From positions 992,001-1,056,000 of the forward strand of contig NZ_CP100445.1 in assembly GCF_024227435.1 (NCBI RefSeq): a DNA stretch of 64,000 bases. Direction: 5' to 3'. Of the stretch, positions 1 to 64,000 are shown piece by piece. The stretch is from Natrinema caseinilyticum. Its GTDB lineage: Archaea; Halobacteriota; Halobacteria; Halobacteriales; Natrialbaceae. How positions within the stretch are numbered: position 1 is the stretch's first letter; each line of letters opens with the position of its first letter. Below the pieces are notes generated by a model. That model had not been told where the DNA came from. It ran no database searches and saw only the letters and a program-made list of their open reading frames with translations. Position numbers and translations under genes: made by a program.

Positions 1-303
1 AACCGATAGTGGCGAATAACAGAAAAACGCGACGATGCGGAAGGCGGCGCCGACGTACGCGTCGGTGACGTACGCGTAGAGACCGTACGCCCCGATCAGG
101 AGACCGATATCGGCATAGAGACCGACGAACAGGCCGACCTCACCGGCGACGAACGCGTGGATGTGAACCCCGATCGCCCCCGTCAACACCGTCGTCCGGT
201 TGACGTAGGTTTCGTCCAGCGCCATCCCGAAAACGAGGACCGCGAGTTGTATCAGCGGTGCTGCGATCCACCACGGGAGGGAACTGAGAAGACCGAGATA
301 CAC
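1..303 (-). CDS. Partial hypothetical membrane protein (C-terminus cut by window edge)
   Basis: An open frame on the minus strand runs from a GTG at 303 off the left edge without a stop. The roughly 100 residues visible begin VYLGLLSSLPWW and form about three hydrophobic stretches separated by short loops, so this is an integral membrane protein. I recognise no family motif. The frame is also open upstream of the GTG without another good start, so the exact start is uncertain. It is divergent from the ribbon-helix-helix gene at 520. The function is unknown. Confidence 0.55.
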   Translation of the reverse strand, partial: MYLGLLSSLPWWIAAPLIQLAVLVFGMALDETYVNRTTVLTGAIGVHIHAFVAGEVGLFVGLYADIGLLIGAYGLYAYVTDAYVGAAFRIVAFFCYSPLSV

Positions 304-519
304 GTCGATTACACCAACTCGTCTGAGTGGAATCGGGCCGGTCTCTTTAACGTTCGTTCCGTTTCGAGACTCGATACGAACGCCGACGGGCGGCCCCGGT
401 GCTACCGAACGTGTCGGGGGCGAACGACGACTCGACGCTCGGGCACCCCCGAGCGATCGTGACGCATCGATAACAGGTGTCCGAAACAGTAAATAGTCAG
501 GAGAGAGCAGAGACGGGAC

Positions 520-909
520 ATGTCAAAAGATACCGTCAGGTATCCCGACGACGTGGTCGAGCAAATCGACGCGCTCGTCGAAGACGGTATGTTCGAGAGC
601 AAATCGGAGTTCTATCGCTTCTCCGCGGAGTACGTCCTCACACTGATCGATTCGGACCACGAGGTCAAGACGTTCAACTTCGACGAGATCAAGTCCGAAC
701 TCGACATCGACGACCGCGCCCACGCCGACGCGGTCGGTTCCGACGGCGGGACATTCTTCTTGGACGCCGTGATAACCGTCCGAAAACAGGGCCTCCGCGG
801 GAACTACGAGGCCGCAGAGCGGTTCATCGACACCCACTACGACGCGACCGATCAGGAGTGTATCGTCCTCGAGGAACTGCTCGGAACCTACCGCGACAGC
901 GGACCGTAA
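520..909 (+). CDS. Ribbon-helix-helix (CopG/CdrS-like) DNA-binding protein
   Basis: This 129-residue acidic protein opens with a strand followed by two helices (DTVRYPDDVVEQIDALVE, then the MFESKSEFYRFS turn), the typical ribbon-helix-helix dimer fold used to bind operators. The remaining 80 residues are acidic with no motif I recognise. Haloarchaeal regulators of this shape include the CdrS/CdrL cell-division regulators, but no ftsZ2 is nearby, so that link is only a possibility. A purine-rich stretch (ggagagagcag) lies 10-20 nt before the ATG. It is probably an autonomous transcriptional regulator. Confidence 0.75.
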   Translation: MSKDTVRYPDDVVEQIDALVEDGMFESKSEFYRFSAEYVLTLIDSDHEVKTFNFDEIKSELDIDDRAHADAVGSDGGTFFLDAVITVRKQGLRGNYEAAERFIDTHYDATDQECIVLEELLGTYRDSGP

Positions 910-999
910 TCGACCGAGCGCATCGACCGCTGTCCGACCCACAGACCGCTGCGAGTACCGCCGACCGCTGCCCGATGGCAGCCCACTCGCCCACTTCAG

Positions 1000-2661
1000 T
1001 TACTCGATTCGATGGAACGGGGCGCCGAGCGCCGCTAGATCGACGTGATCACGGACGAGACGCGCCGCTCGGCCGTACGGCGTCGTCGCAGGTGCGTTCG
1101 CTGTCGACGCGGGATTGGCCGCAGTAGCCTCACCCGTCGGCCGATCGACGCCCGCAGTCGTCGCGACGTGGTCGAGAAACGCCGTTCGTACCCCCTCGTT
1201 GTCGAACAGGCCGTGGAGATAGGTTCCCAGTACGCGACCGCGGGCCGCGCTCGAGTCGCCGAGCGGCCGGTCGACGTCGTCTACGGCCCGCGTGAGGCCC
1301 GCGTGGATTTCGTACCCCGCCGCCGCGCCGTCGGCTCCGGAAAGCAACGACGACGCCGAGCCGTCGACGGAGACCGTCGTCCGCTCGAGGCGCTTGTCGC
1401 CTTCGAATCGGGTTTCGACCGGCAAGAGGCCGAGTCCCGCGACGATTTCCTCGTCGCCCGTTCCCTCGAGTGCAGCGTTGGTGATCCGTTCGCCGAGCAT
1501 CTGATACCCGCCGCAGATGCCGACGATCGGTCCATCGTACGCCGCGAGCGCGTCGGCGAGTCCCGTCTCGTGTAACGCCAACAGGTCGTCGACCGTATTC
1601 TTCGTCCCCGGAAGGACCACCGCATCGGCTTCGACGTCCGCCAGTGGGTGGTCGGTGAGCCGTCCGCCGGCGGCTCCGTCCTCGAACCGCTCGTCGCCGT
1701 CACATCCGTCGGGACCGTCCGTCCGATCGACCGGGACGTAAACGATCGAAACACCGGGTTCGTCCGCCAGCGCTTCGAGATCGGTCGCGTTCGAGATTCT
1801 GGGAAACCGAGGGACGGCGATCCGAACCCGTCGGTCCGGGGGAACGCCGTCGTCGTCGCCGACGACGCTCCCCGATTCGCGGCCGGGCAGACTGACGCTG
1901 TCTTCTTCGGGGAGTCCGGGGTCCTCGAAGGGAAGCACGCCCAGGATCGGGACGCCGGTCCGGGATTCGATCTCCTCGATCCCGGACTCGAGCAGTGAGG
2001 GATCGCCCCGGAATTTCGTGATGAGCGCGCCGACGATCCGATCGCGTATCGCGTCCGGCACCAGTTCGATGGTGCCGTAGAGGCTGGCGAAAGCCCCGCC
2101 GCGTTCGATGTCGACCAGCAGGAGGACGTCGGCGTCCGCGAACGCGGCCGTCTCGACGTTCGCGAGGTCTCGATCGTGCAGGTTGATCTCGCCGATGCCG
2201 CCCGCGCCCTCGGCGACGATCGCGTCGTTGTCGGCCGCCAGCCTGCGGTACGATTCTTCGGCGACCCTGCGCGCTCGATCCCAGTACTCGTCGTAGTAGG
2301 AGCCGGCGGGCACGTGTTCGTGGGCCGTCCCCTGCAGCACGAGCTGGCTCTCACCGTCGCCACGCGGTTTGAGCAAGACCGGGTTGCAGTCGGTCGTCGG
2401 CGTCGTTCGAGCCGCTCGAGCCTGAACGAACTGGGAGACGCCGATTTCGCCCCACCTGTCGTCGGTACCGGCGCCGGAGTCGCCGTCCCGTCGGCCGTCC
2501 GCATCCGGACGAACGACGACTCGAGCGTTGTTGCTCATGTTCTGGCCCTTGAACGGGGCGACGTCGATTCCGCGGTCGGCGAGCAACCGGCAGAGGCCGG
2601 CGGCCACCGTCGACTTACCCACGTGGCTCGCGGTCCCGGCGACGAGGAGCGTTCTGGTCAT
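1000..2661 (-). CDS. cobQ: Cobyric acid synthase CobQ/CbiP
   Basis: The protein of 553 residues amidates four side chains of adenosylcobyrinic acid a,c-diamide, using glutamine and ATP, in adenosylcobalamin synthesis. The N-terminal dethiobiotin-synthetase-like ATPase domain has the P-loop-like [10 protein letters not shown] and FKGQNMSNN motifs. The C-terminal class I glutamine amidotransferase domain has [10 protein letters not shown] with its nucleophilic Cys near residue 383 and a GYEIHAG motif. I chose the ATG at 2661 because homologues begin [14 protein letters not shown]. An in-frame extension to 3093 is only the decayed permease next door. cobA lies 1.3 kb upstream on the same strand. 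Confidence 0.93.
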
Positions 2662-2746
2662 CCGCGTTTGTGACCGTTCGCGCTGCCAGTGGTATCGTCC
2701 TGTCGATTCGGTTCCTTTCGAGCGACGGCCTCGCCGGGGTCGATCG

Positions 2747-3216
2747 TCACGACAACGCGTCGACGCAGGTTCGCAGGTCGCTTTCGGTCTGCCAGAGGCA
2801 CAGTCGGTCCGCGTCCGAAAGCATGTCGAACACCGCCGTCTGCATCCCGCAGTACGGACGCTCGAGATCGACGGCAGTCTCGACGTCGTCGATCGCCAGC
2901 CCGTCGTACCGCCGCTTGAAAACGTGCGTCTTCGCGAAGTAGGTATCGAGCGCGGTGAAATAGCCCTGTTCGACGAGAAAACCGCCACGATCGTTCCCGG
3001 CGCGGTGCCGGTTTCGACGAGCGCGACGGTCGCGCCCACGGAGAGCACGGCGATCACGAACGGGAACAGGGCGAACCGCCAGCCGCCGAACAACTGGGTG
3101 TGGAGTCACCACTCCTCGCGAAAGGGGATCGCGAGCAGCCGTCGAGTGGAGAGGCCGGACCTCGAGTTCACCGAACCGGCCCCCCGTACCGGGTCGGTGG
3201 TGTCAACCCCGGTCAT
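2747..3216 (-). pseudogene. Decayed ABC transporter permease remnant
   Basis: An ATG at 3216 overlaps the end of the ABC ATPase remnant (ATGA) and starts a readable N-terminus (MTGVDTTDPVRG ... LAIPFREEW). A TGA follows at 3106-3108, immediately after a Trp codon. The same frame then resumes with a clear membrane helix ([19 protein letters not shown]). Around position 3000 coding sense jumps to another frame. That frame ends at 2747 in an unrelated-looking soluble segment ([15 protein letters not shown] ... CVDALS). The stop, the frame jump and the missing body of the permease mark a pseudogene partner of the ATPase remnant. Confidence 0.7.
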
Positions 3217-3797
3217 GGGGCGTTCGTCCGCTCGAGCGCCGGAACGTCTCGTGCGTCTTCGCCCTCGACGCGCTCGAGGAAGACTCTCGAGCAGCGATTC
3301 GTCGCTGTCTCCGGCGACGGCGTCGTCGCCGTCGCCCGAAAGCGAGCGTTCGGTCACGAGTCGGCCGGCCGCGTACGAGACGAGGTACTGCTTGACCTGT
3401 TCCTGGACGAGCGGTTCGAGGTTCGCGAGCGGTTCGTCGATGAAAACCACGTCGGGTTCGTGGATGAACGCCTGCGTGATCATCACCTTCTGTTGCTGTC
3501 CCTGGGAGAGATCCGTGTGGAGCGTGTCGAGTTTGCTCTCGAATCCGGGCCGATCCGCCCACGCATCGGTCTGCGCGTCTCGATCGGCTCCGCGACGGGG
3601 TCGGTCTCGAGGACGCGGACGTCACCCGCGTCGGGCCGAACCTGGCCGGTCAACGTTCGAATCGTCGTCGTTTTTCCGGCACCGTTCGGTCCGAGAAAGC
3701 CGTATAGCTCCCCGCGTTCGACCGTGAAGCTCATGCCGTCGACCGCCCGGACGGATCCGTAGGATTTTGCCAGCCCGTCTACCCGAATTGCACCCAT
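3213..3797 (-). pseudogene. Decayed ABC transporter ATP-binding protein
   Basis: The start is intact: [20 protein letters not shown], then a Walker A ([10 protein letters not shown]) to about residue 75. Frame is lost near 3575. Coding sense returns in another frame at [20 protein letters not shown], which includes a signature-like LSQGQQ, and runs through a Walker B (VVFIDEPLANLEP). A second jump near 3290 is needed to reach the natural end, ERVEGEDARDVPALERTNAP, at 3213. The Q-loop region and the segment with the switch His appear deleted. Two frame changes plus internal deletions make this a pseudogene of a DrrA/NatA-type exporter ATPase. Confidence 0.8.
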
Positions 3798-3978
3798 TGA
3801 ACGTCGATCTGTTATCAGGAATCGATAATAGCTGTGGGGGCCAGAACTGTAGTGGGTCGGAAACAGCGTCGGTACAGCGGCCGCGTTCGCCGAGCCGAAG
3901 ACGGGCCAGCGGCTGGGTTCGGCGAGCCGATAGCCGGAGCGGGCCCGTTCGACACCGCACGTCCGGCGTTCGAACCGA

Positions 3979-4668
3979 TCAGAACTCCGTCCCGCGACGC
4001 GCACGCTGACCGTCATCGATCGGGTGTTTCACCTTGCGGACGTTCGTGATCAGGTCCGCGCGATCGGCGAGATACCCCGGTTCGGTGTGGCTTCCCGACA
4101 ACACGAGTTCGAGGTCGGCCGGCTTCGCGTCGATGAGTTCGTGAACGTCGGCCTCCGAGATCAAATCGCGGTCCGCAGCGTAGAGGACCTCGTCGAGTAT
4201 CAGCATGTGCACGCCCGCCTCCGGCGCCGCGCCGAGATCGATCGGTTCACCGAGGTCGGCTTCCTCGGCCGCTTCGAGGAGTTCGTGAGCGCGTTCGAGG
4301 CCGGCCTCGGCCTGCGCTTCGTGTTCGCCCTCGTCGCTTCCGTCCGCCATCCCGTGCCAGCCGTAGTGTCCGAGATTTTCGTAACTGATCCCCGGCAGCG
4401 CGGCGATCGCGTTGTACTCGCCGCGAACCGCTTCGACGCTCGAGGCACCGCCTTTCATGAACTGGAGCACGTGAACGCGATACCCGTGGCCCGCAGCCCG
4501 CATCCCCATGCCCAGCGTGGCGGTCGTTTTTCCCTTTCCGTCGCCCCACCAGACCTGTACGAGGCCGAACTCGTCCGGTGCGGCCGCTTCGATACGCTCG
4601 GGTTCCGGGGTCCGTCCCTGCCCGGGGGTGTTCTCGATCGCGGATTCGGGTGTCGAGTCGTCGCTCAT
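3979..4668 (-). CDS. cobA: Corrinoid (cob(I)yrinic acid a,c-diamide) adenosyltransferase, CobA/BtuR type
   Basis: The enzyme transfers the adenosyl group of ATP to the reduced cobalt of corrinoids. The P-loop GDGKGKTT sits at residues 42-49 and is followed by the family features [15 protein letters not shown] and [10 protein letters not shown]. The product from the ATG at 4668 has 229 residues with an acidic haloarchaeal N-terminal extension. A further upstream ATG at 4707 would add 13 unlike residues and is disfavoured. With cobQ it forms a small cobalamin locus. The two genes are now separated by an ABC transporter wreck. Confidence 0.92.
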
Positions 4669-4812
4669 ACGCACCCGGTAGGCCCGACCGTACATGTAAT
4701 TGGCCACAGTCGACCCACGGTTCGGTGAGCCTCGCTATCGATCCGTATCGATTTGCTGACAGCCGTAACCAAACGTGTCTTTAGGCCTCGCTCCATACGA
4801 GGGTGCAGGTAC

Positions 4813-5172
4813 ATGTCGCTCGAGTTCTCGACGTCCGACGACGCTCCCGCGTTCGAGTGCGTGATCGCCGCACTCGACGACGGTGCGTGCCGGGAGATCG
4901 TCGCCGTGCTCGAGAAGCCGATGACGGTCCACGAGGTCGCGGAGGTGACGGGCCGGCCGCTTTCGACGACATACCGCAAACTCGATTCCCTGTCCGAGGC
5001 CGGTCTGGTAGAAGAAGTCGAGGGGATCCGCCAGGAGCGCCATCGGAAGTCGCGGTACGTCGCCAACTTCGAGCGGCTCTCGATCGGGTTCGCCGACGGC
5101 AACGAATTGCGTGTGGATATCGACCGCTCGGCGGCGCTCGGTCTCTGGTCGAACGTCGGACAGGAATTCTGA
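4813..5172 (+). CDS. Winged-helix (ArsR/TrmB-like) transcriptional regulator
   Basis: The 119-residue protein has a helix-turn-helix (MTVHEVAEVTGRPLSTTYRKLDSLSEAGLVEE) at about residues 37-65, then a basic wing (RQERHRKSRY) and a short beta-rich C-terminus. This layout is common in haloarchaeal one-domain regulators. The ATG at 4813 fits the conserved MSLEF start. An in-frame ATG at 4753 adds a basic non-conserved stretch and was rejected. It is divergent from cobA with about 145 bp between the starts, so it could control cobA, but that is inference. Confidence 0.8.
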   Translation: MSLEFSTSDDAPAFECVIAALDDGACREIVAVLEKPMTVHEVAEVTGRPLSTTYRKLDSLSEAGLVEEVEGIRQERHRKSRYVANFERLSIGFADGNELRVDIDRSAALGLWSNVGQEF

Positions 5173-5378
5173 GGCTCGCCGCGTCCTTGCGATCCGACCC
5201 ACGTCGTGAGTGAGTCGAGTGGCGTCGATCCGGTCGGTAGCAGTCCTCACCCCTCGGAGGATTCGTCGACTGTCGATCGAAATCGTTCGAGTCCACCCAC
5301 ACGGTACCGACAGCACGGCACCGATCACGAAACCGGTCGAGCGCCGTTCCGAGGGCGCGAGCGCACCGCGGGGCCTGA

Positions 5379-5912
5379 CTACTGGTTCGTGGCGACGTTC
5401 TCGCCGAACTTCTCCCGGACCTTCTCGACTTTCGGTGCTGCGTGCATCCGACAGTAGGCGTCGGTGGGATTCTTCTCGAAGTAGTTCTGGTGGTACTCCT
5501 CGGCCTCGTAGAAGGTCTCGAGCGGCTCGATCTCGGTGACGACGTCGTCGTAGAGCCCCTCGGCTTCGAGTTCCTCGGCGAACGCGCGAGCGGTCTCGAG
5601 TTGCGCGTCGCTGTGGGCGTAGATCGCCGAGCGATACTGGGAGCCGACGTCCGGGCCCTCGCGATTCAGGGTCGTGGGATCGTGGATCGAGAAGAAGACC
5701 TCGAGTAAGTCCTCGTAGGCGATCCGATCGGGATCGAACTCGAGTTGCACGACTTCGGCGTGGCCGGTCTCGCCGGAACAGACCGCCCGATAGCTCGGAT
5801 CGTCGGTGTGGCCGCCTGCGTAGCCCGACGTGACGGACTCGACGCCCGCGAGTTCCTCGAAGACCGCTTCGACGCACCAGAAACAGCCGCCGCCGAACGT
5901 AGCTCGTTCCAT
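5379..5912 (-). CDS. msrA: Peptide methionine sulfoxide reductase MsrA
   Basis: MsrA reduces methionine-S-sulfoxide in oxidised proteins. The 177-residue product starts almost directly at the active-site motif GGGCFWCVE (catalytic Cys10). Family blocks follow: SGYAGG, GHAEVV, FFSIHDPTTLNREGPD, GSQYRSAIY and YHQNYFEKNP. The length equals the usual single-domain enzyme and no MsrB domain is fused. A longer open frame upstream is antisense to the enoyl-CoA hydratase gene and is not part of it. The gene is divergent from that hydratase. Confidence 0.95.
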   Translation of the reverse strand: MERATFGGGCFWCVEAVFEELAGVESVTSGYAGGHTDDPSYRAVCSGETGHAEVVQLEFDPDRIAYEDLLEVFFSIHDPTTLNREGPDVGSQYRSAIYAHSDAQLETARAFAEELEAEGLYDDVVTEIEPLETFYEAEEYHQNYFEKNPTDAYCRMHAAPKVEKVREKFGENVATNQ

Positions 5913-6047
5913 ACGGTCCGTTGGACGTGCGTGAGGAAAGTTGTGACGGCGACGTCCCACGGTAGGCGAGCGGTCGCGAGTTCGCGTCCGCGTCCGGTGA
6001 CTGCCGGCGTCAGAAAGGATTTGACGGTGGCCACTGAACGGCGGGAC

Positions 6048-6818
6048 ATGTCCTGGGATACGGTGCGACTCGAGTGGGACGACGACGTAGCAACGCTGAC
6101 GATCGACCGACCCGACGCGCTCAACGCACTGAACGTGGCGACGCTCGAGGCGATGGGCGAAGCGATCGAGGCGGCGGCCGAGGACGGCGCGCGCGCACTC
6201 GTGCTGACGGGAGCCGGCGACGCGTTCATCGCCGGTGCGGACATCAAATACATGCGGGACCTCTCGGTGGAAGCGGCCCAGGAGTGGGGCGAACTCGGCC
6301 ACGACGTCGCCGACGCGCTCGAGGCCTTCCCCGCGCCGACGATCGCCGCGGTCAACGGCTACGCCTTCGGCGGCGGCTGCGAGATGGCGCTCGCCTGCGA
6401 CCTGCGGGTGGCGAGCGAGTCGGCGCTGATCGGCAACACCGAGATCGACCTGGGGATCATTCCGGGCTGGGGCGCCACCCAGCGACTGCCGCGACTCGTC
6501 GGCGACGAGACCGCCCGTCGGATGATCTTCTTCGGGGAGCGCCTCGATGCCGACGCCGCCGCGGAGGTCGGCCTGTTCGGCGAGGTCGTCGCCGACGACG
6601 ACCTCGCGGACGCCGCGGCCGAACTGGCCGACAGAATTGCGGCGAAGCCCGCGTTCGCGATGCAGACCGCCAAACAGGCGCTCAATCGGGGCTACGAGGG
6701 ATCCCAGGCGGGCGGGCTCGAGTACGAAAAGCGCGCGTTCGCGAGCCTGTTCGGGACGCACGACCAGCGCGAAGGGATGGCGGCGTTCGTCGAAGATCGG
6801 GACCCGGAATTCGAGTAA
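6048..6818 (+). CDS. Enoyl-CoA hydratase/isomerase (crotonase) family protein
   Basis: The 256-residue protein is a standard crotonase that hydrates or isomerises acyl-CoA esters in beta-oxidation-type pathways. Visible motifs are TIDRPDALNALN, the oxyanion-hole segments AFIAGADIKYM and NGYAFGGGCEMALACD, and the second catalytic region NTEIDLGIIPGWGATQRL, with the acidic residues expected for a hydratase. The ATG at 6048 follows a short spacer and fits homologues. An upstream in-frame extension is only antisense sequence of msrA. The exact substrate cannot be read from the sequence. Confidence 0.9.
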   Translation: MSWDTVRLEWDDDVATLTIDRPDALNALNVATLEAMGEAIEAAAEDGARALVLTGAGDAFIAGADIKYMRDLSVEAAQEWGELGHDVADALEAFPAPTIAAVNGYAFGGGCEMALACDLRVASESALIGNTEIDLGIIPGWGATQRLPRLVGDETARRMIFFGERLDADAAAEVGLFGEVVADDDLADAAAELADRIAAKPAFAMQTAKQALNRGYEGSQAGGLEYEKRAFASLFGTHDQREGMAAFVEDRDPEFE

Positions 6819-6898
6819 CGAGGCACACCCACCTCGCTCGGCGGTCGTCAATTCGGCTCCCGATCGTCGGCGCACCGATCGATCGATCGCCGACTCGA

Positions 6899-7564
6899 CT
6901 ACCGGTCCTCGACGCGCCAGGTGAGCACCACGCCGCCGTCGAGCCGGTCGATTTCCGCGAGTTCGAGGGTCGGAAATTCCGCGACGAACCCGTCGCCGTC
7001 GGCGAGCGTCGGCGCGTCGCGACCCCCGATGATCTGCGGGCCGACGAACACCCGTAGCTCGTCGACCAATCCGTCCTCGAACAGCGAGAAGATGAGTTCC
7101 CCGCCGCCCTCGACCATGAGCCGCTCTATGCCCCGCTCCCGAAGCGTCGCGACCGCTCGCAAGAGGTCGACCCGCTTCTCACCCGCCGTGATCAGTTCGG
7201 CGCCGTCGGCGAGATCCGCGCGACGTTCCACGGGGGCGTTCTCGCTCACGCAAACGTAGGTCGTCGCCGCGTCGTCGAGGACCGCCGCGTCCGCTGGCGT
7301 CCGGCCGCTCGAGTCGACGACGACCCGTGCGGGGTTCGCCGATCGGCCGTTCTCGCGCCGTCTGGCGCGCAGTTGCTCGTCTTTGACGGTGAGACGAGGA
7401 TCGTCGGCCAGGACGGTCCCCACGCCGACCGCGATGGCGTCGCTTTCGGCACGGAGCCGGTCGACCCGGCCGAAGTCTTCGTCGCCGCTGATCGCGATCT
7501 GGTCGCGACGGCGCGAGGAGAGTTTGCCGTCCGCGCTCACGGCTGCGTTGACGACGACGTGCAT
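6899..7564 (-). CDS. 2,5-diamino-6-(ribosylamino)pyrimidinone 5'-phosphate reductase (RibD C-terminal/RIB7 family)
   Basis: The 221-residue protein matches the stand-alone reductase of archaeal riboflavin synthesis, which reduces the ribosyl side chain to ribityl with NADPH. Key blocks are VNAAVSADGKLSS at the start, ISGDEDFGRVD, AVGVGTVLADDP, RVVVDSSGRTP, and MVEGGGELIFSLF with VGPQIIGG near the end. No deaminase domain is attached, as expected for archaea. It is transcribed away from the phosphoesterase gene at 7790. Confidence 0.92.
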   Translation of the reverse strand: MHVVVNAAVSADGKLSSRRRDQIAISGDEDFGRVDRLRAESDAIAVGVGTVLADDPRLTVKDEQLRARRRENGRSANPARVVVDSSGRTPADAAVLDDAATTYVCVSENAPVERRADLADGAELITAGEKRVDLLRAVATLRERGIERLMVEGGGELIFSLFEDGLVDELRVFVGPQIIGGRDAPTLADGDGFVAEFPTLELAEIDRLDGGVVLTWRVEDR

Positions 7565-7740
7565 ATCTCAGCTGTGTCGCCGGTCCTAAAGAATCCCCGC
7601 GTCCCGGCCCGGACCGGTCTCGTCTCAGGCCGGAGTAGTCGGCGTCTCATCCCGGAACGGTCGACGGCTCGGCACGGATCGGGCGCCGTCGCTTCGCGCC
7701 TCGGCCGGCTATAGGCCGATATATAGGCACTCATATTGAA

Positions 7741-7759
7741 CGGATAAACGACTTATCCG
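7741..7759. promoter_or_regulatory. Perfect inverted repeat upstream of the phosphoesterase gene
   Basis: The arms cggataa and ttatccg flank a 5-nt spacer (acgac). The site ends 31 nt before the GTG at 7790 in an AT-richer stretch between two divergent genes, so it may be an operator or overlap a promoter. No known factor recognises it as far as I can tell. Confidence 0.4.
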
Positions 7760-7789
7760 GTCTCGCGGAATTATTCTGGTGCATAACGC

Positions 7790-8365
7790 GTGACGACCGA
7801 TACCACCACGTTCGGCGACACGGTACCGTTCCATCACCGGCACATCGCCCTCGAGAACCGGGACGACGTCTACATCGTCGGTGACGTTCACGGGTGTCTC
7901 GATTCGCTCGAGACGCTGCTTTCGACGCTCGACCTCGGCTCGAACGACCTCGCCGTGTTCGTCGGCGATCTGGTGCGAAAGGGACCGGAGAGCAAGGCCG
8001 TCCTCGACCGGGTCAGGCGATCGCCGCGGCTCGTTTCGGTCTGCGGAAACAACGAACGAAGATCGATCGACGGCGAGGCTTCGCTGCCGACGCTCGACGC
8101 GGTGGACCTCCGGTATCTGGAATCGTTGCCGGCCGCGATTTCCTGGGACGTCGGTGGCGTCCACCACCCGTACCACTCCTTCGACGGGACCGTCCAGCGA
8201 TTTCTCGAGACGGCGGTCAACGATCCGGACGTACTCGCGATCGAGGCGGCGATCTTTCGGACCGCGAGCGGCTCGCAGGTCATCGAGAGCTTGCTCGAGG
8301 CGGCCGTGCAAGCCGTTCGTACGGAGGCGTTCGCACCGGTACTGACCGCTCAATATCACAATTAG
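7790..8365 (+). CDS. Metallophosphoesterase N-terminal half with foreign C-terminus (probably defective)
   Basis: Residues 1 to about 120 are a calcineurin-like protein phosphatase: VYIVGDVHGC, VFVGDLVRKGPESKAV and VCGNNE supply most of the N-terminal metal ligands. Intact relatives continue after the block LPAAISW with VVHGG and GHT motifs for the remaining ligands. Here the sequence switches at about residue 121 to VGGVHHPYHSFDGTVQRF and a 70-residue tail with none of these motifs. None of the three forward frames restores them. The GTG start at 7790 is the only reasonable one. This is probably a chimeric or truncated, inactive enzyme. Confidence 0.65.
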   Translation: MTTDTTTFGDTVPFHHRHIALENRDDVYIVGDVHGCLDSLETLLSTLDLGSNDLAVFVGDLVRKGPESKAVLDRVRRSPRLVSVCGNNERRSIDGEASLPTLDAVDLRYLESLPAAISWDVGGVHHPYHSFDGTVQRFLETAVNDPDVLAIEAAIFRTASGSQVIESLLEAAVQAVRTEAFAPVLTAQYHN

Positions 8366-8389
8366 CAGTGACTTAGTAGGTGTCGTGGG

Positions 8390-8423
8390 TGGGTTCAGGT
8401 ACGCGACCTGCTACCCGAACCCA
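8390..8423 (+). promoter_or_regulatory. Hairpin covering the start codon of the DUF7511 gene
   Basis: tgggttc at 8390-8396 pairs with gaaccca at 8417-8423, and a nested caggt/acctg pair closes a 5-nt loop. The last base of the right arm is the A of the ATG at 8423. If transcribed, this would occlude translation initiation, so it may be a leader regulatory structure. It could also be a binding site at DNA level. Confidence 0.4.
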
Positions 8424-8650
8424 TGAACGGATCCACCGGCGGTTACGACGATCGGTCCACGCGACAGCGACTGGCCGCGGCCACGCAGTACTCGAGCGAC
8501 GAAATCGATCTCGAGTCGGTCGTCGTGCGGTACGAAAATCGAACGGATCGATGCACGATCGTGCCGCGAGAGTGCCCGGAGGCGGACCGATTGACCACCT
8601 GGCTGTCGGCGGACGTCCGGGTATTCGTCGATCTAGACGATATGCGGTAA
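8423..8650 (+). CDS. Small DUF7511-like protein
   Basis: The 75-residue product has a variable N-terminus followed by a conserved-looking core (LESVVVRYENRTDRCTIVPREC, then LTTWLSADVRVFVDL). This resembles the short haloarchaeal DUF7511 domain from memory. It has no membrane segment or signal peptide. The function is unknown. Several paralogues of this domain usually occur per haloarchaeal genome. A start-codon hairpin is described separately. The gene stands alone between the broken phosphoesterase and the PhoU-like gene. Confidence 0.65.
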   Translation: MNGSTGGYDDRSTRQRLAAATQYSSDEIDLESVVVRYENRTDRCTIVPRECPEADRLTTWLSADVRVFVDLDDMR

Positions 8651-8953
8651 CCGAGTGCCCGGACGCAATCGAGTGTCGGACTGGAGTGATCCCCCGTCGA
8701 CTCGAACGGCCGGCCGCCGGAGCGAGTAGCCGCTTTCTGGACGTCGGACTCCGCCCGATCGGATTCGGAAGCGGACGTCGCACCCCTCGCGTATCTATAT
8801 ATAGATATATTCGTGAACGGTTATCGACGGAGAGTTACGAACTGATGGACATCGCAAACCACGGCAAATACCGCCCCTCAGACCATCACTCGAGTAATTC
8901 GTACTTCTCTATAGTCTAGTGGATTTATATTGTTGCAGTTGAAAGCCGCCCGT
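8651..8953 (+). promoter_or_regulatory. Intergenic region with 16-bp palindrome and TATA box before the PhoU-like gene
   Basis: This 303-bp gap has no convincing gene. It holds a perfect palindrome, tatctatatatagata, at 8792-8807. A TATA-like tttatatt at about 8926-8933 lies roughly 25 bp before the ATG at 8954, which would give a leaderless or near-leaderless transcript for the PhoU-like gene. The palindrome may be an operator or an older promoter. Confidence 0.45.
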
Positions 8954-9949
8954 ATGGAGACGCGCAAGGTTCAGGTGACGGGCGGGTCGACGTTTACGGT
9001 CTCGCTTCCGAAGACCTGGGCGACCGACAACGACGTCAGTAGCGGAACGACCGTCGAATTTTACCCGGAAGGGGACGAACTCCTCCTGACACCCGAACGC
9101 GAAACGCGACGACAGGAAGGGACGCTCGACGTCTCGGGCCTCGAGGACGAACAACTGAAGCGAGCCGTGATGACGATGTACGTCAGCGGCTTCGACATCA
9201 TCAGACTCGAAGCCGGCCGGATCACGACCGAGCAACGAAGTGCGATCCGCAACGCGACACAGCGCCTCGTCGGCGTCGAGGTCTTGGAGGAAACCAGCGA
9301 CAGCGTGGTCATTCAGGACCTGCTCGATTCCTCGGAACTGTCGATCGTCAACGCCGTCACCCGGATGCGACTGATCGCACAGTCCATGCTCGAGGACGCG
9401 GTCACCGCGCTGATCGACGACGACGACGATATCGCGGCCGACGTTATCGAACGCGACGACGACGTCGACCGCCTCTGGCTGGTCGTCTCGCGAATCTTCC
9501 GCGCCACGCTCCGGTCACCTCGTGCCATCGAGGAACTCGGCGTCTCCCGCGAGGACTGTTTCGATTTCCACTCGAGCGCCCGTCAACTCGAGCGGATCGC
9601 CGACCACGCCGTCAAGATCAGCGATATCGCGCTCAAACTCGACGGCATCTCGGCCGACGTCGCCGACGCCATCCACGGCCTCCACGCGGAAGCGGCGACC
9701 ATCTTCGAGCAGTCGATGGACGCGCTGTTCGCCGACGATGCCGACGAGGCGAACCGGCTGGGCCACGACGCCCTCGCGGCCGTCCTCGAGATCGACGAGC
9801 ACACCCGAAAAATCGACGACAGGCTCCGCGAACTCGAGCCCGCACGGGCCCAATCGCTCGGACTCATCGTCGACTCGTTGTCCAGAAGCGCCGATTACGG
9901 CGGGAACGTCGCCGAGACGGCGCTCCAGAAGGCCGCTCCCCGACCGTGA
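8954..9949 (+). CDS. Phosphate uptake regulator, SpoVT-AbrB plus PhoU domains
   Basis: The 331-residue protein begins with an AbrB-type swapped-hairpin DNA-binding domain (METRKVQVTGGSTFTVSLPKTWA ... LLLTPE, residues 1-50). Two PhoU helical repeats follow (roughly 110-200 and 205-320, with the FHSSARQLERIADHAVKIS block). Such fusions are the usual haloarchaeal form of PhoU and are thought to regulate phosphate transport genes. The ATG at 8954 follows a good TATA element. No pst genes lie in this window. Confidence 0.88.
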   Translation: METRKVQVTGGSTFTVSLPKTWATDNDVSSGTTVEFYPEGDELLLTPERETRRQEGTLDVSGLEDEQLKRAVMTMYVSGFDIIRLEAGRITTEQRSAIRNATQRLVGVEVLEETSDSVVIQDLLDSSELSIVNAVTRMRLIAQSMLEDAVTALIDDDDDIAADVIERDDDVDRLWLVVSRIFRATLRSPRAIEELGVSREDCFDFHSSARQLERIADHAVKISDIALKLDGISADVADAIHGLHAEAATIFEQSMDALFADDADEANRLGHDALAAVLEIDEHTRKIDDRLRELEPARAQSLGLIVDSLSRSADYGGNVAETALQKAAPRP

Positions 9950-10004
9950 CCCACCCGACCGCCCGAGGATATCAAGCCGATGGTCGGAGGGGAGTGTCCG
10001 ACTA

Positions 10005-10145
10005 AACCACGGGAAGCCTCGGGGTCGTCCGAGAGAGCGAAGCTCTCTCGTGATGACGAAAGGCCGAAGGCCTTTCGAACCACTTGACCCCGAGGCGGTT
10101 CACGGTAACAAATACGGGACTATCGTCGCGCTCAACGACGCGTAG
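10005..10145 (+). mobile_element. Solo structured end of an IS200/IS605 (TnpB-type) element
   Basis: An 11-bp stem (gcctcggggtc at 10016-10026 with gaccccgaggc at 10086-10096) encloses two perfect 9-bp hairpins with gaa loops, cgagagagc/gctctctcg at 10030-10050 and cgaaaggcc/ggcctttcg at 10057-10077. The pattern resembles the 3' end of haloarchaeal IS1341-type TnpB genes, where the guide RNA and right-end hairpin sit. No tnpB reading frame precedes it. It is either a relic or a non-autonomous element. Boundaries are approximate. Confidence 0.5.
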
Positions 10146-10186
10146 CTCGACGGGAAAACGGTTCCGTGGTACGATCGATCGGGGCC

Positions 10187-10558
10187 CTATTCGACGAGAA
10201 CGGCGTTGACTTGCCCGGTCTGGCCCGGACGAGACGTCACCCGAGCCGTTCCCTCCGACGTTTCGATGACGGCACCCTTCGTGATGATGTTTCGCCGCAC
10301 GTAGTTCGGGTTCGCGTCGTTCTCCACGACGTCTTCGATGTCCGCGGTCACCGTTTCGTCGTCCTTGTTCACGCTCGCAACGTTCGTCGCGAGTGCACGC
10401 GTCTTCGTCCCGTTGCCCCGGACGTCGACGGTCCGGAATCGCGGCTCGCCGACCTGCGTCTCGGTCGGCAGCCGACCGAGCTCGTCCTTTCGGCGCTTGC
10501 GAACGTTCTTCAGTCGACCACCGGTTCGCTTCCGGGTAGAGCGTCCCTGATCTTGCAT
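10187..10558 (-). CDS. rps8e: 30S ribosomal protein S8e
   Basis: The 123-residue product begins MQDQGRSTRKRTGGRLKNVRKRRKDELG and contains the TVDVRGNGTKTRAL and NIITKGAVIET blocks of eukaryotic/archaeal S8e, a small-subunit protein with no bacterial counterpart. Length matches the archaeal form, which lacks the eukaryotic insertion. The gene appears to be transcribed alone. Its upstream region carries a T-rich run on the coding strand (gggttttttacc) just before the ATG. Confidence 0.97.
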   Translation of the reverse strand: MQDQGRSTRKRTGGRLKNVRKRRKDELGRLPTETQVGEPRFRTVDVRGNGTKTRALATNVASVNKDDETVTADIEDVVENDANPNYVRRNIITKGAVIETSEGTARVTSRPGQTGQVNAVLVE

Positions 10559-10834
10559 ACCCGGTAAAAAACCCGGCGCATACTTGAATGCACTGCTCCG
10601 AGAGTGGACGGTTCAGTCACCGGTTAACGGGCTCGAGAGGGCGTTCCTGTCCCGACGGCGCCGTCACTCGGTCGCGACTCGACCGACCGCATCGCGCTCC
10701 CGCCGGATCGGCCGGTCCGCTCGCTCGCGCCGGTCGCGTACCGTCTCGACGACTGCGTTTCCGAGACGGGGCGGCCCGCGTCGCTCTCGGTGCGCTTCCG
10801 CGGGCTCTCCCCCGCCGACCGAGATTTCGAACCG

Positions 10835-12295
10835 TCATTCGTCGGGGACCAGACAGTACGCCTGACCCGGTTGCTCGAGCACGGTCTCTCTTTCCTCGGC
10901 GTAATAGTTCGAAAAGACGCCGCGCTCGGCGTAATAGATCCGGCCGTCACGGGGGATCGCACCGCTGGTGACGTGACCGCGGTTTTCGACCCGCCAGCGG
11001 CGTTCGCCGGTCGCTCTGTCGAGCGCGTAGAGGTGGGTATCGTACGAGCCGACGAGGATCGTCTCGGCCGTCGCCGTGATCGAGCCGATGACGTGACCGC
11101 CGACGTTCGTCTCCCACAGGACCTCGCCAGTGGCCGTCTCGAGCGCCCGGACGTAGTGGTCGTCGCCGCCGACGTAGACGATTCCCGCGTCGGGATCGAT
11201 CGCCGGATTCGACATGACGACGTTCCCGGTGTCGATCGACCACTCCTCGCTCCCGTCGGCGAGATCCAGCCGGTAGAACCGGCCGTCCCAGGAACCGACG
11301 AACGCCGCACCGTCGTACACGGGGATCGTTCCCTTGATCTGAGCACCGAGTCGGAATTCCCCGTCGGCCATTACGTCGCCGTCGGGGCCGCCCTCGCCGC
11401 CCGCCTGAAACGACCACGCGAACTCGAGCGAGGGAAACTCCCAACAGTAGACGACGCCGTCGTTCGAGCCCGTGACGAGCCTGCCGGCCTCGCAGTCGAT
11501 CGCAGGTGACGGATGGGGCATCCCCCAGAGGCGGTCGTCGCTCCAGGTCGGATTCCCGGTCGCGGCGTCGACTTCCCACAGCACGCCGCTGGCCGGGTTC
11601 TTGTGTTCGGTGAGGAAATAGAGCCGCCCGTCGACGTACGCGGGGCTCGAGCCGATCGCGATCGCACCGCCGAACTCGAGGCGCCGAGTGTGCCAGACCA
11701 GTTCGCCGGTGGCGATCTCGAACGCGTAGAGCTCCCCGTCGTACCCGCCGATGTAAGCGGTATCGTCGACGATCGTCGGCGTCCCGTGGAAGCCGAGGCT
11801 TCGTCCGGCGCCCGTTTCGAGGCGCCAGCGGTGGTCACCGGTCGGACTGACGGCGTGGATCACCCCCGTGTCACTCGCGACGAGGATCGTCTCGCCGTCC
11901 GGCGTCGGGCGGGGCGTCGATTTGGCCGCGGTGTGTCCGATTCGGTTGATCGGGAACGACCAGTCGACCCGAACCGACGACGGGACGGTTTCGTCGGGAT
12001 AGTAGCCGTAGCGGCGCAGTCCGCGACGAAACATGGAAATGTCGTCGTCGGCCGGAATCGGCACGTATCCGTCGGCGGTCGTCTCGGACGCCGCGTCGGG
12101 GCCGCAATCCGGCGGTGATCGGTACTGTCGCCCGGTACAGCCGGCGAGGCCGACGGTTCCGGCAGCACCCGCGGTACGGAGGAGCGCTCGCCTGCTCACT
12201 CGGGCACCCGCGGTCCGATCTCCCGCCTCGGAGCCCGCACTCCGAGACCCTCGAGCGGAGTCGCTGTCGTGGCGGTCGGCGACTGGCTCGTGCAC
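10835..12295 (-). CDS. Tat-exported lipoprotein with PQQ-like beta-propeller repeats
   Basis: The 486-residue protein carries a twin-arginine signal with lipobox (SRRALLRTAGAAGTVGLAGC, about residues 33-52). It should therefore be exported folded and lipid-anchored outside the membrane. The rest is a beta-propeller of repeated blades with the GxLxWxxxTG pattern (ATGELVWHT, DGSEEWSIDTG, ATGEVLWETNVGG, ATGERRWRVENRG). Dehydrogenase catalytic residues and cofactor ligands were not identifiable. A scaffold or substrate-binding role is as likely as enzyme activity. It lies 9 bp downstream of the malic enzyme stop only in map terms. Both are on the minus strand, with this gene upstream in transcription. 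Confidence 0.82.
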   Translation of the reverse strand: MHEPVADRHDSDSARGSRSAGSEAGDRTAGARVSRRALLRTAGAAGTVGLAGCTGRQYRSPPDCGPDAASETTADGYVPIPADDDISMFRRGLRRYGYYPDETVPSSVRVDWSFPINRIGHTAAKSTPRPTPDGETILVASDTGVIHAVSPTGDHRWRLETGAGRSLGFHGTPTIVDDTAYIGGYDGELYAFEIATGELVWHTRRLEFGGAIAIGSSPAYVDGRLYFLTEHKNPASGVLWEVDAATGNPTWSDDRLWGMPHPSPAIDCEAGRLVTGSNDGVVYCWEFPSLEFAWSFQAGGEGGPDGDVMADGEFRLGAQIKGTIPVYDGAAFVGSWDGRFYRLDLADGSEEWSIDTGNVVMSNPAIDPDAGIVYVGGDDHYVRALETATGEVLWETNVGGHVIGSITATAETILVGSYDTHLYALDRATGERRWRVENRGHVTSGAIPRDGRIYYAERGVFSNYYAEERETVLEQPGQAYCLVPDE

Positions 12296-12304
12296 GGTCG
12301 TCCC

Positions 12305-14560
12305 TTACTCCTGTTGGGCGTCGACGACTGCGACGCCGGCCAGGTTGACGATGTCTTTGACCTCGTCGCCGCGTTGCAGGACGTGGACCGGTTTGTCCAT
12401 CCCGACCAGCATCGGGCCGATCGCGTCCGCGCCGCCGAGTCGCTGGAGCAGTTTGTAGCCGATGTTCCCCGACTCGAGGTTGGGAAAGACCAGCACGTTC
12501 GCGGGTTCGTCGAGTTCGGAGAAGCCGTAGGTCCCCTCGAGAATGTCCTCGACGACGGCGGTGTCGGCCTGCATCTCGCCGTCGACGGGGAAGTCGACTT
12601 CGGGGTCGTCCTGCAGCATAGCGGCCGCCTTCCGTGGCTTTCGGGTCCCCTCGTTGTTGACGCTGCCGAAGTTCGAGTACGAGAGCAAGGCGGCTCGCGG
12701 TTCGACGTTGAACCGGCGGGCGAGTTTCCCGGTCTGCTTGGTGACTTCGGCGAGGACGTCCTCGTCGGGTGCCTGGTTGACGGTCGCGTCGGCGACGAAG
12801 ATCACGCGGTTCTTGAACGTGAGCATGTAGACGCCCGCGGCGTAGTCCACGTCCTCGTCGGTTCCGATCACCTGCAGCGGCGGCCGAAGCGCCGAGGGGT
12901 AGTGATGGGACAGCCCCGTCAGCATCGCGTCGGCGTCACCGCGTTCGACCATCACGCTCCCGAAGTAATTCGTATCGCGTTCGATGAGTTCGCCCGCCTC
13001 GCTCCGCGTGATTCCCTTGCGGGCCCGGAGTTCGTGCAGCCGATCGGCGTACTCCTCGTAGTCGCCGACTGACGGATCGGCGACGGTCGGCTCGAAGTCG
13101 AGTCCGAGGTTCGCGGCCGTTCCCCTGATCTGGTCCTCGTCGCCGATGAGGATCGGCAGGGCGATCCCCTGTTCCCGGATCTGATAGGCCGCCCGGATCA
13201 TCTTCTCGTTTTCGCCCTCCGCGAGCGCGACCGTCTGCGGGTCGCTCTTCGCTTTGTTGAGGACGACCCGCATCATCTCCCGGGACTTGCCCAGTCGCGC
13301 CTCGAGTTGCTCTTCGTACTCGTCGGTGTCGATTTCGGTTCGGGCGGCGCCCGACTCCATCGCGGCCTCGGCGATCGACGGCGCGACCCGGAAGAGAACG
13401 CGGGGATCGACCGGCTTCGGGATGATGTAGTCGGGACCGTACTGGATCGGTTCGTCGCCGTAGGCCTTGACGACCGCGTCCGGGACGTCCTGGCGGGCGA
13501 GTTCGGCCAGCGCTTCGGCACAGGCGACTTTCATCTTCTCGTTAATTTCGGTGGCGCGGACGTCGAGTGCGCCGCGGAAGATGAACGGAAAGCCGAGGAC
13601 GTTGTTGACCTGATTTGGGTAATCGGAGCGCCCGGTGGCCATGATGACGGTGTCGTCGCGGGCCGCTTTGGCCGTCTCGTAGTCGATTTCCGGATCGGGG
13701 TTCGCCATCGCGAAGACGATGGGGTCCGACGCCATGGACTGCACCATCTCCTCGGAGACGATGCCGCCGATCGAGAGGCCGACGAACACGTCCGCGCCGT
13801 TCATCGCGTCGGCGAGGTCGCCTTCGGGAACGTCGCGGGCGAACTGTCGCTTGTACTCGTTTACATCGCCCCGTCGCGCTCGCTCGTCGGTGATGATCCC
13901 CGAGGAATCACACATCGTGATGTTCTCTTTCCGGCACCCGAGCGAGACGTAGAACCGCGCCGTGGCGATCGCACTCGCACCGGCACCGGAGAAGACGATC
14001 TCGAGATCCTCGAGGTCCTTGTCCGCGATGTCGGCGGCGTTGAGCAGCGCCGCACCGGAGATGATGGCCGTCCCGTGTTGGTCGTCGTGGAACACTGGAA
14101 TGTCGATTTCCTCGCGGAGTCGCTCCTCGACGGTGAAACACTCGGGCGCTTTGATGTCCTCTAGGTTGACGCCGCCGAAGGTCGGCTCCATCATCTTGAC
14201 GGCTTCGACGAGTTTGTCGGGGTCGGCTTCGTCGAGTTCGATGTCGAAGACGTCGATGTCCGCGAAGCGCTTGAACAGGACGCCTTTCCCCTCCATGACC
14301 GGCTTCGACGCCTGTGCGCCGATGTCACCCAGGCCGAGGACGGCCGACCCGTTCGAGACGACGCCCACGAGGTTCCCTTTCGCCGTGTACGTGTAGGCCT
14401 CGGTCTCGTCCTCGTCGATCTCGAGACACGGCGCGGCGACGCCCGGCGAGTACGCGAGTGACAGGTCACGTTGCGTGTTCGTCGGTTTCGTCGTCGATAT
14501 CTCGATTTTCCCCGGCGGGTCCGTCCGGTGGTACTCCAGTGAGTCCTCGTCTAATCCCAT
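12305..14560 (-). CDS. maeB: NADP-dependent malic enzyme with phosphotransacetylase-like domain (MaeB type)
   Basis: This 751-residue protein converts malate to pyruvate and CO2 with NAD(P). The malic enzyme half (residues 1 to about 420) shows [47 protein letters not shown] and [11 protein letters not shown]. The C-terminal half is a phosphate-acetyltransferase-like regulatory domain ([44 protein letters not shown]). The ATG at 14560 starts the conserved [20 protein letters not shown]. An in-frame start at 14758 overlaps the coaD promoter and was rejected. It is transcribed divergently from coaD. Confidence 0.95.
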
Positions 14561-14710
14561 ATCGGGGACACTGTGGGGGACTACTAAAAACAATGCGAAG
14601 GGGAGTTTCGACAGCCGTCGAAACCGGTGGACAACGCGGAGAGCGGACGCCCCGGCGAGCAGACATATCGATTCGACCGTTTTATACGCAGGGCGCATGT
14701 GTGGTGGGGT

Positions 14711-15175
14711 ATGGACGTCGCGCTTGGTGGGACCTTCGACCCCGTTCACGATGGCCACAGACGGCTATTCGAACGGGCGTTCGAACTCGGAGATGTGACT
14801 GTCGGGTTGACCAGCGACGAACTCGCGCCGAAGACACGCGCCGTCGAACGACGAGTGAGATCGTACGAGGACCGGAAACGGGACCTCGAGACCGAACTCG
14901 AAGCGATCGCGACCGAGTACGACCGCGACTTCCGGGTTCGCAAACTCGAGAAGCCGACGGGAATCGCGACCGAACCGCAGTTCGACTACCTCGTCGTCTC
15001 GCCGGAAACCCGCGAGGGTGGGACCCGAATCAACGAGATCCGAGACGAGCGCGGCCACGATCCGCTGGAAGTCGTCGTCGTCCCACACCTCCGGGCCGAG
15101 GACGGCGACATCATTTCGAGTACCCGAATCGTCAACGGCGAAATCGACGAACACGGGAACGTCGTCGACGAGTGA
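14711..15175 (+). CDS. coaD: Phosphopantetheine adenylyltransferase (archaeal CoaD)
   Basis: The 154-residue enzyme adenylylates 4'-phosphopantetheine, the penultimate step of coenzyme A synthesis. The nucleotidyltransferase signature is [11 protein letters not shown] at residues 6-16, and the closing motif ISSTRIVNG lies near residue 136. The spacing is that of the archaeal enzyme. The ATG at 14711 begins directly at [11 protein letters not shown], and an upstream in-frame extension has no family resemblance. It is divergent from malic enzyme with about 150 bp between starts, which includes a tttatacg TATA-like box before coaD. Confidence 0.94.
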
Positions 15176-15352
15176 CCCGCGGTGGCCCGGGCGTCCGCCC
15201 GCTCTCTTCACCTCGCGGATTCGAGAGCCATAGCGGCCACGTAACTGCGCCAACCTACGGAAATTACCATTAGTTAGGAAGCGGCCCGTATCAGATCCTT
15301 ACGCCGAATCAGCACGGCACTGACGCGTGAAACGGTCGCTCGTACGTGACCG

Positions 15353-15661
15353 TTACCAGCGCGGGGGCTCGAGACCGGCGGACTCGAGTAACTCCTTCCA
15401 GCGGGATTGAATCGAGAGCCGAGAGACGTCGGCGGCGTCCGCCACCGCCCCCTGCGTGCGGCCGTCACCGGCGACGAGCGAGCCGGCGTAGACGCTCGCG
15501 GCGAGGACCGCTCGCTTGGACCGATCGGACGACGGGACGTCGGCGAGGAAGAGATCGGCCGCGGTCGACCGCGCGTCCGTCGAGAGTTCGAGCCGATCGG
15601 CGATGGCCTCCAGTTCCTCGAGCCACGGTTCGTGTTCGACGCGGTCCCGCGCGCTGTACAT
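15353..15661 (-). CDS. Short TFIIB-like (single cyclin repeat) protein
   Basis: The 102-residue protein has the second half of a TFB core: an SKRAVLAASVYAGSLVAGDGRTQ cyclin helix pair followed by the DNA-contacting helix-turn-helix (VADAADVSRLSIQSRWKELLESAGL). It lacks the zinc ribbon and first cyclin repeat that full TFB at 40486-41463 has, so it cannot recruit RNA polymerase in the usual way. It may be an accessory or antagonist of TFB. Similar short proteins occur in other haloarchaea as far as I recall, which argues against a simple fragment. Confidence 0.78.
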   Translation of the reverse strand: MYSARDRVEHEPWLEELEAIADRLELSTDARSTAADLFLADVPSSDRSKRAVLAASVYAGSLVAGDGRTQGAVADAADVSRLSIQSRWKELLESAGLEPPRW

Positions 15662-15899
15662 ACATTCGGGTATCGGATCAGTCGAGATAAAACTACGGTC
15701 GTGACGACGTGCGAAATCGGGGCCGATCGATCGGCGCGTTTCGCGCCGGCAAATATTGCACTACGGCGGGCAATGTTCTACTACGAATAATTCGGAAAAA
15801 CGGCTGTTCTCCGTCGATTTCACTAGGAGACAACTACTAAACCACCGGAAGCTCGAAGGTGCAGGCGGCGCGGTCGACCGATGTCGGTTCGCACCCCCC

Positions 15900-16073
15900 A
15901 TGAAAGAGCCAACTTGCAAACTCGTCTGTACCGGTTGCGGCCTCGAAATGCCCTACCGGGAGCGGTCGCTGGCCGAACAGGCCGCTGAATTACACCAGCT
16001 ACGCGACCCCGAACACGTCACCTTCATCGTCCCGCCTGATTGGTCACCGGAAGAGCCGGTGAAACACAGTTAG
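15900..16073 (+). CDS. Small zinc-finger-like protein (57 aa)
   Basis: The short protein MKEPTCKLVCTGCGLEMPYRER ... contains C-x3-C-x2-C (CKLVCTGC), then an LAEQAAELHQLRDPEHVTFIVPPDW tail. The cysteines and the single conserved His region suggest one zinc site, although only three Cys are present. The start at 15900 puts Met directly before the Cys motif. An upstream open extension from 15756 reads through an AT-rich intergenic stretch and is unlikely. It ends 46 bp before the tRNA-Leu gene. The function is unknown. Confidence 0.6.
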   Translation: MKEPTCKLVCTGCGLEMPYRERSLAEQAAELHQLRDPEHVTFIVPPDWSPEEPVKHS

Positions 16074-16119
16074 TGCGGACCGACAGGTTCATACGCGAAT
16101 CGGCAAAACTCGGGGATGC

Positions 16120-16204
16120 GCGCGGGTAGCCAAGCCAGGCCAACGGCGCAGCGCTTAGGACGCTGTCCCGTAGGGGTCCGCCGGTTCGAATCCGGTCCCG
16201 CGCA
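16120..16204 (+). tRNA. tRNA-Leu (anticodon UAG)
   Basis: An 85-nt cloverleaf can be drawn: acceptor gcgcggg/cccgcgc, a D arm with gcc/ggc, an anticodon stem cagcg/cgctg closing the loop cttagga (anticodon TAG, reading CUA/CUG), a long class II variable arm tcccgtagggg, and the T arm gccgg-ttcgaat-ccggt. The discriminator is A. CCA is not encoded. No intron is apparent. The 3' end is partly repeated 113 bp further on. Confidence 0.96.
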
Positions 16205-16205
16205 T
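16183..16205 (+). repeat. att-like direct repeat, copy 1 (3' end of tRNA-Leu)
   Basis: The last part of the T arm, the acceptor strand and the next base of tRNA-Leu form a 23-bp block (ggttcgaatccggtcccgc plus gcat). It recurs exactly at 16296-16318. tRNA 3' ends are the usual attachment sites of archaeal integrases, so this is the attB/attL-like copy. Confidence 0.75.
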
Positions 16206-16237
16206 GCTTCTCCGAGCACTTTCGCGAGGAGAAGCAT
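16204..16237 (+). terminator. Strong hairpin directly after tRNA-Leu
   Basis: atgcttctcc at 16204-16213 pairs perfectly with ggagaagcat at 16228-16237 around a 14-nt loop. It begins at the discriminator base of the tRNA. It could end or process the tRNA transcript, or be part of the former element's attachment region. No long T run follows. Confidence 0.4.
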
Positions 16238-16295
16238 CGCGACGAGGATTCGAATGAGGGAAGACGCGCGCAGCGAAGCGAGCACGTCTTCACGT

Positions 16296-16318
16296 GGTTC
16301 GAATCCGGTCCCGCGCAT
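16296..16318 (+). repeat. att-like direct repeat, copy 2
   Basis: This is an exact second copy of the tRNA-Leu 3' end, starting 113 bp after copy 1. The stretch between holds no gene, so the integrated element, if there was one, has been almost fully lost or only a tandem duplication of the site remains. Confidence 0.75.
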
Positions 16319-16440
16319 TCTCCACGGGCGCCACACGGCTCCGTGAGTGGAAATTCGGCCCAATCTAGAAGAACCCGGACGATCGAACGCCTCGAGCCTC
16401 GAGTGGACGATCCGCCTCGAGAAGTACGGACGGCCGTTCG

Positions 16441-16698
16441 TCAGTCGTCCGCCGCCAATGTACTCGCGTCGAGATCCCCCTCGAGATACGAGTTCCCCGT
16501 CTCCGAAATGACATAGAAGCCTCGAGACGGGCGCTCGAGTAACCCGTAGGAGGCGAGTTTGCGACAGCGGACACCGATGTAATTGTTATTTCGGTCGAGT
16601 GCGTCCGCGATCACTTTCGGAGTGCCAGCGGTCTCCGATGCGAGGTACTCGAGAATCTCGTCGTCTGCCCGCGTCATCCACTCAGCTCGCTTTCGCAT
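16441..16698 (-). CDS. Phage PhiH1 repressor-like winged-helix protein
   Basis: From the ATG at 16698 the 85-residue protein reads MRKRAEWMTRADDEILEYLASETAGTPKVIADAL..., a compact winged helix. The recognition helix is near NNNYIGVRCRKLASYGLLE and the wing is RPSRGFYVISETG. This matches the PhiH1-repressor-like family common in haloarchaeal genomes and proviruses. An earlier in-frame ATG at 16761 adds 21 residues that do not fit the family start. Its place next to the duplicated tRNA end suggests it may be a leftover of the same provirus. Confidence 0.75.
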   Translation of the reverse strand: MRKRAEWMTRADDEILEYLASETAGTPKVIADALDRNNNYIGVRCRKLASYGLLERPSRGFYVISETGNSYLEGDLDASTLAADD

Positions 16699-16935
16699 TG
16701 GATATACTATGCCAAGCAGAGATTCATGAGTGTCGCCTGTTACATCTTTAGATCGATTCAAAGCCTCTCTTTGGAAGCTAATTACATATTTTTAGCCTCG
16801 TTAAGCACAGATTTATGTAGGGAGAAAAGACAATAGTAGATGCGGGACTGACCGCGGACTGTGAGGTACTGGAAAAGTGCCGGTCGGTGGACTAGCACCG
16901 ACCCGCGTCAGCTCCCGTCTCGACCCACGGAAGCC

Positions 16936-17403
16936 ATGCCAACCGACGATTCGCGGGGGCTTGAAACCCCCGACCGAGGAGACGTATCGACCGACTCGAG
17001 CGACCGAAACGGCCCGAAATCGGGGTGGAGCCCGAAGTATCGCATCCACCTCGAGGTGATCGACGCGGCCGTGCGGGGAGTGGTCGGGGAACTGGGGCGA
17101 CTGGACCGGGAGGGGGCGCTGGATCGAGGGACCCAACGCGTCGTGCGGGAGCACCTGCGCACGATTCGATCGGAAGCCCTGAGCGCGGGGCGGTTGTTGT
17201 GGGAGGCGAGCGAGAGACGAGAGGCCGGCGGGGCCGGCACGGTCAGGGGTGCGTTCGACGCCGACCCCGACGAAACCGATCGGGACGCAGCCCCCGGAGG
17301 CGTCCCGATGATCGTTCGTCGCGGCCGCGGTGTGAATTCGGTGATCGGGCCCGATCCGGACGTCTTCGACCGGGAACGCGACCGGGGGAGCGAGGACGAC
17401 TGA
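16936..17403 (+). CDS. Hypothetical haloarchaeal protein
   Basis: The 155-residue product has a charged N-terminus and a helical core (SPKYRIHLEVIDAAVRGVVGELGRLDREGALDRGTQRVVREHL then SALSAGRLLWE-like helices). A disordered Gly/Asp/Arg-rich tail follows. No signal peptide or membrane segment is present. I chose the ATG at 16936. An in-frame ATG at 16861 exists but lies in the AT-rich promoter. I do not recognise the family. It is divergent from the phage-repressor-like gene with about 240 bp between them. Confidence 0.55.
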   Translation: MPTDDSRGLETPDRGDVSTDSSDRNGPKSGWSPKYRIHLEVIDAAVRGVVGELGRLDREGALDRGTQRVVREHLRTIRSEALSAGRLLWEASERREAGGAGTVRGAFDADPDETDRDAAPGGVPMIVRRGRGVNSVIGPDPDVFDRERDRGSEDD

Positions 17404-17717
17404 GGGGACCGATGGGGATGGAGACGATGGGACCTGGCGGGATCGATGGGGCCCGACAGCATTTTTCGACGCTGTAACTCGCCACGTGCCGGGAGACGAT
17501 CGGCGATCCGGCTCGAGCACGCTGTTGCTCGAGGTTCTGTCACTCGGACAGCCGGGCACCCTCGACCACTCGGACAGCCGGGCGCGATATCGAAAGCGTG
17601 GGGATGTGACGACTGGTCGACGGCCTCGAATTAAACCCGACACCATCGGATATTATCGAAAGACAAACGTCAGACGTCCCATAACGCTTATTCGAACAGG
17701 AACAGGTTGTAGTATTA
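17404..17717 (+). promoter_or_regulatory. dacZ upstream region with an 17-bp direct repeat
   Basis: No gene is convincing in this 314-bp gap. It holds cactcggacagccgggc at 17542-17558, repeated exactly at 17568-17584 (26-bp period). The final 90 bp before dacZ are AT-richer (attaaacccgacacc ... cttattcgaac ... agtattaatgg) and should contain the promoter. The repeat could be an operator or a simple slippage product. Confidence 0.35.
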
Positions 17718-18530
17718 ATGGCCGGGTTAGACGACGTGTTCGGGGATCTCTTTACGAACGTGGACGCGGTCGTCCTCTTTTCGCCGAGCGGGTCGTACTA
17801 CGAGCGGTTTGCAGCCATCGACGACGTGGACGTGCTCGTCGTCGGAACGGAAAACGCCGTCGGGGCGGAGACGTTCGTCGAACTTCCCCTCGCGTTCGAG
17901 GAGGTCACCGAACGGATCCGCTTCGGGCTCGAGGGGGCGCTCCAACAGGGGCTGATCGAAGACGGCGACGAACTGGCCTGTGCGACGAGCATCTTCGGCG
18001 ACGGAATCGATACGGTGTCCCGCGTCAGAGCGGACGCGGAGACCCAGACCGGGATCTACGACCTGTTCGTCAAATCCCGCGCCGAACCGGAGGTCATCAA
18101 AGCGGTCCTCGAGTTGGCGATCGAACTGGGGCAGAAAGGACAGAAAGGGAAGCCGGTCGGGGCGCTGTTCGTCGTCGGCGACGCGGGAAAGGTGATGAAC
18201 AAGTCGCGACCGCTTTCGTACAACCCCTTCGAGAAGTCTCACGTCCACGTCGGCGATCCGATCGTGAACGTCATGTTGAAGGAGTTCTCGCGCCTCGACG
18301 GCGCGTTCGTCATCTCGGACGCGGGGAAAATCGTTTCAGCGTATCGGTACCTCGAGCCGTCCGCGGAAGGGGTCGACATTCCGAAGGGGCTCGGCGCGCG
18401 ACACATGGCCGGTGGTGCGATCACACGCGATACCAACGCGATTTCGATCGTCCTATCGGAGAGCGACGGCCTCGTTCGAGCGTTCAAGGCCGGTGAACTT
18501 ATTCTGGAGGTCGATCCGGAGGCGTACTGA
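17718..18530 (+). CDS. dacZ: Diadenylate cyclase DacZ
   Basis: The 270-residue enzyme makes cyclic di-AMP from two ATP. The C-terminal DisA_N-type domain has GALFVVGDAG (148-157), the catalytic DGA motif (194-196) and the RH-type motif as GARHM (226-230). The N-terminal third is the archaeal DacZ-specific domain. In Haloferax volcanii, DacZ is essential and c-di-AMP level affects osmotic tolerance (established for the family). The stop is one base from the start of a mechanosensitive channel gene, so the two are almost certainly co-transcribed. Confidence 0.95.
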   Translation: MAGLDDVFGDLFTNVDAVVLFSPSGSYYERFAAIDDVDVLVVGTENAVGAETFVELPLAFEEVTERIRFGLEGALQQGLIEDGDELACATSIFGDGIDTVSRVRADAETQTGIYDLFVKSRAEPEVIKAVLELAIELGQKGQKGKPVGALFVVGDAGKVMNKSRPLSYNPFEKSHVHVGDPIVNVMLKEFSRLDGAFVISDAGKIVSAYRYLEPSAEGVDIPKGLGARHMAGGAITRDTNAISIVLSESDGLVRAFKAGELILEVDPEAY

Positions 18531-18531
18531 T

Positions 18532-19299
18532 ATGGTAGACTGGCAGGCGCTCGTCAACGAACCGGCGATCATAGCGGCCGCGGTGCTTGCGCTCGGCCTC
18601 GTCGTCGGCTACCTCGTCGGCCGGCTCAACGAAGAGTTGCTGTCGGCCTCGGGGGTACCGGAAGCCGTCGAGGGGACGCCGTTCGAGCGAACTGCCCAGT
18701 CGATCGGCACGTCCACGGTCGAAATCGTGGCCCGGCTGAGTTCGTGGTTCATCTACGGGATCGCCGTCCTCACGGCGATCCACATCGCGCAGTTGCTCGA
18801 TACGGACGCCTTCTGGCTCCGGGTGACGGAGTTCATACCGCAGCTTTTCATCGCCGTCCTCGTCCTCATCATCGGCTTCATCGTCGCGGACAAGTCCGAA
18901 CTCGTCGTCAGCGAGTATCTGCGCGGGGTCAAGCTTCCCGACGTGTCGATCATCCCGAAACTGGTCAAGTACTCCGTGCTCTACGTCACCTTCATCATCG
19001 CGCTGGGCCAGATCGGCGTCCACGTCCTGGCCCTGCTGATCCTGCTGACGGTGTACGCCGTCGGGGTCGTCATCGTCGGCACGGTCGCCTTCAAGGATTT
19101 CCTCGTCTCGAGTGCGGCCGGGATCTACCTGTTGCTCAACCAGCCCTACGGGATCGGCGACGAAGTCCGGATCGGCGACCAGACCGGCATCGTCCAGGAC
19201 GTCGATCTGTTCGTCACCAAGATCGAGGACGATTCGGAGGAGTTCATCGTTCCGAATCGGCGGGTCTTCGAGGACGGGGTCGTTCGAATGCGAGATTGA
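18532..19299 (+). CDS. Mechanosensitive (MscS-like) channel family protein
   Basis: The 255-residue protein has about five hydrophobic segments: N-terminal, near residue 65, near 100, and a long pair at 145-185. Then comes an MscS beta-domain-like part (LLLNQPYGIGDEVRIGDQTGIVQDVDLFVTKI ... FIVPNRRVFEDGVVRM). The usual MscS C-terminal cage is missing, so it is a short family member. It likely opens on membrane tension to release solutes. The ATG at 18532 follows the dacZ stop after a single base. This coupling suggests c-di-AMP and turgor control act together. Confidence 0.87.
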   Translation: MVDWQALVNEPAIIAAAVLALGLVVGYLVGRLNEELLSASGVPEAVEGTPFERTAQSIGTSTVEIVARLSSWFIYGIAVLTAIHIAQLLDTDAFWLRVTEFIPQLFIAVLVLIIGFIVADKSELVVSEYLRGVKLPDVSIIPKLVKYSVLYVTFIIALGQIGVHVLALLILLTVYAVGVVIVGTVAFKDFLVSSAAGIYLLLNQPYGIGDEVRIGDQTGIVQDVDLFVTKIEDDSEEFIVPNRRVFEDGVVRMRD

Positions 19300-19385
19300 T
19301 GGATTGCGTGACCGAAGAAATGTTCAGACGTTCAGCACTGCCAGAATCCTGAGAACGGATGAAATGAGAGCGCACCACCGACGGC

Positions 19386-19892
19386 TCAATACTCCAAGAA
19401 GACGTCGAAGTCACGGGCCGGAGAGCGAAATCCAGCCTCGTCGATCCAGCGTTTGAGGTACCCATCGGCCGTCTCTGCGGTGATGTGACCATCTTCGACG
19501 AAACGCACCAAGAGTCCGATCGAGCCGGTCAGGCCGAGACCACGCTGGTTCGCAGTTTCTCGTGCATCTCCGTCATCGGTGACGACCAACCCGCCAGCAG
19601 CCTCTGCAACGGCCAGTGCCTGTGCCTCACCTGGATCCAGCGTTTCCAGAAGTTTCGCTTCCACCGCTTCTGTCGACGGAGAGGGTGTAATCACCGGGAT
19701 CTGCTCTCCGAGGACGACCAACGCGTTTTCGAGGTACAGGTGTGTCTCAACCCCCTCTTCGAGTTCCGTCCGGACAGCATCCGTCGTCGCGACTCGAGGC
19801 AGTTTGACTAGCAACTCGGCGTGATCCACGTGAGCAAAGTTCGAAAGGACAGTGGTGTTGAGTACCGTCGCATTTCTCGGGGGCCCTGTCAT
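19386..19892 (-). CDS. PIN-domain toxin-like protein (DUF3368)
   Basis: The 168-residue protein matches the DUF3368 PIN-type ribonuclease group: VLNTTVLSNFAHV at the start, then TLDPGEAQALAVAEAAGGLVVTDDGDARETANQRGLGLTGSIGLLVRF. The position usually filled by the first catalytic Asp seems to be Asn12, while the later acidic residues are present. Its start overlaps the stop of the upstream UPF0175 antitoxin gene by 4 bases. Together they form a toxin-antitoxin-like pair. Activity needs testing given the Asn12 change. Confidence 0.85.
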   Translation of the reverse strand: MTGPPRNATVLNTTVLSNFAHVDHAELLVKLPRVATTDAVRTELEEGVETHLYLENALVVLGEQIPVITPSPSTEAVEAKLLETLDPGEAQALAVAEAAGGLVVTDDGDARETANQRGLGLTGSIGLLVRFVEDGHITAETADGYLKRWIDEAGFRSPARDFDVFLEY

Positions 19893-20215
19893 TCGAGATC
19901 GCGTGCGACGTCGATTTCGTCTTTCGCTGCAGCCATGTTCTTGGGACCAAATCGCAGTTCGATTCCCTCTTCACGCAAGATCTCACGCATTTCGAACCGA
20001 TTGACGTCGGCGAGGCGAGCAGCGGTTCCCATCGTGATGTTCCCGTCGTCGTATAGCGATACCGCAGCGGCAATCCGGGCGTTCTGATTCTCTTCGAAAT
20101 ACTCTCGGAGGACGTGTCGAATTGCGTCGCTTTTGTTTTCGAAGATTCCCGCTTTTACTGCTCCCTCCATGAGGTCGGTGAGATCGTCCGGGATAGTGGC
20201 GGTGGTTCGGGACAT
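19889..20215 (-). CDS. UPF0175 family antitoxin
   Basis: The 108-residue protein starts with a ribbon-helix-helix-like strand and helices (MSRTTATIPDDLTDLMEGAVKAGIFENKSDAIRHVLREYF). It continues with the UPF0175 core (ARIAAAVSLYDDGNITMGTAARLADVNRFEMREILREEGIEL). This family is the usual partner of DUF3368 PIN toxins. The ATG at 20215 is preferred over a GTG or ATG further up because it starts the conserved RHH strand. It precedes the toxin gene with a 4-base overlap. A palindrome just upstream is the probable autoregulatory operator. Confidence 0.87.
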   Translation of the reverse strand: MSRTTATIPDDLTDLMEGAVKAGIFENKSDAIRHVLREYFEENQNARIAAAVSLYDDGNITMGTAARLADVNRFEMREILREEGIELRFGPKNMAAAKDEIDVARDLE

Positions 20216-20237
20216 GCCGTTGCCGAGTATACGGCCT

Positions 20238-20254
20238 TCATACAATATATGAAT
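20238..20254. promoter_or_regulatory. Palindromic operator candidate of the toxin-antitoxin pair
   Basis: The arms ttcata and tatgaa flank caata, 23 bp before the antitoxin ATG at 20215 on the minus strand. The AT-rich core reads catatatt on the coding strand and may also be the TATA box. Antitoxins with ribbon-helix-helix folds typically bind such sites to repress their own operon. Confidence 0.55.
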
Positions 20255-20493
20255 TTTGCCGATACGTACTCATCTTCTCTCGCGAGTGCAGCTCTGTTCG
20301 CGTGAACTGATTTCGGGACCGAATTTCCCGCTTCACTCGACTCGAGGATGCATCCACCACGTCACCAACCGCTCAGAGTCGACTGTACCGCTCGAACGTC
20401 CATTTATCCCGGTTCGAACGGCTTCGAGTGGTGACCGTGAGGAGCCCAAACGCTGAACGGGTTTCGACCCACGTGTCTTCGACCCTAATCGGG

Positions 20494-21315
20494 TCACTCG
20501 AGCGAGAGGCCCGCGTGCCAGCGGTCGACGCCGGCCTCTCGTTTGACGGCGTCCATCCGCGCCAGCAGGTGCGTCGCCAGTGTAGCGGTTTCCGCGGCTC
20601 GAGACTCTCCCTCAGTCCTGAACTCGCCCGTTTCGCGGTTCGCGTAGACGGTACAGACCGCGCCGGCGCGGAGTCCGTACAGGCCCGCGAGCGTCAAGAT
20701 TGCACTCGCCTCCATCTCGATGTTCTTGACGTTCGCCGCTTTGAGATCGTCGATCAGGTCGTCCGAACCGGCGGCCTCGAACCCGTCGAAGCCGGGCCGG
20801 CCCTGTCCCGCGTAGAACGAATCGGCGCTCATCGTGACGCCGGTGTGGTAGTCGTAGCCGAGTCGCTCGGCGGCGGCGACCAGCGCGGAGACGACCTCGT
20901 AATCCGCCGCGGCCGGGTAGTCCTCGCGGACGTACTCGTCGCTCGTTCCCTCCTGGCGGACCGCGCCGGTCGTAATGACGAGATCGCCGACCGCCATCTC
21001 GGGCTGGATCGCCCCGCAGGAGCCGACTCGGACGAAGGTCTCGACGCCGACGCGGGCCAGTTCCTCGAGTGCGATCGCGGCCGACGGACCGCCGATTCCG
21101 GTCGAGGTGACCGAGATCGGCGTCCCCTCGTAGCTGCCCGTCGCCGTCCGGTATTCGCGGTGGTGGGCCCGGATCTCGTGGTCGTCCCAGTCGGCGACGA
21201 TCGTCTCGAGGCGGTCCGGATTCCCCGGCAGGAGGACGGTGTCCGCGACGTCGTCGGGGCCGATCTCGAGGTGGTACTGTACGTCCGCGTTCGGGTCTTC
21301 GCTGTCGCGAGGCAT
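20494..21315 (-). CDS. udp: Uridine phosphorylase-type nucleoside phosphorylase
   Basis: The 273-residue protein is an NP-I family phosphorylase that splits nucleosides with phosphate. Motifs are VLLPGNPDRLETI, TSTGIGGPSAAIALEEL, VRVGSCGAIQPEMAVGDLVITTGAVRQEG, and the base-binding KNIEMEASAILTLAGL. The last block and the GAVRQEGTSDEY segment favour uridine over purine specificity. The ATG at 21315 is used because the frame up to 21381 lies in the shared promoter (tcgtatataaatg). It is divergent from a DUF488 gene. With cdd nearby it fits pyrimidine nucleoside salvage. Confidence 0.9.
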   Translation of the reverse strand: MPRDSEDPNADVQYHLEIGPDDVADTVLLPGNPDRLETIVADWDDHEIRAHHREYRTATGSYEGTPISVTSTGIGGPSAAIALEELARVGVETFVRVGSCGAIQPEMAVGDLVITTGAVRQEGTSDEYVREDYPAAADYEVVSALVAAAERLGYDYHTGVTMSADSFYAGQGRPGFDGFEAAGSDDLIDDLKAANVKNIEMEASAILTLAGLYGLRAGAVCTVYANRETGEFRTEGESRAAETATLATHLLARMDAVKREAGVDRWHAGLSLE

Positions 21316-21374
21316 CGGCTGTCGGCGGTTCGATTCGCCATCGTATATAAATGCGGGGCCCGAATAGTGCTCGT

Positions 21375-21806
21375 ATGGCACGGGGGACGCTCGCGGACAC
21401 CTACGTCGCTGCCATTCAGCATGACCTGGTCAATCTGCCCGCGGACGCGACCCGCGTCGGCGTCGTGCGGCGGCCGACGTCGTGGTTTCACGCGGCGGTC
21501 GACGAGAACCGACCCGAACTCGGCCCGCCCGAACCACTGCTCGAGTCGATGCGCGACCGCGAGGAGGAGATGAAGATGCAGGGACTCTGCGAGGCGGGGG
21601 CGCACAACGCCGCCTGGGATCAGGTCGGATTCGAGGAGGCGTACCGGGAGCACCTCGAGACGGAAGCCGACGCGCGAGCGGCGCTCGCGGCGCTCGACGA
21701 CAGACTGGCGTCCGGCGAGTCGCTGGCACTGGTCTGTTACGAGAACACCGAGAAGAAACGGTGTCACCGGACGGTTCTCCGGGAGGTGCTCGAGGAACGC
21801 GAATGA
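21375..21806 (+). CDS. DUF488 family protein
   Basis: The 143-residue protein shows the DUF488 pattern: short strands with VGVVRRPTSWFHAAVDENRPELGPPE at the front, a charged middle with an EAYREHLE helix, and LALVCYENTEKKRCHRTVLREVL near the end. The CYEN and CHR residues are the family hallmarks. The biochemical role of DUF488 is unknown. The start at 21375 is preferred over the in-frame 21351, since homologues lack the extra eight residues. It shares a short divergent promoter region with udp. Confidence 0.85.
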   Translation: MARGTLADTYVAAIQHDLVNLPADATRVGVVRRPTSWFHAAVDENRPELGPPEPLLESMRDREEEMKMQGLCEAGAHNAAWDQVGFEEAYREHLETEADARAALAALDDRLASGESLALVCYENTEKKRCHRTVLREVLEERE

Positions 21807-21923
21807 CGAACTTGGCCGGTGGTCGTACGGATTTCGGACGGGACGGTCGTCTCGGGACCCCGGAATCACGTGTGGCAGACCCGAGAGAACGGCGGGACGG
21901 ACCGCGTCCACGGAGGTGAAAAC

Positions 21924-22838
21924 GTGACTGCACCGAGCGAAGAGACGGCCACAGACGGCGAGACCACCGATCGCGAGGAGACTGACGAACGCGGGTCGCC
22001 CGCGGACGCGTTCGCCGCGCTCAGCGATCCGCTTCGCGTCTCTATCCTCCGGGAGCTGAGCGCTCACCACCGGACGACCGGCGAGGAGGCCGTCGGATTC
22101 GCCGACCTACGCCGACGAGTCGGCGTCAGGGATTCGGGTCGGTTTCGGTACCACCTCAACGAGCTCCGCGACCGGTTCGTCGAAAAGTCCGAGGCCGGCT
22201 ACCGACTCACCCACGCCGGCGTCCAGATCGTGGCCGCGATCCTGGCGGGGACCTACACCGCGGACGTGTCGATGGGCCCGACCGAACTCGACAGCGAGTG
22301 TTCGGCCTGCGGGCGACGGGCGTTCGCGACGTGCGAGGACGGCCGCTGTCGCGTCACCTGTCCAAACGACCACGCCCTCTTCCAGTGGAGCGTCCCCCCG
22401 AACGCCACCGTCGGTGCAACCCTCCCGGAAATCGTCGATCTGGCCGAGGTGCTGGCGTTTCAGGCTATCGAGCAGGCCCTGATCGGAGTCTGTCCCAAGT
22501 GTTACGACCCCATCGAGACGAGGATCGTCACGAACGGACCGCCGCGACCGATCCTGCGCGCCGTGTGTGACACCTGCGGCGCGCGGATCGTCGGCCCGGC
22601 CGAATTCTGTCTGCTCGTCGATCCCGACGTGACCGCGTTCTGTCGCCGTCACGGTCTCACGCTCCGGGACGATCACGTCTGGGAGTTCCCGTTCGTTCGC
22701 GACGACGCGGGCGTCACCGTCGTCGACCAGGATCCGCCGCGCCTCGAGGTCGACGTCTCGCTCGGCGGAGAGACGCTTTCGGTGAGCGTCGACGAGCGCG
22801 GCCACGTCCTCGAGATCGACCCGTCCGACGAAACGTGA
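21924..22838 (+). CDS. ArsR-type winged-helix protein with two zinc-ribbon segments
   Basis: The 304-residue protein starts with an acidic tail, then a winged helix (FAALSDPLRVSILRELSAHHR ... RRRVGVRDSGRFRYHLNELRDRFVEKSEAGYRLTHAG, about 28-108). Two cysteine clusters follow: CSACGRRAF ... CRVTC near 125-150 and CPKCYDP ... CDTCGARI near 190-220. The GTG at 21924 is chosen because a strong Shine-Dalgarno ggaggtg lies 5 bases before it. An open frame to 21819 reads into the DUF488 stop region. It is a regulator of unknown target in the same direction as DUF488. Confidence 0.85.
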   Translation: MTAPSEETATDGETTDREETDERGSPADAFAALSDPLRVSILRELSAHHRTTGEEAVGFADLRRRVGVRDSGRFRYHLNELRDRFVEKSEAGYRLTHAGVQIVAAILAGTYTADVSMGPTELDSECSACGRRAFATCEDGRCRVTCPNDHALFQWSVPPNATVGATLPEIVDLAEVLAFQAIEQALIGVCPKCYDPIETRIVTNGPPRPILRAVCDTCGARIVGPAEFCLLVDPDVTAFCRRHGLTLRDDHVWEFPFVRDDAGVTVVDQDPPRLEVDVSLGGETLSVSVDERGHVLEIDPSDET

Positions 22839-22979
22839 CGGATTTCGAATAGAAGGATCGTTCGCCACGCGTTTAGGGCCCGTCGCTCCGCGGTCGGCCC
22901 TCTGGCGGGACCGATATCGAACGGCGCCGGAAACCGGGGCGAGCGGACGAATTGCGAGCTCGTTGCGAGAGCGCGGACG

Positions 22980-23237
22980 ATGACGGCGTCTCCGCTTCTC
23001 TACGTCGGTGCGATTACCATCGTCGGCGCACACGAACTCCTCGAGTGGCTCCCCCTGTCCGAACCGGCCGAGACGCTCGTCCTCCTTCCGATCACGCTGC
23101 TCCGGCTCTCTGCGCAACTGATGGCGCTCGCGTACACCGAACGGAAGGGGTATCGGCGGGACTGTACGGCGACCGAGGAGTGTGCCGACAGTGCGGTCAC
23201 CGAAACGACACTACACTCAAGCGAACCGGTCTCGTAG
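22980..23237 (+). CDS. Small hypothetical membrane protein
   Basis: The 85-residue product has two likely membrane helices: LLYVGAITIVGAHELLEWLP near residue 6-25 and TLVLLPITLLRLSAQLMALAY near 32-52. An acidic, Cys- and Thr-containing tail follows. It has no motif I recognise. It ends 12 bp before the DUF3267 gene and is probably co-transcribed with it. The function is unknown. Confidence 0.55.
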   Translation: MTASPLLYVGAITIVGAHELLEWLPLSEPAETLVLLPITLLRLSAQLMALAYTERKGYRRDCTATEECADSAVTETTLHSSEPVS

Positions 23238-23249
23238 GTCACGAGGATC

Positions 23250-23792
23250 ATGTACGTCGACCCCGATCCGGAATGTGACGACGAGGGGTGGGGAGCGACG
23301 CGTTCGGCGGTCGTTCCGGCGGTCGCCATCGTGGCGTTCGGCGGAAGCTACGTCGGAACTTACGGGCTCGATCGGTACCTGACTTACACGGAGTTGCTCG
23401 GCCAGAACGGCGTCGTCCTCCAGTTCGCCGTCATGGTGGGGCTGATCGCGCTTCACGAAGCGATCCACGCCGTCGCCTACGCGACGGTCGGCGGCCTCTC
23501 GTGGGACGAAATCGACGTCGAGTTCGCACTCGAGTTCGAGGACGGGTACGATCCGCTCCACCACTCGGTGCATCCGGCGCGACCGGTTCGACGCTGGGTC
23601 TACTACGTCGGCGTCGCTGCACCGGGGGTCGTCCTCGGGTTCGTTCCCGCCGCAATCGCGCTCCTGACCGGCAACCCGCTCGCGATGTTCGTCGGGATCG
23701 TCGGCCTCCTGTTGCTTTCGACGGACGTCGGATCCCTCGTCAGCGCCTGGCGGAACCCGGAGGCGATGGCCGTACCGGAGCCGGCGAACTGA
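23250..23792 (+). CDS. DUF3267-type membrane metalloprotease-like protein
   Basis: The 180-residue protein has four or five hydrophobic segments. Within one lies the zinc-protease motif HEAIH (His69-Glu70 ... His73) in LIALHEAIHAVAYATVGG. A third-ligand candidate is in the DVGSLVSAW helix near the C-terminus. DUF3267 proteins are predicted intramembrane or membrane-tethered metallopeptidases with unknown substrates. It follows a small membrane protein gene closely. The HExxH-containing helix makes some protease-like role likely, though it is not proven. Confidence 0.82.
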   Translation: MYVDPDPECDDEGWGATRSAVVPAVAIVAFGGSYVGTYGLDRYLTYTELLGQNGVVLQFAVMVGLIALHEAIHAVAYATVGGLSWDEIDVEFALEFEDGYDPLHHSVHPARPVRRWVYYVGVAAPGVVLGFVPAAIALLTGNPLAMFVGIVGLLLLSTDVGSLVSAWRNPEAMAVPEPAN

Positions 23793-24014
23793 AGACTGCA
23801 CGGGCCGGTGAATCCGCGACGCGACGTGCGGCCGGTCCCCAGATTCGCCCGGTCGATGGCGCTCGACGCGGGAACCGAGGATCGTGAGAGTGAACGTCTG
23901 GAGAGGGACGTCCGTCAGCGGTGGCTCGAGGCCACCGCAGTTTATGACAATCGAGTAACCGAAAAAGCGTTCGCCAAGCGTTGAAGCGGGCACGAACCGT
24001 GCCTGTCTCCAACC

Positions 24015-25097
24015 ATGTCCAACGGGAACGCTTCGACGGATCGAGCGGCCGGAGAGCAACCGTCGACGGAGAGACACACTGTGAACGAAGCCGAGGGTAC
24101 CGGATCGATCCCGGGGCAGCCATCTGGAGCGGAGTCGTCCGCTCTCCGGTCGCGGCTCCCAAGTCCGACGTCCTTCGCGATTCTGTTCGTCCTCGGAATC
24201 CCGGGCACGCTGTTTCCGTCGCTGCGGCGCCTCGAGATCTTCTATCTGTTCGGATTGTTCGGCCTCTGGCCGATGGTGAAGGCGGTCCTACCGTCGGCGA
24301 ACGGCGATACGGACGGCGAGCCGACGGACTGGATCACGATGGGGACGCAGTCGCGCGTTCGGCCGCTCGTGTCGATGCTGTACCTTCAGCTCAATCCCTC
24401 CCTCCAGCTAACGGGAATCCGACAGCTCGCCGGCCACGTTCCGGTCCTCCTCCGGTATCGGTTCCGACTGCCGAACCCGGACCGGTTCGAGCAGCAGGTC
24501 GACTACCGACTGCCGGTCGCGGGGGAGTGGACGGTCGTCAACGGCGGGCCGACCCGCGAGTCCTCCCACTCGTGGGGGCTGCTCGCCCAGCGATACGCCT
24601 ACGATCTGGTCGTGACCGACGAACGGGGGCGCTCCCACGAGGGGAGCGCCGAGAGTCCGGCGGCGTACCACTGCTTCGGCGAGCCAGTCGTTGCACCCGC
24701 CGACGGCGTGGTTGTCGCGGCCGAAGACGGTCACCGCGATTATCATCGGGCCGGCGGGTGGCTGGATCCGCGCCAGCGCGACCTGCGGGGGAACCACGTG
24801 ACGATCGAACACGCGCCCGGCGAGTACAGCGTTCTCGCACACCTGCAGGAAGGCAGCCTCGCGGTCTCCGCGGGAGACCGCCTCGAGCGCGGAGACCGTA
24901 TCGCCAGGTGTGGACACTCCGGCAACTCGACGGAGCCACACCTTCACTTTCAGCTCCAGGACCGGGCCTCGTTCTTCCGATCGATGGGGCTCCCGATTCA
25001 CTTTTCGAACCTGTCCGTTCGGGACCCCGACGGCGAGAAGACGTCGCACGAGCGTGCCTACATTACTGCCGGCCAGCGAGTCGCGTCGACGGAGTGA
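24015..25097 (+). CDS. M23 family metallopeptidase-like membrane protein
   Basis: The 360-residue protein has an acidic disordered N-terminus and two close hydrophobic segments at about 53-92 (FAILFVLGIPGTLFP and FYLFGLFGLWPMVKAVL). A lysostaphin/M23 domain lies at about 180-330. Zinc-site features are SHSWGLLAQRYAYDL, the GVVVAAEDG strand, and HSGNSTEPHLHFQLQD. Haloarchaea lack murein, so the substrate is not bacterial peptidoglycan and may be another cell-surface polymer or peptide. It stands alone between unrelated neighbours. Confidence 0.85.
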   Translation: MSNGNASTDRAAGEQPSTERHTVNEAEGTGSIPGQPSGAESSALRSRLPSPTSFAILFVLGIPGTLFPSLRRLEIFYLFGLFGLWPMVKAVLPSANGDTDGEPTDWITMGTQSRVRPLVSMLYLQLNPSLQLTGIRQLAGHVPVLLRYRFRLPNPDRFEQQVDYRLPVAGEWTVVNGGPTRESSHSWGLLAQRYAYDLVVTDERGRSHEGSAESPAAYHCFGEPVVAPADGVVVAAEDGHRDYHRAGGWLDPRQRDLRGNHVTIEHAPGEYSVLAHLQEGSLAVSAGDRLERGDRIARCGHSGNSTEPHLHFQLQDRASFFRSMGLPIHFSNLSVRDPDGEKTSHERAYITAGQRVASTE

Positions 25098-25168
25098 TCG
25101 ATGGCCCATTCGGGCGCGTCTCGGTTCGCCGTGTCGTTGCTCGTGCGAAACGGCATTCGGTCCGGACG

Positions 25169-25555
25169 CTACTCGAGCGTCTCCTGCGTAATCGTGTCCG
25201 GGAGCAATTCGCCGAGCGTGTACGCGCTAACGTCGTCGCCCTCGTCGCAGACGATCTCCAGGTCGCCGTCACAGAACTCCGTCAGGGTCTGGCGACACAT
25301 CCCGCAGGGAGTGACGCCGTCGCGTCGGCCGGAACTGACGGCGAGTCGCGAGAACTCGTGGTGGCCGTTCTTGACCGCCTCAGCGATCGCGACCTCCTCG
25401 GCGTGGAGGCTGTTGCTGAAGTTCGCGTTCTCGAGGTTACAGCCGACGAAGACCTCACCGTCATCGGTCTCGAGGGCCGCACCGACGGTATAGCCGGAGT
25501 ACGGGACGTGCGCGCGGTCCTGAATGTCGCGAGCGGCGTCGATCAGGTCGTCCAT
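25169..25555 (-). CDS. cdd: Cytidine deaminase
   Basis: This 128-residue homotetrameric-type enzyme deaminates cytidine and deoxycytidine to uridine forms. The zinc site is complete: HAEE with His51 and Glu53, and PCGMC with Cys84 and Cys87. VPYSGYTVGAAL and NLENANFSNSLHAEE are the classic surroundings. It lies 79 bp from the phosphohexomutase gene on the same strand. Together with uridine phosphorylase 4 kb away it supports pyrimidine salvage. Confidence 0.96.
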   Translation of the reverse strand: MDDLIDAARDIQDRAHVPYSGYTVGAALETDDGEVFVGCNLENANFSNSLHAEEVAIAEAVKNGHHEFSRLAVSSGRRDGVTPCGMCRQTLTEFCDGDLEIVCDEGDDVSAYTLGELLPDTITQETLE

Positions 25556-25634
25556 GCGGACCGGTTGGTGGTGTGGCTACCAAAGACGTTGGGTCGAGAG
25601 GGCGAGTCGGTCGCCAACCGAGATCGGTGGCCGC

Positions 25635-27038
25635 TCACCGGTTTTCCGCGACCGCCGTTTCGATGACTGCGCGCGCATCGGCGACGAGCTCGTCGACGGT
25701 ATCGCTCTCGGCGTAGAGCCGAACGTACGGTTCCGTGCCGCTCGGTCGGACGAGTATCCACGAGGCGTCGTCGAACTCGAGGCGGACGCCGTACTCCGTT
25801 TCGACCGCTGCCTCCGGGAACGCCTCGGGGAGTGCGACCTCGAGGGCGGCCATGGATTCGGATTTCGCGTCGTCGGGGCAGTCGACGCTGACCTTTCGGT
25901 ACGGTCGCTCGCTGACCGGGGCACGGAGCGTCTCGGTGTCCCCGGCCTCGGCGACGAGCGTGGCCACGACCGCGGCGCTGACCACGCCGTCTATCCAGCC
26001 GCCGAACGCGGTGTGGATGTGTTTCCAGGGTTCGGCGGCGAAGACGATCTCGGTGTCGTCGCCGCCGCGGTTCCGTTCGCGGGCGATTCCTTCGTGGAGC
26101 GCACCCAGTCGGACGCGTTCGACGCGACCGCCGGCCGCACGGACCCGCTCGTCGATGCGGGCCGAGGCGTTCGGGGTCGTGACGACGACTGGATCGTCGG
26201 CAGTGCTGGTAGCCGTATAGCGGGCGGCGACCACCGCGAGGATCGTATCTTCGTGGATCACGTCGCCGTCGGGACCGAGGACGACGAGTCGGTCGGCGTC
26301 ACCGTCGTGGGCGAGGCCGAGATCGAACGTCCCGTCCGCGAGGAACGCGGAGAATTCGGAGAGCGTCTCCGGAGTGGGTTTGCTGTCGCGACCGGGGAAG
26401 TGTCCGTCGACGGAGGCGTTGACCGCGACGACCGACGCGCCGAGACGCTCCAGGACCTGCGGCGTCGCGAGCCCGCCCATCCCGTTCCCGCAGTCGACGG
26501 CGATCCGAACCCCCTCGAGGAGGTCCGTCGAGGCCGACGCCTCGGCTTCGGTCCCCGCATCTCGAGGGTGGAACTGCTCGCGAACGTACGACACGACGGC
26601 CTCGCGGTACCGATCGAGTACGGGAAGTCGTTCGGCGTCGCCCCACTCGTCCCAGTTGGCGACCCGCGAATCGTCGGTCGCGACGCGGTCCTCGATGATC
26701 CGCTCGGCGTCGGCGTCGTACTCGACACCGTCGACGAAGAGTTTGATGCCGTTGTCCGCGGGAGGATTGTGGCTCGCGGTGAGCATGATCCCTCGCCGGT
26801 CCCGCGAGGCGAACGCGAGAGCGGGCGTCGGAACCTGGCCGAGGCGACGGACGTCGGCCCCGACGCTCTCGAGGCCGGCTTCGACGGCTGCCGCGAGTGC
26901 TGTACCCGTTTCCCGCCCGTCGCGGCCGACCACGAACGTTTCCCCGGGTTCGCCGGCGGCCTGGCCGACCGAGAGCGCCAACGACGGTGTCACCTCCTCG
27001 ATCGGACCGCGAATCCCTGCCGTCCCAAAAAGCGTCAT
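25635..27038 (-). CDS. glmM: Phosphoglucosamine mutase/phosphomannomutase family protein
   Basis: The 467-residue alpha-phosphohexomutase interconverts hexose 6- and 1-phosphates. All four family sites are visible: the phosphoserine loop TASHNP (Ser89), the Mg loop DGDADR near residue 250, the sugar loop EPWKH-like FAAEPWKHIHTAFGGWIDG near 335, and the phosphate loop RPSGTEPYVRLY near 430. The variant EPWKHI instead of EPSGH is typical of some archaeal members and leaves the exact sugar uncertain. Length matches the family. Confidence 0.87.
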   Translation of the reverse strand: MTLFGTAGIRGPIEEVTPSLALSVGQAAGEPGETFVVGRDGRETGTALAAAVEAGLESVGADVRRLGQVPTPALAFASRDRRGIMLTASHNPPADNGIKLFVDGVEYDADAERIIEDRVATDDSRVANWDEWGDAERLPVLDRYREAVVSYVREQFHPRDAGTEAEASASTDLLEGVRIAVDCGNGMGGLATPQVLERLGASVVAVNASVDGHFPGRDSKPTPETLSEFSAFLADGTFDLGLAHDGDADRLVVLGPDGDVIHEDTILAVVAARYTATSTADDPVVVTTPNASARIDERVRAAGGRVERVRLGALHEGIARERNRGGDDTEIVFAAEPWKHIHTAFGGWIDGVVSAAVVATLVAEAGDTETLRAPVSERPYRKVSVDCPDDAKSESMAALEVALPEAFPEAAVETEYGVRLEFDDASWILVRPSGTEPYVRLYAESDTVDELVADARAVIETAVAENR

Positions 27039-27117
27039 ATACGTCCGTTCCGTGAGGAGGTACTTAGCAACACTGCCCGGATCGCTCTCGACGAACGCGG
27101 TTGCCGAACGCGTTTCG

Positions 27118-27756
27118 TTACTCGGCGGGCAGGTCGTCGATCAGGACGACCGCCTCACCGTCGATCACGGTGGCGTCTTCGTCCTCGTTACGGACGACCG
27201 TCTCGAGTCGGTACTGGTCGTTACCGAGGTTTTCGACGATTTCGACGCGGGCGGAGACGCGGTCGCCGACGCCGACCGGTCCGCTGAACTCGAGATCCTG
27301 AGAGAGGTAAATCGTGAGTCCGGGAAGCCGGGCGAGCGCCGCGCTGATCAGGCCGGAGGCGAGGGTCCCGTGGACGATCCGCTCGCCGAAGCGGGTCTCG
27401 GCTGCGAACCCCTCGTCGAGGTGGAGGCGGTTCGTGTCGCCGCTTACGGCGGCGAACGCCCGAACGTCTTCGTCGGTGATCGCTTTCTCGAAGGTAACGG
27501 TGTCACCGACGCTGATGCGGTCGGGGTCGTCGACGGTGCGGTCGAACTGCCAGTCGAGATCGGAGTAATCGATCGACGGGATGGAAGGGGAAATTCGGTT
27601 CCGCTCCTGGCCGTTTTCGCCGTCGATAGACGGAAGCATCGCCGAAACAGCCGCCCGGTTCGCCGCCGTCGCAGTTCGAAGGAACCCACGCGTCATCGCC
27701 GACCACGCGGTCGTCATAGCACTCAAGTTATCTCCTCGAGTATTCTGGTGGGACAT
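27118..27756 (-). CDS. MaoC/PhaJ-type (R)-specific enoyl-CoA hydratase
   Basis: The 212-residue protein has an N-terminal 80-residue extension and a hot-dog-fold hydratase domain. The hydratase motif is AAVSGDTNRLHLDEGFAAETRFGERIVHGTLASGL, with the Asp and His needed for (R)-hydration of enoyl-CoA. It is divergent from phaR with a 280-bp shared control region. Haloferax mediterranei carries an equivalent MaoC gene beside its PHA cluster. It likely feeds (R)-3-hydroxyacyl-CoA from fatty acid oxidation into polymer synthesis. Confidence 0.87.
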   Translation of the reverse strand: MSHQNTRGDNLSAMTTAWSAMTRGFLRTATAANRAAVSAMLPSIDGENGQERNRISPSIPSIDYSDLDWQFDRTVDDPDRISVGDTVTFEKAITDEDVRAFAAVSGDTNRLHLDEGFAAETRFGERIVHGTLASGLISAALARLPGLTIYLSQDLEFSGPVGVGDRVSARVEIVENLGNDQYRLETVVRNEDEDATVIDGEAVVLIDDLPAE

Positions 27757-27967
27757 CTACGGGCGGCTAAGTGTGGGGTGTATATGACTTCTTTGGCTGT
27801 TCTAATACCAATTTCCTGACACCAAGGGCCCGTAATAGCACCCTACAGGGACTCTCGAAGGTCCGTTCGATCAGTACAGTGTCGATATCTGAATCGCTGG
27901 CTTAGCACAGTCGATAACTCCCGCTCGAACCGCACACTGACACGAAAAATCATCATGGGGAGTTCGC

Positions 27968-28012
27968 TACCATCTGTTACCATCAAATGGGTATCAGTGT
28001 AAAGGCTTAAGA
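27968..28012 (+). promoter_or_regulatory. phaR promoter region with duplicated TACCATC
   Basis: taccatc occurs at 27968-27974 and again at 27978-27984, followed by aaatgggta, which gives a loose inverted match to the second copy. A TATA-like aaggcttaag lies about 35 bp before the phaR ATG at 28037. The same heptamer is found before phaB at 31116. This is a candidate binding site of the AbrB-type PhaR, which represses its own promoter in Haloferax mediterranei. Confidence 0.45.
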
Positions 28013-28036
28013 GGACTGCTCTCCAAGGGACTGTTG

Positions 28037-28351
28037 ATGACGGACGACTCCGACCGATCGCTCTGGTTCCCGCCTGCGATGTTCGCCGAGGGGATGCAGG
28101 AAGCAGGAGAGCAGGTCGCGGAATCCCAGCAGGAGATGATGAAGCAGTTGTTGCAGGCCACGTCGGCGGATCCGTTCGAAAGCGGGTCGGCGTTCGGCCC
28201 GATGAACATGGGTACGGCGACGTTCAAAGCCCGCGTCCAGAGCGGCGGTCGGGTCAGTATTCCCGGCCCCGAACGGGAAGCCCTCGACATCGAAGAGGGC
28301 GACATCGTCCAGACAATCGTCATCCCCGTCAAACGAAACCGAGAGGAGTAA
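28037..28351 (+). CDS. phaR: PHA synthesis regulator PhaR (AbrB type)
   Basis: The 104-residue protein has an N-terminal helical part rich in Gln and Met (WFPPAMFAEGMQEAGEQVAESQQEMM) that probably contacts granule or polymer. An AbrB/SpoVT DNA-binding domain lies at about 60-100 (ATFKARVQSGGRVSIPGPEREALDIEEGDIVQTIVIPV). This layout matches haloarchaeal PhaR, which represses phaRP and senses PHA granules. It is unrelated to bacterial PhaR. The stop is two bases before the phaP start, so they form an operon. Confidence 0.9.
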   Translation: MTDDSDRSLWFPPAMFAEGMQEAGEQVAESQQEMMKQLLQATSADPFESGSAFGPMNMGTATFKARVQSGGRVSIPGPEREALDIEEGDIVQTIVIPVKRNREE

Positions 28352-28353
28352 TC

Positions 28354-28839
28354 ATGACCCAGAACCCATTCACCGCAGTCTTCGACGCACAGCGCACCGC
28401 AATCGAACAGAGTCAGAACATGACCCACGACGCCATAGAGGCCCAGCAGACGTCGCTCGGCGCCATCGCCGACGCCGTCGAGACCTCGGGTGCGATGTTC
28501 GAATCCAACGCCGAAGTCACTCGCGGTGCCGTCCGCGCCTACTTCGACGCCATGGAAGCCGGGCTCCCCGAAGGAAGCGCCAACTTCGACGAACTCCGCG
28601 AACTCGTCGACGAAGGCTTCGACTCCGCTACGGAGGCGCAGTCCCAGTCGCTCGAGGCAGTCGTCGAAGCGGTCGAGGAATCGGAAGTCGCCTACGAGGA
28701 GTTCGCCCGGAGCTACGCCGAAGTCGTCGACACGTCGTTCGACGCCTACCTCGACGCCCACGAGCAGGTCGAGCAGAACGTGACCGCCGTCGCGGAGAAC
28801 GTCGAAGAGGCCGCCGACGAGTTCGACGTCTCGGCCTAA
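28354..28839 (+). CDS. phaP: Phasin PhaP
   Basis: The 161-residue protein is almost entirely amphipathic helix with a strongly acidic composition and no Cys (MTQNPFTAVFDAQRTAIEQS ... NVTAVAENVEEAADEFDVSA). It is the granule-coating phasin type seen next to haloarchaeal phaR. It covers PHA granules and controls their size and number. The ATG comes two bases after the phaR stop with a GGAG-like site inside the phaR end. A T6 run follows its stop, so the phaRP transcript may end before phaE. Confidence 0.87.
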   Translation: MTQNPFTAVFDAQRTAIEQSQNMTHDAIEAQQTSLGAIADAVETSGAMFESNAEVTRGAVRAYFDAMEAGLPEGSANFDELRELVDEGFDSATEAQSQSLEAVVEAVEESEVAYEEFARSYAEVVDTSFDAYLDAHEQVEQNVTAVAENVEEAADEFDVSA

Positions 28840-28852
28840 CGTAGGGACGCCG

Positions 28853-28858
28853 TTTTTT
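28853..28858 (+). terminator. T-tract terminator candidate after phaP
   Basis: A run of six T lies 14 bp after the phaP stop and 25 bp before the phaE start. Archaeal termination often uses T-rich tracts without hairpins, so this may uncouple a high-level phaRP transcript from phaEC. Confidence 0.4.
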
Positions 28859-28882
28859 ACAGTACACCGTCAATTTTCACCC

Positions 28883-29431
28883 ATGGCAGACTCACAACCC
28901 CCGGCACAGAACTGGAACACGTTCGTCGAGCAGTGGAACGAGCAATTCCTCGACGCGCTCGAGGACAACATGGAAGCGCAGGCCCGATTCGTCGAGAGCT
29001 GGTCCGAGACGGTCGGCGATATCAGCGAGGACGCCGAAGTCTCGGACGGCGTCGAGGGCTACGCCCGCGCCTACGAGACGTGGATGAACGCCTCGAAACA
29101 GATGGTCGAGCGCATGAACGATCAACTCGAGGGCGAGGACGTCGATGTGGAGGAATTCCGTGACATCTGGCTCAACACGGCCAACGAGGCGTTCAAGGAC
29201 GTCATGTCGACGACCGCGTTCGCGAAAATGACCGGCGAAACCGTCGGCGACGTCCTCGAACTTCAGCAACAGGCCGACGAAGCGTCCCAGGAGACGCTCC
29301 GAACGCTCGGCTTCGCGACCGAAGCGGACGTCGTCGAAATCGGCGACAGGCTCGTCGAACTCGAGCGCCGCCAGCACGCCGTCGAGGAAAAACTCGACCG
29401 CGTTCTCGAACAGATAGAAGACGAGCAATGA
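28883..29431 (+). CDS. phaE: Class III PHA synthase subunit PhaE (archaeal)
   Basis: The 182-residue protein is helical and acidic, with [41 protein letters not shown] and a C-terminal coiled coil ([24 protein letters not shown]). It is the small non-catalytic subunit needed for archaeal class III PHA synthase. The archaeal type is much shorter than bacterial PhaE. Its last four bases overlap the phaC start (ATGA), consistent with 1:1 translation of the complex. Confidence 0.9.
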
Positions 29432-30918
29432 AAAACCCGTATTCGTTCGCACTGAACATGCAACGCCAGGCCTGGGAGGGTGCGGCCGATCTGGCGGACA
29501 AAACCTCGGTTGCCCCGGAACGGACCGAAACGGTCGAAAACGTGGCAGTCGGCCAGACGCCGAGCGACGTGGTCTACGAGGAGAACAAGCTGCGATTGCT
29601 CCACTACGAGCCGATGACGGAGGAGCAACACGACGTTCCGATCCTCGTCGTCTACGCGCTCATCAACAAACCGTACATCCTCGATTTGCAGCCCGACCGC
29701 TCGGTCGTCCAGACGCTTCTCGAGTCCGGCTTCGACGTCTACCTGATCGACTGGGGTGAGCCGTCCAAACTCGATCGGACGCTGTCGCTTTCGGACTACG
29801 TCAATCGCTACATCGACAACTGCGTCGACGTCGTCCGCGACCGCTCCGGCCAGGATTCGATCAACATCCTCGGATACTGCATGGGTGGCACGAAGTCGGC
29901 CATGTACGCCTCGCTGTACCCCGAGAAAGTCAAAAATCTCGCGTTGATGGCCGCCGGCCTCTGCTTCGACGGGGAAGGCGGCGTCCTCGAGCTCTGGGGG
30001 TCCGAGGACTACTACGATCCGGAAGCGGTCACCGACACCTTCGACAACGTTCCGGCGGAGTTCCTAGACGTCGGCTTCGCGCTGATGGATCCCGTGGCGA
30101 ACAACGTGACGAAGTACGTTCGGTTCTACGACAACATCGAAGACGAGGACTTCGTCGAGAACTTCGCCCGAATGGAGCGCTGGCTCGACGAGGGAATCGA
30201 CGTCGCGGGCGTCGCCTACGAGGAGTTCATCCGGGACATCTATCAGGAGAACAAACTCTACACCAACGATCTCACGCTGGACGGCAACCGCGTCGACCTC
30301 TCCCGGATCGATATGCCCGTCTTACAGATCGTCGCGGAGTACGATCACCTCATTCCACCGGGTGCCTCCAAGCCGTTCAACGACGTCATCGAGTCCGACG
30401 ACACCGAGATCCTCGAGTTCGCGACGGGCCACATCGGCATGTCCGTCTCCTCACGGAGCCACGACGACCTCTGGCCGCGGGTCTGTGAGTGGTTCGAGGA
30501 CCGCTCGAACGGGACCGAAGCCGAAGCCGAGCCGGAATCGCCCGCCGAACCCGAGTCGGTCGGCGAACCGTCACCCGGTGCGGACGCCGCGCTCGCGGAG
30601 GACGTCAGCGGAGCCGAATCGGGTGTCGAGGATCTCGCAGACGGCGGCTCGAACGTCGAAACGACCGCGAGTTCCGACGCCGGAACCGGAATCGAGACCG
30701 GGAACGAAGGAGAGGCGGAGGTCGTCGGAGACGAGGCGGAGACCGACGATCTCACCGAACTGACCGGAATCGGTCAGGCATACTCGGAGGAACTCACCGC
30801 CGCCGGTATCGAGACGTTCGACGATCTCGCCGACGCCGACGTCGCCGAGCTCGCCGCCGAGACGGGACTCTCTCCGAGCCGGATCGACGACTGGATCGAA
30901 CAGGCCCGACAGCAGTAG
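29428..30918 (+). CDS. phaC: Class III poly(3-hydroxyalkanoate) synthase PhaC with C-terminal helix-hairpin-helix
   Basis: The 496-residue alpha/beta-hydrolase polymerises (R)-3-hydroxyacyl-CoA. The triad is Cys151 in the lipase-like box GYCMGG, Asp306 in AEYDHL and His335 in ATGHIG. The enzyme domain ends near residue 360. Then come 80 residues of very acidic low-complexity sequence and a C-terminal helix-hairpin-helix-like domain ([21 protein letters not shown] ... [16 protein letters not shown], about 435-494). Bacterial class III PhaC ends near 355 residues. A longer tail is an archaeal trait, but this HhH module is notable. Confidence 0.95.
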
Positions 30919-31115
30919 TGGGTTCGCCACTCCGATCACGGGACGCCGGATCGGAGACGGCGGTCGGTCGATCCACGGAAAACGAGTGATTCACGGCGAA
31001 CGATCGAACCAGGGGGTTCGAGTAGCGATTCCGACGGCCGACGACGGCCGTCGGGACGGGGGCCCGTTCGGGGGCGGTTCGCGGCGAATATTTTGCAATG
31101 TAACAGGTCGTTATT

Positions 31116-31122
31116 TACCATC
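31116..31122 (+). promoter_or_regulatory. TACCATC motif in the phaB upstream region
   Basis: taccatc lies 20 bp before the phaB ATG, just after an AT-rich segment (aatattttgcaatg at 31087-31100) that can hold the TATA box. It is the same heptamer as the pair before phaR, so it may bring phaB under PhaR-like control. Confidence 0.4.
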
Positions 31123-31142
31123 GGACGTTGAACGTTCCAGCT

Positions 31143-31886
31143 ATGTCTATGGATGGTCGCACCTGCGTCATCACTGGTTCAGCACGGGGTATCGGTCGCG
31201 GAATCGCAGAGCACCTCGGCGAAGAAGGAGCGAACGTCGTCGTTAACTACAGATCGTCGGAGGGGCCTGCACACGACGCCGTCGAAGCCATCGAAGCCAA
31301 AGGCGGGTCCGCCGTCGCGGCGAGGGCGGACGTCAGCGACCGCGCGGAGGTCGAGCACATGCTCGAGGTCTGTCACGAAGCGTTCGGCCAGTGTGACGTG
31401 CTGGTGAACAACGCCGGAATCACGGCAGACAAGCAGTTCACCGAGATGTCACGCGAGGAGTGGGACCGCGTGATGGACGTCAACCTCGGCGGCATGTTCA
31501 ACTGCACCCAACTGTTCTACGACGACATCTGGAACGCGGAGGAGGGTCGACTGATAAACATCTCGAGCGTCGTCGGGAAACAGGGCAACTTCGGACAGGC
31601 GAATTACGCCGCCGCGAAAAGCGGTATGTTCGGCTTTACGCGAACGATCGCCCTCGAACTCGCCCAGGGCGGTTCGACGGCCAACTGCGTCGCACCCGGC
31701 TTTACCGCGACCGACATGCTCGAAAGCGTTCCCGACAGCGTCCTCGATCGAATTATCGCGGGAATCCCGCTCGAACGACTCGCGGAAGTCGAGGACATCG
31801 CGGCCGTCGTGCGATTCCTCGCGAGCGAGGAGTCGTCGTACGTGACGGGTGAAGTGATCGACGTCAACGGCGGCATGGACCTCTGA
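31143..31886 (+). CDS. phaB: Acetoacetyl-CoA reductase (PhaB, FabG-like SDR)
   Basis: The 247-residue short-chain dehydrogenase reduces acetoacetyl-CoA to (R)-3-hydroxybutyryl-CoA with NADPH. It shows the nucleotide-binding TGSARGIGRGIA, NNAGIT, the Ser in NISSVVGKQGNFGQ, the YAAAK active-site motif, and a final GGMDL. The lack of an acidic residue after the second strand (VVVNYRSS) fits NADPH use. The placement 224 bp after phaC supports a PHA role over fatty acid synthesis. The ATG at 31143 follows the MSMDGRTCVITG start. Confidence 0.9.
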   Translation: MSMDGRTCVITGSARGIGRGIAEHLGEEGANVVVNYRSSEGPAHDAVEAIEAKGGSAVAARADVSDRAEVEHMLEVCHEAFGQCDVLVNNAGITADKQFTEMSREEWDRVMDVNLGGMFNCTQLFYDDIWNAEEGRLINISSVVGKQGNFGQANYAAAKSGMFGFTRTIALELAQGGSTANCVAPGFTATDMLESVPDSVLDRIIAGIPLERLAEVEDIAAVVRFLASEESSYVTGEVIDVNGGMDL

Positions 31887-32051
31887 CCGACCGGTCGACC
31901 ACCGGACTGTCGCCCCGCGGTGAGTTTTCTCGACCGTGTCCGAGAACGGAAAGCGGTGCGACACCTGACCGCGGCCCCGCACGAACGATCACGTCTCCTG
32001 GCACGCACGTATATGTGTTCGCAACTGTTAGACTGAATTCAGGTCTGGAAC

Positions 32052-32537
32052 ATGGATACGAAAGATGTCCAAATCTTGACCACGCTCGCAAGTGCTGGCA
32101 CGGCGAGTCCCGAAACGATCGAAGAATTGACCGGAATTCCGAAATCGACCGTTCACTATCGGCTCACCCAGCTCCGCGAGTCCGGCATCATCGAGAACGA
32201 TATCTACGATATCAACCTTGAGGAGGCCGGACTATCCATCACGCTCATCTCGGAAATCTGGGCGGAGTTCGAGGAAGGGTATCACGATACCGTCGGCGAG
32301 CAACTCGCCGCCGTCGAAGGCGTCAACCAGGTGTATTTCACGATGGGGGACACCGATTTCGTCGTGATCGCCCACCTCGCGAACCGCGAGATGGTCGAGA
32401 AGTTAATCGAAGACTACGAATCGATCGACGGAATCGATCGTACGTCGTCCAAATTCGTTATTTCCACCGTCAAAGACGAACCGAACGCCCTCAACGATTT
32501 TCACGTCGAGACGCTGATCGACGCGCTCGCCGACTAG
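32052..32537 (+). CDS. Lrp/AsnC family transcriptional regulator
   Basis: The 161-residue protein has an N-terminal helix-turn-helix (DVQILTTLASAGTASPETIEELTGIPKSTVHYRLTQLRESGII, 5-47). A RAM-like ligand-binding/oligomerisation domain follows (GEQLAAVEGVNQVYFTMGDTDFVVIAHLANREMVEKLIEDYESIDGI). Such regulators respond to amino acids or related ligands. The target is unknown. A TATA-like cgtatatgtg is 40 bp upstream of the ATG. Confidence 0.9.
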   Translation: MDTKDVQILTTLASAGTASPETIEELTGIPKSTVHYRLTQLRESGIIENDIYDINLEEAGLSITLISEIWAEFEEGYHDTVGEQLAAVEGVNQVYFTMGDTDFVVIAHLANREMVEKLIEDYESIDGIDRTSSKFVISTVKDEPNALNDFHVETLIDALAD

Positions 32538-32602
32538 CAGCGCCGACTGGGAAACCGCGCAGGTCCGCTCGAGCGAGCGACGGCGCCACCGCCCGTCGGC
32601 AG

Positions 32603-33187
32603 TTACGTCCGTCGTTTCGCTTTTTGCAGGACCCGAACGTTCTCGATTCCGGTATTCGGGTACTGACCATCCTCGTCTTTCTCGACGGCCTTGACCATGT
32701 CCCAGACGACGTTCAGACCGGTCGTCACCCCCTCGAGAGCTTCCATCTCACAGCCCGTCTTGCCGGTGGTCTCGACGGCGACCCGCAGTTCGACCCGATC
32801 GTCACCGAGCGAGAAGTCGGTCTCGACGTTCGTGATCGGGATCTGGTGGCACATGGGGATCGTCTCCCAGGTGTGCTTGACGGCCTGGATCGCGCCGATT
32901 CGGGCGGTCGCGAGGACGTCGCCCTTGCCCACCTCGTCGTCGGTGATCGCCTCGATCGTCGACCGTCGAAGGCGGATCTCCCCGGCCGCGACCGCACGAC
33001 GCTCGCTATCCGGTTTGTCGCCGACGTCGACCATCTGAACGTCGCCCTCCGCCGTGGTGTGGGTCAGTTCGTCCGCATCGGCATCCGTCCGCGTCCCCGT
33101 CTCCGTCCCAGTGTCGGTATCCGTCCCCGTCTCGGCACGCCCGTTTCCGCCGTCACTCGGGTCGCCCGCGTCGTCGTTCTCACTCAT
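32603..33187 (-). CDS. moaC: Cyclic pyranopterin monophosphate synthase MoaC
   Basis: MoaC converts the MoaA product to cyclic pyranopterin monophosphate in molybdenum cofactor synthesis. The 194-residue protein has a Thr/Asp-rich N-terminal extension (about 45 residues, with TDTDTGTETGTRTDADAD). The conserved core follows: MVDVGDK, GDVLATARIGAIQAVKHT, PMCHQIPI, VETTGKTGCEMEALEGV. The ATG at 33187 overlaps the end of the upstream nnr gene by 8 bp. The cofactor would be needed by the molybdenum hydroxylase at 46-57 kb. Confidence 0.95.
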   Translation of the reverse strand: MSENDDAGDPSDGGNGRAETGTDTDTGTETGTRTDADADELTHTTAEGDVQMVDVGDKPDSERRAVAAGEIRLRRSTIEAITDDEVGKGDVLATARIGAIQAVKHTWETIPMCHQIPITNVETDFSLGDDRVELRVAVETTGKTGCEMEALEGVTTGLNVVWDMVKAVEKDEDGQYPNTGIENVRVLQKAKRRT

Positions 33188-34607
33188 CCGCCTCACCCCA
33201 GAGGGCAGCGGGAATTTCCGCGAGCATTTCCGACGCGAGAAAGCCGTTCGACGCCGTCGGAGCGAGTCGTTCGCCGGCGCGACCGTTGACGAACGCGGCC
33301 GCCGCCGCGGCGTCGAGCGGATCGGCGTGCTCGAGCAGTGCCGCGACGATCCCCGCCAGCAGATCGCCGGTTCCCCCGACTGTCATCCCGGGCGACCCCG
33401 CTCGACAGACCCGGGTTCGCTCGCCGTCCGTCGCGACGTCGTCGACGCCCTTCGCGAGGACGACGTGACCCAGTTCGGCCGCGAAATCCGCGACCTCGTC
33501 CGCTGTCTCGCGCAGCGAATCGGTATCCGGACCGCCCATCCGGGCGAGTTCCCCGCGGTTCGGCGTACAGACCAGGGTCGCATCCGTTTCGAGATCCGGG
33601 ACGATCGACAGGGCGTCCGCGTCGACGACCGCCGGCCCCGTGTAGGACTCGAGGAACGTACGGGCGGCCTCGAGCGTCTCGTCTGCGGTCCCGAGGCCCG
33701 GACCGAGCACGACCACGTCGTCGTGGCGCTCCGCCGTGTCCACGAGGTCGTCGACCTGCTCGGGCGAGAGTCTGTCGCTCCCGTAGGGCTGGACGATGAG
33801 GTCCTCGGCGTATCCCTGAATCTCGCCGGCGACCGACTCCGGTGCGGCGACGAAGGAGAGTTCCATCCCGGCCCGCAACGCCGCTTGCGCTGCCAGTGCC
33901 GGCGCACCGGTGTAGGGACCGCCACCGATGACGAACGCCCGCCCGTCGCGGCGCTCCGGGCGCGCGAGGCCGACGTCCCCGGGGCCGACGAACCGCTCCG
34001 CGGCCGCCGGGATGCCGATGTCGGCGACGGTGACGTCGGCCGCGAGGTCACCGAGACCCGGTTTCGTCCGGTGGAACGTGACGACGCGGTCGGCCTCGAT
34101 GCCGTTGTCCGCGTGCGCGCCACCGTCGGCGTCGAACCCCGACGGAACGTCGACCGCGACGACGGTCACGTCCGCCTCGTTGATCGCCCGTGCGGCGGTC
34201 GCCGCCGGTTCTCGGAGGTCGCCGCTGATCCCCGTTCCGAGCATCGCGTCGACGATCACGTCCGCATCGGGGAGGTCGAACCCGCTCGAGTCGGTCACTT
34301 CCCGTGCGTCGTAGTCGGCCCCACGCAGCGCGTCCCAGTTCTCGCGAGCGATGTCGGTGCCGATCAGTTCGGCGCGGCCGAGCAACAGCGTCGTGACCCG
34401 ATACTCGTCCAGGAAGCGAGCGGCGACGAAGGCGTCACCGCCGTTGTTTCCGCGGCCGGCGACGACGACGACTCGAGCGCCCGGATCGGCAACCGCCCGA
34501 ATCTCGCGGGCGACCGCGTTTCCGCTCGACTCCATCAACTGCTTGCGCGGGACGCCGAGTGCCGCGGCGTTCGCATCGACGGCGGCCATTCGCTCGCCAG
34601 TAATCAT
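33180..34607 (-). CDS. nnr: Bifunctional NAD(P)HX epimerase/dehydratase
   Basis: The 475-residue enzyme repairs hydrated NAD(P)H. The N-terminal epimerase domain (YjeF_N) shows LMESSGNAVAREI, VVAGRGNNGGDAFVAAR and DVPSGFDADGG. The C-terminal ATP/ADP-dependent dehydratase (ribokinase fold) shows VIGGGPYTGAPALAA, VLGPGLG, CTPNRGEL, VLAKG, and GMTVGGTGDLLAGIVAALL. The ATG at 34607 starts at MITGERMAAVD. The frame open to 34649 is not conserved. The 3' end overlaps moaC, indicating an operon. Confidence 0.94.
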   Translation of the reverse strand: MITGERMAAVDANAAALGVPRKQLMESSGNAVAREIRAVADPGARVVVVAGRGNNGGDAFVAARFLDEYRVTTLLLGRAELIGTDIARENWDALRGADYDAREVTDSSGFDLPDADVIVDAMLGTGISGDLREPAATAARAINEADVTVVAVDVPSGFDADGGAHADNGIEADRVVTFHRTKPGLGDLAADVTVADIGIPAAAERFVGPGDVGLARPERRDGRAFVIGGGPYTGAPALAAQAALRAGMELSFVAAPESVAGEIQGYAEDLIVQPYGSDRLSPEQVDDLVDTAERHDDVVVLGPGLGTADETLEAARTFLESYTGPAVVDADALSIVPDLETDATLVCTPNRGELARMGGPDTDSLRETADEVADFAAELGHVVLAKGVDDVATDGERTRVCRAGSPGMTVGGTGDLLAGIVAALLEHADPLDAAAAAAFVNGRAGERLAPTASNGFLASEMLAEIPAALWGEADE

Positions 34608-34868
34608 GGGACAGGGTTCGGCCGGCCGACCGTTGAAGATTGCGGACACCGGCCCCAGTGATCACCCGGGTTTTCCATTCGGCGTTCGGTATCCCGAGCC
34701 GATCATTGCCCCGAATTCGGTCAGTCGACGCGACTGCACCGGCGAGCAAACTTATACCAGATGGTGACCGATTCGGTGACAGACACCGATTCAAATGGCG
34801 TGACAATGGACGCCCTACCATAACAGCGAGAGAGTCCCCGACGTTCACGCCGGGGAGGATGTCGTAGC
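34608..34868 (+). mobile_element. Decayed patch with IS200/IS605-like right-end hairpin
   Basis: tccccg at 34835-34840 pairs with cgggga at 34851-34856 and is followed by ggatgtc. In my recollection this pattern marks the right ends of haloarchaeal IS1341/TnpB-type elements. No tnpB frame remains in the patch. The histidine kinase stub starts immediately after, so an insertion or deletion involving this end probably truncated the kinase. The rest of the patch has no visible gene. Confidence 0.45.
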
Positions 34869-35036
34869 ACGAACGCGGACGGAACGGGCCTCGGTCTGTC
34901 GATCGTTCAGAACGTCGTCAACGCCCACGGCTGGGACGTCACCGTTTCCGAGAGCGCTCACGGCGGTGCCAGATTCGAGGTCGTCGAGGTCCCGTCCGTC
35001 GCGTTCGGATCGGTTGGGAATCGCGTCGGACGCTGA
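34869..35036 (+). pseudogene. C-terminal stub of a sensor histidine kinase
   Basis: A 55-codon open stretch without start codon reads TNADGTGLGLSIVQNVVNAHG, then DVTVSESAHGGARFEVVEV and ends with TGA at 35034-35036. GTGLGLSIVQ is the G2 box of the histidine kinase ATP-binding domain, and GGARFEV is the usual closing strand. Everything upstream (sensor, DHp and N box) is missing, replaced by the hairpin end of a mobile element. Confidence 0.8.
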
Positions 35037-35217
35037 CCCACATCGGAATCCGTCTCGAGTGACACGTCCCCGGCCCGGTGACCGGTCGAAGCGATATTCG
35101 GCCGGTCGAAGCGACGCGTCCCCGACCCACGACACCATTCATCAATAACGATTTTTAGTTTTCTATATCGAAATTATACTTGGCAATATATAAAACCCGC
35201 CGGCCCCAACCAACGAC

Positions 35218-35364
35218 ATGGCCGCAAGAGAGTTCGACGACTCCGCCGACCAGTTCGATTCACCGATCGACCAACCCGACCTCCGGCTCTATTTGCCGGG
35301 TACACCGAGCGTCACGTTCCTCGAGTACGTCGAAGTGGCGATGAAAATGTTGTTCGGCCGGTAA
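35218..35364 (+). CDS. Small hypothetical protein (48 aa)
   Basis: An ATG at 35218 opens a 48-codon frame that starts MAAREFDDSADQFDSPIDQP and ends VEVAMKMLFGR. A strong TATA-like tatataaaa at 35187-35196 lies about 22-30 bp upstream, typical of a leaderless haloarchaeal gene. The acidic front and the hydrophobic end (TFLEYVEVAMKMLF) suggest a small membrane-associated peptide. I recognise no family. The good promoter and normal codon use support it being real. Confidence 0.55.
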   Translation: MAAREFDDSADQFDSPIDQPDLRLYLPGTPSVTFLEYVEVAMKMLFGR

Positions 35365-35473
35365 CACGCTCGAGACCGGCCATCGTCTGGTACCGATTCG
35401 AAGCCGCGAGCGAATCACCGGCGAACGGGACTCGAGAGATGGCGACGGTTCGCTCTCCGTTCGAAGCCGTGCG

Positions 35474-35752
35474 TCAATACCGGATTTCGAATCCGTCCTC
35501 GCTTTTGGGCTCCTCGAATTCGGCCTGGACGTCTTCGACGTCGGCCGCCGGGCTTCCCGTGTGACACCACTCGATCATCCCCTCGACGGCGTCCTCGGGG
35601 CCCTCGAAGACCGCCTCGACGCGACCGTCGTTCAAATTCTTCACCCAGCCGTCGACGCCCTTCTCGTGTGCCGCGTCACGAGTATTGGCGCGGTAGTAGA
35701 CGCCCTGTACCGTTCCCGAGACGAACACGTGTGCGCGGGTTCGACCTGCCAT
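35474..35752 (-). CDS. acyP: Acylphosphatase
   Basis: The 92-residue protein hydrolyses acyl phosphates. The phosphate-binding loop and catalytic Arg are in VSGTVQGVYYRANTRDAA, and the catalytic Asn is in VKNLNDGRVEAVFEG. The ferredoxin-like beta-alpha-beta layout and length are typical. The ATG at 35752 is used. The frame open to 35830 lacks homology. It is divergent from the MBL-fold exonuclease gene. Confidence 0.95.
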   Translation of the reverse strand: MAGRTRAHVFVSGTVQGVYYRANTRDAAHEKGVDGWVKNLNDGRVEAVFEGPEDAVEGMIEWCHTGSPAADVEDVQAEFEEPKSEDGFEIRY

Positions 35753-35885
35753 GCCCCAGTGGTCGACCGCGAGGGTGAAAAAGCCGGGTCCGCTCCGCCC
35801 GCAGTCGGACCCACTCTCGGGTGTCCACACGGCGCGACGGTCCGAAGCGACACAGGCAGGTGTCTCGAGGACCTACTCGAGTCCC

Positions 35886-36977
35886 GTGACCGTACGGCAC
35901 CGAGACGGCATCCACTTCGAGCGGGGCGGCGAGCCGTGGGTCGTCGCCGACGCTCGAAGCGCCGCGGGCAGGGTCAACGTCGTGAGCCACGCCCACGCGG
36001 ATCACACGTTTCGGACGGCGTCGGAATCGATCGTCTGCTCGGCCGAAACCGCCGCGATAGCCGAGGCCAGGACCGGTACCGGATTCGCGTTCGTCGAACG
36101 TGTCCCGGGCATCGAACTCGTTCCGGCCGGCCACGTCGTCGGCTCCCGCGCGGCGATCATCGATCTGGAGCGCGTGCCCGGCAGTTCCGCGGATGTGTCC
36201 GACGACGGCGGTCCCCGGCGCTACTGTTACACCGGCGATTTCTCGACGCGCGATCGGTGTTACCTCGAGGGGTTCGATCCCCGCGCCGTGGACGTGGACG
36301 CGCTCGTTATGGAAACGACGTACGGGCTTCCAAAGTACCGATTTTCGACGCAGGAGGAACTCGAGGCGGCGATCACCGACTGGCTTCGAGACAACGACGA
36401 CCGGCCGTGTTTCCTGTTCGGCTACTCGCTGGGCCGCGCCCAGAAGCTCCAGTGGCTGGCCCGCGACGCGACGGTCGACGGGGATCGAGAGATCCTCGTC
36501 TCCGACTCCATCCGCGAGGTGAACCGGGCGATCGAACGGGCGACCGACGGCGTCTCACCGGACGGACCGACCGATCGCTCGACGAACGGATCGGCTGCGG
36601 GCGGCCTCGCGTTCCCCGGGCGACGCTACGACTCGCTGCGCGGACTGACCGACGAAATCGTGATCCTGCCGTCGAATCAGGCCCGAGCCGACTGGGTCGA
36701 GACGGCCGTCGACCGCGAGAACGGTCTGAAGGCGGGCTTTTCGGGGTGGGCGGTCGACGACTCCTTTCGCTATCGAGGAAACTACGACGTGACGTTTCCG
36801 CTCACGGACCACTGCGACTTCGACGAACTCGTCGAAACGGTCCGCGCGATCGATCCGGAGATCGTCGACACGAATCACGGCTTCGACGAGGCGTTCGCCG
36901 ACCACCTCGCGACCGAGTACGGCTACCGAGCGCAGCCGCTGAAGCGAAACCAGACGACCCTCTCGGAGTTCCGCTGA
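35886..36977 (+). CDS. MBL-fold exonuclease-like protein (mRNA 3'-end processing family)
   Basis: The 363-residue protein starts at a GTG and shows the metallo-beta-lactamase metal site SHAHADH (34-40). Further features are VPAGHVVGSRAAII, the Asp-containing YCYTGDFSTRD, and the late HCDFDELVETVRAIDP and NHGF motifs. Haloarchaeal members are annotated as mRNA 3'-end processing or exonuclease-like, but this shorter form lacks a clear beta-CASP domain and the activity is unproven. The stop overlaps the following small gene (TGATG). Confidence 0.8.
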   Translation: MTVRHRDGIHFERGGEPWVVADARSAAGRVNVVSHAHADHTFRTASESIVCSAETAAIAEARTGTGFAFVERVPGIELVPAGHVVGSRAAIIDLERVPGSSADVSDDGGPRRYCYTGDFSTRDRCYLEGFDPRAVDVDALVMETTYGLPKYRFSTQEELEAAITDWLRDNDDRPCFLFGYSLGRAQKLQWLARDATVDGDREILVSDSIREVNRAIERATDGVSPDGPTDRSTNGSAAGGLAFPGRRYDSLRGLTDEIVILPSNQARADWVETAVDRENGLKAGFSGWAVDDSFRYRGNYDVTFPLTDHCDFDELVETVRAIDPEIVDTNHGFDEAFADHLATEYGYRAQPLKRNQTTLSEFR

Positions 36978-37195
36978 TGGACCGCATCGAACGCTTCGAA
37001 GAGTCCCGCGACGTCTCGAGCGGGCGTGCGACGATCCGGGAACTGCTCGAGTTGCTCGTCGGCGCGAGCGCGCTCGCGAACGTCCTGCTCGGCCGGCAGG
37101 TCGCGCTCTGGGGTCGCGGGGATTCTCGTCGTCTTCGCAGTCACGCTCGTTTCGCAGGCTGGGCCGTGGCCGGGCGCGAAGACGACGAGGAGTAA
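36977..37195 (+). CDS. Small protein overlapping the MBL gene, possibly frameshifted
   Basis: The ATG shares its A with the previous TGA. The 72-residue frame reads MDRIERFEESRDVSSGRATIRELLELLVGASALANVLLG, then turns into an Arg-rich end. One base further on, another frame reads GILVVFAVTLVSQAGPWPG, a convincing second membrane helix. One missing base in the G-run at 37110-37113 would join the two. The rejoined frame, however, would run on to 37376 over the glycosylase gene, so this remains uncertain. Confidence 0.45.
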   Translation: MDRIERFEESRDVSSGRATIRELLELLVGASALANVLLGRQVALWGRGDSRRLRSHARFAGWAVAGREDDEE

Positions 37196-37230
37196 CCGCC
37201 CGCCACCGGACACCGGTCGAGTAGGTGGTC

Positions 37231-38124
37231 TCACTCGCCGGTTCGCAAGTGGTGGAAGAGATACGTCTGGGCGTATCCCGCGTATTCGCCGCCGAGTCGG
37301 TCCCGAATCGCTCGCGAGGTCTCGGCGTATGACCCACGGTCACAGTCCGGATAGTGCTCCGCGATTGCCGATTTGATCCAGGTGTCGAGCGGAACGGCCT
37401 CGTCGAATCCCAGCGAAAAGAGCAGGACGCAATCCGCGACTTTGTCGCCGACGCCTACGAACTGCGTCAGGTAGTCTCGAGCCGCCTCGTACTCGAGGTC
37501 CCGAGCCGCCTCCGGGTGTGCCTCGCCGTGTGCGACCATCTCGGCCGTCCGGACGACGTAGGGGGCTCGATAACCGAGTCCGAGTTCGCGGAGTTCGGCT
37601 TCGGTCGCCGTCGCGAGTCGTTCCGGGGTCGGAAATTCCGCGTAGACGTCGCCGTCGAACGTCCGCTCCTCGCCGTACTCCCGCGCCAGCGTCGAGACCA
37701 TCCCGTGAATGCGGCTCACCCGCATCTGTGCCGAGCAGATGAACGAGATCAGCGTTCCGAACGCGGGATCGGCGACCAACCGCATCCCCCGATGGGCCTC
37801 GTAGGCCTCCCGGAGCAACGGGTCGTCCGGTGCGGCGGCGACGATCGCCTCGAGATCGTCGTCCAATCGCAAGAGCCGACGCACCGTCGACTCGGCGTCG
37901 GTCGTCGATTCCCACTCGAGGACGTCGTCATCGGGGTCACTCTGGGCCCGAACGCGGATCACCTCGCCGTCGACGACGGTCGAATACCACGAGTCGGGAG
38001 CGGCCGTCCCGGCGTACATATCTCCGTCGTCGCGCCGCCAGAGGTAGCTTTGGCCGCTCTCGAGGGTTCGGTACAGGTCCAGTCCGCCGGCCAGTTCGTC
38101 GACCGGGATCGTCCCCGTCTCCAT
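37231..38124 (-). CDS. 8-oxoguanine/alkyl DNA glycosylase (OGG1/AlkA-like)
   Basis: The 297-residue base-excision repair enzyme has an OGG_N-like front (LDLYRTLESGQSYLWRRD) and an HhH-GPD fold. The catalytic region is FVGVGDKVADCVLLFSLGFDEAVPLDTWI, with the Schiff-base Lys and activating Asp of OGG-type bifunctional glycosylases. FGTLISFICSAQMRVSRIHGMV is the family entry segment. The ATG at 38124 is used. The basic stretch upstream is unlikely to be translated. The lesion range (8-oxoG or 3-methyladenine) cannot be set by eye. Confidence 0.9.
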   Translation of the reverse strand: METGTIPVDELAGGLDLYRTLESGQSYLWRRDDGDMYAGTAAPDSWYSTVVDGEVIRVRAQSDPDDDVLEWESTTDAESTVRRLLRLDDDLEAIVAAAPDDPLLREAYEAHRGMRLVADPAFGTLISFICSAQMRVSRIHGMVSTLAREYGEERTFDGDVYAEFPTPERLATATEAELRELGLGYRAPYVVRTAEMVAHGEAHPEAARDLEYEAARDYLTQFVGVGDKVADCVLLFSLGFDEAVPLDTWIKSAIAEHYPDCDRGSYAETSRAIRDRLGGEYAGYAQTYLFHHLRTGE

Positions 38125-38308
38125 TCGTTCGACCCTTCGAGAGCGGCGGCTTTTGCCTTTCGAACCGGCACGACGCTCGCGTTTCGAATCGACGCGGCGA
38201 ACAAATCCGTCGCTCGCGGGGTCCCGACGCGTCGGAATCGGGACTGCACCCATCTCGTTCGTCGCTGCGAGGCGAACCTTCTTACTGGAGGCGATAGAAT
38301 GACTGAGC

Positions 38309-38782
38309 ATGAATTGCAGGGTCGTCGTCGAAGCTGCAGTGCCGGTATTCGACGTTGAAACGGAAGACGAGGCGATCCGTATCGCCATCTCGAAGACGGG
38401 CGAGATGTTGAACCCTGACCTGAATTACGTGGAGATCAACATGGGTGAGCGAACCTCCCCATCGGGAGAGGAACTCCCACCCGCGTTTATCGCAGCCGAC
38501 GAGGCGCTCGTCGCGCTCGAACTGGAGATGACCGTCTTCAACGTCGAGCGCGAGGAACACGCCTCGCGAATCGCACGAAAGGAGATCGGTCAACGACTCG
38601 AGAACATCCCGCTCGAGGTCGAACACGTCACCGTCTTAGAGGACGAACCGGACGACGATTCGACCGACGACTCGTCAGCGGACCAGGAGGACGATGACCG
38701 TGACTCGGCGGCCGAAACCGACGGCGAAGACGACGACGACGACGAGGAAATCCTCCCCGAATTCGAGGATCTGGTCGAGTGA
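38309..38782 (+). CDS. UPF0212 (DUF555) family protein
   Basis: The 157-residue protein matches an archaea-only family: MNCRVVVEAAVPVFDVETEDEAIRIAISKTGEMLNPDLNYVEI and VALELEMTVFNVEREEHASRIARKEIGQRL. The last 45 residues are an acidic low-complexity tail (DDDSTDDSSADQEDDD ...), typical for haloarchaea. The biochemical role is unknown. It is divergent from the glycosylase gene. Confidence 0.9.
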   Translation: MNCRVVVEAAVPVFDVETEDEAIRIAISKTGEMLNPDLNYVEINMGERTSPSGEELPPAFIAADEALVALELEMTVFNVEREEHASRIARKEIGQRLENIPLEVEHVTVLEDEPDDDSTDDSSADQEDDDRDSAAETDGEDDDDDEEILPEFEDLVE

Positions 38783-38961
38783 GCGACACCGAAAGTCGGC
38801 GCCACTCGATGCGCGACCGTCCGATCGGGAACGTCTCGAGCTGACGGCGAAGCGTGGAACCGTCGCAAGACGAGGGAACCGGTGCGGCCCGTGGCGGCGT
38901 CCTGTGGGTCGGTAGTCTTGCCAGTGAGGAAAACTATCGTCCGGAGGATTCGGTACGCGTC

Positions 38962-39198
38962 TCAGTCTGCGGCGGCGGCGACTGCTTCCTGCTCACCCTC
39001 TCGCATGTTCGTTGTGATTCCACCGGCGAGCGCAAAAACAGCAGCTTTGTGATCAGTTTTCGATTTGTGGATCGACGTCGGTCGGATCCCCCGGGACTCG
39101 TATTCTTCAAGGTCAATTTGACAATCGTTCCATTCAGCGCACTGGTTCGATACCTCCGCGAGAAGGCCGTGAAGGTGAATGAGCTCCTGTTTCTTCAT
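38962..39198 (-). CDS. UPF0058 family protein
   Basis: The 78-residue protein starts MKKQELIHLHGLLAEVSNQC and continues with IRPTSIHKSKTDHKAAVFALAGGI, the two conserved blocks of the archaeal UPF0058 family. Metal or nucleic acid binding is guessed from the conserved His residues but not established. An ATG two codons earlier (39204) is equally possible. An aataatataa TATA-like box lies about 30 bp upstream on the coding strand, favouring a near-leaderless start. Confidence 0.9.
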   Translation of the reverse strand: MKKQELIHLHGLLAEVSNQCAEWNDCQIDLEEYESRGIRPTSIHKSKTDHKAAVFALAGGITTNMREGEQEAVAAAAD

Positions 39199-39462
39199 AA
39201 CCATGCGGTCCTACCCACTGCAGGGTTATATTATTATCTTGAGTTGCGTTAACACGCAACCCGTGTCGCCTTTTTGGTGTATCACTGCACGGAACGTTTC
39301 GAATGCTGGGCCTACGCGAGAAAACCACGGGACAGGGAGCGCGTATACTTCTTATTACTGGCATAAACGATGCTTTCTCTCCTCTTTCCGATATGCTGTG
39401 TTCGAAGACTTAAACCGTGACTACCGTTGGAAGGACTGGCCTAAACGGGCCCGACAATCGGA
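39199..39462. promoter_or_regulatory. Intergenic region with UPF0058 promoter and ttgcgt/acgcaa hairpin
   Basis: No gene is convincing. Near 39244-39260 the inverted pair ttgcgt and acgcaa flanks a short spacer, adjacent to the TATA-like box of the UPF0058 gene. The remainder is AT-rich compared with the window average, with several tttc and tatac stretches. Confidence 0.35.
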
Positions 39463-39642
39463 CTACCCGAGTTGCTTCAACGTTTGTAAATCGCGATCAG
39501 TTCGCATAAACTCGGCTGTACGGCGGGACGCGTGACAGTTCGGACAGTGAAACATCTCGGCCGCAGTCGGGAGTTCGTCCGGAGATGCCTGCCAATCTTT
39601 CGCACATTCGGGACACAACAGTTGGACGGTCGTTTTATCCAT
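39463..39642 (-). CDS. Small double-CxxC zinc-ribbon protein
   Basis: From the ATG at 39642 the 59-residue product reads MDKTTVQLLCPECAKDWQASPDELP and CPNCHASRRTAEFMRTDRD. The two CPxC knuckles are about 20 residues apart, forming one zinc ribbon. Small zinc-ribbon proteins of this size are common and conserved in haloarchaea and may act in regulation or RNA binding. The longer open frame to 39747 reads an unrelated front and was rejected. Confidence 0.75.
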   Translation of the reverse strand: MDKTTVQLLCPECAKDWQASPDELPTAAEMFHCPNCHASRRTAEFMRTDRDLQTLKQLG

Positions 39643-39917
39643 GCTATCGTCTTTCACAGGAGAGCTGAAAAACGTTACCGCAGTTTTCGAAGAGGGGCGA
39701 TGAGACTGGAGAAACTCAGAACGGAGCGAAGCCCCGAACCACGCCACGGTGACGAGTCACGACGCCTCGGCGCCCGCGAGTCGCCTCGTCGGTTCCGCAT
39801 CCCTCGAGTGCGAGGCATCGAACCACGTCCGGTCGTCTGCGGAACGTACCACCGTGTGGCGCGCGTCGAACGACGTCGCGAGAGACCGGGGTCTGTCGAT
39901 CGTGCGGAGATCCGAGA

Positions 39918-40268
39918 TCAGTTAGAAACCCGGTTTCTGAGGTCGAGTTCGTCCAGCAGGTCGTCGTTTCGGTCCATTTCGGTCTCGAGTTCGACGTGCG
40001 CGGTTTCGACCATCAGGTCGACGATTTCCTGACGGTCTTTGCCGGTCGGGTAGCGCCGTTCGAGCGGATCGCCGACGCTGATCTCGAGTGACCAGTACTG
40101 GTTGGGATACGCGGTTCGCATGTTGTAGGGGGAATCGTGGTACGCCAGACGGACGACGTACACCGAGAGATCCCGGTCTTCGTCGTAGACGACTTCGATG
40201 ACGTCCCGTTGGGGATGGCCGTTCCCGTGGCTCGGTCGTTGCTCGTTGTTGTCGTGGGCGGCACTCAT
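39918..40268 (-). CDS. Hypothetical conserved-looking haloarchaeal protein
   Basis: The roughly 116-residue protein reads MSAAHDNNEQRPSHGNGHPQ, then a beta-rich core (VIEVVYDEDRDLSVYVVRLAYHDSPYNMRTAYPNQYWSLEISV) and a helical acidic end. A start ten residues earlier at 40298 is possible. It has no signal, membrane segment or motif I know. Codon use fits the neighbours, and the strand-rich core with regular hydrophobic spacing supports a real gene. Confidence 0.65.
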   Translation of the reverse strand: MSAAHDNNEQRPSHGNGHPQRDVIEVVYDEDRDLSVYVVRLAYHDSPYNMRTAYPNQYWSLEISVGDPLERRYPTGKDRQEIVDLMVETAHVELETEMDRNDDLLDELDLRNRVSN

Positions 40269-40485
40269 CGTTTGAACGTTGTCGTCGATCGCGTTCAAGA
40301 GTCGTCCCCGCTGCTTCGACCTGCACGACGTGTATACCGTACAACTTCGCCTTGTATTCGAGGAGAGTGATGGCGATTCGACGAATCGGATACCAGTTCC
40401 GACCGGGCATACCGTCCGCTGGTCGGTTCGAGGACGAAAAAACCACCCGCGTCAGGACGACGTGACAGATGACAGCCGGCCTTGT

Positions 40486-41463
40486 TTACGCAGGTGCGGC
40501 CGTATCGGAGGCCTCGAGCAGTTCCTTGTACCGGTTCCGGATGGTGACTTCGGAGATGCTCGCGACCTCGCTGACCTCGTTCTGGGTGACCTTCTCGTTG
40601 GTCAGGAGCGCGGCGGCGTACACTGCCGCTGCGGCGAGCCCGACGGGGGACTTCCCGCTGTGGACGCCCTCCTGGCGAGCCGATTCGAGCAGTTCGCGGG
40701 CCATCCGCTCGGTCTCGTCGGAGAGATCGAGATCGCTCACGAACCGCGGCACGTAGTGTTCGGGGTCGGCCGGTTTGACCTCGAGGCCGAGCTCCCGGAT
40801 GATGTACCGGTACGTGCGGGTCAGCTCCATCTTTTCGACTCGGGAGACGGCCGATATCTCGTCGAGGCTGCGGGGGGTGCCGGCCTGGCGAGCCGCCGCG
40901 TACAGCGAGGCGGTCGCGACGCCCTCGATCGATCGGCCCGGCAGGAGGTCCTCCTCGAGTGCGCGCCGGTAGATGACGCTCGCCGTCTCGCGGACGTTTT
41001 CGGGGAGCCCGAGTGCGGAGGCCATCCGGTCGATCTCGCCGAGTGCCTGCTTGAGGTTGCGTTCCTTGGAGTCGCGGGTGCGGAATCGCTCGTTCCAGGT
41101 GCGCAGCCGCTGCATCTTCTGGCGCTGGCGGCTCGAGAGGGCGCGGCCGTAGGCGTCTTTGTCCTGCCAGCCGATGTTGGTCGACAGCCCCTGGTCGTGC
41201 ATCATTTTGGTGGTGGGCGCGCCGACGCGGGACTTCTCGTCCTTCTCCGAGGCGTCGAACGCCCGCCACTCGGGGCCGCGGTCGATCTCGTCTTCCTCGA
41301 CGACGAGCCCGCAGTCTTCACAGACCGTCTCGGCGTGTTCGTCGTCCGAGACGAGCCGGCCGCCACACTCCGGGCAGCGCTCCCGCTCGTCGGATACCGT
41401 GGTGGTTTCTTCGTCTTCGGTCTCTCGCTCGTTCGTGTACGTCCGGATGCTCGTATCTGTCAT
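40486..41463 (-). CDS. tfb: Transcription initiation factor TFB
   Basis: The 325-residue protein recruits RNA polymerase to TBP-bound promoters. It has an acidic N-terminus, then a zinc ribbon with CPEC (30-33) and CEDC (48-51). The B-finger/linker region follows (RGPEWRAFDASEKDEKSRVGAPTTKMMHDQGLSTNIGW). Two cyclin repeats end with the BRE-reading helix-turn-helix (NEKVTQNEVSEVASISEVTIRNRYKELLE). It is one of several TFBs expected in a haloarchaeon. The AT-rich upstream region contains ttatatatg-like elements. Confidence 0.97.
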   Translation of the reverse strand: MTDTSIRTYTNERETEDEETTTVSDERERCPECGGRLVSDDEHAETVCEDCGLVVEEDEIDRGPEWRAFDASEKDEKSRVGAPTTKMMHDQGLSTNIGWQDKDAYGRALSSRQRQKMQRLRTWNERFRTRDSKERNLKQALGEIDRMASALGLPENVRETASVIYRRALEEDLLPGRSIEGVATASLYAAARQAGTPRSLDEISAVSRVEKMELTRTYRYIIRELGLEVKPADPEHYVPRFVSDLDLSDETERMARELLESARQEGVHSGKSPVGLAAAAVYAAALLTNEKVTQNEVSEVASISEVTIRNRYKELLEASDTAAPA

Positions 41464-41653
41464 GATCTGGATCGGGTGGGTTACTCGGGGCTTCCGGGTG
41501 GGGTAACCAGAAGAAACCCGGACGCCTCAGCTAACATAGGGTAAGGCCGTAAGGCATATAAAGCTTTCGCCTACTTTATAAACTAACCCGATTTACTGTT
41601 ATATATGTTCCGGTTATATAGTGATTAATCATTGGAGATTTCGGGGCCAGGGT

Positions 41654-41965
41654 TCAGGGGTCCTCCGGACCCGTTTGCTCGTCGACAGTAAAGAGGTGGC
41701 CCTCCCGCGGAACGTCGAACAATCCGATACGAGCGCCCGCGTCGAGCCACGCGTGACCGTAGGAAAACGACGCCAGCGCGTTGACGAGGTCCCCCTGGTC
41801 TCGAAAGTGCGTTCCGTCCTCGAGATAGGACGCCGCCATTTCGTAACAGTCCGCCGCCGCCGCTTCCATCGGCGTCCCCTCCGGCGGCGCGACCGTGGCC
41901 GCCTCGAGCGCCTCCGCAAGTAACTCGCCGTACCGGTTCGTCTTCTCCTCGAGATCGGCACCCAT
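41654..41965 (-). CDS. DUF357 domain protein
   Basis: The 103-residue protein has the archaeal DUF357 pattern: two helices with EKTNRYGELLAEALEA and CYEMAASYLEDGTHFRDQGDLVNALASFSYGHAWLDAGARIGLF, similar to a tetratricopeptide-like helical pair. The function of the family is unknown. It lies downstream of nothing obvious and is 190 bp upstream of tfb on the same strand. Confidence 0.9.
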   Translation of the reverse strand: MGADLEEKTNRYGELLAEALEAATVAPPEGTPMEAAAADCYEMAASYLEDGTHFRDQGDLVNALASFSYGHAWLDAGARIGLFDVPREGHLFTVDEQTGPEDP

Positions 41966-42184
41966 ACCCGTTACTCGTCGTTCGATTCCGTAAGTGCGTC
42001 GCCTCGAGCGGCCGCCGTCGAGTATCGATGCCCGTTCCGCCCGGTCGGGCGCTCATCGCATCGGACCGGAATTCCGCGTTCGAGTGCCGATCCGTTACCA
42101 GCCGGACGCTCGAGCGGACGACGCTGCCGAGCGGCCGCTGTAACGTCCGCATAGATATCACGCGTCCGTTCGAACGGCCTCCTA

Positions 42185-43498
42185 GTGCGCCTCATACAGG
42201 TGTTCGTCCCGTCCGCCCTTCGAGACGACGTCCTACGCGTCCTCGAGGAAGAGGACCTCGATTACGTTCGGATCCACGAGCGGAGCAACGGGGACGACGG
42301 CGAACTCGTTTCCTTTCCGATCCCGACCCAGGCGGTCGATCACGTCCTGACGTCGCTGCGCGAAATCGGTATCGAGGACGATTTCACCGTCGTCTCGTCG
42401 ATCGAGACGGCCAGGACCCCGCGCATCGAAGAACTCGAGGAACGATACGTCAACGGCACCGAAGAGGACGACAGTATCGCCCGCGACGAGATTCGGACGC
42501 GGGCGCTGAATATGACGCCCGGCCGGGGGACCTATTACTCGATGACAGTGCTGAGCGCGCTGGTCGCGACCGCGGGCCTGTTGCTCGACTCGCCCGCCGT
42601 CGTGGTCGGATCGATGGTGATCGCTCCGCAGGTCAGCGCGGCGCTGACCGGCACCGTCGGGCTGGTTCTCGACGATCGTCCCATGGTCCGCGACGGGCTC
42701 TCGTCGCTGGCGGTCGGCCTGGTCGTCGCCATCGCCAGCGCGTTCGCGTTCGCCTGGCTGATTCGGTTCAGTGGCGCCGTCCCCTCGACGGTCGACATCA
42801 CCGCCATCGCTCAAGTGCAAAACCGGATCACTCCCGGGATGCTCGCGCTCGTCGTCGGGATCTGTGCCGGCGCCGCCGGCGCCTTCGGGCTCGCGACCGC
42901 GATTCCCGTCTCGCTCGTCGGGGTGATGATCGCCGTCGCGCTGATTCCAGCCGCCGCCGCGGTCGGAATCGGACTCGCCTGGAGCCACGCGACCGTCGCC
43001 CTCGGCGCCTTCGTCCTGGTCGCCGTCAACGCCGCATCCGTTCTCCTCGCGGGAATCGCCGTCTTCTGGCACCTCGGCTATCGACCCGACGGCTGGACGG
43101 CCGGGACGATTCGCGGGAACGTCTCTCGAGACCGCCTCGGCTCGCTCGCCGTCGTCGTCGCTCTGAGCGTGATCGTTCTGACCGGCGCCGGCGTCGTCCT
43201 CGGCCACCACGTCGCCTTCGAAAACGACGTCAACGACGGCGTCAGGACCGTCCTGGACGACGCCGAGTACGACGGCCTGGAACTGGCGGAAGTGCGGACC
43301 GAGTTCAACGACGGCGGCCTCGTAACCGACGAGACCGCGGTCACCGTCGTCGTTCACCGACCCGCGGACCACCCGTATCCGACGCTCGCGGAGACCATCG
43401 AGCGGACCCTCGAGGAGCGAACCGATCGGACGGTGACCGTCACCGTCGAATTCGTCGAGGGCGATACGACCGCCGCCGATACCGCAGGGACGTCGTGA
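42185..43498 (+). CDS. DUF389 / TIGR00341 membrane protein
   Basis: The 437-residue protein begins at GTG with a cytoplasmic ACT-like part (MRLIQVFVPSALRDDVLRVLEEEDLDYVRIHE). Six to eight membrane helices follow from residue 120 to 340 (TVLSALVATAGLLLDSPAVVVGSMVIAPQVSAALTGTVG, LAVGLVVAIASAFAFAWLI and others). A soluble C-terminal domain closes the protein. The family is widespread in haloarchaea and of unknown function. The SPAVVVGSMVIAP segment is the hallmark. It lies 89 bp before the thioredoxin reductase fusion. Confidence 0.88.
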   Translation: MRLIQVFVPSALRDDVLRVLEEEDLDYVRIHERSNGDDGELVSFPIPTQAVDHVLTSLREIGIEDDFTVVSSIETARTPRIEELEERYVNGTEEDDSIARDEIRTRALNMTPGRGTYYSMTVLSALVATAGLLLDSPAVVVGSMVIAPQVSAALTGTVGLVLDDRPMVRDGLSSLAVGLVVAIASAFAFAWLIRFSGAVPSTVDITAIAQVQNRITPGMLALVVGICAGAAGAFGLATAIPVSLVGVMIAVALIPAAAAVGIGLAWSHATVALGAFVLVAVNAASVLLAGIAVFWHLGYRPDGWTAGTIRGNVSRDRLGSLAVVVALSVIVLTGAGVVLGHHVAFENDVNDGVRTVLDDAEYDGLELAEVRTEFNDGGLVTDETAVTVVVHRPADHPYPTLAETIERTLEERTDRTVTVTVEFVEGDTTAADTAGTS

Positions 43499-43587
43499 GG
43501 ACCGCTCACGCATCGGGAGCGTCACAGCAAGAGGGCCTCGTTGCTGAGAACGCAATCGGTTTAGGTCTTCTGTCCCAATCGTGGAAC

Positions 43588-44955
43588 ATGACTGACCAGC
43601 CACGCGTCGAGATCTATACGAAAACGGCCTGTCCGTACTGCGAGATGGCCACGGATCTCTTCGACAGCAAGGGCGTCGCGTACGAGGAGTACGTCGTCAC
43701 CGGGGACGATGATCGCTTCGAGGAGATGGTCGAGCGAGCGGACGGACGCAAAACCGCTCCGGAGATCTTCGTCGACGACGAGCTACTCGGCGGCTGGGAC
43801 GAAACGAGTGCGCTGGACGAAGCGGGCGAACTCGACGCCAAACTCGGTCTCGCCCGCGAGGAACCGACCGTCTGTCCGGACGGCGGCGACGAAGCCGATC
43901 ACGGAAGCGACGAGGTCCTCGAGCACCGAACGCTCGTTATCGCGGGAACCGGCATCGCGGGCCTCACCGCGGCGATCTACGCCGGCCGGTCGAACAACGA
44001 ACCGCTGGTCATCGAAGGCGACGAACCCGGCGGCCAACTCACCCTCACCACCGACGTCGCCAACTATCCGGGCTTCCCCGAGGGCATCAGCGGACCCGAG
44101 CTGGTCAACAACATGAAAGAGCAGGCCCGGAAATTCGGCGCGGAGCTGAAAAACGGCATCATCGAGTCGGTCGACGACTCGAGCCGTCCCTTCCGGGTCG
44201 AACTCAGAAACGGCGACGTCTACACCGCCGACGCCGTCATCGCCGCCTCGGGCGCGAGCGCCCGCACCCTCGGGATCCCCGGCGAGGACGAACTCATGGG
44301 CTACGGCCTCTCGACGTGTGCGACCTGCGACGGCGCGTTCTTCCGCGGCGAGGACATGCTCGTCGTCGGCGGCGGCGACGCCGCCATGGAGGAGGCCACC
44401 TTCCTCACGAAGTTCGCCGACACCGTCTACATCGCCCACCGCCGCGAGGAGTTCCGCGCCGAAGATTACTGGGTCGATCGCGTCTACGAGAAGGTCGAGG
44501 AGGGCGAGATCGAGATCATGAAAAACACGGAACTGACCGAGATCCACGGCACCCAGGAAGACGGCGTCGACCACGTCACGCTCGTCGAGAACCCGGCGGG
44601 CCACCCCACCGACCGGCTCGAGGACCCCGAGACCGAGGAGTTCGACTTCGACGTCGGCGCCGTCTTCTTCGCCATCGGACACACGCCCAACACGGGCTAC
44701 CTCGAGGGTACCGGCGTCGAGATGGACGACGAAGGCTACCTCAAGACGACGGGCGGCGAGGGCGGCGGCCAGACCGAAACCGACGTCCCCGGCATCTTCG
44801 GCGCCGGCGACGTCGTCGACTTCCACTACCAGCAGGCCGTGACCGCGGCCGGCATGGGTTCGAAGGCCGCACTGGACGCCGACGAGTACCTCGAGGACAG
44901 AGAGCGCGCCGACTCGAGTGCCGAGGAAGTCGATACGGCCGCGGCGGACGACTGA
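43588..44955 (+). CDS. Glutaredoxin-thioredoxin reductase fusion protein
   Basis: The 455-residue flavoprotein starts with a glutaredoxin domain (CPYC at 15-18, GRKTAPEIFVDDELLGG). An acidic linker leads into a thioredoxin reductase. That part shows FAD-binding GTGIAGLTAAIYAGR, the redox pair CATC (244-247), the NAD(P)H-binding VVGGGDAAMEEA, and a C-terminal GIFGAGDVVDFHYQQAVTAAGMG. It can therefore pass electrons to its own glutaredoxin, making thiol-disulfide transfer self-contained. Its C-terminal 48 bp (15 residues plus stop) lie within the 82-bp repeat that recurs after vapBC. Confidence 0.92.
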   Translation: MTDQPRVEIYTKTACPYCEMATDLFDSKGVAYEEYVVTGDDDRFEEMVERADGRKTAPEIFVDDELLGGWDETSALDEAGELDAKLGLAREEPTVCPDGGDEADHGSDEVLEHRTLVIAGTGIAGLTAAIYAGRSNNEPLVIEGDEPGGQLTLTTDVANYPGFPEGISGPELVNNMKEQARKFGAELKNGIIESVDDSSRPFRVELRNGDVYTADAVIAASGASARTLGIPGEDELMGYGLSTCATCDGAFFRGEDMLVVGGGDAAMEEATFLTKFADTVYIAHRREEFRAEDYWVDRVYEKVEEGEIEIMKNTELTEIHGTQEDGVDHVTLVENPAGHPTDRLEDPETEEFDFDVGAVFFAIGHTPNTGYLEGTGVEMDDEGYLKTTGGEGGGQTETDVPGIFGAGDVVDFHYQQAVTAAGMGSKAALDADEYLEDRERADSSAEEVDTAAADD

Positions 44956-44989
44956 CGGGTTCGGCGCGTCTCTCCTCGTTCGACCGTCG
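44908..44989 (+). repeat. 82-bp direct repeat, copy 1 (end of Grx-TrxR gene)
   Basis: Starting at gccgactcgagtgccgagg, this block covers the last 15 codons and stop of the reductase gene and 34 bp beyond. It recurs without mismatch at 45970-46051, 1062 bp downstream, bracketing vapBC. Confidence 0.85.
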
Positions 44990-45058
44990 ACTCCAGTGAC
45001 CGTGCGCGCTGACCATCCCAATCTTGATTCTCGTGGAGCGTCAACGCTGTCAACAAGG

Positions 45059-45289
45059 ATGTCACATCAAATTCGTCTCGAAGACGACGTGTACGAACGT
45101 ATCAAGGCGAACAAGCGCGACGACGAATCGTTCAGCGACACCGTCGAGCGACTCATCGGTGGGCGGTCACTCCGCGATCTCCGTGACGTCTTCGACGAAG
45201 ATCAGGTGAGCGAGATGCGAGAAGCCGTCGAGACCGCTGATCAGGACGACCGCAGTGAAGTCCACGAGGTCGCAAAGCGGTTCGAATGA
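45059..45289 (+). CDS. vapB: VapB-type antitoxin
   Basis: The 76-residue protein reads MSHQIRLEDDVYERIKANKRDDESFSDTVERLIGGRSL, the haloarchaeal VapB-type DNA-binding front with a strand and two helices. An acidic toxin-binding tail follows (DVFDEDQVSEMREAVETADQDDRSEVHEVAKRF). It overlaps the PIN toxin start by four bases, as usual for vapBC. The ATG at 45059 is chosen because the longer frame reads back through the reductase stop region. Confidence 0.88.
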   Translation: MSHQIRLEDDVYERIKANKRDDESFSDTVERLIGGRSLRDLRDVFDEDQVSEMREAVETADQDDRSEVHEVAKRFE

Positions 45290-45693
45290 TCGTCGATACA
45301 AGTTTCGTTCTGGACGTCATCGACGATGTCGATGCAGCCGTCACGAAAGAACGGGAACTCGAGGCCGAGAGCGTCCCGCTGGTAATCCCGTCGATGACCG
45401 TTCTCGAACTCTACATCGGTGTCGGAAAAGTAGCGACGACCCGTGAAGAACGACAGCGGGTCGAAGCGGTACTCGATTCCTATCCGCTAGTGGATATGAC
45501 TCCGAGTATTTCCCGACGCGCGGGGCGGCTACTCGGTGAACGCGTGGCCGATACGGAAGACGGCGAGGGACCCGGTATCGGAAAAGGTGATGCAGCAATT
45601 GCTGCGACTGCTCTCGAACGCGACGAGCCCGTGCTCGCCGGTGACAGACATTTCGGTAACATTCCAGGAGTCGTCCACGAAACGTACCGGTGA
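45286..45693 (+). CDS. vapC: VapC PIN-domain ribonuclease toxin
   Basis: The 135-residue protein carries the PIN acidic set: Asp4 in MIVDTSFVLDVID, Glu near 41 in MTVLELYIGV, Asp in GIGKGDAAIAATALE, and Asp in VLAGDRHF. VapC toxins cut specific RNAs and are held inactive by VapB. The pair is bracketed by the perfect 82-bp repeats described separately, suggesting recent arrival with the flanking DNA. Confidence 0.92.
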   Translation: MIVDTSFVLDVIDDVDAAVTKERELEAESVPLVIPSMTVLELYIGVGKVATTREERQRVEAVLDSYPLVDMTPSISRRAGRLLGERVADTEDGEGPGIGKGDAAIAATALERDEPVLAGDRHFGNIPGVVHETYR

Positions 45694-46254
45694 GGAGTCC
45701 TGATAACGGAGGCTGTTCCCGTCGAAAAGACAGGAGACTATTCGGGTTCCTCGTTGCTTCGGGGCATTTGAGAGAGCAAATACACTACTTCTGCCGCGAC
45801 AGGGCCACCCGTTGCCGCCTATCTGTAACTGCATCCGGACACAGGTCCACTGCCCTCGTCCGTCTCCCGGAAGGTGTTTCCAGTCCCTCCATCCGCATCA
45901 GCTTCATCGCCGCTGTCGCTCCGATCGAGATACTTTGCTGGCGATTGTGAAAGCGAGGACCAGGCGCGTGCCGACTCGAGTGCCGAGGAAGTCGATACGG
46001 CCGCGGCGGACGACTGACGGGTTCGGCGCGTCTCTCCTCGTTCGACCGTCGCACCGTCTCACCGGGACTCTCGAGTGTCGGTGCGACACACGCTCCGGTG
46101 ACGATTCGACGGCAATCCGTGAGGGTGGATGTTCCCACAAACAGCTTGAATGCAACGACATCGGGTTGCTACATCCGTCGCGGTAAGCTATGAGGAGATC
46201 TGTCGCGGGTACCGCTGATTTTAATAGTTCAGATAGAATGTGATATGTCATCAA
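45694..46254 (+). other. Intergenic patch: second copy of the reductase 3' end and coxL1 upstream region
   Basis: This 561-bp gap contains no complete gene. From about 45946 a frame without start reads AGDCESEDQARADSSAEEVDTAAADD and stops at 46015-46017. This equals the end of the Grx-TrxR protein but differs just before the repeat (SEDQARAD against LEDRERAD), so the copy is likely from a related locus. At 46217-46224 a ttttaata box may drive coxL1. The 45694-45945 part shows nothing recognisable. Confidence 0.5.
45970..46051 (+). repeat. 82-bp direct repeat, copy 2
   Basis: This copy is identical to 44908-44989. Bases before it (gaggaccaggcgcgt) differ from those before copy 1 (cagagagcgc), and bases after it differ at once. 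It thus marks the far edge of a segment that holds vapBC. Confidence 0.85.
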
Positions 46255-48636
46255 ATGGGTCCCAAGACGATCGATGCAAGCGACACACCGCCGAGTGAAC
46301 TCGTAGGGGCGTCCGTACAGCGTCGTGAGGATCCCCATCATCTCACGGGCGATGCCGAGTATACAGACGATATTCAGTATCCCGAGGAGGTTCACCTCGG
46401 GCTGCTCGGAAGTCGATACGGACATGCTCGTATCGACGGAATCGACACGGCTCCCGCTGAAAGCGTAGAGGGCGTTATCGGTGTCTATACGTGGGCGGAC
46501 GTTCAGGCGTCTCGGTCCCCGGGCTACATGCGGACGGACGACCCCGAGGGAAAGTCGGCTGAAGCAGATTCCGAGACCGGTGCAGTCGCACCAGACCATC
46601 CGATGCTAGCCGACGGTAAAGCCACCTATCAAGGGCAGCCAGTAGCCGCCGTCGTCGCAGAAGATCGGTACACGGTCCACGATGCACTCGACCTGATCGA
46701 GGTCGATTACGAGCGGTTGGATACGGTCATCGACCCGCGGGATGCGACCGCCGAGGGAGCCCCCCAGATCCACGAGACCAGCGCCGATAACGTGGCCTTC
46801 GAGTGGGACACCGGCGATGAGGAGGCCGCCGAAGCAGCGCTCGATGCTGCGGACAACGTGATCTCTTTCGAGTTCGAAATCAATCGGGTGATCCCGACGG
46901 CAATGGAGCCGCGGACTGCGGTCGCACGCTATCGCCCGTCGGACTCGGACGACGACCTCGCCGTCGAGATGTCGACACAGAATCCTCATCAGGTTCAGGC
47001 GGACTTGTCACAGACGCTCGGCGTCCCCGATGATCAGATCAGAGTCCGACCGCCGGACGTTGGGGGCGGATTCGGCGCGAAATTGTTCCCCTATACCGGC
47101 CACCTGCTCGCGGGGTGGTGTGCGATGCAGCTCGAACGACCGGTGAAGTGGGTTGCCCCTCGGACAGAAGACTTCCAGACCATGACCCACGCACGACATC
47201 ACATCGTCGACGCGCGTGCGGCCGTGGACGACGACGGGACGCTTCGCGGGTTCCACGCCAACACGACCGTTCCCGTCGGTGGGTTTCTGGTTCCCGCTGG
47301 CTCGGGAGTTCCCACGAACCTCGGCGTTATGGCGAACGGTCAGTATACCGTTCCCGGGGCGTACGTCCGAACCACGGGGGCGTTCACGAACACCGCCCCG
47401 CTCTCCGCGTATCGGGGGGCCGGTCGGCCGGAGGCCACGTACTTCATCGAGCGACTCGTTGCCACGGTGGCCTCGGAACTCGATATCGATCCGGTCGAGT
47501 TCCGTCGGCGGAACTTCATCCCACCGGAAACGTTTCCGTTCGAAACGGGCCTCGGCCGCACGTACGATTCGGGCGAATACGATAAAAATCTCACAAAGGC
47601 GCTCGAAACGGTCGACTACGAGTCGTTCCGCGAACGCCAGCAACGCACTCGCGAGGACGGCCGCTACCTCGGGATCGGCCTCTCGTGCTACGTCGAGGCC
47701 TGCGGTGCCGCACCCGGGATGTCCGAGTCCGGCATCGTCCAGGTCAAACCCGCGGGGGATGTGGTTGTCAAAGTAGGCACCGCGGAGATCGGGACCGGTC
47801 ATCGGACCGGTTACACCCAGATCGTCGCGAACGAATTGGGCGTGCCGTTCGACGACGTCACAGTCCTCGAGGGCGACACGGCGGCGATATCCGAAGGGCA
47901 CGGTACGGCCGGAAGTAGGGCTATGCCCGTCGGCGGTGGCGCTCTCGAGACGAGCGCCAAGAAAGTAATCGAGAAAGCCCGTACGATCGCCGCACACCAG
48001 CTCGAGGCGTCCGAACAGGACATCGACTTCGAGGACGGTGAACTCTTCGTTCGCGGCGTCCCGGCCCGGGCCATTACCATCCAAGAAGTTGCCGACATCG
48101 CACACAACGAGCCAGAGCGGCTGCCCGAGGGGGTGGAGCCCGGATTGGAGGCGACCACGAACTTCGACCCGTCCAACTACACGTTTCCGTTCGGGACGCA
48201 CGTCGCGATCGTGGAGGTCGATCCGGAGTCGGGCGAGATCGCGTTCGAGCGCTACGTCGCCGTCGACGACGTCGGCAACCAGATCAACCCCAAGATCGTC
48301 GAGGGGCAGGTCCACGGCGGCGTCGCCCAGGGAATCGGTCAGGCGCTCTACGAAGAGGCGGTCTACGACGAAAATGGGAACTTGCTAACGGGATCGATGC
48401 AGGACTACGCAGTACCGAAAGCCGAACACCTCCCCGATATAGAGTGGTCGTCGACGGTGACGCCGTCCCCGCACAACCCGCTGGGCGTCAAAGGCGTCGG
48501 CGAGGCCGGGGCGATCGCGGCCCCGCCAGCCGTCGTCAACGCGGTCGTCGACGCGCTCGAGCCCTTCGATGTCGAGACGCTCGACATGCCGCTCACGCCC
48601 GAACGCGTCTGGAAGGCGATCGAAGGACGGAACTGA
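46255..48636 (+). CDS. Molybdenum hydroxylase large subunit, stand-alone copy (CoxL/XdhB family, form II motif)
   Basis: The 793-residue protein is the molybdopterin-cytosine-dinucleotide-binding subunit of the xanthine oxidase/CO dehydrogenase family. Family blocks are GDAEYTDDI, VAAVVAEDRYTVHDALDLIEVDYE, the GGGFGAK Mo-binding loop, PLSAYRGAGRPEA (385-391 AYRGAGR), and the C-terminal GVKGVGEAGAIAAPPAVVNAV with the catalytic Glu. AYRGAGR is not the AYxCSFR loop of form I CO dehydrogenase, so the substrate is unknown and probably an aldehyde or heterocycle. No S or M subunit gene lies beside it on its strand. It may share those of the opposite operon. The start at 46255 (ATG) is preferred to a GTG at 46240. 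Confidence 0.88.
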   Translation: MGPKTIDASDTPPSELVGASVQRREDPHHLTGDAEYTDDIQYPEEVHLGLLGSRYGHARIDGIDTAPAESVEGVIGVYTWADVQASRSPGYMRTDDPEGKSAEADSETGAVAPDHPMLADGKATYQGQPVAAVVAEDRYTVHDALDLIEVDYERLDTVIDPRDATAEGAPQIHETSADNVAFEWDTGDEEAAEAALDAADNVISFEFEINRVIPTAMEPRTAVARYRPSDSDDDLAVEMSTQNPHQVQADLSQTLGVPDDQIRVRPPDVGGGFGAKLFPYTGHLLAGWCAMQLERPVKWVAPRTEDFQTMTHARHHIVDARAAVDDDGTLRGFHANTTVPVGGFLVPAGSGVPTNLGVMANGQYTVPGAYVRTTGAFTNTAPLSAYRGAGRPEATYFIERLVATVASELDIDPVEFRRRNFIPPETFPFETGLGRTYDSGEYDKNLTKALETVDYESFRERQQRTREDGRYLGIGLSCYVEACGAAPGMSESGIVQVKPAGDVVVKVGTAEIGTGHRTGYTQIVANELGVPFDDVTVLEGDTAAISEGHGTAGSRAMPVGGGALETSAKKVIEKARTIAAHQLEASEQDIDFEDGELFVRGVPARAITIQEVADIAHNEPERLPEGVEPGLEATTNFDPSNYTFPFGTHVAIVEVDPESGEIAFERYVAVDDVGNQINPKIVEGQVHGGVAQGIGQALYEEAVYDENGNLLTGSMQDYAVPKAEHLPDIEWSSTVTPSPHNPLGVKGVGEAGAIAAPPAVVNAVVDALEPFDVETLDMPLTPERVWKAIEGRN
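48209..48332. repeat. 124-bp block identical (inverted) to 53518-53641
   Basis: From tcgtggaggtcgatccggag to the end the bases are the exact reverse complement of 53518-53641, within two otherwise diverged CoxL genes. The block encodes EVDPESGEIAFERYVAVDD and the GQVHGG motif region. This pattern suggests recent gene conversion between the paralogues. Confidence 0.8.
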
Positions 48637-48753
48637 GACACGCGGTACCGGCGTGTGAAAATCGGAAAGCGAGCGTCGACGGCATCCCTCACACCCGGTT
48701 GTGTGGTCAAATATGACGTCTTCCTGCCGTTTACGCCGGGGGTTCCCGAGATC

Positions 48754-49902
48754 TCACTTCGCCTCGATGTCCGTGCGGTCGTGAATCGGGCCGTCTCGTC
48801 GACCGAGGTGGCGCGGCACTCGATCGCGAGCGACCGCGAGTACTTCGGCGACGATACTGAGCGCGATCTGATACGGCGCGTCCCCGCCGAGGCTCAGTCC
48901 GATCGGCGTGTAGATCCGCTCGAGTTCCGCGTCGGTGACCGGTCGTTCCTCCTCGGCGAAGTCCGCGCGCATCTCCTTGAACCGTTTCTGCGGCCCCATC
49001 AACCCGATGTATTCGATCGGCGTCTCCAACAACTGTTCCAGGGCGAGGCGATCGTCGAGGAAGTTGTGGCTCATCACCACCGCGTACGTGTCCGCGTCCC
49101 ACTCCCGGAGTTGCAGTATCTCCCGCGGCGACGCCGAAACGACCGCGTCCGCGCGGGGGAACCGGTCCTCGTCGGCACGGCCTCCGCGAAACGAGACGAC
49201 CGTTACCCGGAAATCGACGCGGTTCGCCAGTTCGACGACCGGCCCGACGTCGTGACCGGACCCGAAAACGACGAGGTTCGGCGGCGGCCGCACTCCGTCC
49301 ACGAACACCTCGACGCGTCCGGTATCCGTCTCGACGGTCAGCGTCTCGCTCTCAGCGGCAGCGACGAGCGTCCGCGTCGGATCCGCGAGTTCGTCGACTA
49401 CCGCCGTCGGGAGGTCGGCGTCGACGGCGAATCCGTCGTCCCCCCGGTAGTAGGCGCGGTCGCCCACTGCGACGTCCGTCTCGGGGTCGTCGCGAACGAC
49501 GGTCGCGACGCCGATCGCGTCGCCGGCCCGCCGAGCGTCGACGACCGGTCGATGCGACTCGTCGAGGGGCTCCAACAGGACCGTTATAACGCCGTTGCAG
49601 CCGATCCCGAGACCCCAGACGCCGTCGTCGTCGCCGGTCAGATCCCACGTCTCGACGCGGGGGGATCCGTCGGCCAGTACGTCCGCGGCCAGCGCGCGGA
49701 CCTCGTCCTCGAGACATCCAGCCGTGATGCTTCCCGCTCCGCCGCTGTCCGGACGGATGAGCATCTTCGCACCCGGGCGGCGGTACGCGCTACCGTCGAC
49801 CGCGACCACCGTCGCCAAGACGGCCGCCGCGTCCTCGTCGAGAGTCGTTCGTATTCGATTGAACACCTCGGTTTCCGGGAGACTCCAATCGTTCGTACTC
49901 AT
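48754..49902 (-). CDS. XdhC/CoxF-like molybdenum hydroxylase maturation factor
   Basis: The 382-residue protein matches the XdhC family that loads or sulfurates the molybdenum cofactor. The N-terminal XdhC_CoxI part has VLATVVAVDGSAYRRPGAKMLIRPDSG and AGSITAGCLEDEV. The C-terminal Rossmann-like part has LVVFGSGHDVGPVVEL and AVVMSHNFLDDRLALEQLLETPIEYIGLMGP, ending with IGLSLGGDAPYQIALSIVAEVLAV. Its ATG overlaps the CoxE stop (ATGA). It is the last gene of the seven-gene operon. Confidence 0.92.
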   Translation of the reverse strand: MSTNDWSLPETEVFNRIRTTLDEDAAAVLATVVAVDGSAYRRPGAKMLIRPDSGGAGSITAGCLEDEVRALAADVLADGSPRVETWDLTGDDDGVWGLGIGCNGVITVLLEPLDESHRPVVDARRAGDAIGVATVVRDDPETDVAVGDRAYYRGDDGFAVDADLPTAVVDELADPTRTLVAAAESETLTVETDTGRVEVFVDGVRPPPNLVVFGSGHDVGPVVELANRVDFRVTVVSFRGGRADEDRFPRADAVVSASPREILQLREWDADTYAVVMSHNFLDDRLALEQLLETPIEYIGLMGPQKRFKEMRADFAEEERPVTDAELERIYTPIGLSLGGDAPYQIALSIVAEVLAVARDRVPRHLGRRDGPIHDRTDIEAK

Positions 49903-51209
49903 GTTTGATCTGTCGTTTGGGTACTCGTCTGCCGATTCGACCGCGCATCGAACTCGTAGCCGATTCGTCCGCCCGCGTCCCGCAATCGGAGTTGTCTCGC
50001 CAGTTCGACGACGTCGCTCGGGCCGGCGAATGCGAACAGGCCGTCGAGATACGGGACGGCGGCGGCCATTCCTCGAGCGGTGGGCTCGTAGGACGGCGCC
50101 GTCGCCAGCGGATTCAACCACAGCACCCGCTCGGCCCGGCGATCGATCCACGAGAGTTCGCGTTCGAGGACGTCGACGTCACCCCGCTCGAGGCCGTCGC
50201 TGACGACGAATACGACAGTGCGTCGTTCCACGGCGTCGGGTGCCGTCTCGCGGAGCCGTTCGAACGACCGCCCGATACGCGTTCCGCCGCCCCAGGCGGT
50301 TTCCGCGGCCTCGAGCGCCTCGAACGCCGTCGTCGCCGACCGCGCGTCGACGGTTTCGGTCACCTCCCTGAGGTCCTCGTCGAAGAAGAACACCCGAGCG
50401 TCCCGCCAGTCGCGGCAGGCCCGTCGAAGGAATTCGATCAGGAACCCGCGATCGATGGTGTCGAGAACCGATCGGCTCACGTCGACCAGCAAGACCGCGC
50501 GAACAGCCGTTCGACGGCGCTCACGCTTCGGAACCGAGAGGACGGTTCCACCGGTGCTCACGCTCGCCCGGAGCGCCCGACGGACGTCGGCGTGGTCGGT
50601 TCCCGACCGGAACTGTCGCCCTCGCAAACTCGCCAGTGCCCGAGTCACGTCGCGGAAGGGAGTCGCGAAATCGCTCGCGTCGGAACCGGGCCGTCCGTCG
50701 ATCGTCTCCGCCGATCCAGACGGGCTGTAAAGCGCCGTCGATGCCCCGATCCCGTCGTTTTCGGCGGCATCGGGAACTGCCGTTGCAAACGATTCGGCGA
50801 GCGAACGAGCGGGACCGCGATCGGCGTCCGCAAGATCGGCTGGCGCGTCCGCACCGTTCTCGTCCGCGGCGGACTTCCCGAGCGACTCGAGAGGCACATC
50901 GGGTCCGTCGTCGACCGGCGATGTCGGTCGGTCGCTTTCGAGGCCCGTCGTGAGCCGACGCCAAAATGTTTCGAACAACCGGTCGAACGTTTCGAAATCC
51001 CCGCTGTCGGTGAGGAGACTGACTCGTAATGCCGTTCGAACGCGGCCGCGGTCATCGAGTCCGATCTCGGCGATCGCTTCGGCTGCGGTCGTTCCGGCGT
51101 TGGCCGGGACGGTCGAACCGCTGCGGCGGAGTTCGCGGACGAACAGGACGAGTTCGGCCCGGACGTGGTCGTGGACGCCCACGCTGGCGTCGTCACCACG
51201 TTCGCTCAC
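49899..51209 (-). CDS. CoxE-like VWA-domain protein
   Basis: The 436-residue protein has an acidic low-complexity front and middle. Its C-terminal von Willebrand A domain shows the MIDAS start VRAVLLVDVSRSVLDTI and the later strands FVVSDGLERGDVDVLERE and RVLWLNPLATAPSYEPTARGM. CoxE works with the AAA protein CoxD in building the sulfur-copper or related molybdenum site. The GTG at 51209 is chosen because it overlaps the upstream MoxR stop by four bases. A longer frame exists but reads antisense-like sequence of moxR. Confidence 0.88.
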   Translation of the reverse strand: MSERGDDASVGVHDHVRAELVLFVRELRRSGSTVPANAGTTAAEAIAEIGLDDRGRVRTALRVSLLTDSGDFETFDRLFETFWRRLTTGLESDRPTSPVDDGPDVPLESLGKSAADENGADAPADLADADRGPARSLAESFATAVPDAAENDGIGASTALYSPSGSAETIDGRPGSDASDFATPFRDVTRALASLRGRQFRSGTDHADVRRALRASVSTGGTVLSVPKRERRRTAVRAVLLVDVSRSVLDTIDRGFLIEFLRRACRDWRDARVFFFDEDLREVTETVDARSATTAFEALEAAETAWGGGTRIGRSFERLRETAPDAVERRTVVFVVSDGLERGDVDVLERELSWIDRRAERVLWLNPLATAPSYEPTARGMAAAVPYLDGLFAFAGPSDVVELARQLRLRDAGGRIGYEFDARSNRQTSTQTTDQT

Positions 51210-52120
51210 GCTTTCCCCTCCGCTCGATCGGCGGCCTCGAGCAGTTCCGTCAGGAGGGCGTCGTCGACTCGGTCGACGTCCTCGCCCGTTTTCAGCAGAC
51301 AACCGAGCGTGTTTCGGATCGTTTCGCGATCGAGCGTCCCGTCGCCGTCGTCGCGCAGCGAGGCGATCGCTCGAGCCCAGTCGATCGTTTCGGCGGCGCC
51401 GGGCGGCTTCCGCAGCGGTTCCTCGCGGAGTCGAGCGACGATCGCACAGAGGTCCGGCGCAATGGTATCGTTCAGTTGCGGTACCTTCCGGCGGAGAATG
51501 GCGATTTCCTTCTCGAGGGACGGCGGTTCGACGTACAGGTAGAGACAGCGCCGCTTGAGCGCGTCGCTCAACGCTCGCGTTCGGTTGGACGTGACGATCA
51601 CGACCGGCGGTCGGTCGGCCGCGATCGTCCCGATTTCCGGAACCGACACCTGAAAGTCCGAGAGCACTTCGAGCAACAGGGCCTCGAACTCGTCGTCGGC
51701 GCGATCGATCTCGTCGACCAGCAACACGGGCGGCCGACCGGTATCGCTGCGAAGCGCCCGTAACAGCGGCCGTTCCAGCAGGTACTCCTCGGCGAATACT
51801 GACGATTCGGGGTCGTCCCCGCTCTGAACCGCGAGCAACTGTTTCGTATAGTTCCACTCGTAGAGCGCGTGTTCGGCGGTCAGGCCTTCGTAGCACTGGA
51901 GCCGTATCAGTTCGCTCCCGAGACTTGAGGCCAGCACCTTGGCGAGTTCCGTCTTCCCGGCGCCCGGTTCCCCCTCGACCAGCAGCGGCTTCCCCATGCG
52001 CAACGTCAGGAGGACGGTGGTGACGATCTCGTCCTCGGCGATGTAGTCCTCCGCATCGAGGGCGGCCCGGACGTCGGACTCCGTCAAATTCGCGAACGTC
52101 GTGGTCAGTTCGTCGGTCAT
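51206..52120 (-). CDS. MoxR/CoxD-type AAA ATPase
   Basis: The 304-residue protein is a MoxR-family AAA+ ATPase: Walker A GEPGAGKTELAKVLA near residue 50, LQCYEGLTAEHALYEWNYTKQL, Walker B VLLVDEIDRADDEFEALLLEVLSD, and the sensor 1 VIVTSNRTRALSDALKRRC. It matches CoxD, which acts with CoxE in maturing the active site. The ATG at 52120 begins the conserved MTDELTTTFANLTE. The gap to the upstream FAD subunit gene is 83 bp, the widest in the operon. Confidence 0.93.
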   Translation of the reverse strand: MTDELTTTFANLTESDVRAALDAEDYIAEDEIVTTVLLTLRMGKPLLVEGEPGAGKTELAKVLASSLGSELIRLQCYEGLTAEHALYEWNYTKQLLAVQSGDDPESSVFAEEYLLERPLLRALRSDTGRPPVLLVDEIDRADDEFEALLLEVLSDFQVSVPEIGTIAADRPPVVIVTSNRTRALSDALKRRCLYLYVEPPSLEKEIAILRRKVPQLNDTIAPDLCAIVARLREEPLRKPPGAAETIDWARAIASLRDDGDGTLDRETIRNTLGCLLKTGEDVDRVDDALLTELLEAADRAEGKA

Positions 52121-52203
52121 GTGCGTAGCGCGGGTTCGGCGAAGGTATCGCGGGATCGTTCGGCGCACGATCCGTTTCGAAGCGTGGTACCGTCCACGTT
52201 CGT

Positions 52204-53094
52204 TCAGTCCGCGGCCGAGGGCGCGGAGGCCCGGTCGATCGCCGCTTCGAGCGCGCGCTCGGTGTATACTCCGAGGAGCTGAGCGCGGAACTCGCCCGAC
52301 GCCTGCAGGTCCTCCATCATGAGCGCCGTATCGAGGTCGTCGGTCGCGCGACTGGCGGCCGTCGCGATCGTCTCTTCGTCGAGCGACTCACCGATCAGCG
52401 CCTCTTCGACGGGTTCGAGTCGCACTCCGTGATCCATCGCGCCGTTCGCGCCGATTCCGGCCGACGCGACGGTTCCGTCCTCGATCGTCAGCAGGGCCGC
52501 GACGCCAACCATCGCGTACCCCGAAGACGGACTCGGTCGCTTCGCGTAGGTTCCGACGGCGTCGGCTGCCGAAGGCACCTCGATCCGGGTGAGGATTTCG
52601 GCGGGGCCGAGGTCCGTCGCGTACATCCCGTAGTAGAACTCGTCCGCCGGAATCGTGCGCTCGCCATCGGGGCCCTGCACCACCAGTCTCACATCGGAGG
52701 CCAGCGCGGCGCCGGGGAGGTCGGAGGCGGGGTCCGCGTGTGCGAGGTTACCGCCGATCGTGCCCCGGTTGCGGACCTGCCGATCGCCCACCCGTTCGAC
52801 CGCCGCGGTCAGCGCCGGCGCGTGTTCGTGAGCGTCCGCGGATCCCAGTACGTCGCTGTAGCGGTTCATCGCGCCGATCGTGAGCGTGTCGCCGTCGACG
52901 GCGACGCCGTGGAGGGCGTCGACCTCGCCGATGTCGATCAGAACGTCCGGACTCGAGAGGCCGGTCTTCATCGCCGGAAGCAGGCTGTGACCGCCGGCCA
53001 GTAACTCCGTCTCCTCCATCGCGTTTTCCTCGAGCAGGTCGATCGCTTCGTCCACCGTCGCCGCCTGATAGTAGTCGAATTCGTCGGGATACAT
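52204..53094 (-). CDS. Molybdenum hydroxylase FAD subunit (CoxM type)
   Basis: The 296-residue FAD-binding subunit passes electrons out of the hydroxylase. The FAD motifs are LLAGGHSLLPAMKTG and TIGGNLAHADPASDLPGAALA. The C-terminal CO_deh_flav_C part is IGANGAMDHGVRLEPVEEALIGESL. The ATG at 53094 shares its A with the TGA of the large-subunit gene, and the preceding GTG at 53097 was not chosen. Length matches the family. Confidence 0.94.
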   Translation of the reverse strand: MYPDEFDYYQAATVDEAIDLLEENAMEETELLAGGHSLLPAMKTGLSSPDVLIDIGEVDALHGVAVDGDTLTIGAMNRYSDVLGSADAHEHAPALTAAVERVGDRQVRNRGTIGGNLAHADPASDLPGAALASDVRLVVQGPDGERTIPADEFYYGMYATDLGPAEILTRIEVPSAADAVGTYAKRPSPSSGYAMVGVAALLTIEDGTVASAGIGANGAMDHGVRLEPVEEALIGESLDEETIATAASRATDDLDTALMMEDLQASGEFRAQLLGVYTERALEAAIDRASAPSAAD

Positions 53095-55607
53095 CACGAA
53101 TCACCTCCGTTGCCGTCCGTCGCGGTGTCGGGATCGTCGATGACACCGTCAGCAGCGGTGTGTGAATCGGCCGTCCCGCCGTCCGCGACGGCGTCCGGCG
53201 TCTCGGCATCGGCTTCGGTCCGGCCGTCGACGGCGTTCCAGACCCGCTCGGCCGTCAGGGGCATCTCGACGTGATCGACGCCGAACGGCTCGAGCGCGTC
53301 CGCGACCGCGTTCACGACCGCCTGGGGGGCCGCGATCGTCCCGGCCTCGCCGACGCCTTTGACGCCCAGCGGGTTGTGCGGACTCTCCGTAACGGTGGAG
53401 GCCGTTTCTATCTCCGGGATGTGCATCGCCTTCGGGACGGCGTAATCCTGCATCGATCCCGTCAGGAGCTGCGCGTTCGAGTCGTACTCCGCGCCCTCGT
53501 AGAGCGCCTGACCGACGCCCTGGGCGACGCCGCCGTGGACCTGCCCCTCGACGATCTTGGGGTTGATCTGGTTGCCGACGTCGTCGACGGCGACGTAGCG
53601 CTCGAACGCGATCTCGCCCGACTCCGGATCGACCTCCACGACCGCGACGTGCGTTCCGAACGGGAACACGAAGTTGTCCGGATCGTAGAACGACGTGGCC
53701 TCGAGACCGGGTTCCATGTCGTCGGGGATGTCGTGAGCGAGATAGGACTGTTGGGCGATTGCCTTGATGCCGATCGACCGGTCGGGGGCTCCCGCGACCC
53801 GGAACTCACCGCCTTCGAACTCGAGATCCGCGGGATCGGCCTCGAGCTGGTGGGCCGCGATCTCGCGGGCCTTGTCGACGAGTTTCTGCGAGCTCTTGAC
53901 CAGCGAACTCCCGCCGACCGCCGCCGATCGGGAGCCGTACGTCCCCATTCCGTGCGGGATTTCGTCCGTATCGCCCTCGACGACCTCGACGTCATCGTAG
54001 GGGACACCGAGCTCGTTCGCGACGATCTGTGCGTACGTCGTCGCGTGCCCCTGGCCGTGACCCGACGTTCCGCAGTAGGCCGTGACCGTCCCGGAGGGAT
54101 GGAACCGAACGAGACTCGACTCCCAGAGCCCGGCCTGTGCGCCGAGCTGGCCGGCGAGTTCCGACGGCGCTAACCCGCAGGCCTCGATGTAACAGGAGAA
54201 GCCGATCCCGAGGTAGCGGCCGTCCGCACGGGCCTCCACCTGACGCTCGCGAAACGACTCGTAGTCGACCATCTCAAGAGCCTCGTCCAGCGTCTTCTCG
54301 TAATCGCCGCTGTCGTAGACCACGGCGACCTGCGTCTCGTAGGGAAACGCGTCCTCGGGGACGAAGTTCCGCCGCCGGAACTCGGCGGGGTCCATTCCCA
54401 TTTCCTCGGCACCGAGCTTCGCCAGCCGCTCGATCACGAACGACGCCTCCGGACGGCCGGCGCCTCGATAGGCGTCGACCGGCGGTACGTTCGTGAACGC
54501 GCCCGTAACCGAACAGTGGATCGCCGGAATGTCGTACTGTCCCGAGAGCAGCGTTCCGTAGAGGTACGTCGGCACCGCGGGCGCGAACGTCGAGAGGTAC
54601 GCACCCAGGTTCGCGGTCGTATCGACGCGAAGGCCGACGACGTCGCCGTCTTCGTTCATCGCGATGTCTGCCGTCGTCACGTGCCCGCGACCCTGCGCGT
54701 CCGTCTTGTACGTCTCTGTTCGAGTGGCGGTCCACTTGACCGGTCGCTCGAGATGTTTGGCGACCCACGCGACCAGCGCCTCGTCGGCGTAGTGGTGGAT
54801 CTTACTCCCGAACCCGCCGCCGACTTCCGGTGCCTTGATCCGCAGTTTGTGCTCCGGATGCCCGATTACCCCCGACATGAGCAGGCGATGCAGGTGGGGG
54901 TTCTGGGAGGTCATGAACACCTCCAACTCGTCCGTCCCGGGGCTGTAGTCGGCGACCGCGGCCCGCGGCTCCATCGCGTTCGGGATGAGCAGCTGATTCT
55001 CGAGGTCGATGCTCGCGGTGTGAGCGGCCGATTCGAAGGCCTCTTCGGTCCGCTCTGAGTCGCCGATCTCCCAGTCGAACGCGACGTTGCCCTCGGCGTC
55101 GTCGTGGAGTTCGGGCGCGTCGTCACCGAGAGCGGCGTCCGGGTCGGTCACGGCGTCGAGTCGCTCGTAGTCGATGTCGATGGCGTCGACCGCGTCGTGA
55201 GCGACGTACCGGTCCTCGGCGACGACGACCGCGATCGCGTCGCCCTGATAGCGGACGCGATCGTTCGCCAGTATCGGGTGATCGACCTGCCGAAGGCTGT
55301 CGAGCAGCCACCCGACAGGGAGCGAGTACGATCCTCCACCCGGCGTGTCATCGCGGTGGAGGTCGTCGTGGGTGTAGACGCCGACGACGCCGTTCATCGC
55401 CTCCGCATCGCTCGTATCGACGTCTCCGAGCTTCGCGTGACCGTGCTGGCTCCGGAGGATCGCCATGTGGACCATGCCCTGTAGTTGGATGTCGTCGGTG
55501 TACTCGGCGTCACCGGTGATCAGTGCCGGGTCCTCCCGGCGTTCGATAGCCGAGCCGAGGATATCGGCGGCGGCGACCTCGTCCGGATCGATCGATTCGA
55601 TACTCAT
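53094..55607 (-). CDS. Molybdenum hydroxylase large subunit of the operon (CoxL type, form II motif)
   Basis: The 837-residue subunit holds the molybdenum centre. It shows ALITGDAEYTDDI, GGGFGSKIHHYADEALVAW, VDAYRGAGRPEA (AYRGAGR at 379-385), GTYGSRSAAVGGSS, and the catalytic-Glu region GVKGVGEAGTIAAPQAVV. The C-terminal 45 residues are an acidic tail rich in Ala, Thr and Asp. Its start overlaps the FeS gene end by four bases. A 124-bp stretch is identical in nucleotides to the stand-alone paralogue at 46255. The AYRGAGR loop argues against a true CO dehydrogenase. Confidence 0.93.
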   Translation of the reverse strand: MSIESIDPDEVAAADILGSAIERREDPALITGDAEYTDDIQLQGMVHMAILRSQHGHAKLGDVDTSDAEAMNGVVGVYTHDDLHRDDTPGGGSYSLPVGWLLDSLRQVDHPILANDRVRYQGDAIAVVVAEDRYVAHDAVDAIDIDYERLDAVTDPDAALGDDAPELHDDAEGNVAFDWEIGDSERTEEAFESAAHTASIDLENQLLIPNAMEPRAAVADYSPGTDELEVFMTSQNPHLHRLLMSGVIGHPEHKLRIKAPEVGGGFGSKIHHYADEALVAWVAKHLERPVKWTATRTETYKTDAQGRGHVTTADIAMNEDGDVVGLRVDTTANLGAYLSTFAPAVPTYLYGTLLSGQYDIPAIHCSVTGAFTNVPPVDAYRGAGRPEASFVIERLAKLGAEEMGMDPAEFRRRNFVPEDAFPYETQVAVVYDSGDYEKTLDEALEMVDYESFRERQVEARADGRYLGIGFSCYIEACGLAPSELAGQLGAQAGLWESSLVRFHPSGTVTAYCGTSGHGQGHATTYAQIVANELGVPYDDVEVVEGDTDEIPHGMGTYGSRSAAVGGSSLVKSSQKLVDKAREIAAHQLEADPADLEFEGGEFRVAGAPDRSIGIKAIAQQSYLAHDIPDDMEPGLEATSFYDPDNFVFPFGTHVAVVEVDPESGEIAFERYVAVDDVGNQINPKIVEGQVHGGVAQGVGQALYEGAEYDSNAQLLTGSMQDYAVPKAMHIPEIETASTVTESPHNPLGVKGVGEAGTIAAPQAVVNAVADALEPFGVDHVEMPLTAERVWNAVDGRTEADAETPDAVADGGTADSHTAADGVIDDPDTATDGNGGDS
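53518..53641. repeat. 124-bp block identical (inverted) to 48209-48332
   Basis: This block is the mate of the block at 48209. The surrounding bases differ at frequent third positions, while this stretch has none, which is the signature expected of local gene conversion. Confidence 0.8.
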
Positions 55608-56188
55608 TCCGCGTCACCTCCGTCGTCGGGCCAGCGTACGTCGCCGGCGTCGGAGCCACAGCACGATCCCGACCGGTCCGCGGCGTCGGCCGGACAGCCG
55701 CCGTCGGCGACGGCCCCGGCGCGCATTTCGTCCGCCGCGTTCTCGACCGCATTGACGATGTTCTGGTAGCCGGTACACCGACACAGGTTTCCTTCTAACC
55801 CCTCGCGGATCTCCTCGCGACTGGGATCGGGGTTCTCCTCGAGGAAATCGGTCGCCGCCATCATCATCCCGGGCGTGCAGTAGCCACACTGGAGCCCGTG
55901 CTCCTCCTGAAATCCGGACTGGATGGGGTGGAACTCGCCGTCCTCGGCGAGTCCTTCGACCGTCTCGATCGTCGCGCCGTCGGCCTGTACCGCAAGGACC
56001 GTACAGGATTTGACCGCGTCGTCGTCGAGGTGGACCGTACAGGCGCCACAAAGGCTGCTCTCGCAGCCGACGTTCGTCCCGGTGTACCCGAGCTCGTCTC
56101 GGAGCGCGTGAACCAGGAGCGTCCGCGGCTCGACCGTGAGTTCGTGTTCCGTTCCGTTGACCGTCAGCGTGATGTCGTGTTCAGTCAT
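55604..56188 (-). CDS. Molybdenum hydroxylase 2Fe-2S subunit (CoxS type)
   Basis: The 194-residue subunit binds two [2Fe-2S] clusters. The plant-type ferredoxin cysteines are 42, 47, 50 and 62 (CESSLCGAC ... SC). The C-terminal cluster cysteines are 101, 104, 136 and 138 (CGYC ... CRC). Usual length is about 155-165. Here a tail of some 35 residues carries extra cysteines (CPADAADRSGSCCGS), which is unusual. It follows the CoxG gene by three bases and overlaps the large-subunit gene by four. Confidence 0.95.
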   Translation of the reverse strand: MTEHDITLTVNGTEHELTVEPRTLLVHALRDELGYTGTNVGCESSLCGACTVHLDDDAVKSCTVLAVQADGATIETVEGLAEDGEFHPIQSGFQEEHGLQCGYCTPGMMMAATDFLEENPDPSREEIREGLEGNLCRCTGYQNIVNAVENAADEMRAGAVADGGCPADAADRSGSCCGSDAGDVRWPDDGGDAE

Positions 56189-56191
56189 AGC

Positions 56192-56845
56192 TTATGAGTC
56201 GCTCGCATCGCTTCCCGACCGACCGAGTACCCTGTCGACCAATCCCCGATCGCCTTCGGCCGGGTCCGATGTCCCGCCCGTCGCGTCCCCTTCGGTAGCG
56301 AGCTGTCGCTCGCGGAGTTGCTCCTGAACCGACGAGAAGAACCGCTTGACCACGCGGTTCGCGACCGGGCTGACGACGCGTTGGCCCATCTGGGCGATTT
56401 TCCCGAACACGTCGGCTTCGGTCTCCCACTCGACGGCGACGCCGTCGTCGGTCTCGGAGAGGGTCATCCCCGACGACATCTCGAAGGAACTGTTACTCGA
56501 CGATCCCTCGCCGGAAGCGGACATCGACGGGTACTCTCGGTGATCGATCGTCACGACCGTCTCGAACGTCGGATTCACCGGTCCGACGCTGATCTGCATC
56601 AGCGCCGCGTAGTGGCCGCCCTCCTCGAATGCGCGGTCGGCGATCGCCTCCGGGTCCGCAGTCGGTTCGACCTCCCGATCGGCCGCTTCGTCGCGCAACT
56701 CGTCGAAGTCGACGTCGGTATCGTCGACGCGTACCAGAAACTCACACCCCGGCAACGACTGCTCGACCAACACTGGATCGGATAACGCGAGCCACACCTC
56801 GTCGACTGTAGACTCCTCGAGTTCGAACGTCCCACTGAATTCCAT
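56192..56845 (-). CDS. CoxG-like SRPBCC protein
   Basis: The 217-residue protein has the START/SRPBCC-fold CoxG domain (MEFSGTFELEESTVDEVWLALSDPVLVEQSLPGCE ... YAALMQISVGPVNPTFETVVTI ... SSGMTLSETDDGVAVEWETEADVFGKIAQMGQRVV). An acidic C-terminal tail follows. CoxG proteins help dock CO-dehydrogenase-type enzymes to the membrane quinone pool. The ATG at 56845 follows ggtgac at Shine-Dalgarno distance. An ATG at 56863 is also possible. It is the first gene of the operon. Confidence 0.9.
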   Translation of the reverse strand: MEFSGTFELEESTVDEVWLALSDPVLVEQSLPGCEFLVRVDDTDVDFDELRDEAADREVEPTADPEAIADRAFEEGGHYAALMQISVGPVNPTFETVVTIDHREYPSMSASGEGSSSNSSFEMSSGMTLSETDDGVAVEWETEADVFGKIAQMGQRVVSPVANRVVKRFFSSVQEQLRERQLATEGDATGGTSDPAEGDRGLVDRVLGRSGSDASDS

Positions 56846-56889
56846 ATTGTCACCGACTGGCATACGCCAGTCTTTAACACAGTACGGCA

Positions 56890-56915
56890 ATGCACATAAG
56901 TATAATACTTTGCAT
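56890..56915 (-). promoter_or_regulatory. Palindromic promoter/operator of the hydroxylase operon
   Basis: aagtataatactt at 56898-56910 is palindromic around its centre base and includes TATA-like tataata. Outer atgca (56890-56894) and tgcat (56911-56915) form a second pair. The site is 45-70 bp before the CoxG ATG on the minus strand. It is a good candidate for the promoter and a symmetric regulator site. Confidence 0.55.
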
Positions 56916-57108
56916 ATCGGCGGTACAAGGGCCATTTTGAAACTATAATTGGTTATTCAGTGACGGAAGTGTAACCGATTCGAAAACTACAACTAATCCA
57001 AGTAGCGATCGCATGCGTCGGCGTAACAGAATCGTTACCGACAGCGTCGAGTGAGCGACGAATACCCGTTGCCAAAGTTATTCTTTTGCTTACAGATTCG
57101 CCGTGCAC

Positions 57109-57309
57109 ATGACTAGCACTGCTGGACGAAGTGAACATTTCACCTATATGACGGCCGTCGATCCGGACGTTCACCCCTCGATTCCGCTCGACGACCTCGC
57201 TGAGTATTGCAGGAAACCCCACCGGCCGATAACGAAGAACCTGACCTATATTCCAGTTAATCGGAGCGGATGGAACCGCTATCTGGGCGGCAAGATCGAG
57301 ACCGAGTAG
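57109..57309 (+). CDS. Small hypothetical protein, possibly a gene remnant
   Basis: A 66-residue frame (MTSTAGRSEHFTYMTAVDPDVHPSIPLDDLAEYCRKPHRP ... NRYLGGKIETE) follows an AT-rich promoter-like patch (agttattcttttgc). It has no motif I recognise. The sequence right after its stop also reads like protein in another frame (see the next entry), so this may be the intact first part of a decayed gene rather than a functional small protein. Confidence 0.4.
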   Translation: MTSTAGRSEHFTYMTAVDPDVHPSIPLDDLAEYCRKPHRPITKNLTYIPVNRSGWNRYLGGKIETE

Positions 57310-57744
57310 GAAAACGCCAGCACCGCAGCAGAACCGCAGACTCGTCGTACGAGAAATCTGCGTCGAGTTCGATATCGACACCGGCGAACTCCTCGAGAAG
57401 GCAGCGGAGATCCAGCACCAAAAACAGCAGGACCCACAGCAGTTACAGCACGGCCAGGGTCAACGGGAAGAACCGCTCCGAGGGAAGTTCAACGTGGGTG
57501 CCTTCTGTGACTCGAATGCTCTTGCTCACGTTTTCAGTGTATACGGCCCCGTACCAATGTATACGGCCCCGTACACACGTGTCTATCACGAGCTCGAACG
57601 TGATCTGCGAGGACCACCCTCGACGTCCCGATGCGGGCGGACTGGTCTCGCGTACGGACGGCGTCCGGGCTTTATCTCCTCTGAAGGTGTAGGGCGGGGC
57701 GTCGTCGGCGGCCATCCACCGCCGCGACGGACGGTGATCTTACT
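57310..57744 (+). other. Decayed region with 20-bp tandem repeat before the CBS gene
   Basis: From about 57311 a start-less frame reads KTPAPQQNRRLVVREICVEF, then DIDTGELLEKAAEIQHQKQ and FNVGAFCDSNALAHVFSVYGP. This could be the decayed continuation of the small gene before it, shifted in frame. gtatacggccccgtac occurs at 57539-57554 and 57559-57574 (20-bp period). It reads as a duplicated site or slippage. No intact gene was found, and a promoter for the CBS gene must lie near the right end. Confidence 0.4.
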
Positions 57745-58179
57745 ATGCCCGAAATCAAATCGATCGTCCGCGAATCAGTCGTGAGCGCGGCTCCGGACAC
57801 CTCCCTGACCGACCTCGCGCAGTTGATGGACGAAGAGAACGTCGGCTGCGTCGTCGTCGCCGAGGACGACCGCCCGCAGGGAGTCGTCACGGACCGAGAC
57901 ATCGCACTCGAGGCGACAGCGCACGGGGCCGATCCCTCGTCGGCGACCGCGGCGGACGTGATGAGCGAGGACGTCGTCACGGTCGACGCCGAAAGCGGTA
58001 TCTTCGACGTGCTCCGCGCGATGACGGACGCGGAGGTGCGACGGATCCCGGCAACCGATTCCGATGGCGAACTCGCCGGAATCGTCACGTTCGACGACTT
58101 CGTCGTCCTGCTCGGCCGCGAACTCAAACTGCTCGGTGAGGTCGTCGAAGCCGAAATCCCGCCCTACGAGCACACCTGA
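57745..58179 (+). CDS. Two-CBS-domain protein
   Basis: The 144-residue protein is a pair of CBS motifs: TSLTDLAQLMDEENVGCVVVAEDDRPQGVVTDRDIALEA (first) and SGIFDVLRAMTDAEVRRIPATDSDGELAGIVTFDDFVVLLG (second). Such pairs bind adenine nucleotides and often control partner enzymes or transporters. No attached catalytic domain is present. The C-terminus ends PPYEHT at a stop that lies in the first unit of a 27-nt tandem repeat. Confidence 0.93.
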   Translation: MPEIKSIVRESVVSAAPDTSLTDLAQLMDEENVGCVVVAEDDRPQGVVTDRDIALEATAHGADPSSATAADVMSEDVVTVDAESGIFDVLRAMTDAEVRRIPATDSDGELAGIVTFDDFVVLLGRELKLLGEVVEAEIPPYEHT

Positions 58180-58230
58180 AGCCAAACCGTCTACAAGCGC
58201 ACCTGAAGCCAAACCGTCTACGAGCACACC
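58164..58230 (+). repeat. 27-nt tandem repeat (2.5 copies) at the CBS gene stop
   Basis: The unit ctacgagcacacctgaagcc plus aaaccgt occurs at 58164-58190, again with two changes at 58191-58217, and then partly to 58230. The first unit includes the stop codon of the CBS gene. In an alternative frame it would code for a Pro/Ser/Thr-rich repeat (STPEAKPSTSAPEAKPST), but no start serves that frame. Confidence 0.7.
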
Positions 58231-58273
58231 GAAACCCGAACCGCCGACCCCGACGGTGCCGGCGTCTCGGTCG

Positions 58274-58663
58274 TCAGAAAGTGAACACGTGGTCCGCGTC
58301 GTCGACTTCCTCCAGGAAGGTCGCCGCGCCCGCGAACTTCGTGGTGACCGTATCGTCCATCGCGTCCTCGTCCCACTCGAGCATGTCGAGCGTGGTGGTA
58401 CACGCGACCGTCGTCACCCGTTCGCCGCCGTCGGCGACGAACTGGTCGAGCAAGTCGTAGGGGTTCGGCATGCCCTCCTCGAGGAGGGGTTCGATCCGCG
58501 AAAGGTCCTTCTCGCCCTCCGTCAGGTGGGTCAACCCGTCGAACGTGAAGTAGACGAGCACCTCCATCTCGGAGGCCACCCCCGTGAGCCCGAGGTTCAC
58601 CGCCATCGCGAGGCTCTTCGGATCGTCGCTCGAGACGATGATACCGATCTTGTCCATCGTCAT
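58274..58663 (-). CDS. DsrE/DsrF-like family protein
   Basis: The 129-residue protein has the DsrE-like Rossmann-type fold: MDKIGIIVSSDDPKSLAMAVNLGLTGVASEMEVLVYFTFDGL and VTTVACTTTLDMLEWDEDAM. One Cys in the VACTTT strand sits where DsrE-type persulfide Cys is often found. The gene starts immediately after the TusA stop, with ggagg upstream. Together they probably form a sulfur-relay pair that moves persulfide sulfur. MTMDK and MDK starts are both possible. Confidence 0.88.
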   Translation of the reverse strand: MTMDKIGIIVSSDDPKSLAMAVNLGLTGVASEMEVLVYFTFDGLTHLTEGEKDLSRIEPLLEEGMPNPYDLLDQFVADGGERVTTVACTTTLDMLEWDEDAMDDTVTTKFAGAATFLEEVDDADHVFTF

Positions 58664-58921
58664 TTACTCCACCCTCCGGACGTAGTGTTCGTATACGGTT
58701 TCGCCGTCGCGGTCCGCCTCGTGCTGGTCGAGCAGTTCGACGTCCGCGGTCGCGTCGGCCCAGCCGCGGATGTCGCTTACGCTCCCGGGATCGGTCGCGA
58801 GCACCTCGAGCACCGCGTTCGGCTCGAGGCCGTCGACGGCGCTTTTCGTCTTGACGACCGGCATCGGACAGCTTTCGCCCCGTACGTCGAGCGTGTCGGC
58901 AGTTTCGTAGTCTGTTTGCAT
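58664..58921 (-). CDS. TusA family sulfurtransferase
   Basis: The 85-residue protein has the TusA signature (LDVRGESCPMPVVKTKSAVDGL), with the active Cys in CPMP that carries persulfide sulfur. ATDPGSVSDIRGWADATADVELLDQ is the second conserved block. Such proteins deliver sulfur for tRNA thiolation or other sulfur use. It directly precedes the DsrE-like gene, which has no spacer from it. Confidence 0.95.
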   Translation of the reverse strand: MQTDYETADTLDVRGESCPMPVVKTKSAVDGLEPNAVLEVLATDPGSVSDIRGWADATADVELLDQHEADRDGETVYEHYVRRVE

Positions 58922-59073
58922 GCGTCATCGACCTCCGTCGCGGTCGAACGGTGAACGTAGGACGCGCTCGAGTAAAAAGTGTGTGGGGGACTCACACGGC
59001 GCTGTTCGCCGCCGTCGTAAACGGGTGGGCGTTCGCCTCGCTACCGCTGTAACGGCTCGCGGACAGAACCCGC

Positions 59074-60315
59074 TCACCCGGCGCCCGTTCCCGTCGCGAT
59101 CGCCCAGAACGCGACGACGGTCACGAGAACCGTCAGCAGAATCGCGACCGTGTAACCGCCCGTATATGCGACGCTCGCGGTTCCGAGCGGCGGCATGGCG
59201 AGCGCACCGACTCCGCCGGCGACGTTGAATACTCCGATGACCGCGGTGTCCTTCTCGGGATCGTACACCTGCATGAGGACCGGGACGTACAGCGTCGCAC
59301 AGCCGCCGAGACCCAACCCGACCAGGACGACACCGACGGCGAGCATCGAAATCGGCGGCGGGAAAAAGAGGACGATGCCAGCAGCCGAACAGCCGAGCGA
59401 CGCGAGAAACGCCCGTCTCGAGCCGATTCGGTCGGCGAGATAGCCGCCGCCGATCCGGGAGACGATGCTGACCCCGCCGATGAGTCCGAACACGGTCGAC
59501 GCCGCCGCCTCCGTCAGTCCTCGCGCCGCGAAGAGATCGACCGCGTACGCGGCGAGCAACTGGTACCAGGCGAACGCGAGCCCGATCCCGACGAACAACA
59601 GCCGAAACGACCGGGTCCCGGCCAACCGGCGGACCCAGCCGAGCAACTCCCCGATCGACGTCGCGGACTGACTCGCCCATCGGGGGCGGCGACACGTGAC
59701 GCCGGCCGAGAGAAAGGCGATCGCAGTCGCCGACAGGACGAGCAGGAATCCTCGCCGCACGCCGAACGACGCGAGGACGTACTGCCACACGGGCGGGAGG
59801 ACGAACAGGCCGAGCCCGTTGCCGACGAAGATGAGCCCCGTGGCGGCACCGCGTCGGGCGTCGAACCAGCGCGGGACGATGGACGCGAGGAGGACGAACA
59901 CGCTGCCGAGCGCGAGTCCGAGCACCGCGAAGACGACGGCCAGGCCGAGGTACGACCCCGTCACGTACAGCGCGGGCCCCAGGAAACCGGTCGCGACCGC
60001 ACACGCGAGGAGAACGCCGCGAGCCGGTAACCGCGCGGCGACGACGCCGATCGCACCGGAGCCGATGAAGAAGGTAAACAGCATGATCGAGAAGACGCTC
60101 GAGAGTGCCACCGGCGAGAGGCCGAAGGCTTCGCTCAGCGGCCCCCGTAAGATGCCGTACGACAGCGGCGTTCCGAACGTGAACACCATCGCGACAGCGC
60201 CGACCATCGCCACCACCCAACTGCGACGACTGTCCGGCGTCTCCTCGAACCTCCTCGTCACGTATCGCTGTCCCTCGTCCGCAGGCGAAAGAGTTCTGGT
60301 TCGAGAATTATTCAC
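59074..60315 (-). CDS. MFS transporter (oxalate/formate antiporter-like)
   Basis: The 413-residue protein has about 12 membrane helices (for instance VVAMVGAVAMVFTFGTPLSYGILRGPL, AVVFAVLGLALGSVFVLLASIVPRWF). It shows the MFS loop motif between helices 2-3 in altered form and FDARRGAATGLIFVGNGLG, typical of the MCT/OFA type that carries monocarboxylates. The start is GTG at 60315. An internal Met is less likely since it would cut the first helix. Substrate is not predictable. Confidence 0.87.
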   Translation of the reverse strand: MNNSRTRTLSPADEGQRYVTRRFEETPDSRRSWVVAMVGAVAMVFTFGTPLSYGILRGPLSEAFGLSPVALSSVFSIMLFTFFIGSGAIGVVAARLPARGVLLACAVATGFLGPALYVTGSYLGLAVVFAVLGLALGSVFVLLASIVPRWFDARRGAATGLIFVGNGLGLFVLPPVWQYVLASFGVRRGFLLVLSATAIAFLSAGVTCRRPRWASQSATSIGELLGWVRRLAGTRSFRLLFVGIGLAFAWYQLLAAYAVDLFAARGLTEAAASTVFGLIGGVSIVSRIGGGYLADRIGSRRAFLASLGCSAAGIVLFFPPPISMLAVGVVLVGLGLGGCATLYVPVLMQVYDPEKDTAVIGVFNVAGGVGALAMPPLGTASVAYTGGYTVAILLTVLVTVVAFWAIATGTGAG

Positions 60316-60509
60316 GTGGCCACGAACTATTTCTCAGATCCATCGACGAGCGGATTTCTCCTGGCCGTATCCACACTGGGGCGCTCGTCCGAAACGTTCG
60401 CCGCCCCGGACGCCGCCGTCGCCGGCCGACAGGCCGGACCGGTGGGCGTGTCGTTCGTCGGGCGACGGTAGCGCCGCTCGCCGTTTGTGACACGAGCGCC
60501 ACCGGCGAC

Positions 60510-61790
60510 TCAGGAATCTACGTCTACGGCGAGTGACGGGCCGTCCCGCGTCCCGAGGATCGTCGCCAGCAGGCAGGCGCTGCCGGCGAGGCCGGCGAGT
60601 ACGACGAAGAGCGTCCCGACGGAGGCGTACGTGAGGATCCAGCCGGCGATCGTGGCGCCGAGCGACCCCACACCGAATATTCCGAGATACGTGTAGCCGA
60701 ACGAGAGGCCGCGCGCGTCCGGGGGCGAGTACTTCGCGATCGTCGCCTGCACCAGCGGCTGCATCCCGAACAGGGCGATCCCGAGTCCGACACTGACCGC
60801 GAGCAGCGTCGCGAGACTCGCCCGAGCCGCGGGCACGAACGCGAGCGCGAGCAGCGACAGGGCGACCAGCATCGCGGCCACGCCGCGTTCGGGACGAATC
60901 CGATCGCTGAGTCGGCCGCCGACGTACTGGCCGCCGATCCCGACGGTGAGGAGGCCGACGTACAGGTACTTGGCGAGATCGAACTCGGCGGCGACCGGGC
61001 CCGTCAGACCGATCGACTGCAGGTCGACGGGTCCGAGCTGTGACGTCAGAAAGCCGTCGAGCAGTTCGGGCAGGAACGTGAGCACGCCGCGGTAGTAGAG
61101 CCCGTTGCCCATGACGAGGAGGAACACGAGCAGAAATCCGCCCGCGAACACGCGCCTCGAGTCGGCGACGAACGAAGCGAGCGACCGGCTCGTGGACGCG
61201 TCGCGGCCGCCGTCGGCGACCTGGACGGCGGCGGTTTCGTCGAATTCGGACGCCAGCCCGACGACGGCGGCGATCAGCGCCGGTACGGCGAGGACCGCGA
61301 CGACGAGGCGCCAATCGACGGCGAGCAACAACACCGCGGTCGCGAGCGGGCCGAACGCGATCCCGGCGTTGCCCGCCATTCCGTGATAGGCGAAGGCCCG
61401 CCCCCGCACGTCGTCCCGAACGCCGGTGCTGATGAGGGCCAGACCCGCCGGGTGGTAAACGCTGGCGGCGAGCCCCCAGACGCCAAGCGCGAGCGCGACC
61501 GTCACGACGGTCTGGGACAATCCCACGAGCAGGAAGGCACCACCCATGCCGAGCAGACAGCCGACGATCAGCCGACGGGAGCCGTACCGATCGACGAGGA
61601 TCCCACCCGGGAGTGCGCCGACGCCGAAGACCGCGTAGCCGACCGTGACGACGGTCCCGAGTACCGCGGCGGTGACCGAAAACTCCCGTAACCAGATCGT
61701 CATCAGGATCGGAATCGACAGCTCGTACGTGTGGACCAGCCAGTGGGCGACCATCAGGAAGCCCGTGATGGACCGTTCGTTCGCGTTCAC
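60510..61790 (-). CDS. MFS transporter
   Basis: The 426-residue protein has about 12 membrane helices with the classical MFS pattern (VGYAVFGVGALPGGILVDRYGSRRLIVG loop, GVWGLAASVYHPAGLALI, and VGIGGQYVGGRLSDRIRPE in the second half). The GTG at 61790 is chosen because ggagg lies 5 bases before it on the coding strand. An open frame further up to 61994 has no membrane part and poor coding character. Substrate unknown. It lies upstream of, and on the same strand as, the other MFS gene, 194 bp away. Confidence 0.87.
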   Translation of the reverse strand: MNANERSITGFLMVAHWLVHTYELSIPILMTIWLREFSVTAAVLGTVVTVGYAVFGVGALPGGILVDRYGSRRLIVGCLLGMGGAFLLVGLSQTVVTVALALGVWGLAASVYHPAGLALISTGVRDDVRGRAFAYHGMAGNAGIAFGPLATAVLLLAVDWRLVVAVLAVPALIAAVVGLASEFDETAAVQVADGGRDASTSRSLASFVADSRRVFAGGFLLVFLLVMGNGLYYRGVLTFLPELLDGFLTSQLGPVDLQSIGLTGPVAAEFDLAKYLYVGLLTVGIGGQYVGGRLSDRIRPERGVAAMLVALSLLALAFVPAARASLATLLAVSVGLGIALFGMQPLVQATIAKYSPPDARGLSFGYTYLGIFGVGSLGATIAGWILTYASVGTLFVVLAGLAGSACLLATILGTRDGPSLAVDVDS

Positions 61791-62038
61791 GAGGGCCTCC
61801 CCCGCGAAACGCGGTGCGATCGAGTCGCCCGTGGGCCGAGAGGGAGCGGCCGTCGGCCAGCGGTCGTCGATGGCATCGTCATACCGCTGCCCTGTCGGCC
61901 ACGGAATTGTACGTTTCGGTCCCGTATCTGTCCGTTCACAGTAGCCGGTTCCCCGTTCGATGGTACACAAACGCGGTGACGATTCCGACGCCAACCCTCG
62001 TCACCGCGTTAGAGCCGGATCCAGTCTGTGCCGAGCCC

Positions 62039-62326
62039 TTAGCGTCTCGAGGCGGCTTCGTCGACGAGTTCGTTCGCCGTGTCTCGGAGTTCGGCGGTCA
62101 TGTGCAGGCCGTGTTCGTCGAGACGACGGACGATAGCTTTCGCATCCGACTCGGGAAGCCCTTCCTCGGTCGCCCTGACGATCACGCCGATCGTGCCGGT
62201 CACGGTCGCCCCGAGCCCTCGAGCGACGGTTCTCACGCGTCGGTCATCGGAGACGACACCATCACCGCCGAGGGCTCCGTTTTCTCGTGTCACGATCGCG
62301 TCGACGGTTTCGGTACGCCTCCGCAC
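62039..62326 (-). pseudogene. C-terminal fragment of a PIN-domain (DUF3368-like) toxin
   Basis: The 95-residue frame contains the back half of a DUF3368-type PIN protein: GVVSDDRRVRTVARGLGATVTGTIGVIVRATEEGLPESDAKAIVRRL. The front half with the first catalytic Asp and the GEAQAL helix is absent, and the first 25 residues look non-native. No antitoxin gene is next to it. It is most likely a dead remnant, related in type to the intact pair at 19386-20215. Confidence 0.7.
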
Positions 62327-62480
62327 AATCGACTGATATCCCGTCCAGGAATTCGAAACCGGCCGCGATCGGACACGAACTCGTTCCTCTCGCAGAATCG
62401 GCTCACAAACACCGAGTGAGGATCGTCACAGCTTCGGACGACTGTCGCTCGTTTTCGATTCGATCCCCAAATAATCGAAC

Positions 62481-62581
62481 ATATTTTAAAGTCTCATCCC
62501 CCTAAGATGAGACTGCTCCCATCGGTGGGAGCTGCGTGAGGCACAGAAGGGGGACCATGACGGGTGTATCCCCCTTCTGTG
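62481..62581 (+). ncRNA. Compact three-hairpin element, candidate structured RNA or MITE end
   Basis: Three perfect hairpins follow in 92 bp. The first is agtctcatc/gatgagact at 62490-62514, the second gctccca/tgggagc with a 4-nt tcgg loop at 62515-62532, and the third cacagaaggggga/tcccccttctgtg at 62542-62581. An AT-rich box atattttaaa at 62481-62490 just precedes them. There is no gene on either strand here. It may be a small RNA with its own promoter, or the end of a non-autonomous mobile element. Confidence 0.45.
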
Positions 62582-62667
62582 ACGCACATTTCAGTGCGCG
62601 AGCGACTGTACCATGAACCCGATTATCAAACATTGGAATCTATCGGAAGTTTGCCACGGTCAGGCGG

Positions 62668-62975
62668 TCCGATTCGAACGGCGACGGGCTTCCGGATCGG
62701 GACGTCGACCGCGTCTACGACGCGTTACTCGAGGACGAGAGCGCCCGCCAGTACGTCACGAACGACCGGAGCGCGACGCGAATCGAGTTCCAAGTTCCCG
62801 TCGACGCCGATCAAACCGCCGCAACGCTGGCTGCCAGGGAGATCGCGGCAGAGATGCACGTGGACGCGACGGCTTCTACGCCCACCTCACATCGGTCTTC
62901 CTGCTACCGTCGGTGATCGTCGTGTGGGATCGATTCGAGCGGCGGTACGGATCGATCGGGAGTCGTGTCGCGTGA
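62668..62975 (+). pseudogene. Fragment of an RND/MMPL-type exporter
   Basis: A start-less frame from 62668 reads SDSNGDGLPDRDVDRVYDAL, then ATRIEFQVPVDADQTAATLAAREIAAEMH, and stops at 62914-62916. This resembles the extracellular loop of haloarchaeal MMPL/RND exporters. Another frame immediately continues with SVFLLPSVIVVWDRFERRYGSIG, the usual last helix and end of such a protein, to 62975. The remaining ten or so membrane helices are missing, so an internal deletion and frame change left this stub. Confidence 0.65.
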
Positions 62976-63019
62976 TGTGTATTGACATTCTTTTTCAGCC
63001 CGCATATCTAGTGAACGGT

Positions 63020-64000
63020 ATGCGTATCGACATCGAGAGAGATCGATTGGTGGAAACGATGGAAGACCAGGCCGAGATCGGTGCGATCGACGGCGGCGGT
63101 CTCGATCGGTTGACGCTAACGGACGCCGACCGCGAGGTCAGAGAGTGGTTCCGGGACCGGATGGAGGCAGTCGGGTTGGACGTCCGCGTCGACGAGATGG
63201 GAAACATGTTCGGACGGCGACCCGGAACCGAACCCGACGCGGGAACCGTCCTGCTGGGCTCCCACCTCGACTCACAGCCCCACGGTGGAATCTACGACGG
63301 CCCGCTGGGCGTCATCGGCGCGCTGGAATTCGTGCGGACGCTCGAGGACGAGGATATACAAACGGTCCATCCCGTCGAAATCGTTAACTGGACGAACGAG
63401 GAGGGGTCGCGGTTCCAGCCCGCCATGATGTCGAGTGGGGTCTGGGCCGGCGAGATTCCGCGTGAGGAGGCCTATCGGGCGGCCGACGACGAGGGCAAGC
63501 AATTTGTGGACGAACTGGAGCGAATCGGCTACCGGGGGGACGTTCCGGCCGAGCCACAGTACGAGTACGATTCGTATCTCGAACTCCATATCGAGCAGGG
63601 GCCGTCTCTCGACGAGAAGGACCGCGACGTGGGTATCGTGACCGGCATCGTCGGCCTTCGCTGGGGGGAAGTCACGTTCCGGGGGCAGGCCAATCACTCC
63701 GGGACGACACCGATGCACCATCGGAGCGACGCGCTGGTCGCGGCGAGCGACGTCATCACGCAGGTGCGACGCATCCCCGGTACACTCGGCGAACGAACCG
63801 CTGCCACGACCGGCGTCGTCGACGTCGCACCCGCATCGATCAATATCGTCCCTGCGGAAGTGCGGTTCACCGTCGACCTCCGCGACCCCGACGACGACGT
63901 CGCCGACGAGGCGGTCGAGCGCGTGAAAGACGAGGTTCGGGCCGCCGCCGCGCGCGAGGGCGTCGAGTGGGAGTACGAGACGCGGATGGAGGCGAAAAGC
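63020..64000 (+). CDS. M20-family Zn hydrolase (N-carbamoylase/hydantoinase type), 3' end cut off
   Basis: 327 codons are visible to the window edge with no stop. The peptidase M20 metal site is there: His82 in GSHLDSQPHGG, Asp93 in YDG, Glu127-128 in NWTNEEGSRF, and His190 in LELHIEQGP, a motif typical of N-carbamoyl-amino acid hydrolase, allantoate amidohydrolase and ureidopropionase. NHSGTTPMHHRSDAL marks the lid domain start. It likely cleaves N-carbamoyl compounds in pyrimidine or hydantoin breakdown. Which one is not decidable. The ATG at 63020 follows an AT-rich upstream (cattctttttcag). Confidence 0.92.
   Translation, partial: MRIDIERDRLVETMEDQAEIGAIDGGGLDRLTLTDADREVREWFRDRMEAVGLDVRVDEMGNMFGRRPGTEPDAGTVLLGSHLDSQPHGGIYDGPLGVIGALEFVRTLEDEDIQTVHPVEIVNWTNEEGSRFQPAMMSSGVWAGEIPREEAYRAADDEGKQFVDELERIGYRGDVPAEPQYEYDSYLELHIEQGPSLDEKDRDVGIVTGIVGLRWGEVTFRGQANHSGTTPMHHRSDALVAASDVITQVRRIPGTLGERTAATTGVVDVAPASINIVPAEVRFTVDLRDPDDDVADEAVERVKDEVRAAAAREGVEWEYETRMEAKS

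Follow-up and report, generated by a model that had tools for sequence, protein, structure and literature searches.

A family of four-stem elements absent from Rfam in salt-loving archaea, with a candidate small RNA gene in Natrinema caseinilyticum

Analysis of a 64,000-nucleotide stretch of the Natrinema caseinilyticum genome (NZ_CP100445.1, positions 992,001–1,056,000, forward strand; hereafter the window) revealed a structured element that belongs to a family absent from Rfam, with about 100 copies in salt-loving archaea. We demonstrate the family, its conserved structure, its distribution and the linkage of one of its subfamilies (C) to partner genes. The element itself is probably a small non-coding RNA gene of about 110–150 nt, whose transcription, start site and regulatory function we infer. 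Members occur in at least eleven genera of one taxonomic family, share a strongly conserved structure and, for the most part, are tied to a single protein gene.

The element in the window

The sequence-only reading had described three perfect stems of 9, 7 and 13 bp behind TATTTTAAA in a gene-free stretch. All three stems are present at 62490–62581; a fourth stem and a conserved tail had been overlooked. The description as gene-free also held, as no credible gene overlaps the element and the ORFs listed there are unsupported frames. The features, in window coordinates, are as follows.

62482–62490, + strand: TATA-like box TATTTTAAA, read from the sequence; candidate promoter
62490–62498 with 62506–62514, + strand: stem 1 (H1), AGTCTCATC/GATGAGACT, 9 bp, perfect inverted repeat
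62515–62532, + strand: stem 2 (H2), GCTCCCA-tcgg-TGGGAGC, 7 bp with a TCGG loop, from sequence and folding
62533–62541, + strand: linker TGCGTGAGG, unpaired, with the GYGUGAG motif
62542–62554 with 62569–62581, + strand: stem 3 (H3), CACAGAAGGGGGA/TCCCCCTTCTGTG, 13 bp, 14-nt loop
62583–62598, + strand: stem 4 (H4), CGCAC/GTGCG, from folding
62599–62652, + strand: tail, with TTATCAA at 62623–62629; homology to other copies stops at about 62652
62484–62629, + strand: entire conserved element, with bounds from the covariance models R1, R2 and R3 described below

The loop of H1 is a C-rich CCCCTAA, a BRE-like CGAAC stands immediately 5′ of the TATA-like box (about 62476–62480), and H2 begins about 28 nt past the centre of the box. 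The folding energy of 62481–62600 was −58.7 kcal/mol, compared with −35.8 ± 3.6 kcal/mol for 200 dinucleotide shuffles (z = −6.35), none of which folded as well. Perfect 13-bp stems with a loop of 3–20 nt occurred twice in the window and were absent from five simulated 64-kb sequences. The other such hairpin of the window (ACGCGGTGACGA..TCGTCACCGCGT, 61970–62010) lies at the start of an MFS-transporter-like ORF. Two different best folds were obtained for the window sequence, one with H4 and one with an extended H3; a bistable switch between them was considered and rejected, since the H4 fold wins in most comparable copies, with the window copy as one of few exceptions.

Spread and covariation of the family

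A covariance model built from four copies of subfamily A (R1; the subfamily names A–D are our own) detected 21 more relatives in a search of Natrialbaceae (E up to 0.1), with relatives of subfamilies B, C and D down to E = 3e-7; the E-values of the covariance models rest on a short calibration. An alignment of 25 sequences contained 171 two-sided compensatory cells, compared with 57.7 ± 6.2 after shuffling. Searches with an extended covariance model (R2), against which the window copy scored 128.7 bits, revealed 102 copies in 39 of the 125 Natrialbaceae genomes and 11 of the 29 genera, with nine or fewer per genome, and a class-wide sample added six more genomes from two other families; strict filters were used in the large searches, so that these copy numbers are lower bounds. 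Among 47 distinct sequences, 90.4% of cells were paired (86.8%, 91.7%, 89.2% and 97.8% across the family for H1, H2, H3 and H4, respectively) and 193 two-sided changes were counted, compared with 52.2 ± 6.4 in shuffled and 32–65 in slid controls; the alignments (A6–A8) were fitted to the model structure, which inflates these pair counts. Across the family, two-sided changes occurred at all nine pairs of H1.

Because the alignments had been fitted to the structure, we used a third model (R3) as an independent check. R3 was built from 24 C-type sequences in a MAFFT alignment with its own RNAalifold structure, and the window copy was not in its training set. Its sole match in the 64-kb window was 62484–62629 (24.7 bits, E = 0.0004), and it also recovered a plasmid copy (E = 4e-7). 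A sequence-only profile built from C copies matched one A copy (E = 3e-6) and missed the window copy; the kinship of the window copy to subfamily C therefore rests on the covariance model. Comparison with Rfam 15 gave no gathering-score match over the window and, with E relaxed to 10, still no match on the element.

These results bear on the proposal, made in the sequence-only reading, of an undescribed haloarchaeal small RNA, for which a covariance-model search for haloarchaeal relatives and a copy count in the genome had been suggested. The search found relatives across Natrialbaceae, and by the count this genome has two copies. As far as conserved structure goes, the proposal is well supported, given the second copies, the relatives in eleven Natrialbaceae genera, the strong covariation and the lack of an Rfam match; transcription is the part that we infer.

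Subfamilies, partner genes and mobile copies

The copies fall into four subfamilies.

Subfamily A (window type): TTTTAAAGTCTCA-CCCCC; in two Natrinema genomes only
Subfamily B: CGAAAGAGTCACCCCCC; conserved gene order beside an MBL-fold gene plus MoxR or Tfx genes, the gene names being read from translations
Subfamily C: TCTTTATTTCGCC; the commonest; Natrinema, Natrialba, Natrarchaeobius and Halopiger, as named from exact-motif copies
Subfamily D: CGAAATCTCTCCC; conserved gene order

H4 is common to all subfamilies and the GYGUGAG linker to A, B and C, and a tail like GATAT...TTGG is found throughout. Subfamilies A and C exhibit a T/A-rich TATA-like box 25–28 nt 5′ of H2, whereas B and D have no obvious TATA box at the corresponding spot. 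Haloarchaeal promoters are characterized by TTWT boxes and CGAAA-type BREs (PMC4983044).

In the C subfamily, the RNA is linked to a small protein gene. A divergent ORF of 58–65 aa on the opposite strand, with C-x-C-G and C-P-x-C motifs (CPxCG zinc finger), lies beside 74 of the 102 RNAs, mostly at a spacing of 88–95 bp (about 92 bp), and 73 of the 85 such ORFs in Natrialbaceae are accompanied by the RNA. The zinc-finger ORF matched no Pfam family at its cut-off. Next after it, in 25 of the 34 testable named loci, comes a HalOD1 gene (PF18545, E = 1e-16), which overlaps the zinc-finger ORF at the loci whose coordinates were read. The zinc-finger ORF was missing from the examined A, B and D copies, and the C-type module had no match in PLSDB plasmids. 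Literature searches turned up no divergent pairing of a CPxCG microprotein gene with a structured RNA.

About 8 of 38 C copies, some of them paralogues within the Natrialba chahannaoensis genome, have the H3 loop as its reverse complement (L134 versus L135; also L137, L142, L144, L150, L158, L161 and L164). This resembles the inversions associated with palindromes in the chloroplast trnH-psbA spacer (PMC2903610).

The A copies have a different setting. The second copy of this genome (G000:C2:695106–695251) lies on a 715-kb replicon (megaplasmid), and two further A copies lie on the Natrinema halophilum YPL8 plasmids NZ_CP084880 (425 kb) and NZ_CP084881 (57 kb), of which the latter is virus-like, carrying a large tail-type gene with relatives in haloviruses HJTV-4 and BJ1. 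All four A copies have in common the block from TTTTAAA to TTATCAA, with TTTTAAA invariant in 4/4 and nothing obvious in common 5′ of it, and their invariant positions concentrate in the stem bases, the CGTGAGG linker and the tail. We found no DNA match among 50,697 phage records and no pattern match in IMG/VR.

The three A copies other than that of the window run on into a second structured element, with terminal hairpins and T-rich stretches downstream. This second, longer element (about 190–400 nt; GAGATCGGGTGACAATATGGCTATTGACTTCAC..GGAACGATCTC..GGCGAGG..CCTCGCC) also occurs by itself in several genomes of Natrinema, at some loci next to PadR or HalOD1 genes (L006:1200–1500 on the − strand, L004, L007 and about 15 more Natrinema loci, L018–L035). 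It is probably another uncatalogued RNA; covariation was seen at 9 of 27 predicted pairs (16 sequences), and Rfam gave no match. Two viral loci of N. halophilum, L014:7600–8700 (NZ_CP084881) and L037 (G003:C1 near 631 kb), have flanks that are 97% and 93% identical and differ in the cassette between the tail gene and the second element, which is an A-type RNA at one locus and a small divergent ORF at the other. Different cassettes before the same second element show that the A element moves between viral contexts.

The window copy is best read as an orphan, a virus/plasmid-type A member without partner genes. Right of 62653 the DNA is unrelated and consists of a fragment of a sequence found in many Natrinema genomes; relative to these, the fragment (62653–62959) carries an internal deletion of about 470 bp. 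The left neighbour is a DUF3368-type ORF (62039–62326, − strand), apparently also a fragment. A comparison with an empty site was attempted and abandoned, as the closest relative (right flank 93% identical) has an unrelated left flank and offers no clean empty site.

Small RNA gene and alternative readings

For the small RNA gene, which we favour, transcription would most likely proceed from the element's own TATA box (62482–62490) and start near 62512–62516, at or just before H2. This promoter step is uncertain, since the lack of a TATA box in B and D means that the placement may fail family-wide. H1 could be an operator palindrome that separates the box from the start; alternatively, the RNA would be longer, start further upstream and have H1 as its first hairpin. 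The RNA is predicted to fold into H2, H3 and H4, with the GYGUGAG linker exposed and the tail unpaired, and may act in trans as a regulatory RNA, through a protein or on target mRNAs. A regulatory RNA that works with a protein is suggested by the conserved stems, the unpaired linker and tail, and the linked gene for a small zinc-finger protein; in the divergent cassette of the C subfamily, the CPxCG microprotein and HalOD1 would be the natural candidates to bind or control it.

Even in a functional family, the window copy itself could be a non-functional remnant left by the insertion of a virus or plasmid. We regard this as a real possibility that falls somewhat short of even chances, and it is compatible with the small RNA gene reading. 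The copy breaks off at 62652 amid gene fragments, with the internally deleted one on its right and the DUF3368 fragment on its left, and it is missing the second structured element that follows the other three A copies. On the other hand, it retains perfect stems and an intact TATA-like box, whereas the plasmid copy of the same genome has several mismatches.

It is unlikely that H1–H4 are instead a cluster of protein-binding DNA palindromes, that is, operators for nearby zinc-finger, HalOD1, PadR or phage-repressor type proteins, with no functional RNA. The position of H1 between the TATA box and the expected start would suit an operator, as would the location of C copies in a divergent promoter region shared with the zinc-finger gene, and an H3 loop in both orientations would be tolerable for a DNA site. 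However, the family has four consecutive stems of differing sequence, keeps G-U pairs in many cells and conserves the unpaired linker and tail. Moreover, stem sequences turn over between subfamilies while pairing is kept, and operators conserve sequence, not just pairing.

A DNA mobile element without its own transposase (an IS605-type PATE or a MITE), in which the hairpins would be transposon-end palindromes and the transposase would be supplied in trans, is slightly less probable still. The nearest TnpB gene was 3.3 kb away and the others more than 10 kb (28 copies compared), and the terminal motif is almost confined to the RNA itself in a near one-to-one count, so that there is no second end. 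The inverted repeat of the window copy matches at only 10 of 11 positions, which is chance level, and is missing from other copies. B and D copies stand in conserved gene order, C copies have a constant partner gene, and compensatory changes in four stems are unexpected for PATE ends. These points weigh against the multi-copy state (up to nine per genome), the sporadic occurrence in Natrinema, the difference of the N. halophilum viral loci in presence or absence of the element, and the likeness to Haloquadratum PATEs (PMC3119063), which also combine palindromes with a conserved end. Within the mobile-element ALTERNATIVES, the IS605/omega-RNA and att-site ideas were rejected on the TnpB distances and the tail-motif count, and the tests for a PATE or MITE origin were likewise negative. 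The suggestion in the sequence-only reading that the element is the end of a MITE is not supported: terminal inverted repeats are not kept between copies, none of the copies examined has a TnpB-type transposon gene as its neighbour, and the majority keep either the same partner gene or the same gene order around them.

Alternatively, the element might not be a separate gene but part of an adjacent mRNA (a structured leader, a 3′ UTR or a terminator region). The terminal hairpins and T-rich stretches downstream of three A copies would accord with this, but it is similarly improbable, as flanking genes vary between copies on both sides and the one neighbour that is constant, that of the C subfamily, lies on the opposite strand.

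Within the small RNA gene reading, a more speculative extension, which we think has a small chance of being correct though a better one than the operator reading, is that the RNA, the divergent CPxCG microprotein and HalOD1 form one ribonucleoprotein or RNA-controlled switch. The H3 loop would flip by recombination at its own stem, giving alternative loops, and the partner-less virus or plasmid copies might be decoys or mimics of the host RNA. Given the copy on a virus-like plasmid, one may ask whether the host RNA is used or mimicked by haloviruses, and the C subfamily offers a directly testable RNA–protein pair in culturable species (Natrinema, Natrialba and Halopiger).

Comparison with known systems reveals partial likenesses. 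The omega-RNA of IS200/IS605 TnpB elements is likewise structured, similar in size and conserved in its 3′ part; unlike the present element, which has no adjacent tnpB gene, it is encoded at the 3′ end of tnpB. PATEs of Haloquadratum walsbyi (PMC3119063) are likewise short, multi-copy and haloarchaeal, with palindromes and a conserved terminal sequence, but their palindromes match IS605-type ends, whereas the present family has no TnpB neighbour and no second end, and exhibits covarying internal stems and a fixed partner gene. The partner of the C subfamily, with its 58–65 aa and its C-x-C-G and C-P-x-C motifs, resembles small CPxCG zinc-finger microproteins and Halobacterium Brz (PMC2253796, PMC11241148). 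Haloferax volcanii sRNA132 is intergenic, with stem-loops and its own basal promoter elements, and its regulon includes CPxCG zinc-finger microprotein genes (PMC6560208), which makes it a precedent for an sRNA with such genes under its control. As described there, it occurs in Haloferax only and has two stems and a pyrimidine-rich linker, and we set it apart on this description; the present family has four stems, is multi-copy and Natrialbaceae-centred, and is physically linked to the zinc-finger gene. The best-studied haloarchaeal sRNA, sRNA132, is confined to one genus, whereas the present family reaches at least eleven.
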